A DNA stretch of 47,591 nt from Chalciporus piperatus (lineage: Eukaryota; Basidiomycota; Agaricomycetes; Boletales; Boletaceae). Positions 1 to 47,591 of the stretch are shown here, piece after piece. The stretch's first letter is position 1, and each line of letters starts with the position of its first letter. The notes beneath the pieces are model-generated. The model was not told where the DNA came from. It did no database searches and was given only the letters and a program-made list of their open reading frames with translations. Where the stretch lies: NCBI GenBank assembly GCA_038093975.1, contig JBBPTG010000184.1, forward strand, positions 1 to 47,591. Direction: 5' to 3'. The position numbers were made by a program, and so were the translations under genes.

Positions 1-2028
1 TCCTCGAGTATGACTCGCACCGCTCGGTCGGCCGTCATTCCGACGTCCCCTAAACCCTCCTCGCACGGAGCGTTGCCCCCGCTGTGGAGCACGTGCATTA
101 TGGTTGACTGACTCTCTGTTAGGAGGAGCCGTAGTAGGCGCGGCAGGTCCAGCTAAGGCGGATTTTCCCCCTTGGCGATTCCTCAGCTTCTCCCTGCGTT
201 CGCCTCGGCCAGACGCTACTGAGTGAGCGATCTCGATTACTTCGGCAGCAGCTATTACCTCACGCAAAGTAGATTTCTCTGGGTTAAGTCTGTCCTTCCA
301 CAACTCGCTCTGGATATAGGTTGCGAATCCAAACCAAAGTTTCATTACTTGGTCGCGCTCGTTAACATCACCGATCAGGTTCCACAGCTCGGTGAGGTGG
401 GAGACATATTCGTGAACTGTTCGCTCGTTCTGAAAGGTACGTCGCAGCGTTTCGCGCTGCTTAGTTCTGAAATCAATTGGAAAGCAATGATTAAACATCT
501 GAAGGAAGAAGTCCTTCAGACGCCAGGTATATGGATTTCCAGCTACTTCCTGGATATAGAATTTGTGCGCTTTGTCGGACAACGAATGAGACAGGACGAA
601 GACCTGGTCCCGCTTTCTAACTTGCCCAGTCTTGACATAGGCGGTCCCCTCTGTCACGAAGCGGTGAAACGCTCGTGAATCAGGCGCGCCATTGTACTTG
701 TTGGGCGGAATGGGCTTCAACTTCCCATAGCCTGCAGCAGTCGATTTTTTGCGATGGGCCTGTTTCCGATGCCCTGAACCGTTGCGCTTACGCCGTTTAT
801 CAGATCGATGTCCCCTCCTACGACGATAGTCGCTTGAAGAGCTAGACGAGCTCGATGATTTTGATGATGAACTATCCTCGCTAGAGGTAGTGGTAGACTC
901 TTCCGAGTCGCTACTATCATCGCTGGATTCTGAGGAGTCGGACGGGTCGTCTCGATGTCTCACTCTTCGGCTTGAATAGCTCCGGTTCGGTATGGTTTGC
1001 GGAATCTGACCCAGTGCTCGACCAAGGTAGCTTCCGGGCGCTATTTGCTGGGAGGGCTCAATTACCCGAACTGTAGATGTCCTTGGTTTCCTTTTCTTGG
1101 AGTCCAAAGCGTTACTGATCAACTTCTTGATAGGATTTGGGGTGCTAGCCTCGAGCGGCTGGCGCCCTCGCGGGGTTCCGTTATTCATGTCAGAGTGTCG
1201 TACTCTGGACCCCCGCCGTTTGCTCTTCTTACGAGGTTTCTCTCGCCTGGGCTCAGGCAGCGAGTACGATCCGTCGTCGGTATCAGACGACTCGGGATGT
1301 ACATTGGCAAGCGCGGATCGAGAAGGTCCCGCCTGGGCATTCGCATTTTCGTGTTGTGCCCAGTACACCAGCTCAGCTCGCTGACGATCGATATCGACGT
1401 CATCTGGCTCAACACTGAGTTGGCCCCAGTTCCTGGGGTCAATTCCCTTTCCTTTGTCGACGATCTCGTCGTCAGGCACTGAGGTGCTGTCGCTTGCATC
1501 ATCGCGAGCGGTTGCCTCGGCATGGCTACGCTTAGCCATCCGGCGTTGGTCATTGATACTTAGGCTTCGTTCAGCCATGCGAACAGTCGACGCTGGCGAC
1601 AGCGGGACTCGTTCGTGTTCAGAGATACTAGTGACAGTAGCGCGTTTCTTTCGGCGCTGTACTGTTGACCATTCTTCCTGCTCGTCTGCAGCAGGGCTCA
1701 TCTGGAAGCCTCCAGGTATCACTCGCGAAGAGGTAATGTAATTTGGTATATTCTGATCTACGGACACAGTTGACAACGCAACAGGATCGCCCGGATCGTT
1801 CTCGCTTCCAGCCACCGATGGCGGTGGGGTCGGCGTTCTGGCGGCGACGACATCGCTGAATAAACGCGACGCGTCGGCCAGCCCTTCCCCGACTCGAGGA
1901 CTGGGTAGTCCGAGTCCAGGAGGTGTGATAGGAAGGGGTGCCAAGGGAGAAGACTCACTATTAGCCCGACGTCTCGGGCGAGTAGCGATGTTGCGGGGAG
2001 CTGCGCTGCGTAGGTTGTACCTAGACAT
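1..2028 (-). CDS. Retrotransposon Gag polyprotein (partial)
   Basis: One open frame runs from an ATG at 2028 leftwards past the window edge: 676 codons without a stop, so the 3' end of gag and all of pol lie outside. Residues about 1-440 are low complexity: an Arg-rich start, an acidic and Ser-rich middle, and a Lys/Arg/Ser tract near 360-430 (RRRRGHRSDKRRKRNG) that may bind RNA. Residues about 445-605 match the retrotransposon Gag domain family: YNGAPDSRAFHRFV, then an aromatic-rich helical stretch (YTWRLKDFFLQMFNHCFP, TVHEYVSHLTELWNLIG) and a closing STLREVIAAAEVIE. After that comes an Arg/Gly-rich tail like those before a zinc knuckle. The start fits: it lies 178 nt inside the LTR. The protein forms the virus-like particle. 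The frame is undamaged, so this copy may be young. Clade assignment to Ty3/gypsy is inferred from Gag type and LTR ends. Confidence 0.9.
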   Translation of the reverse strand, partial: MSRYNLRSAAPRNIATRPRRRANSESSPLAPLPITPPGLGLPSPRVGEGLADASRLFSDVVAARTPTPPPSVAGSENDPGDPVALSTVSVDQNIPNYITSSRVIPGGFQMSPAADEQEEWSTVQRRKKRATVTSISEHERVPLSPASTVRMAERSLSINDQRRMAKRSHAEATARDDASDSTSVPDDEIVDKGKGIDPRNWGQLSVEPDDVDIDRQRAELVYWAQHENANAQAGPSRSALANVHPESSDTDDGSYSLPEPRREKPRKKSKRRGSRVRHSDMNNGTPRGRQPLEASTPNPIKKLISNALDSKKRKPRTSTVRVIEPSQQIAPGSYLGRALGQIPQTIPNRSYSSRRVRHRDDPSDSSESSDDSSDSEESTTTSSEDSSSSKSSSSSSSSSDYRRRRGHRSDKRRKRNGSGHRKQAHRKKSTAAGYGKLKPIPPNKYNGAPDSRAFHRFVTEGTAYVKTGQVRKRDQVFVLSHSLSDKAHKFYIQEVAGNPYTWRLKDFFLQMFNHCFPIDFRTKQRETLRRTFQNERTVHEYVSHLTELWNLIGDVNERDQVMKLWFGFATYIQSELWKDRLNPEKSTLREVIAAAEVIEIAHSVASGRGERREKLRNRQGGKSALAGPAAPTTAPPNRESVNHNARAPQRGQRSVRGGFRGRRNDGRPSGASHTRG

Positions 2029-2205
2029 GTCGAAGATCGGTTTTTGTAGTTTGGATAGTAGATAAAGTTGATTGCTGATGTTGTTGATACGATGGGTGTC
2101 GAAGGGTCGATTGACGGTCCGGGAGGGCCTATCCCGTTAGGTCAAATCGATTATCGACGAAAAGATAAAGAAGTAAAGATAAGGTACTTGGTACCGTCAA
2201 AAAGA

Positions 2206-2409
2206 TGTAACCTCAGACTACCGAAGCAGTGATGAAGTCCCACGAAGAATCAAACAAGAGAACAGACGGGTGTAAGTCCTACTGGATTGACTGAGGAGAA
2301 GAAGTTACAGGCGGGTCCTTATATACGACGAGTAGATGTGATGAGTAAAATAAGACCTCGTAAGCTGACAGCTAAGACTCGGGCGGCCGCGTGACTCCCA
2401 ACCGTTACA
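2206..2409 (-). repeat. 5' LTR of the left retrotransposon
   Basis: This 204-bp block is bounded by the inverted ends TGTAAC and GTTACA. Read on the minus strand it begins TGTAACGG, has a TATA box (TATATAAGG) about 90 nt in, and ends just before the gag leader at 2029-2205. A related 219-bp block is present at 45014-45232, with shared stretches such as CACGAAGAATCAA, AGAACAGACGGG, TTATATAC and GCGGCCGCGTGACT. I see no obvious tRNA primer-binding site next to its inner end. Confidence 0.85.
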
Positions 2410-3375
2410 CAAAGACTCAGGCCCGGGCTTGGCAAGTTTCAACCAAACTTTGTTGGCTAAGTAGCAACGGTTCCACAAAGGTCATTCACTGCGATGCTCG
2501 CAATTCCGTTCTAGGTATCAGAAGACCGAAAGGGCTGCATCAGTTGAATCTCGGAGGAGTAAATGGATGTTGCGAACTCGCCTCACAAACCCGACCATGA
2601 CTTTTTCTCAATCTTTTTGCCGAATCTTCGTGGAACCCAACTGAAGCTAACGAGTTACTTTTCAACGCGTGTGCTATGCATCTCCCTTCAATCTGATAGG
2701 GAGATAGATACCTTCAAGTACCCTGATCTCATGCGTCGTGTCCACACCTACCATCCGACGTAAGCCACAGGTCACATTGACTAGGTCAACAACGATGACT
2801 ACGATGGAGAACGATAGTGTGGAGACGCATGGCAAAAACCACGAAGAAGGTGAGTAGTTCAGCTTTTATATCTCGACCTTCGTATGAGTAACCCAGGCCT
2901 AGAACATCGGCAACGTGCCGCCGGACACTGTACCACAGGTCAAATAGGCGTGCTGCCAGAGGCAGTAGGATTCCAGGAGGTATGTACCTCTGGGGTCAAC
3001 TCATTGATTCTCAGCAAGGTTGATTGGCAGGAATATAGAAATGGCAGTGAGTCTTCCTAGTCCCGATGGTAACGAGTTCGTGAGGGGTAATTCACCACCC
3101 CATTGTGTCCCTCTTTCACAAGTGGGGTGCACAAGCATGTGCTCCCACTGCCAGACCATCATCGTTCTACAACAGATCCGCGTAGTCGTTTGCGTCAGTC
3201 ATGCGGTAGGAAGTTGTCCGCTCTGGACATTCAGCGGCAAACCAGACTCCATTGCGAGTAGGGTACGCAACGGTTCCGAATCTGATGAGCATCTGCTGGA
3301 CCTATATAACCTCGACGTCTTGCTTCGTTTATCACCCAACCTCTCGTTCAATCAATAATCCACCGAAAGTCCTTC
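2410..3375. other. Intergenic stretch, no gene seen
   Basis: Between the LTR and the G1 peptidase start only short frames without family motifs are open. The last few hundred bases probably hold the promoter and 5' UTR of the peptidase gene. Confidence 0.4.
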
Positions 3376-4254
3376 ATGATCTTCATGGTCTCGACGTTTG
3401 CCCTTTTGAGCAACCTTTTGCTTGCCTCCGTCACTCTCGCTGTCCCATCTACCCCTCCTGCGGCTCCTAATGATCTGCAGTCAGAGCCGCCAGCCCCGGT
3501 CGAGCAGCTTGTCACCCCGGTGTACGACAATTCCATCCGAGCTGGAGTTTTCCTGACTGGGAATAATGTACGTATCGTTCTTCCACCTATGAATAGACCG
3601 AACCTTACCTTTCCGCTAATAGGGGAATTTCTACGCTGTGGATGCCCAATTTACTGTCCCCCATCCCCCAGGCGATCATGGCTCTATCGCCATCTGGGCT
3701 GGGATCGACGGTCCCAACTGCAACAGTACTACCTTCGCAACTGGTATTGACGTCATCGTCGCTGCTAATGGCGCGGTTTCGTTCGCTAGTAAGCAAGGCT
3801 TCGTACCATCTGACGCGAATCGATACTCAACATTGGTCTGTTTATAGCTTGGGCGGTCTGGTACCCTGGCCCTTCGCACCACTTCCTTAACTTTACGATC
3901 CATTCTGGGGATAGTATTCACTTCCAGGTCCTCGCCACTTCCCCGACGACTGGCGTTGCCTGGATCGAGAACTTGACCACCGGACAGAACGTAATGCGAG
4001 CCTTCTCTTCTGAGCACGCTCTTTGCGAGAAGAACGTGGAGTGGTACGTTGAGGACTTTACGCCCCCCAGCGAGACTCGAGTTCCTTTCTTGGATTTTGG
4101 TACTGTCACGTTCAGTCAGGCTCATGCCTATGGTTCCCATGGAACGTACGGGCCTTCGGGCGCCGATGCCACTATCGCTGCTATTGAGCAGAACAAGACG
4201 GTTCTTACTCGTACCAGTGTCCACAACGGCAGGATTACCATTACGCGCCTTTAA
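3376..4254 (+). CDS. Secreted peptidase G1 (eqolisin) homologue, catalytic Gln replaced
   Basis: Model join(3376..3567,3623..3788,3848..4254), 254 aa; the introns of 55 and 59 nt are GT-AG. Residues 1-22 form a signal peptide (hydrophobic run ending VTLAVPS), followed by a Pro-rich propeptide. The mature part follows the glutamic peptidase fold: NFYAVDAQFTVP (66-77), WAGIDGPNC (89-97), WYPGPSHHF (124-132), ENLTTGQ (160-166), NVEWYVEDF (182-190), DFGTVTFSQA and a closing ITITRL. Families of this type are acid endopeptidases using a Gln/Glu pair. The Glu-containing VEWYVEDF motif, the Trp and the Asp of WAGID are kept, but the Gln of the usual LQTG motif is Ala103 (TTFATGID). The protein is therefore probably inactive or altered. 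The length is usual for the family. Secretion is inferred from the signal peptide. Confidence 0.88.
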
Positions 4255-5550
4255 ATCGAGGGTGGCGCTAGTTGTTTTTCATTTATGCGAGGAGATTCTT
4301 CTTGGACCGAGGTGCAGCTACGTATGTCAGAAACTTGTCATTACCCTGTTGCGCTAGTTATTCAATTGATCATCATCATCTCCTTTCTCTGTATCAGACA
4401 GTTCTTTAGTACTTATGAGATGTAGGATTAGTATCTCGATAGCTTTTCAGACTTGTTCTTTTTACCCAAGGCTTATCTCGACGCTCAGTGTTTCTGCGCT
4501 GTATAGAACTTGCGTCAACATTGTCAAGACGGGACTTTGTGCAGCAACCTGACTAATCTAGTCCTACACAACACGCTATGGCGGGGTCCTCAACGAGCAC
4601 CCCGATCCGAGGAAAAATGCATTTATGCACGCCTTGATTTCTCAAGGGGTGTGGGACTCCGTAAGCTAGCCAGTTGCCCCGGTCACATTCAGGGGTCAAG
4701 CTAGCGTGATACCCACTAAAACCTCTAGGTTTTCTACCCAGTTTCTTGGTAACGGGTTGTCTGATTTGATTACCGGTTCCCTCTTCGACGTTATCTTTGG
4801 TTTCTTCCGTGATCTTGCTATTCTTCTATCTGTGTCTAGTTTCATGTTAATCTTATCTCGCCACTGGTTTTTTATCGATTGATCAGAGTGTTGTCGGTCG
4901 CCTATTACTCGGCCAGCCCAAATTAGGTGGGCGGATTCTGATATGAGGATTCGTTTCAGTCTCGTGCTTCCCGTTTCTTGTTTGGTCTGGTCCCGGTCTG
5001 CGTCGCGTTTTGCTGTTAGTGCCCCACAGCCTAGTATCTGGCCCATGGCCGCCTACACTACCATTAACCGGCAACAATCTATTGACAATACGACACGGAG
5101 TCACGGATCCAACACGGACTCAGATTCAACGACGAGCAGATAGGCTGAGAGACTGCTGACGGTCGACACTCGTACGGGAGTTTTCCTGTCAAGATATTTT
5201 TGCACGAGACCAACGAGGCGGCACAAATTCGAGGAGATACAACTTTTCCGATTCAGCCTGAGAGAGCTGCACTGATCCAGGATCCCACACTGAGACTGAC
5301 ATGTCGTTTTCCACCTGTAATATGCATTTCACGTATCTTCTGGGCTGACACCCCGTTGCTACCGCCGAGGCCCTCCGAGGCGAAGGCCAAAACGTCTGGT
5401 GCCGAGACTAACGTTGGACCATGCGGTAACACGCCCAGTCTGATATTTAAGTAGATCACCGCTTTATGTGCCTTCTTCCGTCAGGTCCGCTTCTCCTTTC
5501 CCTGCTCTCTCACTGCCCTTGGGCCCTCCGAAAGCTTTATCCTCTTTCAA
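4255..5550. other. Intergenic stretch holding a LINE remnant
   Basis: Apart from the LINE fragment at 4700-5046 no coding signal is convincing here. The last 100-200 bases, pyrimidine-rich just before 5551, look like the leader of the permease gene. Confidence 0.4.
4700..5046 (-). mobile_element. LINE-type retrotransposon C-terminal remnant (RNase H tail)
   Basis: A minus-strand frame ending near 4700 reads like the C-terminus of basidiomycete reverse transcriptase/RNase-H proteins: GCGALTAKRDADRD, then ILISESAHLIWAGRVIG, IKNQWRDKINMKLDTDRR and NWVENLEVLVGIT. In intact relatives the segment after ESAHLIW carries a few more residues (of the kind LRCERVI), so this copy has small losses. No reverse transcriptase core lies upstream, so it is a dead 5'-truncated or eroded insertion. 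The assignment rests on remembered motif order, not on an alignment. Confidence 0.6.
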
Positions 5551-7506
5551 ATGTCTGGAGGCAGTCATGACGACTACTATGACAAGGAAAAAGGTGTCGT
5601 TGACCCTGGGGTAACGTACGAAATTGAGGTTTCTGCTGATGTTTCCCCGGATGAGGTGATTGCAAAGCGATTCGGTGTCCTTGGTCCTTTTCTCTCCAAA
5701 CTTTTCAACCATGGTGTAGAAGCGAGAGGTGTTGAGCGTGTACCAGAAAACCAGAGGGAGACAAAGAATGCTTGGAACAAGTGAGTTTTCTCGCTATTTC
5801 TTGGATTTCGATCGTTGCTTATCGTCGTGTGAGCTTGTTGATGTGGTGGTATGGCCATTATTGCCCTAGCCTTGAACTCTACCTCACAATGGAACAGGTC
5901 CGTCAATTATGTACTTACAACCATCCCTGTAGGGGTGTTGGGGCAATTCGTTTTCACTCTGACCCTACCGTGAGTTCACGTCCAACTGGGTGAGCTGTGC
6001 TTATGTCCGGCATAGCCATGCTGTTGCAACTATCCTCTGCTTCGCTGCTCTCGGATCAATAGCGACGGCCTTTATTGCAACTCTTGGTCCGCGAACTGGC
6101 CTTCGAACTATGATTATCACCCGCTATAGCTCTGGCTACATTGGGGGAACCTTATATTCCATCTTAAACATCCTCACCCAGTAAGCACTTTCCCCTCCCG
6201 CTATCACAGACGCTGACATGTCAATCAGACTTGGCTTCTCCACCATCTGCGTCATTCTCGGAGGCCAGACGCTTGCTTCAATCCACACAAATACCCTTCC
6301 ACTCGTCGTCGGCATCATAATCATCGGTATCTGCTGCCTCATCCCTTGTTTCATTGGCTACGACATGGTCCACTATTACGAGCGTTACGCTTGGATTACC
6401 ACTTTCTTCATCTTGTGTTGTCTCTATGGACTCGGAGGCAAAGCCGGATTCGATGTGAACGCTCAAAAGCCGTTGGAAGACAGTGGCAGAGCGCTCAGCG
6501 CTGACATTATCAGTTTCGGAGCAGTTGTCTTTGGGTCGGTCGCAGGTTGGGCCCCCGTCGCGGCCGACTACAACGTTCGTTTGCCAGTGGACACGAATCC
6601 ATGGCGGATATTCACCTTGACGTTCTGGGGTCTGTATATTCCGGTGTGTTTCACCTCGATATTGGGTGCTTGTTTGGTGACGATCACCGATCCTGCATAC
6701 GTGGAAGCTTTCGGCCCCGGTGGGAGCACAGGTGGATTGGTCGCTCAAGTGTTATCTCCCTGGAAAGGTGGAGGTAAATTCTTGCTCGTCTTACTGTCCT
6801 TGAGCGTCACGTGAGTCCCCAAGTCTTCATCGTTTGGTAGGAGGCTCAGGCTGACATGTCTATCCAGCGCAAATAATATCCCAAATACCTATTCGACAGG
6901 TCTTTCTATCCAATCCCTCGGTCGTCCTTTCGCCATCATACCTCGTTTCGTCTGGGTCTTCTTCGCTTTCGTCGCTTATACCGTGGCCGGCGTTGCTGGC
7001 CGAGAGCATTTGAGCGCCATCCTTAGCAACTTTTTATCCATCCTAAGTTATTGGATCGCATTCTTTGTCGTGATCATCGCAGAGGAGCACTTTTTGTTCA
7101 GGAGGCAAGGGGGAAGGCTGGGAGGGTACAATTTGTCAGATTGGGACAATCCGTCCAAGTAAGTCTCGTCTCCTCCCTTCTCCGGATGCGCGATTGTTCG
7201 AACTCTGAGATTCCTTCGTGTTCTTCCCCCAGACTCCCTCTTGGCATAGCGGGAATCTTGGCCGCCTGTTTCGGTGTTGCAGGCGCGGTCGTCGGGATGT
7301 CTCAAATTTGGTACACGGGTCCCCTTGGGAAGATGGCCGGTGCCACGTATGGCGCTGATCTCGGATTCGAGGTACATTGCGGTTTTTCGTCGATCTTCCA
7401 AGTTTCGCTCGCTCACTCTATTCTTTCTACTTAGCTCGCGGCTGCTTTTTCAGCAGTGACTTTTCCACCATTGCGATGGTTGGAGATCCGGTTGACGGGT
7501 CGTTGA
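5551..7506 (+). CDS. NCS1 purine/cytosine permease
   Basis: Model join(5551..5780,5898..5969,6016..6180,6229..6810,6868..7158,7233..7371,7435..7506), 516 aa, with all six introns GT-AG and in phase. The protein belongs to the nucleobase:cation symporter-1 family (Fcy2 type), plasma-membrane H+ symporters for adenine, guanine, hypoxanthine and cytosine. The cytosolic N-terminus carries the family box ARGVERVPENQRET (about 59-72). About twelve membrane segments follow, with signature stretches LGPRTGLRTMIITRYSSGY, VAGWAPVAADYNVRLP and LSVTANNIPNTYSTGLSI. The C-terminus ends soon after the last helix at LEIRLTGR. The first intron (117 nt) is the least certain; the first membrane segment looks short for the family, so a small exon could be missed there. 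Substrate is inferred from family only. Confidence 0.9.
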
Positions 7507-7653
7507 GAACCGTCGACGCACTGTCCGTGTACCTCGTATTGAGATTTTAAGCAGTAATTTTCTTTTCGGGAAATGGATGCAATCATGATATTTAATACAG
7601 AGTTGACAATTCCAGAAAGTCCGCGTGCATCAACGCAGTGAAACCGACACCCC

Positions 7654-10600
7654 TCACGACACGTCCATTCCATCTCCCGACGCTCCAGGCACGTCCGAAA
7701 CGGAATCAAGCGACGAAGACAGAGGAACACCCACACCACTCGGTGGCGAGACGACCGCCTCCTCGATCACGATGTCTTCAACGAGCTCTGGTGGAAGCTG
7801 TGACAAAAACACTCTATTAGCCGTCCTCACATCCTCCTGCAAGGAATATGAACGAACGTAAGTAAAAAAAAGGGGATGGGGGACCATCAATGAAAGAAAA
7901 CGACGCACCTTGATCTCCTCTGGCCAAGGGAGATCAGATAGAGGACCCTCGTTCTCCGGCATCGCTCGGGAGTAAAACAAGAGGTAGGGCCCTGCGTTGA
8001 GATGACGGCCCATCTCGTCACTGAGCACGACCTCCTCTGGGACCTGCAGAAGACAGTGTCAGTATGCCGTGCCTGATTCGCGTACCGAGTGGATCACCTT
8101 CTCGATCAACGAATCTGCGATCTTCCACCAACAAGATCTATCGTGAACATAAGAGTACAGGTGTTTCCGGCCATATTGACCGTCGTGCACAAATACCACG
8201 CGGAGATTGTACTAATGCATGGATATTAGTTAGGTTCTTGGGTGACGAAGAGCAGGGTGCAGCTCAACGTACCTGAAATTGTTGCAACTCTTCACAGTCG
8301 AGTAATGTTTCGGCCTCTGTACTCAGTCTTGCTATCTTCTCCTCAGTGGCTATCGATTAGGTGTCGTCAGCAGTGAGCTCATACAAAAAGCGACGTGTTT
8401 CAGACCTTTTACGATGTCATCGATGGTGGTCAGGATGCTTTTCAGCTTCTCTGCCGTTGCCTTTATCGAGGCTGCGCGCTCCTCGTCATCCTTGGCCTCT
8501 GCCACGTTCTCGTAGTAGAAGATGGTGGATCGCAAGTCGTCAAGCGTTTCCTTGCCCTATCGCCATAACCAGTTGCAGACAGCGGTGATACCTCTCAAAA
8601 AAGACGAACTCACATTGAAATGCGTCAACGTCTTCTTATACAACACCAGCCTCTGCACTTCCTCATACATCTCACGTCTCTGCTGCCGTTTCGCATGCGC
8701 GAGCTCGACGTTCTCTCTCAAGAACTGGTCGAGGTATATCGATTTGGGATATGTGAACAATTTTCTCTCTACTCTCTCTCCGTCCGCGGTATTGCTGCTC
8801 GGAGAGGAACGAAAGAGTTCGAAAGCGACGACCTCAGATGGATCAAAAATGACACTCTGTTTACCTGGTTCGGGAGGTTTCGATAGTTGTGCAGAGAGGC
8901 ATTTGATGAGATCGTTCGCTTCTCCACCGTTGACGTCGATAGGGACGATGGATGTTTCTTGAAGTAGTTCGCCTGGTTCACCTATACTACTTCCATACTG
9001 GAAGTGTAATAATCGCGGTCTGACGCAAACCTTAGACGATCTTCATCTGTGAAGCGTGAATAACTCACTTTGGGGGAAGTTGACCACTGTGCACGAACTG
9101 CTCGACAAATGCCTTCTCAAGGGTAGCCGCGAGCTTGGCGAAGAACTCTGAATTGTCCCATCAGTCAATCATCCAGCAAACGACGAAGCGAAACGCGCAC
9201 ACGCACTTCTCGAAAGCTCTCCTGGTGTCCCCGACGGAGGCAAGGGATCGATGTTGAATGCCGAGAGAAGTTTGTCCACATTGAGATCGCATAGGCGAGC
9301 GAGATCCATGTGGGTGAATATCTCGCTGAGGGACCAGAGGGTATAATCTACATAGCACCGTTCAGTAAGTTCTCTCCAATTAACCAAGAGCAAATACCTG
9401 GACCGTCAATCGGTAGCGATACTTCAACCTCCTCTGTTGGAACTGGAGGACGCCAGCATGCCATACGTACCCTCACTTGTGGTACATAGAACAACCCCTG
9501 AAGGATGCTCGTGGCGTACACAGCGGTGTGCATCGAAGGACGCAGCACGACGGGACTGATTATGTTCAAAGCCATGTCAATGGCGGGGCAAAAACCTTGG
9601 TCTGAATGGACACTCACCGTCCATCCCTTCGTAACTGCTGCTCAACAGGGAACGGTTCGAGCGCGTCCGAGTCAGTCTGTTCCAAGCTCGCCTCGATTGC
9701 CCGCTCCAAGTCGGCTTGCTACCCGTCCGCGATTGCATCATCAGTCCAAACCATTCCAACCATGCGAATGAGGGGAAAAGAAGGACAGAGCAATCAACTA
9801 GCGACTCACATCTGACGGTACCATCGCCCAATTCGGATCCGGTGGACGCTCGCTAGGGCCAAACACAGGCCCCTCCGGAGGCGTTTGCATCTGTGACTGC
9901 GACTGTACTGACTGCATCGACTCCTGCATCGCTCTTTGAAAATCTGCGTCTTCGTCCAACGTCAAATCGATCACTGGCGTATTAGGGCGTCCCTGCGGAT
10001 GCTGTGACTGGGAGTGGGGTTGGACTTGCATTCGGGACTGGGCCTGGGCCTGGGCTTGGGCTTGGGACTGGGCTAGTGTGAGCGCGACGGCGCTTGGAGA
10101 GACATCGGCGCCACGTTCGCCTTCCAGGAGTGCCGAGGCAGCTTTCTCGAGGTTTCCGTCGTATTTGCGAAGTACACGTCGTACGACGGCGTGATCGACC
10201 CCCTCCGAGTCGCCCATCATCCCGATCAACATGTCGACCCCAGGTTCCTCCTCTGGCAACATGTGCATCTTTGAGTCTTCCTGCGCGTTCTTCTGTTTTG
10301 TATCGGTCTTGGTCTGAGGTCGCGTGCGAGTGAGAGTCTTGAGGTTGTCGGTCGATCCAGCACTAGCACTAGTGGTGCTGTTGTTGCGCCTGTCACTGAA
10401 CTCCCCAAAGTCGTCCTCTTCGGTATCCGTAAAATGCAACGAATTATCTCCCTCCTCCTTGTCCTTGTCTCTATCCTCGATACCCTTCGATTCTGGATAT
10501 CGAATCCTCCGATGTGGAACGTGAAAATGTGGAACAGGAAGAGGCGGCAACGGATGATTCAATGATGGCAGATGGACTCCGTGCGAGACGCGCGACTCGA

Positions 10601-10670
10601 GTTGGTGCGCCACCGAGTGCAGAATCCCGCGTACGTTGTCTCTGAATCTCATCGGCGTCTGGCCAGTCAT
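7654..10670 (-). CDS. USP25/28-like deubiquitinase homologue lacking the catalytic Cys
   Basis: Model complement(join(7654..7836,7909..8043,8098..8211,8273..8349,8406..8556,8614..8986,9069..9147,9207..9347,9398..9555,9618..9718,9810..10670)), 790 aa. N-terminal part: a UBA/CUE-like helix bundle (146-184, DMLIGMMGDSEGVDHAVVRR), a Gln-rich run, a SUMO-interacting core VIDLT (233-237), and two ubiquitin-interacting motifs (DADFQRAMQESMQ 241-253; ADLERAIEASLEQ 289-301). This order is that of animal USP25/USP28. The USP fold begins at RPVVLRPSMHTAVYA: where active enzymes have GNTC, this has HTA (Ala332), and the box contains no Cys. A charged coiled coil (AHAKRQQRREMYEEV onward) sits inside the domain, as in USP25/28. 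The His box (GRKHLYSYVHD, His664) and Asp680 (WWKIAD) remain, then GPYLLFYSRA. Likely a ubiquitin/SUMO-binding pseudoenzyme. The acceptor at 8986 could instead be 8989. Confidence 0.85.
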
Positions 10671-11318
10671 CCCGAGTCGTAATGATATGAGATCGTAGAT
10701 ACGTTTTTGATTCTTTACTACATAGTAGGGTGGCCTCGAGGCGTTGCATCCACATTACATGGCCATATGGCTTCCCGGGCCTTGAGGCAACGTCGTTTCC
10801 CCTGTCATTGTCAGTGATCTTGATCATACACGACGCTCATCGACTCAGACACGATCCATCACACTGGCACCACCAGGGTACCCCACCATGCGGACTGAGA
10901 TATGAGTACTCGAGTTTTGAATTACGGGATCTACAAATACTGATGGGTAGCGTAGTACGGAGCGCATTCGACGCGACATCTGGTCATACGAGCCGAGTCG
11001 TCGAAAGGCAGAACAATTCAAACAGGCCTAAACGTATATGTACGGGCAAAAAAAAAGCGGGGTGAAACGAACAAAACATTAACCAAGAAACGGACTAATC
11101 GAGCCAGCGCAGACTTGGGGGGAGATTGAGAGATACACCGAGGATGCAGAGAAAAAGCAAAGAGGTTGAGGAGAGGAAAAACACAATACACAGGTTTAGG
11201 ATGAGTTCAAGATGTAAGAGGGTAGCGATGCGAGGGGGGGACAAGCGAACGTCCAATCGTCCATGGGGGATGTTTCAACGTCCATTTTTTGCACTGTGCA
11301 CTGTCTTCACCTTTTCCA
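10671..11318. other. Intergenic stretch between two minus-strand genes
   Basis: This probably holds the promoter of the USP-like gene and the 3' UTR of the transcription factor gene. I see no gene. A run of A residues lies near 11046-11054. Confidence 0.4.
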
Positions 11319-14300
11319 CTACGAAGGTGGCGGATTGTCTACGTCCAACACACGTCAGTCTCCCTCTCCCCTCCCTCGCTTCACAAACCAAACGGGACTC
11401 ACCATAAAGACCACCATACTGCCCATTCAAATACAACCCTTCCTGAGGCTGCCCAGCCCCACCAGGCGCCTGCCCATACGCCATCCCCATCTGCGGGAAC
11501 GACGTATAATCATTCCAAAACTGAGGATACCTCCCTCCTCCCGTCTCATACCCCTGTCCGCCACCTCCCCCTGCACCACCTGCACCACCATGCCCATGTC
11601 CATGCCCGTGTCCACCATGTCCACCATGCCCATGCCCACTATGTCCATGTCCATTCATCCTCCCCACACTCGCCATCCGTCTCTCATCAATCAACCCCGT
11701 ACTATACATCTGCGGCAACACCGACGTCGACAACGTCCCCGGAAAAGACATGTACGATCCCCCATCCGAAGGCCACGGATAATACGACGAAGGCTGTTGT
11801 CCCCCTGACATGCTCGACGCAGACGAAAACTCCTCCCCAGCACCACCACCACCACCAGCAGGTCCACCCAGCTCTTGTGACAACGCAGGGTATTGCGTGC
11901 TACGCCAAGTCTGAACGTAGGGTTGTGAGGCGGCGAGGGGACCGTTGCTCGAGGGAACGTGCATCTGAGAACGCTCATAGGCGTCTTCAGAGTCTGCAGC
12001 GTGTTCGGCAGCACGTTTGGGTCGTTCTTGATTACCTCCGGATGTCACGAGTTGACCGAAACGACTCCCGTTGACCGTGTTCTTGCTCAATGGATTACAC
12101 CCACGTAAGAGTTCGTGAGCACGAGCTGCAGAGGGCCAAACGGTTTCCATGTCTTGCAAAGCGTCCATACACTTGACAAGTCCCATTCGTGCTTGTGGAT
12201 CGTTTGGATAGAGTGAGACTTGTGAAGAAGAAAAAAGCAAAAACATGAGCACCACGCTCCCGCACGTATGCAGAAAGACTACTCACGACTCGTGACATGC
12301 ATAATCCCAGCCGTGAAAACGTAGAAACATAGAAAGACAGGTGCCCGTTGGAGGCAATATATTTCGCGATAAAACGCCACTGCAAACAACGATGATTAAC
12401 ACCCACGAGTCGACACACACGCCAAGCAACGAGGAGAAACCAACCTATCGACGCAATATGGTTCGCCGCACCCACACAAAGCTCATAGTTTTTCATACTC
12501 GCCGCACGAACATCTGCCTCTTCCGCATTCTCCGATTTCCTAAACGCCACCATGTCAGCTAAACCACCCTCCTCTTCTAAACCCAGAATAAGAGCCACCC
12601 ACTGCTTGTTCAACAAGTAAATCTGTCGGATGCTAGAAGAAGAAAAAGACGCCCAAACGTCATCAGCCCCAACCCCCCAGGAGAAACACCCCACTCACAA
12701 AGGCCGATGCAACAACAACGTCGTACACCAATATTGCATGTGCAACGTCAATATATGCGGCGGCGGTATCCTCCTATTACTCGTCCCACTCAGATTCCCC
12801 CTCGAATCATAACGCAATTCGAATCGTAACTGTTCTGGTAGATCGAGGTACCATTTGTCCAATAATCCTTCGATGTGGGCGCATTCGGCGTGTCGGGAGG
12901 TCGACGTCCGGATGGCGTAGATCGATTGGACGATCCTGGAGAGGATCGTGGCTGTGTAGAGTCGTTTCGATGACGATGACGATCGGTGATCAGAAGTACA
13001 ACAGTCGTGATGGCGAGGAGGTGACTTACAAAGTTTGGCAGAAGCGGCGAAACACGACAGTATGCGTCCTGGTACAGGCGGTGTTGCCTCTGTCCCAGGT
13101 CGATACCCATGTCCCCTCGTATCTGGCGGTAACGACGGATGAGGTGCCCACATCTCCTTCTCTTCATCCTATTCCCAAAAACACACGCACCATCAGCCCT
13201 GGCAAAAAAAAATGAAAAAATTTCCCGAGAGATTCACCCACCTCATCAACACCAGGCACTTGCGTGTCATAATCCTTCTCGAAAATAGCCAACGGTCTCC
13301 CAATATACGTACTCACATACCCGTCCAACGTCACACATCCCCACCAAATTCTTCTTCGTTCCTGCAACTCTCGCGAACCGAACAATCGTCCCACACCGAC
13401 GCGTGCCCAACCATCGGCAGCGCGGTGCATACCAAGGTCTTGAGCCATTCGAACGGCCATACCAGTGTATGCCCACGCTTGAGCCATGGCCCCGATGCCG
13501 ATTTCTCGGAAACCGAGGAGAAGGAGTGATTGGACAGTCGAAGGCATGGAGGAGGCGTATGTGTTGTCGAGAAGGTTTTTGGCCAATAAGAGGAAGTTGT
13601 CCCCTGCCATCCACATCGGAGTGGGCTCCGGCCGATGTGGTGACGTTGGCGTCGAACTATGAGAGAATGGTGGAGGTGTAGAGGACGGCGAGTACCGAGC
13701 AGCGATGGCAAACATGCAGAGCAACAAAAGCGTCGATACGTGCCGTCGCTTTCCTTGTAACGGAGCGGGGGAGGTGCCTGTTCCACCTTGAAGCTGATCA
13801 GACGCTGGAGAAGGTGTATCCGTAGGATTCTGCATGCTAAAATGCAAAATATATGTTCAAATGATAACGCAACCAACGTTTGTAAAGCCATTCTTACCTT
13901 TGGTATCCTTCCCAAAAAGCATCCTTCTGGAGGATGGGGAACGCAGGATGAACATAGGTAAAGTAGAGCTCAAGCAAGTGTTCTTGCATCGCAGGGTCTG
14001 GCAACATCGGTGCCAGGTCACTATCGAGAGCTGCTGATGTAAGTGGAAGGTTTCCAGTGCTTGCATTAAGAGGGAGCTTGCTAGAGGAAGCACCCGAGAA
14101 CTGACCAATAGAGGTGGACGGCGACGCTGGTGTGTTCGACGTCGTAGATGGAAGGGGCGGCCAGACGCGTGCCTTTGGGAAACGCCTGGAAACAATCCTC
14201 TCTCAGTAGACGAACGAACCAAGCCATACTCATCCACGTACCATATCCCACCCTCGTTCCTTGCCTGATCTTTGGCATTAATACCGAGGAGGTACAACCC

Positions 14301-16425
14301 ACTCGCCTTCCCATGGTACCGAACCTGCTCATCCTCGTTCAAACTTAGCTGTCCAACAGCATCCACGACGTCGTCCTCGCTCTCCGAGTCCGTGCTTGCG
14401 CCCATGTAGCCGGAGGCATATCCCCCGCCAGATGAATAACCAGTGTTGGCACGAACGGGCGAATATCCCGGGCTTGGACTAGCATTACGCGTGAGGATGA
14501 TAGATCCTTTCGGCGACGAGCTACGAGCATCACCCTCGCTGTCCCCATCGACACGCCGTCGTTGACGCCGGACGTGGTCATCAGGGGCATGCGAGACTTG
14601 TATCGATGCGTGTTGACCCGATAGTGGGCGTGCCGGGTGTGGATCATTAAGCGAAATAGTATTGGTAGCTGGGGCGACGGACGGCAACGTGGGCCTGATT
14701 GGTCGTGAATACGGTCGTGACGATTGAATGGAAGCAGCAAGGGTAGCGGAAACTCGATCTTGCCACTCATTGGAAGGACTATATGCGATCACGATTACCC
14801 CCAAATATCACCTTTCGCCCTCAAGAAAATCACTTACTGCATCGAATGAAGATCGACACCATTCCCCGAATTCTCTTGTGCATGAGCATGAGGTCTCGCT
14901 TTGGCACCTCCTCCCTTACGTCCCTTGACGCCATAAGGCGATGCGTCGACACGATTCAAGATTTCCTTTGCAAGCGTATCCTGTTCGTAACGTGATCAGA
15001 TAAGGTCAAATCAGTTGAGTATGGGGCAATATCCGATCTTGCATATACCGAACGGTCAGCTCACCTTTCTCAAGGTCGCTAGAACACCCGCTAGACTACC
15101 TTCCTTTTCGAGGATTTCTGGGTCACGCTTCCCGTCGTCAGAGTCTAACCCCTCGGCTCTATCTGCCTCCACGGCTAAGAGGATGCCGAGGAGCGCCTCT
15201 GTTTGATGTAGCCGCGCCTCGATCGCGTCAATGTACCCCTTTGGAGGACCACGCTTGCGTGAGGGTCCCAAAAAGGTGCATGCTAGGAAGTCAGGGGAAC
15301 GATAAATTGGGTTTTGTGCGTGAGGCAGATAGTTAAGTGTTACGATGTCAAGATGCCAAGAGGGGGATTCGACGGAAAGACGTCAGCGCGAGAAGTGGAG
15401 AAGACAGACATCGTGGGAGACAAGACAGAATGAACATTACGGCAGATGATAGTGGACGTTTGCAGCATGATGAAAAAAATGCGGGTGCGGCCGTATCGTG
15501 GATGTGTTGTTGTGCGTGTCAGAAAGACGTTGATAAGATGCACGTATTTGAATTACGTTGGTGTATGTTGATGTGATGTTGCAGGGTCGAGCGAAGCCGT
15601 GAAGAGGAGTCGTGGGTACAGCGACAGGGCCAATAGGGGATTCACAAGGAAATGACGGTGGTGGTACGGTCGCAGAGGGCAAAAAGCGTACGAGTATCAA
15701 AGCACGATGGTTTGGTCCGAGAGGATGTAAGAAAGAATTAGGCGGTGAGAATCACGAAAGAGAGCAAGGGAGAGGTTGACTCACGTGTCCCTAGCATGAT
15801 GCAGCTCTTGCAGGCATCGCCATCGACTGTACGCTCGCACTTGCATTTACTTTTCCTGCATTGATCGCATGCTACGGCAAGGATATGTTGTATGAGTACT
15901 GGAGTCAAGGGGTGCACGGAATGTACACATACCCTTGCTGCTTCTTCGTCTGACAATTCTCTCTGACTGACTAGAGTGAGCAGCACCGGATTGAGGAGCA
16001 GGTAGGTCGCCGAGTTCGTCAGCGTCCTCGTACTCATCAGGAAATGAGAGTCCGTTGATGTCCAGAGCGATGCTCCCGTTGTGTCCTGCATCTGGCAGAG
16101 GCCGTTTCATGGACCATGAGTCCGCGGCATGACCTGAGTGAGAGTGAGACATTCCGAAGCGAAAGACGGGGCGGTGTTGAGGCTGGATGAACGCGGGGTC
16201 CTGTTTGTCGGGTACAGGGAAGTGGAAAGAGAAGGAAGAAGGCGAAAGGTCGATCTGGGGTGAAGAGGAAGGCTCGGATTTGACTGGAGTGATAGAGTCC
16301 TGAGGAAAGAGGTGGGCCGTCCGGAGGTCCTTCGATTCTGTGATGGGATAGCGGTCAGCATATGGATCGAAGGTCATTGCTTGGGATGGAGGATGGAATT
16401 GGGGATCGGGGAGGGAGACGGACAT
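11319..16425 (-). CDS. Zn2Cys6 transcription factor with fungal-specific TF domain
   Basis: Model complement(join(11319..11338,11403..12218,12287..12379,12445..12632,12699..12951,13030..13168,13242..13836,13898..14185,14242..14778,14838..14980,15065..15282,15785..15871,15933..16425)), 1289 aa; every junction keeps frame. The zinc cluster is CDQCRKSKCKC...CKSC...C (Cys166,169,176,185,188,195; spacing 2-6-8-2-6), followed by FLGPSRKRGPPKGYIDAIEA, a linker and a short coiled coil. The middle holds the fungal-specific TF domain: LLELYFTYVHPAFPIL, a long helical part with AWAYTGMAVRMAQDLGMHR, then ERRRIWWGCVTLDGYVS and YIGRPLAI. The C-terminus is low complexity, with a His/Gly run near 1190-1230. 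It is nuclear and DNA-binding. Basidiomycete proteins of this type are often named XlnR-like, but target genes cannot be read from sequence. The start is the first ATG; the codon at 16482 in the same frame is TTG. The 502-nt intron inside the zinc-cluster region is unusually long. Confidence 0.88.
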
Positions 16426-19400
16426 TTGAGAGACCCAGTCAGTAAGTAACTGGGTAAGTAGAGAGTGAATTAGGTTGCCCAAGCGTTGCCCCTTTGCGTG
16501 TTTCGATTCCTAGTTCCTTGGCGGTAGACTACGCTTACCTCACCTTAGACTGAGTCTGAAGATCTGACTGACGAAACTCCGTTCGATTACGTTGAGTCGT
16601 CAATCTGGCTAGTTAGTCTGTGACTGTAGTAGCAATGAGCAGGGGGGTGTAGAGGGCCTCAAAATGTAGGAAGATGAATCTGGGACGTGTCTCTTCTCGT
16701 TTCCGTAGATTCTACCACCCCACCCCTTCATTTTTCTCAGCTCTGCCTTATTTCGGACCTCTCTGGCCCAAACATTCTCACCAACGACACATATCGCTAC
16801 TATTAGAAGCTCCCCCTCCCCCATCCAAGCTATCGACCCCCTCTCCCGCGTCGGATGTTTTATCTCTCACCGTTCCCTCTTCGTCTAGGCCAATTCCCCT
16901 TGATTGGAATGAGCCCGTCACGCTTGTACGTTGTTACTTTTCCTTCCGCTTACGCTTGTCGAGTCCACCGTGGCACCGGTCTCTGACAAACTCAAGACTC
17001 GGACGCCTCTCTCGCTCCGGCCCGCAGCAGCCCGCAGCATCAAATCAACAAACTTTGTGATGCGGCTGTCTGACAGAAAACTGTTGACAAGCCAGCTGTC
17101 AACCAATCAGGTGATTATTCAGGTCTTAAGTTTAAATTGGCAAGCTCATTCAGACGAGCAGCCAACTCTCCCCGCTGACAGCTCTCTTTCGATGGGCGGT
17201 CCGTTTACCGCATCGACCGCGTTCGGGCATCAACAGCGACGAACGGGTGACTCTCTCGCCCATTTGCACAATCACTGCCCGTTCCTATAAGTCGAAAATA
17301 ATCCGAATTTCATGTGCAAACATGCAAAAAGGCACACTGCATCTCCGACGACGCCCTCGTTGTCTCGCTTGTCTTAGCTTGGTCTCTTCCTCGGGTGCAG
17401 TTCCATCCACGCGTCGATCGAATCTGACATCAGAACCCAGTCAGAACCCTCAGGGCACACGAGCCTCCCCGTATTGGCAAGTGCGGTTTTCGCCCTCTCC
17501 AAACTGCCACCGAGTGAAAAGTGTTCCCCACGTTGTCCTTACGTGTCTCTAACTTCAGTTTCCTCGGAGCACCCCATCTGATCTTTTGCACACCCTCAGG
17601 TCCATCCAGGGTTTGCAAATGAGACTTTTACAGCCGTTTACTCAAACTCATCGAACCCACCGTATCTCCAATGGCGCATGATGGACCCCTTGTGCACCCG
17701 ACCTTGACACGCTTACCGAGGCCTGCCATCTGATGTTGTAATTTGTACATTTCTTTCCACAGCAAAACGCTCGGCTTCTTTCATCTCCCCTCCATGGGGT
17801 CTCAATCTACTCATTTCCCGCTCCATTACCCCACGAGTCTTTCTGGCATTCATCGCTGGTGGACTGCAGGTCTTCTTCAATATGTGGCGCATCCATCATA
17901 TTGACGTATCACATAGATAATGGCGAGGCGAGGCAGCGCTAACGTTAATGTCACATTCATGGATGGCATCCTGGCCTGGCCCCACATGCACCGCCTACTT
18001 TCTGTCTAAGCGTAAGTGTTGCTTTCCGCGATGCGATTCTTACGCCCAAGTCAACGGTCAACCACAGTGAACCACTGCAGTGACTGCACCGATAAGTAAG
18101 TCCCTGCCGTGCGTACGCGTGATGGACTCGTGAGATCAGTGAACAATGATCGAATACCTATCGATCGTCACCTTGCTTGGCCTCTCGGCGCACAACTGTG
18201 TATCTTGACAACTCATTCCTTGTTTCCTGTTCCTGCATCCGGTTTCCCCATTTCACTCAGCGACGACGCCGTATCGGAGAATATAGGGTAAGATAAGCTA
18301 CCCTCGGGCCTCGGCCGCCTTTCAAAGTTCACGATAATCACGCCCGGCGGATGCGACATGGAGGAGAAGAAAAAGGTTCACGTCGATAATCTCCTGGTCC
18401 TTCCGTTTCCGTCGCGCGGTTTGAGTAAACGCATCAAGTGAGACTTCCCATCGCGGGGGTACCTGCCAGTGAGTCCATGTGCTCCAAGTATGTATGTCAT
18501 TGTATTTGTCTTCGAGACGCTGATTCAGAGCGGTTTAATTTAATTTTAGATTGCAGATTACAGCATTGTGTTCGTATCTAAGTATTCGTATTTGCATTCT
18601 GTCACCCTTGCATGCATGGACTCATCTGCCAACGAGAGATGGATATGGATCTCCGGTCGATTCCGCCGATCGAGGTGCGAAAAACGCGGGACGCTTTCAT
18701 TCAATGTCGATGGTATGGGTTAATTTTTTATTTGCTTCGAGACGGCGAGAGTTCCGAGGAGGTTCCGAGGAGGTACCGGTATGGAAGTTCTGGTCGGTGC
18801 CTGTCGACTCTCGAGTTCCTTGATGGTAGAACTGGTTCCCCCTATTTCGTACCGCGTATGTTTGCGGGTCTGTGTTTGGTCCGACTTCGTCTTTTGAATG
18901 GCACCATCCAACGTCACCTCTGTGTGGTCTGGGCCCAGTCCGTGACTGGTGACTTGACTGATCGATCATGCATGGAAATTGGTAGTATGTATTCCTTGGG
19001 AAGCAAGACAGTAGAGGGCGGGATGGACATGCATGGGCCTTCACCCGTAACGCGCGGATATCCAGGGACCAACACCCCCCCTTCTCGTCGCAGATTATGT
19101 GATGATCGTTCTCGGGGGGTATTGCCTTTCGATGGGAAAGAGGACTGTTCAGGGGTTATCGTTTGTTGATGGGATTTACTCCGTAACGCGCGGACGTCCG
19201 GAGATCCGGACCAAATGATGGGCTTTCCACGGCGTGATTGATGTTCACACCCAGTCGTGATTTCCCCCTCGAGTCTAGAGCTGGTGATGTCAAATGCCAT
19301 CGACGCTACACGCAACGTACCACTAAGTGACATTATCGCAGGGTTGCCTTATCAAAAGACTCTGATTGAGGCCTATGGGAGCACGCGGGTATGGTGTTTG

Positions 19401-21325
19401 GTTGGTGAGGCCTTGAAGCTGGTGTAATCACTTAGTACAGTACGTATCATTTCGGAATCCTGCAGGAGGGTTCGACCAGGTTCGACCGAGGGATCATTTC
19501 TGCCAAGGCTCGACCTATCGTTACGAGCAAGTGGGCTTTGAGACTCGAGCTTGGTACCGATGTTCAAATCATATGTCTGTTTGATACTGATGATGCTGGC
19601 GATATGATCGTGATCCCAAGGATCCCAAGACCAGGATTCGGAACCAAGTATTGAGATGAATCGTTAGCCTCGTCTCGTCAGGTATGGCACTGGGACCAAC
19701 GTCATTTCAACGCCGAAACGAGCGGACAACACACTTGTCGACGTGGGTTTCCGAGTCTTCCTGTACCCAAGAATAGAGTCCCAATCGTTGCTTTACCAGT
19801 CATCAGTACTGAGTCATCGACTTCGTCGCGAACGCTTGAAGCGTTGATCGCCGCTTGTCAGAAGTCTTGAATGGAGAGCCTCGCGGACCTTTGCGGGGAA
19901 GAGGGGCCTTTCAGAAAGCTGTTTTACCTTTGATGTCTCCAGGTGTCACCTCACTTTCTCGATTAGAGTCCATGTGCCATGTGGAACGGGGGCGTCGGCT
20001 GTCAGCAATCAATAATGTCAACTGCGAGGGTCTAGAGTGGGTTTAGTCAGGACCGAACTTACTGCAAAACTGCGGTTGTAGCGACGGACTGCAAGGACAC
20101 GTCACTCAGTTACAGCCTGGTTAGCTGTTGACAGACTGCCAAGAGACACTCGCAATACAGTCCGTGTCTCACCACACCGGAAGAGTGAATCAATGACAGA
20201 GTGATTGCGACTTCCACCACCTCAAGGACACCTTTCAAGAACTTGCAAAAAAGCCGGGAGGGGCTCGCTTGTGGAAATGCTGCGTGGCTTGACCAGGACC
20301 TGGATCCGACAGAGAGTGGGTTCGAAACGTGCAAGGTCCCCACCAGTGGTTGAGGAATTCTCTTCCAAACCCAGCCGAAGGGGTAATATGCGAACGAGCT
20401 CGATAATCATTAACTTGAATCAGGGTCCGCTGTGCAAGTGACTCCAAGTTCAACGGAGGCGGCCCTCGCTGAGACTGTCAGGCCCATCGGCGGGTCAACT
20501 TACCAGTTGGCACCACCCGACAAGGCTGGACTTGGGCTGGACACGTCATGATGATGCACCGCCGTCGCACCAAATCCACAACTTCCTACGGGCCTGTTTC
20601 AGCAGGGCGGGCCTAGCAGTTTCGCGGATCGCCGAAATTTACATGGCATGTCCCACAGTAACCGATTTCCCAAGTGTTTCCGACTCTCGGTCAACTCGGA
20701 CGAGCTGAGACTCTGACAAGTCCTCTCAGGCACGCGCATTCTGTCGGTGTGTACTCTTGTGTACTCTTGGGGGCAGTACAGGGCCGACAAGGGAGGGGGT
20801 ATCGCCGAGAGTTTGGGGTCGGCGAGGTCAACTAGCCCCGATCTGAAACATGTTGGAGGTTGGGTGAAGGGCGCAAGCCGCCTGTCACTGTCAAACTTGT
20901 CAATGTCATCACAGCCAGACGCGGCCGCGCTACATTTTAGGGTGCCATGCAACCTCTTCGCCCTTGAAGCTTACAGGTAAGTGAAACCCAAACGCGCAAC
21001 AAGACAGACGAAACAGATCGATGCGATCTAGTCCAGCATATCCGAGTCCTAAAGAAGGCCTTCAAGTTCCTGGAAGGAAGAATGATGGTGGAATCGTGTT
21101 AATATGGTCGAGAAGAAGCTGAGTCACTGGCGACAGCAGGACGTGAAGCTATAGGCGCGTTATGTTTGGTGCCGTAGTCGTCGAAGGGTAAGATCAATGT
21201 CAGATCCTCCGACTTGAACCTGCATGCTGTGAGTGGTAAGTTATTGCTCTCATAATATTCTTTCTATATCACATAGAAGGCATAGGGCAGTCGTACTATG
21301 CCAAGCGTCAGGGTGTATTTGTTGA
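16426..21325. other. Long gene-poor intergenic region
   Basis: These 4.9 kb separate the transcription factor start from the 3' end of the WD40 gene. Several frames of 60-185 codons are open (for example 18612-19169 plus), but none shows a family motif or a consistent exon chain. A CCAAT pentamer lies near 17104. Two partly similar blocks, each with CCGTAACGCGCGGA, begin near 19047 and 19180. The region nearest 16425 should hold the promoter of the transcription factor. Confidence 0.4.
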
Positions 21326-23213
21326 TTATACAACAGCAGAGAGCTCCAGCATTTCCTGCGATACAGGAGGCATGGAGGAAGGTACGGGGATAGGTGTGTT
21401 GCCGGAGTCAAGTGAACGAGTACCGCGCGAAGTCCTCTCGACAGCCTGAGGAACATCTTGTTGTCCCCGAGCTGTGGTTGCCCCAGGCTGTCGACGAGCG
21501 AAGAGGCCACAGCATCCAACTCGGCCAACCTGAAGGTCCAGGTCAGCTGTGGGAGTATCCCTCGAACCATCACTGCTCTCCTCTCCGGAAGAGGATTCAT
21601 CAATCATCGTGAAGGGTGGGTCGTCTTCAGATGCAGTGGACGTCGTCCGAGTACCACGTGAGTTTTGACTGCCATCATTCACGCTGTGCCTTGACGCGAC
21701 GTATGTGCGCTGTTTGAGAGACAAACTTGAGTATTCGTGACGAACGGGAGAGTGATTCGCTTACTGGCGGCGCGTATCCTGGATATATTGCGTGCACTCG
21801 ATTGAATACGAGGCGAGGTATCCTCTTCCACCACTGCCAAGGGAGTGGTGAATTATGCTGCTGCACGCGGGATGGATTTTCTCTCGCTGGCAAGCGATCT
21901 TGAAGTGCGGGTCGATGTGGTTCGGGCATCTAATGATCGTCAGCGGCAGGCATCGGAAAGGAGACATGTATAGTATCCAAGCTCACATCACGAAAATCAA
22001 GGTTAGGGATTGTCGAAGGACCGCTGGCGTCAGGCAAGACCACCGCTGGCATCTATACATATGGAAGGTCAGAAACAGCAGACATGGCGAGCGCTGGGAC
22101 GCACGTCAAGGAGGGCATGTAGGGCCTATAGTATTGAGGTAAGTCAACAAACTGATCGTGAACGAATGGTAGTACCTCTCGATCGTCGTCATCCCGCGAG
22201 GGGACATGCCAGATGTGGAGTACTCCTCCGGGCCAATCGGCAGAGGCAAAAAACTCTCCCGAAGGCGAGAATGTAATTGCAAGGTTTGATTTACGGGGGA
22301 GCGGCTCTCCAATAGGGTTCCAAGACTCCGCATCCCAAAAGCGAATTGTGTCATTCGGGTTGACACTGCCGCCACTGGCAATAGCATTGGCACTGGCGAG
22401 ACACTTGCCATCAGGTGAGAGGTGCAGATGCTCCAACTTGAAACCACCACTGTGCGCAACCCATGGCTCGCCGATGGGCTCGCCTGTGTCAGATCTGAAA
22501 CAACGAATTTGACTCGCGTCGATCTTGCTCAGGTAGTAACCACAGAAAAGTCGAGCACCATCAAGTGACCATGGCCCGGGGATAGGGAAGCGTGGATCGC
22601 GGCCTTCGATACTGTCTAGCGTAAGGATATTCTCACCAGTTTCGACATCGAAAACAATGAATCCGAACTCGGTGGATACCGCGATTCGCCTGCTATCCGG
22701 GGAGAAACGCACTGCCTGCGAACCACGGGGGAAGGAACGAAACCACCGCCAGTCGCTCTTGAATTGAAGGTGACGTTTGACTTGCAGAGCCCCCACGATC
22801 TCCCAGAAGACAAGGCCATTATTGTGATAAGTGGCGAGGAGCTCTTCATTTGGGGATAATGCCATCCGTTGAATAGGACCATAGCCTGTCTTCCGAAGTG
22901 CCTTGGACTCTACCACTTTCTGCGTATCCATGCTCCATACTACCAGATGATCCGTCCCATAGGAAGATGAAAAGATCTTCCCATCTTTAGTGGCCACCAC
23001 GATCGTGCCACGTTTCCTGCTCTCCATTGAAGTACCCACTTGTGTGCCGTCCGTCGAATTCCAGATCCGCACAGTGCCTTCGTATGAGCTAGTAATGATA
23101 CGGTCACCAGGAAGCCATACTATGGAAGTTATCTTGTCGGTATGACCAGTTGATATGGTCAATATTGGCCTGGGCGAACTCTCTGTCGGTTGTTCAACCT
23201 GTGAGACTTCCAT
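21326..23213 (-). CDS. WD40-repeat protein with agaric-type C-terminal tail
   Basis: Model complement(join(21326..21709,21765..21929,21987..22052,22105..22125,22176..23213)), 557 aa. Residues 1-346 form one beta-propeller: HTDKITSIVWLPGDRIITSS...VRIWNSTDG opens the first blade, and later blades carry IQRMALSPNEELLAT, QAVRFSPDSRRIAVS, LSPDGKCLASA...IRFWDAESW and ITFSPSGEFFASADW...LHIWHVPS. The protein then passes through a 7-residue micro-exon (ALHALLD, 22105-22125) to a tail with PLPWQWWKRIPRLV and RTYVASRHSVN, and ends in a Ser/Thr/Asp-rich stretch. Similar Trp-rich and YVA tails close many Agaricomycete WD40 proteins. No other domain is present, so it is probably a scaffold of unknown partners. 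ATG 23213 is used; the upstream in-frame codon at 23309 is TTG. Confidence 0.82.
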
Positions 23214-26200
23214 GCTCGTGCGTCTAGATTGAGGTAGGAATGAGTCAGAGACAAGGAGACGGATGATCAGTGCAAAAACCTTGAAGAGCGTGAGCGTTGT
23301 TTGGTTCAAACCAGGCTCGTGTTGTTGAAGAGCTCCACTGAATGATTCACTGTGAATGTGGGTGCCAGTGGGTCCACTGTGTGAACACTGGTCATCATTT
23401 TGGGGTTGTGCAGCGTGCCTGAACGACTCTATCGGTGTGATCTTTATCGCACTTCACCAGAATGACTGGCGTTCACTAAATTCAGCCTGTAAATTTCGAG
23501 CGATGGTGCAGGGGGGATGTACTTTGGTCGACGATTTGAACCAGACCAATGGCATTCTGGCATCACTCGGTATGTTCAAATTCGCTCCACGGAATACTTC
23601 TACTTCATCCCAGCTTCCGTCTGCCCTTCTTCTACATTCTTACCGCCACGTCCACGAACGACCAGCAGCGTCCCCCTTCTTCAAGCCTCCCAGGAACTCG
23701 CCCGTGGATTGATCGCCTCACTTTCAATCCCGCTCTTCCTCGCTCACTCACACGTCACCTTTTATTATTCAAACTTGGACGTCGAGAAGTCCCATCGCAT
23801 CAGCTAGTAATCCGTTCAGTTCTGTCAAAGGCTCAAAACGCGACGCGACCGGGTATCTCCGTTCATTTCTGTCCTTCCCCACATCACCCTGGAGCTCAAC
23901 AAACGTGAAACCGGCATTTCCGTTCAAAACTGGGTGCTACCAAAGCGCTACCAAACGGACAGCTTCTCTAGAACGGCGACAAAACACAGTCAAGCTTCAT
24001 ACCACTCGGGCGGGGTTTGCCTCACGCTGGGTATCGTGGAGGCACGATGAACTCAAAAGTGAAGAGGATACTGATGCGCCCATCATACATCATGATGCTA
24101 TCAGAAGTCAGATCTTTCGGGAAATTTTGTTACTATAACGTGAAGCTGACCGTGACGGGAATATAAAGATAGCTCTGCTTCATGTTGACACTACAACAGA
24201 GACCCTCCATAGGGAGATGACACCCATGTCAAGTGACTTTTAAATTGGTCTCTCAGTGTACGTCGATTCATCATCATTAGTGCACGTTCGATCTGCGTCG
24301 CACGTTTATGGTCATCGACATCCTCCAGGATGCTCCTAAGTAGAAGGAATAGAACGGGGGCGGTCGGACTCCCGATCAGTGGACCAAGTGTAAGCAACCC
24401 CGCATAGCCATGACACCAAAGCGATCAACGTCCTTTGATCGCGCAGTCGCTTCTTCTGATTCATCATCATTCATATGCATCGAAGCCATCAGTCGTACGA
24501 TCTCGAAGTTCAGCGAACGGCCAGCCGCGCTGCGTCCGAGGAGTCGGAGAAAGAACTTGAGTGTCATCATAACTCATTGACTCACCTGAATCCATATGCT
24601 CGGCGAGGATTCTTTGCGCCCAGATGTAATTGTCGGCCAACGTCTCGATAAGCAATTGCAATACGGTACAAGGAAGCAGGAAGAAGTGCCTTTCACTAAC
24701 TCCGACAACACCCTCTTTCAAGTGTGCTTCGCGGCAGATGGATAGATTGACCGCAGCTACATACTCGTTCTGGAGTTTCGAAGGACTAGTTGGGGAATGA
24801 TAAAGGTGGATGGAGTGACAGATCGGCCATCTAATATTTCCTTTCGGATCATCATCGTTATTGTTTCTACGTTCATATCAGATATTTTGAGGATTCGCTG
24901 ACGGGACACGGGCTTGACAGCCTGGCCATAATTTGAGAGACGTTGGGTGGAGGGGGGGGCTTGAGAACACGAATCTGGTAAAGTGATGGAAGTGCTGAGG
25001 ATAAGATAAGTCTCAATCACGAGGTTGGTAGTCTTTAATAATGCCTGGTTCGGTGATACTGCCTGAGGGATAATGTTTCAATTTGCAGGTGTTCCGTCTT
25101 TGTGGTAGAGCCTGGTAGAGCCCATAAGCACCGTGACTCTCCAGGGCCCAGAGTCCTTGCTCTCTCTCGAGCCTTGCTTACTCGGCACAAATCACTGGAG
25201 CGGATCATGGATGCGAAAATTAGCCTCAAAAAGTCTTTTTGACAGCGCGTGGCAGTTGATTTCGCTTCTCGGTGAAGACATACAGTTGCGATGACGTCTC
25301 ACATCGACAGGGTATGGAGTACCCATAAAGGAGTGATGGTAGCCAAGTCCGCAAGGGCATCTTCTTTTGTGCTGCAAGAGAATTCACCTTGTGAACTTGA
25401 GTTTTTTTTCGACACCATGACACGGGGACTGTAGGATCACCTGTCTTTCCCCAACATTTCGACGACAAAACGACAGCGTTGACTTTTCTGATGGCGTTGA
25501 CACAGCCGATGAGCTTGAGAAACGCTCTGGCTCCTGACATCGCGGGGGAAAAGGGTTTCAGACGGGGTTCATCATCTTTTCGTCACGTTCAAGGGTCGGG
25601 AGGCGCTCCCGAGATCGTGGCGTGCATGCCTGAATGAGTGGCGAGCGAACTCTTCATCCGACTGAAGAGTCAAGTTGAAGGAGAGAATTTAGAAAACATT
25701 TACAGGTGTCGTTTCGGGTCTGCTTCTGGTACTGAGAGCTGGGGAGGATGTGAGTGAGTGTTGGGAACAATGGCAGGCCGGAACGCCGACGTCATGCCAC
25801 GTATACGGCATCAGGTCCAGGGCCTTTGGCCCTGAAGGTTTCAACTTTGTACGTGGTTGCTGTAAGTAGCAGCCGCGAGCATCATGGAAGGGTCCCGCGG
25901 AAAAATGCAGCTTTCGCAATTTTAAGGACATTGGAGAGGTCAAGGAACAACGAGTGCCTCGATGTGTCGATGAGCTCGCCAGAGCCTGGAGGACCGACGA
26001 CACTGACAAGCGGGTCCCATGGGGTGCCTGACAACCAGGTCGGACTCGGACCATCCACGGTCTATCATTGTGATTGCATGGAGGAGCTTATCTTCATGAT
26101 TGGTTGTTGGGTAGGAGCATGAAATCGTGACGAAAACACACGCTGCAATGCATTCCACAAGCTGCGCAGTGCATGTGCTCACGTCCACATCTCCAAGGGT

Positions 26201-26665
26201 GAATGAGAAACGATGCATTTGGGGAATGGTGGACGCCGGGCGGACGCACTGGGATGGATTTGTCTAAAAATTGACACTTGTCCAGATGGTTTTGGAAGAG
26301 GGAAATGGAAGTCCAAGTTGTCTGGTGACTGAACTCTGCGTCAAGCGACTCGTCGATGGGTAGTGTAGTACAGCAAGTCGTTCTATATCGAACGACGTTC
26401 ATCGACCAGCGTCGACTCTGTCAGTGTCAACGCGTTCGAGCTCGTTGTCAGCATCAATCACCAAGTACATACTGTACTACCGGCTAGGTAGCCGACCATT
26501 CTTAATTACTGAAACCGATCCGTGGGAAGAGTGCGCCTTTGTCACCGTGTACGGCTAACAAGAGTTCATTTACAGGTTAGTTTTTCGCCTACCTTGGGTG
26601 GTAGTAGGACGCCAACGACGACGACCGCGACCACCGATAGGCGCTCAAGTTGAGAACCATCAACG
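23214..26665. other. Mostly non-coding stretch with weak gene traces
   Basis: Apart from the weak minus-strand candidate at 24191-25540, no coding signal was recognised. The part just before 26666 should contain the promoter of the next plus-strand gene. Confidence 0.35.
24191..25540 (-). CDS. Possible hypothetical gene (weak)
   Basis: A chain of minus-strand frames could be exons: MSGARAFLKLIGCVNAIRKV from an ATG at 25540; IETYLILSTSITLPDS with ILKISDMNVETITMMI near 24800-25020; EGVVGVSERHFFLLPC with LADNYIWAQRILAEHMDSG near 24590-24720; MTLKFFLRLLGRSAAG near 24380-24565; and LFLLLRSILEDVDDHK with RRTLRDQFKSHLTW near 24191-24350. The residue mix is protein-like, but I could not join the pieces with consistent splice sites and recognise no family. 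It may be a real multi-exon gene, a decayed one, or chance. Confidence 0.2.
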
Positions 26666-29600
26666 ATGGTGACGACCATGTCGAGGATATCGTTTGAGAC
26701 GACCTCCTATATCGACCCACCCCCCCTCTTGAATCCACATCCCCCCGTCTCTTTTAATGCCCACCTTCCTCATGCCAACACCAATGTAATCGTTAACAAC
26801 AACACTGAGAGTAGACCATCCACAGACATATCGGTACAACCACAACTGGCACGCCGCGTTTCCTCTGAATCATCGCAAGCCCGTGGACGCGCTTCCCCCT
26901 CCCCGCGGGTTCAAATCTCGCGTCGCACGCCGGTCCCCTTCTTACTCGAGGCTTTTCCCGCACCCCCAAGCCATATTCCACCGTCATTTGGACCACCTGG
27001 TAGTCCCGGTCTTCGAAACAATGTCACGCCTTTGTCGAATGCAACGTCGTGGCTTGCAGCTTCGCCTGGCTCCACAGCAACAGCCTCACCGAACATGCCC
27101 CCCGCGACTGGTGGGAGCTCCAGCCCGACATCAACGAGCTTTGTTGCTCAAGGTCATACCAACCCACCACCTTCGTTGCCACCCACTGGTCCTCTCCCAC
27201 CTATCCCCGGGCCTTCACCTGTCACACCAGATCTGTTCATTGCACATCGTGCACTTCAAACTGGTCGTTCTGCGTCCCCAGCTCTTTCTTTGAATGATTC
27301 TCCCCGTTCTCAATCTCGCGCGGCACAGTTGTCACGGACATCTCTGGACACTAACGAGCAAGTACCCGGGGGAGGCAGAAAGGGTTCTTTGTCCTCACTA
27401 CGGAACCCCGTGCTTCCATCTCAAGTTATAGAAGGTGGAGTGATAAATGAAGAACCTTTGGAGGAAGAGCCCCGCTCCCCTCCACCCTCAGCTGAAGCCC
27501 GGATAATCCAATTTCCTCCCTCACCACCAGAGGAGAACACACGCGATGAGAACCCTGATATTCTTGCTCCTAGCATCTCGCGCGCACCAACTGCGCCTCT
27601 CGTACCTACTTCGGTCCACCATCCGTATGTCGAGGACTCGATCGCCAGCGTCGACATGAGCGATCTAAATGCGCTCAAATCTGATAACGAGGAGCTTGAC
27701 GACCATGTTTCTCATCCATTTCCGCAATTTCCGCCTCTCCCCCGTTCACAACCACAAAGTCCTACGGCTTGTCGATCTTCTGCTCGATATGCCCACACGC
27801 CGCGTAAACCGAGCAAGTCATCTATCTACTCCACCCACGTGTTTCCCACTTCCGAGGACTCCAACTTGATGGCACGTGCCACATCACCCGAAATCGAACA
27901 GATCATATCCATAACTCCCCGTCCACGCAAACGCTCTACACCTTCTTCGCGTTCTCGTGCGTCAAGTTGCGCTCGAAGTCGGAGTCGACGGGGATCAGAT
28001 GCACCCCCTATGCCGAGTCTGAGCCCTAATTTGGGAAAAGCCTCATTGCTCAAGCGAAGAGGCAGTCAGGCGGGGTTGAGTGGAGACGACGGAGCGGGAG
28101 AAGACGCAGGGAATGAATCTGACTCAAGCATTGATCTGCATACACCCTTGCCGTAAGTGGTTCCTTTTGATAGCAAATCTCGGGGCATTCCGCTGAGGCT
28201 GTTTGCGCATATAGTCACTTGATGTTGCGCCATGGCATGCTCTCACCCAACTCGAAACTACTCCCAGACGCTGACTTGACAGCCGATGTAACACGACTAA
28301 GCATCGCGTCTAATTTCACGACATTGTCATACGCATCGAATGCCTCGAACACTTCCCTCCTATCAACGACGAGCACTTCATCGAAGCATCCAAAAGATGC
28401 GAGGGACACACCAAAACGGAGGGTCAGACACCGAGATGGAAAATTGCTAAGAGGAGGGATTGGGTTGACGACTGGCCTTGGGTGGAGTGATAGGTTCGTA
28501 TTTTTCTTTCTCTTGCTTCTTTTTTCGCCTGCATTTTTTGGATTTCCCGTCGTCTTCTGCCCGCGGGGATTGCATGATCCTCAGGAGAGACTCACCTTTC
28601 TGATGGAGGCCGTTCATTCGCGCTGCGAATGCTTGGTTCGCAGTCTTGGGGTGGGTGATGGAGCTGGAAATGGTGCAAAAGAATGGATGGATTTCATGCA
28701 TCGTGTCCCAAGCACGCTGCTTATATGTTCGGGGCATAGAATACCCGTTGACTGCGGGCGTTCCGGTTTTTTCTGAGAGTAGTTACGAGATTTCCGTGGG
28801 GTGGCGATTGGAATTGGTGATCGACGACCCTGTTCCGTTCCGTTTGGGGTCGTGCCGATGTACCCCTGCCCTGCTGCCGAACCTTCTCTTCTTTCTTCAT
28901 TGTCTTTCTGCCATTCTCGCCTGGACCATGTTCCTGTTTTGGTTGTTCCCCCGACGTTGACGTTGATTCGTTTTGCAGCGAAGACGAAGATGCGCCTTCC
29001 CCTCTCACCCGACGCGTGTCCACTCTCGTCCTATCTCGGCGCGTCTCTTCCTCCTCTGTCTGTTCGTTAAGGAGTTCACATTCCCAACCCTATTCACCAC
29101 ATCCCCTCTCCCGATCCATCTCACACAACGTACTCCGCGAAGTCGACGAGCCTGAGGACGAACTACAGGCAGACGAGTTTGGGTACCCAGTCCGGTCCAG
29201 TCTAGGGACTAGAAGTCTTCCATCGAGAAGCCAACCAGTCAGTCGCGTTGCAAGTGCGTACAGTACCGCTTCGAGTCCGCTAGGACTGCCCAGTAACCAT
29301 TCGACGTCCTGGACGACATCGACAGGTCTTCGTGCAAGAGCCGATTCAGCCTCGGGATCCGGTTCGTATCCTCCTTCCGCTTCTCCGAAGACCCGTGGTT
29401 TCGGAGTGGTCAATGGACATACTTGGACAGGGTTGGCGTTGAGTATTCCAGAACAGGACGATGGTGTCACTCCGACCCGTGCTGCGTTTGGGCGCTCGAG
29501 TCTCGGTAGTGTGAATGGCGGTGCGGGTGGTGACCTTCCCCACACGCCGAGCAGTACTACGTCTTCGACCAGCTTGTCGTTCCCTGCGACGCCCGGGAGT

Positions 29601-30518
29601 GGGGAGGACCTTCCAAAACCACAGCCAGCTTACAACCAGGACAAGTCCCTCCCACCTCTTCCTGCCAAAGGCAAGGGCAAGTATCCTGGTACTCTCGGCC
29701 TTCGATCGCCAGGAGGTGGAGGGTTGCAACGCCCGCGGACGTTCTCGAACACGTCGTCGGTCTCTGCCAGTTCGATGCTGAGCGTTCCAGGCGGGGATAC
29801 TGCTGCGAGAAGAAGTCCTTCTCCAACTGGTAGCACGCCGAGACCTTCGTTGTCTGGCGCTTCAAAAACGTCCATTCCTGCAGGGTCGCCACGTCCGTCC
29901 CTCAATGGTACTTCGAGAACGCCATCGGGGGTACCGAGACCTGTTACGCCCAAGCCATCGTTCTCGGCGGTTCCGCGACCGATTACGCCTTCGGCTGCTT
30001 CTCCGACACGTACTGCCACGACTACTACCACTACCATTGGTGGTTCGGGGTACGCTCCTCGTCCGTTGAGGCTTGTATCGCGTTCGTCGACGTTGCCATC
30101 CGCTAGCGTGTCTCCAATCCCCGCGTCTCCCGCGGTAGTGAGACACTCTGCCGATAGGATTCTTCAACCCGGCGAACAACCCCCGCGTCCTGGCCAAGTG
30201 CTGACGTACAACCGGAATGTGCACGACCAGCTTAAGCTCCGTTCTTCCATCACTGCACCACATCGGACACAGATCATACCACCGTCGCCCAATGGGGCGC
30301 AAACGTTGTTGATATCGTCTTCTGGAACGGGCTCGAATCCAAGTTCGGCTGCATCGACGCCTCTCAGTATGCATTCGCAGTCGCCGTTGCCCAGTCCAGG
30401 TGGGGAGAGCCCTAAACCGCGACCAAGGACAGGTACTGGGATGATGTATCGGAATAACCTCAGCGTGGGCAGTATAGCTTCGAGCAGGATCCGTGCTCCA
30501 CCTGCGGTCCAGCGGTAG
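26666..30518 (+). CDS. Large disordered Ser/Pro-rich protein
   Basis: Model join(26666..28152,28215..28493,28979..30518), 1101 aa. Nearly all of it is low complexity, rich in Ser, Pro, Thr and Arg, with no globular domain recognised. The most ordered stretch is at residues about 497-600: LMLRHGMLSPNSKLLPD, then TADVTRLSIASNFTTLSYA, GGIGLTTGLGWSDSEDEDAP and SPLTRRVSTLVLSRRVS. The junction GWSD-S-EDEDAP across the 485-nt second intron restores a smooth frame and supports that unusually long intron. The C-terminal third has Pro-Arg-Pro clusters, two Ser-x-Ile-Pro-like sites (TSIPAGSPRP, VSPIPASP) and ends SSRIRAPPAVQR. SxIP motifs in basic Ser/Pro-rich context recruit EB1-type microtubule plus-end proteins, so a cytoskeletal role is possible but only inferred. 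Many phospho-sites are likely. Confidence 0.8.
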
Positions 30519-32463
30519 TTGGCGGTCCAGTTGGCGGGCGGTGAGCGATGAAGAAGGTGAACGAGGATCGCTGGTTGTAGGAGGCGTGGTGGGGACTGTT
30601 TTGGTTTATGTTCCGGTGCTTGCTGGTTGCCATGTGTAGGTCTGGTCTCGATGATGCTGCGCCGCTGGGTTGAGGTTGTTTGGCTGCGGCGATAGGGAGG
30701 TGTTTTGGGGCTGTTTTTTCCTTTTCAATTTTCTCCTGCCTTGATGATGTCCGTGGTTGGCGGTGTGCGATACGACGATGATGACAGTATAGACGAAACG
30801 TGACGTTCCTGCAGTCGAGCTGTTCTTGGTACGAGGAATCCCTCTGCGCAGATATCACTTAACCAATTGACGATGATTCATTCGTATCTAGGGTCGTTTC
30901 GCATCGCTCCTGTACAATGGTCATCCCACCTCCGACTTATCGTGCGCGTGACGATTCCCGTCCACGTTCTTCGGTTCTTTGGCGGTGCAACAAGATAGCT
31001 CTGGCAGCGAATGACAGAATAGAGTCACCAGAACCTGGAGTTTTCATGGTTGTTTCTTTCCGAAACGGCTGGCTCGACGGATTCGAAAATCAAACCGAAA
31101 TGAATGCACCACTTTTTGGATATCGCAGCCGTTTCTCGGATTCTTCGGATTCTTTTGAACGTTGCATGACTTGGTCGGACCCGCGGAATGAAATCGAGGC
31201 ACTACGCCGGAATTGAATTAAGTCCCAGTCTACGCTGTTTTCGACTCGTCATCGATTCATCTGCTATCGCCCCTCTTTCGACGCCATTCTGACCCAGGCA
31301 CCCTGGCGGTTCATGAATACAGAGGCAGAAACTCCCTTTCGTCGACATTCATTCATCTCCCCCAATTCGTCATCGCAATTGCACTTGACAACAGACCACT
31401 CAATTCCTCATATCCAAACTCGCTCGTACCGCCCGCCTTCGCGCCGCTCCCTCCCGCGAAATTTTCTTCATTAAATGCTTCCATCCGATCCCCATCTCCC
31501 GCCCTGGCGATCACATTCCTTGAAATCGGATTCGTGTGTTTGATATTTTGTTCACTTCCACCTTCCACTCCCCGATTCGTACATATTGCACATATACCAT
31601 CCTTATCTCGGATTTCCTCTCTTCCTTGGAGCCTTTTTCTTCTTTTCTTCTCTCGCGTTTCATCCCATTTCAATTAATCTGTGTCATCTCGCTTCGTTTG
31701 CCCATGTACGAGTACGATCCATCGCGATATCTTCATGGATTTTCTGGATTTTTACATTTATTCGGATTTTGGTCACACCCTGCACTATCCCCACCACTTG
31801 GTTTTGATCGCGCTCGCATTGTCATGATTTTTCCATCAAAAGATACCTGCACACACTCCTTTCTGTCATCCCAACCCGCTCCATCCCCTCGTTGACACAC
31901 CCAATCCCCCGTGCCATTGTGTCACAACACTTCATATTCGTACGGTCTCATATTAGTTGGTTAGTTAGTCACTAGTCACTCATGACGCGTCGCGACTAGT
32001 GCGACTGCGTTTTTGTTTCTTTTTGTTCGTTCCTTCGATTGTCTAAAACGTTACCTTTGATAATACCTCCATCGTTCCAGGTTTTTCCCCGGACGAGAGT
32101 AAATACGTACGGTCATTTTTCGTCTAATACATATTGGTTTGCGTCTCATGGCTTCTGCAGAATGTTCAAGATCGTCGAGCTTCTCGCTCAACTGCATCGT
32201 TGCTCGTTAACCCCTAGCCTGAACCTTGACGCGACGTACGCAGATTGAACCTGCTCTAACGTTGATCTCCGTTATTTCCGAGAACACCAAAAATTCAACT
32301 CAGTCCACGTCGACACAATCATATCGACTCGGAATTATGAAACAGGCGCCTTTGGTGCAATCAAGGAAAGACGCCCAATGGCCGGGTTGATCCCGGCACA
32401 AGACCAGCGTCTACGCACGTACAGCAAGTTGTCCTCGCCTTTTCACCCCAAGTTGTTGAAACT
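30519..32463. other. Intergenic stretch, pyrimidine-rich in its middle
   Basis: No gene recognised. A 99-codon frame at 30917-31216 starts with ATG but has no family motif. Between about 31250 and 31900 the plus strand is strongly T/C-rich. The stretch should hold the 3' UTR of the disordered-protein gene and whatever promoter the NACHT relic had. Confidence 0.35.
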
Positions 32464-33668
32464 ATGGATGGGATATCCGCTGCTGCTGCCGTCTCAGGGC
32501 TCGTTCAGCTCGCCTCTCAAGTGACTACTGCTCTCCGTCGATACGTATCATCCGTCAGGAGTGCCGAATCCTTACGCACAAAGCTCCTTGAAGATGTAAA
32601 GCTGATATCTGACGCTGCCTTCAGCACGGACCCTCGAGCTACAGAGTTTGATGGACAAATGGAATAAAGAAGATGGGGCCCCAGCGAAATGCAAGGAGGA
32701 GATGAAGGACTTGCTGTTCTGGCTAAACAATCAGCTCGAAAACAAGAGCAGGTTGGATAAACTGGTGCAGAGAATCGTTTGGCCCTTGAAGGAGGACAAG
32801 ATCCAGGCCACCATACGGACGTTCGAAAGATATATGCCCTACTTTCGCGACATACTCTCGATCGAAACCTTGTAAGCTCACATTGTCATTGGCATCGCGA
32901 CAACTTCTGATGATTCGCCAGGAATCTGGTTCGAAGCATCAATCTAGAGATGAAGAAAAATGAACTGGAGACTGCCAAGTGTGAGTGGCATCTCGTACAA
33001 CGACTGGGCATATCCTAATCCCACATTTTGTGCAGTAAAACTCCTGACTTGGTTGGATGGGTTTGATTATACGCATAATCGGGAAGGCATTCGCGAACAG
33101 CGGCAATCGAAGACCGGGGAATGGCTGCTCATGGAGGGGCTCTATCTTGATTGGCGCAAATCCTCGATACCATTCCTTTGGTTACATGGGAAACGTGAGT
33201 CGTGCTTCTTTCCCAGAATGACTCGCCGCTGAGACTTTACTGTGATGGGACATTTAGTCGGCACAGGAAAATCTTTCCTAGCGTAAGTACTCTTCAATAT
33301 TGAGCCAAATCACCCCGTTCCTTTGTCACAGATCTGCTGTCATCGACGATCTGTTGAGCGGATTGGCGGGGAACGAGACATTGGCATATGTTTACTGTGA
33401 CTTTCGAGATCTGCGATGCGCGAAGGAAGTCTTGCGGTCGTTCACCTGTCCCTAAGCATCCGCTTATTCGTCACGAGTCGGACATCGCAGCCCATCAAGA
33501 AAACTTTTACGGATCTTCCCGCAATAATGTTGGACAGCAGAGTCAAAGAGGTCAGAGATGACATGCGATCATACATCAGTACGGAGCTAGAATCCAGATC
33601 GAGGTTTAAGGACTGCCCGCAAGACGTCAAGGAAGAGATACACGATAAGCTGATGAAAAAAGCGGGTC
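32464..33668 (+). pseudogene. NACHT/STAND (NLR-like) gene, frameshifted and internally deleted
   Basis: Homology pieces follow the order of basidiomycete NACHT proteins. Start: MDGISAAAAVSGLVQLASQV, a helical N-terminal domain (32464-32630). Then comes a frame change (exit near 32625; ELQSLMDKWNKEDG resumes near 32637), and introns at 32872-32921, 32981-33035, 33195-33257 and 33283-33331 join the rest: LLTWLDGFDYTHNREGI, LWLHGKLGTGKSFLA (Walker A, GKLGTGKS) and AYVYCDFRDLRCAKEVLRSF. A stop follows at 33453. Homology resumes in another frame at about 33461 with LFVTSRTSQPIKKTF (sensor-1 region) and SRVKEVRDDMRSYISTEL...LPTRS. The segment between, which should hold Walker B, is missing. After 33668 homology ends, so the C-terminal repeats are gone too. 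At least one frameshift, an internal deletion and a 3' truncation make it non-functional. Confidence 0.82.
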
Positions 33669-34187
33669 TGCCTACTAGGTCGCTAGCGCCGAGCGCCGAG
33701 CGCTCGTGTAAGGCTAGGACAAGGCTAGGATGTCAGAACGACAATAGACAATTCTCAGCCTAAGATGGTCATCTTCCGCTCAATCAGAGGATTCTACAAC
33801 CTCCAACGGTCCACTTTTGCCAAGTGCTACGATGCACAATTGGCGACAACAGCGACGGTTCCTCACCACGACACCAAGGTAAGTAGTCAACGCAAACGTT
33901 AACTTGTATGCCAACGACTCGAAGAGAGACGATGTATCTTACATTTAGGGAATCTCCAAGTCCAAACAGACGGATACGAGGAATGTTTAACGTAGCCAAC
34001 AAACATAGAATTCATATGCAATACAATTACATAGGGATATCACCGGGATGGTGTTTCGATCATCCGTCAATGGTTAGTCGGAAGTCCTAAACACAGACGA
34101 AGTTAGCATCCACCTTCTAGTAGAGCATGCACCACTGGGAAAGCACACACCTTGGGGGGTCTGGCGTGCGATCGCCCCCGCCGCACT
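33669..34187. other. Intergenic stretch after the NACHT relic
   Basis: Begins with a small repeat (GCGCCGAGCGCCGAGCGC near 33687) right at the point where NACHT homology stops. No gene recognised. Confidence 0.35.
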
Positions 34188-34638
34188 CTATTCTACGTTG
34201 AAAGGTAGCCATTGCGCCTCCTCCGTAGTCTTGAGAAACTGCTTTAACTTATGCGCCCTATCGTTTACGGTCTCCTTGTCGAATCCCGAAAGCGGGAAGG
34301 TCGCGTCGAAGAAAACAATCACCACGGTGCCAGGCGGTCGGGCGCCGAACGCTGGGTCTATTTCTGCGTAATCACCGTCATTTTGCAAAGCATCTCTGAT
34401 GATTTCTACGCAGTCAATGATGGTATAACGGCTTTTGCTGTTGACATCAAGGGTCTTCCCAAGTTCGATGACAGTTTCCCTGGAGAGCCAATAACCCAAC
34501 ACCTGGGGCTTGGGCGCCTTTTTCTTTGGCCGTTTTGGCGTTGGTGCCGAGCGGAGTGGTGTTTGTTCAGACCTACAATGGAAATGACAGAGCATCAATG
34601 AAGGGACTGATAGGAATAACATGCCCCACGTACGCCAT
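34188..34638 (-). CDS. Small basic-N-terminus protein of unknown function
   Basis: Model complement(join(34188..34572,34634..34638)), 129 aa. The ATG at 34638 sits in the strong context ACCATGG; the first exon is only 5 nt (ATGGC), cut by a GTACGT donor and joined to an acceptor at TTGTAG. The protein starts MASEQTPLRSAPTPKRPKKK, where KRPKKKAPKP looks like a nuclear localisation signal, and continues with a compact domain: VLGYWLSRETVIELGKTLDV, YTIIDCVEIIRDAL, PGTVVIVFFDATFPLSGFD and AHKLKQFLKTTEE. The composition is that of a folded alpha/beta domain, but I do not recognise the family. An unspliced reading from an ATG at 34622 is also open but gives a poorer N-terminus. Confidence 0.6.
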
Positions 34639-35375
34639 GGTGGATGTGTTCTCAGGAATTGTTACGAGGCTGCCATGCGCTGCATGTTTCCTTTATGTTA
34701 GTGGTCACGTGATTTTCGACCACTGCCTTCTTTCGCTTGATTTGGGATCCAACGCGGGTCACACAATGCGGTCGGCAAACTTTAAACCTGGCCTCAAGAT
34801 CAGACAAAAGGCCTATTGTCACCTATTGTCTAACACTTTGTCCGATTAAGGGCCAGTTCAAAGATTGCTGACTGCGTTGTGTCAGCCGCAGCCGCATCTC
34901 GGATCCAGAACGGTTCGGAGCGGACTTGAAACTCGCCGAGACTACCATTGTTCACTAAAGCTGTCTTTGCCTGTTTCAGATAGTATGTACATCTGCAAAG
35001 CGTCAAAATAACGTACTCATTCCACCACACTTTGGGAGGCTCTCATTGGCCAAGCAGACTGTAAGCGACTCCAAAACGAGCTAAGCGGTCCAGCCGAGCT
35101 CATTGAGCGCTCAGGAAAAGCTGATGGCCTAGTGTGGTTCGACATCATAACAACCACTCCACAATAATTCCCGATCACTTCTTATTGCAACATCGTCTAT
35201 TTGTTGGACCTACTGTACTAGCTAGTGACTACCATTGTTCGCTGAAATCGTCCATGAATGCACGACCAGTCTAAGGCGCTTCGACTATTGTTCCCCATTT
35301 GGCGACCACATACAATAACACTCTATTTGCATATAAGGGCTCCAAGTCGGTTCGTCGAAACCATTAACATCATAC
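34639..35375. other. Intergenic stretch between divergent genes
   Basis: No gene recognised. It lies between the minus-strand small gene and the plus-strand repeat gene, so both promoters should be here. A CACGTG E-box lies near 34704. Confidence 0.4.
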
Positions 35376-36705
35376 ATGACCCAAATTCCTTCCCCCGAAT
35401 ATTTGTTGCCTGGTTGGGCTCCCCCATCTTCTGCTTCCACTTCGTTCTTGTTCGTCTCCTCCGCGTACAGTCGGAGGTGCAACCCTCGCAATCTCGAGGC
35501 TTTCTGGTATGGGCCATGGGATTGCATTCTTCAAGCTCTGGTCCACGACATTCCCAAATTCTCAGTCACGAATCAGGAGTTTTTGTGGTATGGCATCGGT
35601 CCCAACCCCAGACAGAATCCGCCCTCCGTGGAGTCGGGCCGAGAAGACGTCGAGAATCTCACCCTAAATTCCGACGGCACCTTTGCTGTTAAATCTCACC
35701 GCGGCAAATCCCAGCTCGTCGATTTTGCAATCATTCGGATGCGTTCAAGAGTCCGGGCTCCGGTCCCAGGTGACCATTGGTACTTCGTCCCACACATTAC
35801 GCACCGTGGCATCCCAGTCCTGTGTGAACTGAAACGCTCTGGTATTGACCGTCTCGCATACCTTTGTATCTCGCATGTTAACATAAACTTGCTTTGCAGG
35901 CCGCCGTACTGGCAAGTTTCTAGACAGTTTGGAGAACGCCGAGAACAATCTGTTGGAGGCGGCCGGACAAACCCTCCATCAAGCCTATCACCTTTTCCGC
36001 CGGGGTACACGTCAAAAACAGGTGCTGTTGCTTGCAGTGTCTGGTTTTTGGTGGATATACCGTATCCTACCGGAGGCGGAAGCGCGGCTGCGCAAGAACA
36101 GGCGTGCCGAGTTGTCGGCCCTCCGTGAGGCATTCAGGCGTGCCCGTCTCGAGGAAGCTAATCCTGAGGGTGCTGATCCCGCGGAAGCTAATCCTGAGGG
36201 TGCCGATTCCGAGGAAGCTAATCCTGAGGGTGCCGATTCCGAGGAAGCTAATCCTGAGGGTGCTGATTCCGAGGAAGCTGATTCTGAGGGTGCCGATTCC
36301 GAGGAAGCTGATTCTGAGGGTGCTGATTCCGAGGAAGCTGATTCTGAGGGTGCCGATTCCGAGGAAGCTGATTCTGAGGGTGCTGATTCCGAGGAAGCTG
36401 ATTCTGAGGGTGCCGATTCCGAGGAAGCTGATTCTGAGGGTGCTGATCCCGAGGACGCTGCTCCTGATCACCAACTCGAAGCGGTGGAGGCAGCACAACT
36501 CCATGGTGGCTTGGAGAGCATCACCTTCACAGAGGATGTTAAATGTGGCTTAAAGCTTCACCGCTTCGTTCCCGATGGTGGCAAACTCGAAACAAGTGGT
36601 TGGTCCGATGCCCTTGCATTTGGTACACCCCCATCCAATCAAGTTTTCCACTTGATCAACATATACTTGAAGACTGTTGCCTCCAAGCGCGGTCTTTGGG
36701 GTTAG
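35376..36705 (+). CDS. Putative PD-(D/E)XK-fold protein with acidic tandem repeats
   Basis: Model join(35376..35841,35900..36705), 423 aa, one GT-AG intron of 58 nt. The N-terminal part is PEYLLPGWAPPS, LFVSSAYSRRCNPRNLEAFW and PWDCILQALVHD. The centre has the spacing of a PD-(D/E)XK nuclease core: LVDFAIIRM (Asp116) followed after 34 residues by VLCELKRS (Glu151-x-Lys153), then a helix AENNLLEAAGQTLHQAYHLF and a strand QVLLLAVSGFWWIYRI. Basidiomycetes encode many such restriction-nuclease-like proteins without known substrates. Residues about 240-339 are ten copies of a 10-residue acidic repeat (EEADSEGADS type). A conserved-looking C-terminal part resumes after it (LESITFTEDVKCGLKLHRF, then NQVFHLINIYLKTVASK). 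Nuclease activity is an inference from motif spacing only. Confidence 0.68.
36151..36450 (+). repeat. Ten 30-bp coding tandem repeats
   Basis: Units start every 30 bp from 36151. The first four encode EEANPEGAD-type copies (unit 2 begins AEA) and the last six EEADSEGAD-type copies. From unit 4 on, a synonymous Ala codon alternates GCT/GCC from unit to unit, giving a 60-bp higher-order period. The unit length is a multiple of three and lacks stops in several frames, so overlapping frames stay open by chance. Confidence 0.95.
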
Positions 36706-37462
36706 CATCTTTCCCTCATCGACTTCTACTCTTTTGTCATGAATGAATCAAACTTGTACTTGTAATCTGTCTCCACTGAAATGTATGCCATTTGTGATTG
36801 TTGTTCGACGCTCAAGCGCTCATGCCTGAGTGCACAGTGACATCAGCAAATGTTCATGTAAGTTAGCCAGTGACGAATGTGAAACGGCGAGAGTAATCGA
36901 GTCGCCTTGACAAGGCCTGGGGACAATAACACCGGGGCAATTTTTGTGAAGAAATCTTCAATGCCAAGAGGAATTGGTGGCGAAGCCAACGAAGCTGAGG
37001 CCAGAAGGCGAGTGCGAGTGACGGGGCCCCAGGGGGATAGCACAGGTAAAGCCACGGCTCGCTCGACTCAATGATCAGCGCCTCAACAACCGCGCTCGCA
37101 CACTCGTGATGCCCTCAACATCGTCGGATGGCGCTGGACATATTCCTGTCGAGGAGATTTCTGGATTCTCGAGTTCCGGGATGAAATCGGGGCGCGCGGG
37201 TGAGTGACGTCGATGTCCCGTCGAAACGACAGATGCCAGAAGTGTAAGACTTACCTCGAGTGACAAAACAACATGTAGTCCCTCCCAGAGCGGCGGATTC
37301 CAAAGTAAAGATCAAGAAAAATGTTTGCGAGTGCGTACGCCCGCGTGACTTACCTCGTTCAATCGTCCAGATTCACTCCTCCCAAATCGAACGAAACGTT
37401 CAAGCTGTCCCAGTTGCAGTCCCGACAAGACAGCACAATCAGATATATAACCCTGCACATCT
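36706..37462. other. Intergenic stretch between convergent genes
   Basis: Holds the 3' ends of the repeat gene and of mre11. Short minus-strand frames near 37080-37320 with GTAAGT-like donors exist, but no product is recognisable. Confidence 0.35.
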
Positions 37463-40456
37463 CTAATCACTCTCGTCGACCTACACAAACCCATCAGGAC
37501 CCCGCGCCACTCAAAAGCAAACCACTCACCGTACTCGCCAACCTCCCCTTCGCCTTCGCAGCAGCAGCCCTCGGCGAACTCCTCCCCGACGGCGCAAACG
37601 TCAACGTCGCCTGCTGAGACGACATCCCACTCTTCGACCTACTCCCCGTCGCCTTTGTCGTCGCCGCCTTCTTTGCTGGTGCTTTCTTCGTTTGACTATA
37701 TGCGTCGTCAGTCCCACATGACGCGGAGGAGGACACGAGGGGGGGAATGGGGAGAAAGAGGAGAAACGACACACACCTCAACACAGCAGCCCTCGTCGTC
37801 TTCTTCGGCGCCCTCTCTTCCTCCTCTTCCTCATCGTCGTCATCCAACTCGATCACCTCCTGCTCATCCTCGTCGTCGCTCACGACGACCGCCTTTTTAC
37901 CTCTCCCCTTCGCAGGTGCCTTCTTCGCAGCAGCCGTCGTCTTCTTCGCTGGCGCTGCCTTTGCCGCCCCTCGCTTCTTCGGCGGTGGCGCTTCCTCTTC
38001 CTCCTCGAAATCAGACCCACCCACATCGACGTCCATCGTCATCGAGTCGATCGAAGCACCGCCATCAGAATCCTCCGCCCTGGCTTTGCCTTTACCCTGT
38101 AAAAGTTGCCTGTCAGCGCCCAAACGAAAAGTAGACATTTGAATCGCGCCTTGCCTTGGCTTTAGCAGTTTTGCCGGTCTTGGCGTGTTCGGCATAATGT
38201 TGCTCGTGTTCCTCTCTGATTTTGTTTACCTGTGCGAAACGTGGCATGATGGATGGGTCGAGGATCAGAGATCGGACGTACCACGTCGTCCAAGTCTTCC
38301 TCGTCCACATCCCCGTTCGCCTGTACACCTTTCACGAGCGCCCTCAACGCCGACGACACATGACTTATCCATCCCCACACCCCATCAGTCGAACCTCAGA
38401 CCTCGAAGAAACACTCACTTTGCGATCGCATGCGAATCATCCTTTTCCACAAACATCTGAATCGCATCCGACATCCCCGCCTCTCCCAACAACTGCAACT
38501 CCTGCGCGGCCAAATACTCCTTCACCAACGTATGCACCCTCACTTTGCTCAACTTTTCCGCCAAGCTCAGGTCGGGATCGTCGATGCTGAGCGTGGGTTC
38601 GTCGATGGTGACTTTGGAGGCGCGATTGGATTTTTTGGCGCGGTGGAAGACGAGGACGTCTCGCGGGTTGGCGAGGCGGCCTTGGAATTCTTGACCGAAT
38701 CGGATGGGGTTGGACATTGCACTGACGCCGGTGGTGTCGACCTGAGGTGGGGCGTGTCAAGGGGTGTTTGGGAGTGGAGTGGATGGGGATGTACCTTGAG
38801 TCGGACGAGGGGGAGCATACGCGGGAGTTCCTCCTCGCCTTCGTCAACCGCTCGTTTGTTCCGGTCGTCCCAGAGCTGATTGGCCTGCTCGATGAGCGCA
38901 TTTACCTACAAGTCGTGTTAGTCACGACGCCGACACCCTGTGGAAACAGCCATCGCAAACCCGTGATTTCAAAAACTTGGACACCGCAATCTGATCATTC
39001 ACATCAAATCCTTCCTCTTCCGCGGCCTCACTGAGCACAAGATCTTCCAACACGAACGGTCGAACCGTTCGCAAAGCTATCGGATTCAACTGAAATTCCT
39101 TGCCTTGAATTTCTAGCAACGCAACATGTCTGCAAAACAAAGTCGGTGAATCTGACACGCTCGAGTGGTACGGCAAGCACGCTAACTCACTTTTCGATCG
39201 CCTCGCCGTCGGCGAGGGAAGTTGCCACCGAGGAACCAGGTTGCGTGATGCGATACCGCTTGCCAGCAACAGGTTCTGGAACAATTCGACAATCGTGTTC
39301 GTGGCCCCAGACAACGAGATCAACGCTGTCATCGAACATGCCCTCAGGGACCGACTCTTGTGGACCATGTCGCACACTGACAGAAAGTAAACGTGCCATA
39401 TATGCGCAATGTGATGTGGCGTCGAACGAACACACGTCAGCTATAAGAAGTAACCAAGGACGAATGCCCATTCGTACCGATTTTGGTGAAGAAGCAGCAT
39501 ATTGAACCATTTGTCCTTGTCCCTGGGCATGAACATCCTCACGCGGTTACTCCGCAGTTCGAAGTGCATGCGTTGGTCTTTGACATTGCCCACGCCGTAA
39601 AGACCGAGCAAGGTCGTACCCTTGCGGAGGAGGACGGGTCGGATGGCGATGCCGGATTGGGGGGCGTCAGCGTTTGAGACGGGGAGATCGTATTTCCCCA
39701 TGTAGTTCAAGAGGCCGGAGACAGAGAGAACGTCGAGAGCACAGAGTGCTCCTTGCTAAAGAGACGAGTGAGTTGGCAGGAGGGAGTATCGGGGAGTGAG
39801 GTTTACCGTGCCGGCGCCCTGGGGGTCGTCGTGATTGCCGTGAATGGAGAACACGGGTATGCCAACGTTGAGATTCGGGTCATGGTAGTTGACCGCGGGG
39901 AAGCTGTGCACGCGTTATTTTAGAGGGGAAGTTGATATAGAGAGTGTGTTCACCTGTAGCCCTCTGCCTTTCCCTCGAGGGGGTCGCTCATGAGGTCGAT
40001 CTGGACGGGTTTGTTGCTGAGGGTGTGTTCGCGTAGGAGAGCCATGACTTGGTATAGACAGTCTCTTGATGGCCTGTTCTCATGGAACAAGTAAGTCAAA
40101 GTCACTGTGAGGTCAGCGCGGGGCAGAGTCTGGCGACACCCTACATTGACTGAGAGGGTACCCAGAGAGCAAAGGAAAGACAGAATGACCCAGAAAGCAA
40201 GAAAGGGGACTTGGACTGACATCGTGTTTTACGGCGAGCTGTAGAATTTCTCTGAACGTGTTGATTGAGTCCTGTCCTCTGATCGGATCTCGTTCTAAAT
40301 AACCAATGTGGTTGTCCGTCGCGAGCAGGATTTTTATTGTATTGTCAGGATCTAAGACGTGTTCAACGCTCGAGACGACAGGGTGAATGAATGGTGCTCA
40401 CCGACATTGCGAATGGTGGGCGGAGGTGGTACAGAATCTCGACCGCCGTCAGACAT
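37463..40456 (-). CDS. mre11: MRE11 double-strand-break repair nuclease (motif II damaged?)
   Basis: Model complement(join(37463..37480,37530..37695,37777..38096,38155..38229,38282..38363,38419..38741,38795..38905,38961..39129,39191..39376,39478..39755,39807..39903,39954..40104,40217..40351,40402..40456)), about 721 aa. MRE11 is the nuclease of the MRN/MRX complex with RAD50 and NBS1. Phosphoesterase motifs seen: [41 protein letters not shown] and [11 protein letters not shown]. The capping domain follows ([17 protein letters not shown]), then a Lys/Ala-rich and acidic C-terminus with APAKK-type basic blocks that bind DNA. Between LAVKHD and [10 protein letters not shown] the family has a VDFxLLxGD segment. 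Here it is not readable; frame is kept only with a weak donor at 40217, giving [11 protein letters not shown]. Exon 38155-38229 ends in a GC donor. The last exon encodes VDESD. Confidence 0.85.
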
Positions 40457-40732
40457 GTTCTACTCAATGTTCTGCTAGATACTCTGTGCTCGTCGTCGTC
40501 GCCGTCGATGTGCTCGTGGTCGTCAATTGACGCGACGCGTTTGAGAGTCTCACGTGGCCGTATGAGACTAGGGTAGCACTGCACAGCGTTGTATCTGCTG
40601 CGGCTCTCTTCGACCATTAGTGGTCTCCAATTTTTTTACAGTCTCAAAACAAAACTCGACGTCGACTTGAACACTCGTTGACGGTGCTAGAAGGTTCATA
40701 TACCACATTTTCATCGACACCAGCGGACCAAC
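40457..40732. promoter_or_regulatory. Shared divergent promoter, mre11 / SLC35 transporter
   Basis: The 276 bp between two divergent start codons must hold both promoters. An ACGCGT hexamer (40535-40540), inside GACGCGACGCGT, lies about 80 nt upstream of the mre11 ATG. ACGCGT is the MluI cell-cycle box bound by MBF-type G1/S factors in ascomycete yeasts. A T-run (TTTTTTT) lies near 40631. Confidence 0.5.
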
Positions 40733-42129
40733 ATGTCATCGCAAATCAAGACCCAGCAGCAGCAGCAGAACAGCCGCCTCCTCGTGGTAAGTCATCCGGG
40801 TTAATCCTCGGTCGAGTGCTGAAACAAGGCTCAGATAGGGACTGTTTCGTTCTATCTCGTAGCTGCATTGGCGGTATGTCCTAACCTCGCTCGGTGGTGC
40901 TCGATCACTGACAGTACTTGCTAGATGGTCATGGCGTATGCAGATTTCCAGTCTTGCTGATGATTCTCTTTACTGAGGACGTTTCATAGGAATAAATGGG
41001 TGCTAAAGACCACAACTGCACCGTTATTCTTCCTTTTCTCCCAGCTGTTGATCGCAGTCATTCTCTTCCTCGTTGCACACGCCGCACGAATCATCCAAGT
41101 CCCGCTCTACGTCGACGCCCAACTCATCAAGGGACTCGCACCTACTGTCGCTCTCAACGTTATCGGACTGAGGCGAGTACGTTCTGGCATTCATTCCCGC
41201 CCCATCTTACCCTCTCGACCACAGCTTCAGCAACTACACCCTCAAATACGTCGACGCCTCATTCTACCAAGTCGCACGTGGCCTTCTCCTCCCCTTCACC
41301 GTCGTAACATCCTACATCTTCCTTCAATCCCGTCCCTCCCTCCGCATCCTCATCTCCTGCGGCGTTGTCACCATCGGGTTCTTCGTGGGTATCTTCCTCG
41401 ATGCCGCCGCCATTCCTCTGCTTGGCATCGCATTTGGTGTCGCTAGCTCCGCGATCACCGCGGTTCACTCGGTCGTGATCAAGAAAGCGCTTGATGTCGT
41501 CAAGGGCAGCGCAATGAACCTCTCATGGTACACGAACCTGCTCAGCGCCGTCCTCATGATTCCCCTTATTGTCCTCGCAGGCGAGGTACCAGAGGTGACG
41601 AGGCTGTTATCTTCATCTGACGATATCCTATCTGCACCTGGCGCGATCTCACCGCTCTACACTTTCCTGTGGGGATCTCTCATCACCGTAGGTCCTCCCA
41701 TTAGCATGGATCTGCACGCTGGGATCTGGAACGCTGACAAACCTGGTAGGGCTTCCTCGGCTTTTTGATGAGTCTTGCAAGTCTGCTCTCTATCAAGGTC
41801 ACCTCCCCGATCACGCATATGGTCTCTTCCGCCGTTCGTGGCGTCGCTGCGTCCCTGCTGGGCATGTGGCTGTTTGGCGACGTCATCTCAGGGCAAGTTT
41901 CTCTGTTAGCCTAATCGTTCGCTCGCTCGCTGACTGCTTGAAATATAGAGGACGCGCATCATCGATCGCGATCATTCTGGGTGGTTCGATGGACTACACG
42001 TGGGTGAAGCACGGCGAGTCACAGACGCCCAAGTCAGGCGAGCGGGACGGGAACCGGTACGAGCGAGTAGCTCTCGAAGATATCGAGGCTGGGAAGGCTG
42101 GTTCGACCCAGTCACAAAAGCCCGAGTAA
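40733..42129 (+). CDS. SLC35/TPT-family nucleotide-sugar transporter, GDP-fucose-transporter-like
   Basis: Model join(40733..40786,40835..40873,40925..40935,40990..41172,41225..41687,41750..41892,41949..42129), 357 aa. The protein is a drug/metabolite-superfamily Golgi antiporter. About ten membrane segments are visible, starting with IGTVSFYLVAALAMVMANKW and ending with SSIAIILGGSMDYTWVKH. The stretch LSFSNYTLKYVDASFYQVAR resembles the NNLCLKYV...FYNVGRS box of SLC35C1, the GDP-fucose carrier, as does the following SYIFLQ...LISCGVVTIGFFVG. The cytosolic C-terminus is charged. Two introns have GC donors (AG/GCGAGT at 41173, GG/GCAAGT at 41893); no GT donor keeps frame there. Exon 3 is only 11 nt. 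Substrate is inferred from this box; a related nucleotide sugar or phosphate ester is possible. Confidence 0.82.
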
Positions 42130-42576
42130 AGGCGTGGCGTCGTGGCTGGTCGTGGCAGTCGGTGGTTGCGACGGTGGTACATGGATCCCGGACAAGGGTT
42201 GGACATTTGTGCGTTGTACGCGCGTGATACCCCTCAGGACGTTTTTCCTCTTGATCGTGCCGAGTCTCGATAGTCGACTTGGTTTTTTTAGATATAGTAC
42301 ATGCCATACTCAGGCTAGAGGTGACGTCGATCCTATCGCACTTGCATTTTTTGTACCAAGTTCTGGCTAGCGCTCTAGACTTTCCAGTTTTCCTCTCCAT
42401 CGAATCTCCAATGTTGGTTTGGCGTCGACGTCTAAGTTGTGTGTTGGTTGTAGGTAGTATGTTCGAGTCTATTGTGGAATGACACTTTGATCCACAACTC
42501 TAAACTCAACCTCATATGTCCACCACTACACCACCTCGTCCTCTCTCTACACACCCCAAACCACACCGTCATTAGT
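42130..42576. other. Intergenic stretch, head-to-tail genes
   Basis: Contains the 3' UTR of the transporter and the promoter of OPI10. No gene seen. Confidence 0.45.
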
Positions 42577-43397
42577 ATGTTCGGATGCTGCGTCGCAGGC
42601 CGTCTCCTCCAAACCAACCTCCAAGAAATCGACGAAACCCACGCATTGTTCGAGATCCCCGCTGCTGAGAGGGTGAATCACGTCTGTGTTTTTCTCTTGG
42701 GTACAGGTGAGCGTTTGTAGCGGTGAGGAAAGCCGAGATATTGATGCGTTGACTTGGGGAGTAGTACCTTTTCCCGAGGGGTATGGAGCGACGGTCCATT
42801 TCTTCTGGCCCGGGAAAGGGTCCCAGGTATTAGGCATGTACGTATTCGTCGTATCCCTCTTCCTTTCCATCACAGCGCTTATTACTATCCCTATCTCTAT
42901 CCCCACACACACCCCTGTCGCGCGTCGTTAGGCTCTCCAACGAAAAACCCTCCGCCATATTCCGCCTCCGATCCACCTTTTCCTCTCTCTCCAACCCCGC
43001 CTCAGGCATGGTTACTCCCTCCGCATTCACCTCTACCACCACCTCATCTAACCCAACCGGTCAAGTCACCGCGATCCTCGGATTCGCAGTCGAACCCCTC
43101 GAAACCGTCGCTGCTCAAATAGCTGCTCTCAACACCAACACCAGTATTAGTGGCGCGGGCGCAGGTGCGGGTGCGGGGATGCAAACGAAATCGCTCTCGG
43201 CGGTGGATGCAAGCGCGCTCGCTGAACGGATTGCGAAGCATTTGTTTAATTATGTCTCGGGATTCGTACCTTCGGGCATGGGTACGGGTATGGGACCTGA
43301 GAGCGTGGTACCGATGAGTGTGATAGCGAGATGGTATGAGAGTTTCGTGAACAAGGTGAGGGCGGGCGGAACGGCGTTTTTGGAGAGGGAGCAGTAA
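42577..43397 (+). CDS. OPI10: Hikeshi/OPI10 family HSP70 nuclear import carrier
   Basis: Model join(42577..42706,42765..42837,42932..43397), 222 aa. Hikeshi carries HSP70 into the nucleus under heat stress by contacting FG nucleoporins; the yeast homologue Opi10 affects inositol and phospholipid regulation. The N-terminal domain is nearly a family consensus: MFGCCVAGRLLQTN, ETHALFEIPAAERVNHVCVF, LLGTVPFPEGYGATVHFFWP, GKGSQVLGMLSNEKPSAIFR. The C-terminal dimerisation part ends SVIARWYESFVNKVRAGG. A Gly/Ala-rich loop (SGAGAGAGAG) and an extra Gly-rich insertion make it somewhat longer than typical members of about 200 residues. The ATG at 42577 starts exactly at the conserved MFG. It is cytosolic/nuclear. 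Confidence 0.93.
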
Positions 43398-45013
43398 GTG
43401 CGGGGGAGGGTGTTTGGGGAGCGAGGAACTTGGTGATGTGAAGATGAGTTTTTGTTGTGGTATGTATGGAAAACTGATGAACGTCGGATCAATTCGACTT
43501 TTGTCGAGGTTGTACCATGTTGTGTATGGCAGTTTCAATGACTTGGAAGTTACCATGGTCGTTGCTTTCAAGCGACGCTCAACGGTCTCATTTAAACCAA
43601 AGTCTGAACTTGAATGTCCTTTTAGGTCGGGATGGGCAGAACGAATAACGTTCATATTTCCCGCCCACCAAAAACAGAGAGGTCATTGTAAGTCCTCCCA
43701 ACTGTCACCAACATCAACGCGACCGTCCCGACCCCGCCGTGCGGCCATCCGGATAGAGTATATTCAACGGAATCCTCAATCACAGTTCCCCTCCTACTAG
43801 CGCTGATAATCACAAGTACAACGTCTGAAACTCTATCTTCAACTTCTCCAAATCCTCGACCCACCTCACCTCCTCCCTCGAGACTGCCACGCTGATCCAA
43901 TCACTCACCGCCATCTCTGCTACGCGTCATGAGTTTTAAGCTATCAGTGCGATGATTAAGTTATGCTTGCTCAAGCACTCACCTCTCTCAGTTGGTCTCC
44001 AAGCTCCTTGATCTGTCTCTCTCTCTGCTCTCTGCTCTCTCCCTCTTCCTCTCCTGGCGTTCTGTGTCGAGCATGTCACTTAGTTGTTGAAGTTCATTCC
44101 AGATGTCCGAAGTCCATTGCATAGCGAGGTTATTGCCATCGCCAGTGTGTATCGTGGGGCTCCTTTTTGTTGCCCTGGTTCTTGTTCTCTGTAAGTCGTG
44201 TCAAAGATGAAGATGCTCCGAGAGACATAACGTTTTCAGGCTTCTCCTCGGCCGAAAGCTGGTTAGGGGTCAAATGGCCTAATCGGGAGTTACTAGTTAC
44301 CCAGACTGTAATGTTCAGTACTATCACTGCACCGGAGTTGCAAATTGACACAGAGATGCAAACTGACTTGCATCACCTACGACAATCACACCGGAGGTTT
44401 CCTATGTTGCTATTTAGGTCGGTACCAGTCTGAACAAGATGCTTCTATTTTTTTTTTGAAAAAATTCGAGCAAGAAATGAATCTATTCGATCATTCATGG
44501 GGTAGATACACAAGTCTGAGCATTGCATGGGCCAGTGAAAGACAACAACCACACCAAATATTCTGTTATTTGCTTAGGGTGTGCTAGGGGTAGATTGGAA
44601 CATCTGGTATATTTTTCCGAGGCCCCGAAAGCAACGAGTCCGTTGTGATAAACAAAATGGCTTCGGAGGGACAAGGAGGGCCTAGGCGTGACAAGATTGG
44701 TCGGAGTGCGAAATCAGATTAGCAGAACGTCAGGGATAATTGCAATAGCACTAGTTCATGGTCTACACTGCATGCGGAGATTCAAAAATGCATCGTGACG
44801 AAGTGTGACAATCTACTCAGCATCACTCGGAGAAATTTTGCAACTCTGTGCACTTTGGACTTTTTGCACCGGCATCTCTCTGGCTCAAGAAGTTTTGAAC
44901 GGATCCCTTAGCTTTTTTTGTAGCATGGAAGGCAAGGCATTTGCCCACCTTCCCATATTTTTTTTGTAGAACCCAATCTTGAAATGCACGAGCTATAAGC
45001 TTCACACCCAAAA
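43398..45013. other. Gene-poor stretch before the right LTR
   Basis: No family motif recognised in either strand. A CTCTCTGCTCTCTGCTCTC pyrimidine tract lies near 44020. The segment TTTGCAACTCTG occurs as TTTTGCAACTCTG near 44837 and again at the LTR start near 45015, so about 180 bp before the LTR may be a partial duplication or older insertion. Confidence 0.35.
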
Positions 45014-45232
45014 TGTTTGCAACTCTGGTGCAGTGATAGTACTACGAATGTAGTAGCGAACTCGCACGAAGAATCAACCAATGAGAACAGACGGGGTTAA
45101 GTCCTGATAGATTGACTGGGGAGACAACGATACAGACGAGTCTTTATATACTACTGGCTGATGTGCTGAGTAAGGAGAGCCCTCGTAAATAGTCAGCTGA
45201 TGGGTGCGGCCGCGTGACTACGGTCCGTTACA
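45014..45232 (-). repeat. 3' LTR of a second, related retrotransposon
   Basis: This 219-bp block ends GTTACA at 45232 and shares ordered stretches with the LTR at 2206-2409, including the TATA region (TTATATAC) and GCGGCCGCGTGACT. A pyrimidine run (TCCCCCCCTCC, 45233-45243) touches its right end. Read on the minus strand this is a polypurine tract directly before TGTAACGG, so this is a 3' LTR with the element body to its right. The exact left border is approximate because the first 50 nt are diverged. Confidence 0.8.
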
Positions 45233-45447
45233 TCCCCCCCTCCAGCGAGCGTCCTAGCTCGCTCAAGCACTTGCGGTTTCCACGTTCTCCAACCCTTCTC
45301 CTTCGATGAAGTCTTCTGTGATAAAGTCTCCCGCTCCGAACGAATCTTCTTCGAGGGGTACGCCGACTGCCGCGTGAGAGTTGTGAAGAATAGGGTTTCC
45401 GAGAGTAGAGTCGCCATCGAGTTGCTCGATGATGGCCTCATCAGCAA
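45233..45447 (-). mobile_element. 3' internal end of the second retrotransposon
   Basis: Minus-strand sequence right next to the polypurine tract. One frame reads VADEAIIEQLDGDSTLGNP, then HAAVGVPLEEDSFGAGDFI and GEGLENVETASA, and stops at 45263. It could be an acidic tail of the polyprotein, though no integrase or reverse transcriptase motif is present. Upstream on this strand the element is cut off by the minisatellite at 45470, so only about 215 bp of the body remain. Confidence 0.6.
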
Positions 45448-45469
45448 CACTGCAAAAAGTCTGAAGTTA

Positions 45470-45965
45470 CTGGAATGACTGGATCAGTTAAACCAGTACG
45501 CCAATTGCTCAGTTGCCCAGTCATCCAGTCAGCCAGTCATTTCAGTAATCTCATTGGTTCATTAGCCCAGTCACTTCAGTAGTCTCAGTAGCTCAGTAGC
45601 CCAGTGTTCCAGTCATCCAGTTATCTCAGTAGCCTAGTAGCCCAGTGTCCCAGTCATGTAGTCATCTCAGCAGCCTAGTAGCCCAGTGCCCTGGTTATCC
45701 AGCAATCCAGTTGTCTCATTACTCCAGCCATTTAGTATTCCAGTATTCCAGTAATCTAGTCACTCAGTGGTCCAGTAATCCAGTAGTCTCAGTAATCCAG
45801 TCACTCAGTGATCCAGTAATCTAGTCACTCCAGTCACTCCAGTCACACAAGTGACACCAGTAACCCAGTCACCAGTCACTCCCAGTCACCTCAGTAACCC
45901 AGTAATCCAGTCACCCAGTCACCTCAGTAATCCAGTCACCCAGTAATCCAGTCACCCAGTCCCAA
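45470..45965. repeat. Degenerate CCAGT-type minisatellite
   Basis: About 500 bp built from variants of a 7-10 bp unit such as CCAGTCA, CCAGTAAT and TCAGTAGC. Order and spacing vary, with few exact copies, so it is old or spreading by slippage. No coding content. Confidence 0.9.
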
Positions 45966-46139
45966 TTACTAGTTCACTATATCTTATGATTAATTCACAC
46001 CTTATGACAGTTCAGAAAATGCGAAATATATTATGTCTAACTATTACATGTATTGTGGTACAATAGTTACAAGTTAATGAAGTGCCATGCAACACGAGCA
46101 GCTATGTACGAGGTGAGTAGGTGTGTTAGTCAACAAATA

Positions 46140-46790
46140 AACACGAACCTTTGAAGCCAGCGGGGCTGTTGAGCCCGCGCCGGCTTCGTTGTTTGAGCTT
46201 GAGGTGGTGAGAAGTGGTGGTAGCGGGCCGAGCAGTGCGAGCAGCTGTTTGTGGGGTGAGCAGGTGGCTTATCACTCACCTCGTGAAGCCGGCGGGGCTG
46301 TTGAGCCCACGCCGGCCGCGTTTTCGCGTTTTCGTCGTTTTCGTGTCGGGAGTGGTGTGGTAGGTGGTAGTGGGCCGCGCAGTGCGAGCGGCTGTTTGCG
46401 GGGTGAGCGGATGTGGTGGTGAGCGAGTTCTCACTCACCTCGTGAAGCCGGCGGGGCTGTTGAGCCCACGCCGGCCGCGTTTTCGCGTTTTCGTCGTTTT
46501 CGTGTCGAGAGTGGTGTGGTAGGTGGTAGTGGGCCGAGCAGTGCAAGCGGCTGTTTGCGGGGTGAGCAGGTGGCTTATCACTCACCTCGTGAAGCCGGCG
46601 GGGCTGTTGAGCCCACGCCGGCCGCGTTTTCGCGTTTTCGTCGTTTTTGTGTCGAGAGTGAGGTGGTAGGTGGCAGCAGGCTGTTTGCGAGGTGAGCGGA
46701 TATGGTGGTGAGCGAGTTTTCACTCACCTGGCGATGCCGGCGGGGCTTTTGAGCCCTCGCCGGCCGTTTTGTTGTTGTTGAGGTGTGGTG
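46140..46790. repeat. Five 133-159-bp tandem repeats with a hairpin in each
   Basis: Copies are anchored near 46155, 46288, 46447, 46596 and 46736 (spacings about 133, 159, 149 and 140). The core of each is a near-perfect palindrome: left arm GCCGGCGGGGCT, loop GTTG (TTTG in the last copy), right arm AGCCC-x-CGCCGGC. Copies 2-4 continue with GCGTTTTCGCGTTTTCGTCG. A minus-strand frame of 197 codons (46130-46723) is open through the array, but it is repetitive and probably not a gene. Confidence 0.9.
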
Positions 46791-46889
46791 TAGTGGTGAG
46801 AGAGAGTCGAAGAGGTGGCACGGCAAATTCAACATGGTCACGTGACTTTTTCGCGCGGATTTTGTGTCAAGTCCGAGCATTAGGGAAAT

Positions 46890-47530
46890 GTAGCTACACT
46901 TTATTAGGATCTCCTACACTAGATAGCTACCATATTTTTTGTACACTTGTGTATGCTTTTTTGTACACTTTCAATAGGTTTGATCTCCACATACTTTGCT
47001 ACACTTGTAACTACACACTTACTGCGCTTTTTGTACACTTTTGCTACACTCTAACCTAATACACTTTCCCACACTTGTAACTACACATTTACTACGCTTT
47101 TTTGTACACTTTTGTTACACTCAATCTAGCTACACTTTCCTACACATTTGATTCAAGTTTTACTACGCTTTTTTGTTACACTTTGCTACACTCAATCACT
47201 ACACTTGTAACTACACTTTTAGTACACTTTTGTGTCCACTTTAGCTACACTCTATCACTACACACTTTCCCACACATTTCACTACACTTTTACTACGCTT
47301 TTTTGTACACTTTTGCTACACTCAATCTAGCTACACTTTCCCACACTCTTGACTACACTTTTACTACGCTTTTTTGTACACTTTGCTCACTCAATCTAGC
47401 TATACTTTCCCACACTTGTAACTACACTTTTACTACGCTTTTTTGTACACTTCACTACACTCAATCCTAATACCCTTTCCCACATTGTTAACTACACTTT
47501 TAGTACACATTTTTGTGGACTTTAGCTATA
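46890..47530. repeat. About 70-bp tandem repeats, rich in TACACTT
   Basis: About eight or nine copies of a unit whose marker ACTACGCTTTTTTGTACAC recurs near 47020, 47092, 47162, 47290, 47362 and 47432, with variants in between. Inside each unit TACACTT recurs several times. The plus strand is almost free of G, giving strong strand asymmetry. Plus-strand open frames here are by-products of the repeat. Confidence 0.9.
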
Positions 47531-47591
47531 ATCCATCCTATGAATGATTATAAAATGTCACTAATTAGAATGACTCTATTAGATACTGAGT

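Follow-up and report, generated by a model that had tools for sequence, protein, structure and literature searches.

USP25 and USP28 have been studied mainly as vertebrate enzymes. The locus analyzed here, from the fungus Chalciporus piperatus, resembles the two in its order of modules and is missing the catalytic Cys. It raises the question of whether such a protein is kept for some other purpose, still works as an enzyme by unusual means, or is decaying. The window, the whole stretch of DNA that was analyzed, covers 47,591 nucleotides (assembly GCA_038093975.1, contig JBBPTG010000184.1, window 1 to 47,591) of a 35.5-Mb genome. We refer to the gene and its product as pseudo-USP. Coordinates of the features are collected in Table 1.

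Structure of the pseudo-USP gene

All 10 introns of the gene have GT-AG borders, and orthologues align through the junction of exons 2 and 3. The start of exon 6 was set at 9019 by the orthologue consensus RLFHFxYG, adding 10 residues and lengthening the protein from 791 to 801 amino acids. Residue numbers after exon 6 are shifted relative to the first-pass annotation, in which H675 was His664 and D691 was Asp680. The end of exon 9 is at either 8098 or 8086, an uncertainty of 12 bases. The best orthologue matched the window protein with an E value of 3.2e-212, and the resemblance is therefore not due to chance.

Most orthologue records have a start near M135, defined as no more than 25 residues ahead of the UBA column. 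Four Boletaceae records (P0002, P0005, P0009 and P0028) have an N-terminal extension of 140-172 residues, compared to 144 in the window protein. In BLAST searches with window residues 1-134, we found matches to P0005 (34%, E = 2.8e-05), P0028 (E = 1.8e-04) and metagenome fragments, the best of which was P0109 (E = 2.9e-08); P0002 and P0009 were below significance.

Table 1. Positions of the pseudo-USP gene and its features in the window.
Feature	Position	Strand	Remarks
USP25/28-like pseudo-deubiquitinase gene	7654..10670	minus	11 exons, 801 aa
Exons 1-4	10670-9810, 9718-9618, 9555-9398, 9347-9207	minus	
Exons 5-8	9147-9069, 9019-8614, 8556-8406, 8349-8273	minus	
Exons 9-11	8211-8098, 8043-7909, 7836-7654	minus	
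M135 (alternative start)	10266..10268	minus	91/108 orthologue records begin near M135
UBA-like domain, residues 145-186	10113..10238	minus	
SIM VIDLTLD, residues 233-239	9954..9974	minus	
UIM1, residues 242-254	9909..9947	minus	
Linker FGPSERPPDPNWAMVPS between UIMs, residues 270-286	9813..9863	minus	conserved
UIM2, residues 288-302	9674..9718	minus	
Degenerate Cys box LRPSMHTAVYATSILQGLF, residues 325-343	9489..9545	minus	
Candidate nucleophile columns A332; V333	9522-9524; 9519-9521	minus	
PGELSRKF region in place of USP QQDxxEF box, residues 415-423	9140..9225	minus	split by intron 9206-9148
Helical insertion in USP domain, residues 546-655	8282..8724	minus	borders approximate; two introns inside; from orthologue P0001
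H675, catalytic His column	8161..8163	minus	H in 85/107
A690, third triad residue column	8116..8118	minus	D/N/S in 0/107
D691, fourth critical residue column	8113..8115	minus	D in 100/107

Relationship to USP25 and USP28

The first-pass annotation had proposed the module order of USP25/28, with a UBA-like domain, a SIM, two UIMs and an interrupted USP fold. Sequence profiles agree with it, and a structural model of an orthologue agrees with the fold. Analysis of the 791-residue model with Pfam gave a UCH match of 36.2 bits (cut-off 23.9), a UIM match of 22.2 bits (cut-off 21) in two stretches, and a CUE/UBA-type match of 20.2 bits, slightly under the cut-off of 21.1. The best matches of this model among PDB sequences were USP25 (8.5e-13) and USP28 (8.5e-12); there was no other USP at an E value of 1, and the one further match was to a SAM-domain protein (0.46). 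A profile of 37 orthologues, from which the window protein was left out, matched USP25 with an E value of 2.1e-35, and also two N-terminal constructs, 2mux (2.4e-07) and 2lva (1.8e-04); USP47 was the next family, at 4.5e-06. The alignment of the orthologue profile with a vertebrate USP25/28 profile (probability 99.8, E = 4.5e-28) extended over 569 columns, from vertebrate residue 19 to residue 706, where it ends.

Structure prediction, proposed by the first-pass annotation as a check on the fold, gave a consistent result. The predicted model of the Imleria orthologue had its best structural matches in USP28 and USP25, with some USP28 rows and USP34 tied in Z, and 412 residues aligned with USP28 including its insertion (6h4i). 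The orthologue model contains a large helical insertion of the USP25/28 type, which is described as a trait of the catalytic domain of these two proteins (PMC6509359).

The order UBA, SIM, UIM, UIM found in USP25/28 was also found in pseudo-USP at the sequence level. Loose patterns for the SIM, UIM1 and UIM2 were present in 102, 103 and 102 of 109 rows (the window protein and 108 records), so that each was missing from 6-7 rows; VIDLT was present in all 30 vertebrate-type USP25/28 sequences. The order is weak by single-protein Pfam; USP_UIM_N and UBA_8 each matched only 1 of the 37 orthologues. The other matches were to UIM (17/37, E 0.01), UBA_HYPK (14/37) and CUE (12/37).

Pseudo-USP thus shares with vertebrate USP25 and USP28 (peptidase C19) the UBA, the VIDLT SIM, both UIMs and a USP fold that carries a helical insertion. 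It differs from them in several ways. The Cys box, the oxyanion Asn, the third triad residue and the QQDxxEF box have been lost. The C-terminal region, given as approximately 340 residues after the USP domain in the account of PMC6509359, is missing, and the window protein stops approximately 80 residues past the USP fold. Pseudo-USP also has a conserved linker between the UIMs (FGPSxRxPDPNWAMVPSN), which was absent from the 30 vertebrate-type USP25/28 sequences examined. The strict form of the linker, PSxRxPxPxW, was found in 65/109 rows, and a search for the linker in the C. piperatus genome gave the pseudo-USP gene as the only match with an E value under 0.1. Pseudo-USP is USP25/28-like. 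Because two of the traits tested, the catalytic Cys box and the C-terminal region, are lacking, we do not assign it to the enzyme family itself.

Loss of the catalytic center

We counted the residues at catalytic columns in the 109 rows, after ten fragments (P0105-P0113 and P0123) had been dropped; 8 of the 108 records were counted as fungal without a named source. The Cys box of pseudo-USP is one residue longer than that of vertebrate USP25/28, and there are two candidate columns for the nucleophile. The first-pass annotation had assigned the position to Ala332. MAFFT, HMMER and hhalign agree with this assignment, aligning the vertebrate Cys to A332. The Pfam UCH profile does not: it enters one column before the Cys, on the residue preceding the natural Cys of the two Cys-bearing orthologues P0012 and P0093, and so indicates V333, from which the alignment continues into the YAxxxLQxLF helix without a gap. 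The alignments are thus divided between A332 and V333. Neither is Cys in the window protein, as had been noted for the catalytic Cys, and none of its five Cys residues is in the loop 325-333. Among the 108 records, Cys was found in none at column A332 and in seven at column V333, where V (43) and A (32) were the commonest other residues.

The USP QQDxxEF box contacts the ubiquitin tail. Its loss in pseudo-USP, together with that of the oxyanion Asn (0/108 at either matching column, 327 or 328) and the third triad residue, contradicts the earlier description of one lost nucleophile. That His and Asp remain was correct for the window protein in that H675 and D691 are present. However, D691 corresponds to the fourth critical residue and the third is A690 (terms after PMC10867860), and the His is not general in the family, with Gln at this column in 13/107. 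The Cys-His-Asp/Asn triad of active deubiquitinases is represented in the window protein by A332/V333, H675 and A690. The fourth residue is given as Asp in >96% of human USPs, and the third is reported to be dispensable in USP1 and USP15 (PMC10867860). Because of this dispensability, loss of the third residue alone is no proof of inactivity. Loss of the nucleophile very likely leaves the window protein inactive, and catalytic loss in the family is, as far as alignments can indicate, well supported.

Two trivial explanations for the missing Cys were ruled out. An alternative exon could not supply a Cys box: there was no in-frame GNTC in 7600-10760, and the sole GNTC string in the six frames of this interval, at approximately 8168, lies inside exon 9 and out of frame. 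Sequencing error was ruled out by the nine best-scoring orthologues (66-72% identity), which are equally Cys-less. Orthologues with Cys at this position, named by the first-pass annotation, together with reads correcting this genome, as evidence against its interpretation, were found at column 333 in other lineages: P0012-P0016 (Pisolithus, Scleroderma and one other), P0042 (Phlebia brevispora) and P0093 (metagenome). Six of these seven rows have the His, which was lost in P0042; all seven have the fourth Asp, and none has the oxyanion Asn.

Conservation across Agaricomycetes

A tree was made by a quick method from 93 rows (88 fungal, including the query, and 5 vertebrate), with the Cys-box and His columns excluded and 21 fungal rows dropped. 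Boletales, Polyporales, Agaricales, Russulales, Hymenochaetales and Gloeophyllales each formed one branch, with class and order labels that we presumed from the species names, and the query was sister to six rows that we took as Boletaceae. There were three changes to Cys at column 333 and nine changes of the His. The stem between fungi and vertebrates was very long (2.73 on each side); we therefore read the tree as unrooted and drew no rooting. The presence of the protein in 108 records and a tree that follows the fungal orders bear out the earlier proposal of a conserved gene rather than a dying one and indicate that it was inherited vertically. Judged from the orthologue sequences, the loss of the Cys is no local accident; it is conserved among them.

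We compared mean entropy over 15 regions. The most conserved was the His-box strand (0.63 bits), and low values were also found for the helix after the Cys loop (0.89), the last USP strand region (0.92), the linker (0.96) and the SIM (1.04); the linker is as conserved as the SIM. Values were higher for UIM2 (1.44), the UBA (1.62), UIM1 (1.63) and the QQD-like box (1.78), and higher still for the insertion (1.97), the Cys loop (1.99) and the palm/fingers (2.24), the most variable USP part measured.

Outside Agaricomycetes, vertebrate USP25/28 were the only relatives among the named matches listed (7,991-7,994 candidates scored per search, with one search giving the best 120 of 159), and no active fungal protein with these modules was among them. 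We found no description of this fungal family in open-licence PMC papers, subscription papers being outside the scope.

Relatives in the same genome

The genome contains a USP with intact GNTCYLNS, GHY and YND motifs on C57, at approximately 138.2-140.2 kb, which we take to be Ubp2-like from the likeness of its motifs. It resembles pseudo-USP in that its open frames, roughly joined, had their best PDB matches in USP28/USP25 (1.7e-16), and in having extra helical-looking sequence ahead of the His box. It differs in its intact catalytic motifs, and no SIM or UIM pattern was seen when the 5-kb stretch, which may lack part of the N-terminus, was read in its three forward frames. With vertebrate USP28 as a single query, this locus and one on C2, presumably USP7-like, were found in the genome and the pseudo-USP gene was not (five candidates scored), which counts against a close likeness to USP28 at the level of single sequences.

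A close active paralogue was ruled out by a search with orthologue P0001, which found only the pseudo-USP gene and a weak match in another gene (C2:158814-159125, minus strand; 24% identity). This match is to the SIM-UIM-linker region of P0001 and had an E value of 9e-4 (0.155 with a short query). Of 14 other UCH stretches that were fetched, a canonical Cys box was read in 7; the remaining 7 were unreadable by frame scan.

Possible function of pseudo-USP

In our view pseudo-USP is probably a USP from the USP25/28 branch that is catalytically dead and that Agaricomycetes have retained for a non-catalytic role, as a reader of ubiquitin and SUMO or as a scaffold. The UBA-SIM-UIM tandem would bind ubiquitin chains and SUMO, perhaps with a preference for Lys48 chains by analogy with the UIMs of USP25, which are reported to bind such chains (PMC5361193). 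The helical insertion could dimerize the protein, as described for USP25/28 (PMC6509359), and the USP fold would serve as an inert platform, shielding clients that carry the tags. Alternatively, the platform might modulate a ligase or an active, Ubp2-like relative present in the same cell. Scaffold or allosteric roles have been described for pseudo-deubiquitinases (PMC10919355). Several observations weigh against this explanation: D691 is conserved despite the missing nucleophile, the UBA and both UIMs are only moderately conserved, the Pfam UIM model matches no more than 17 of 37 orthologues, and seven rows have Cys at column 333 while the third residue is dispensable in some USPs.

USP39/Sad1 and other pseudo-deubiquitinases of the USP class share with pseudo-USP a USP fold in which the usual catalytic residues are missing. 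None of them is known to have a UBA-SIM-UIM tandem. USP39/Sad1 differs further in its N-terminal zinc finger; it is described as a scaffold in splicing, with its inactivity debated (PMC10919355). USP53 and USP54, annotated as pseudoenzymes, are reported to be active (PMC12037411), which also counts against reading pseudo-USP as a dead enzyme.

It is improbable that pseudo-USP still works as a deubiquitinase in some unusual way, through a different Cys or, in lineages that have it, through Cys-333 with the His and the fourth Asp. The seven Cys-333 rows, nearly all with both of these residues, and the dispensable third residue of USP1 and USP15 (PMC10867860) speak for such an enzyme and indicate that some lineages might retain activity or have regained it. 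However, the oxyanion Asn is missing at both candidate columns in all 108 records, the Cys box is one residue longer than in vertebrate USP25/28, the window protein has no Cys in the loop, and P0042 has no His. A gene decaying under relaxed constraint, with no function left, is very unlikely. Drift of the catalytic residues, including the repeated changes of the His, would fit decay, as would palm/fingers and an insertion that vary like the Cys loop and the rows that lack a module pattern; against it are a long protein found in 108 records, a tree that tracks the fungal orders, and the conservation of the SIM, the linker, the helix after the Cys loop, the His-box strand and the last USP strand region.

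The USP fold itself might instead hold ubiquitin at the S1 site, with the N-terminal modules serving only to position it, making pseudo-USP a ubiquitin-capping competitor of an active deubiquitinase. The conserved fold, with the His-box strand as its most conserved region, speaks for such capping, but a PGELSxxF-like sequence replaces the QQDxxEF box and the palm/fingers vary most, and we regard this as unlikely. A dead enzyme kept as a reader or scaffold is the explanation that we prefer.

The analysis suggests that the reader tandem is older than the split between fungi and animals. A broader proposal is that the UBA-SIM-UIM-UIM-USP architecture predates animals, that Agaricomycetes dismantled the enzyme into a dual ubiquitin/SUMO reader and a Ubp2-like relative kept catalysis, and that the nucleophile position became Cys again in three lineages. 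We hold this proposal tentatively and consider it rather doubtful, slightly more so because the column at which these lineages have Cys may not be that of the nucleophile. If it is true, a regained Cys in a dead family asks whether a pseudo-deubiquitinase can re-awaken in nature. A return of activity could be tested directly in the Pisolithus and Scleroderma orthologues that carry Cys. A fungal branch that keeps the reader modules without catalysis would show which parts selection retains, and the family would provide natural separation-of-function proteins.

Other sequences in the window

Adjoining the pseudo-USP gene is sequence of the cytosine/purine permease type (6185-6814, plus strand; Pfam PF02133, 5e-10). 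A fungal-specific transcription factor domain lies at 13164-13856 on the minus strand (Pfam PF04082, 3.8e-27). A WD40 protein is encoded at 22053-23453, also on the minus strand; its best model was the THOC3 propeller, at 71 bits, far under the cut-off of 305.
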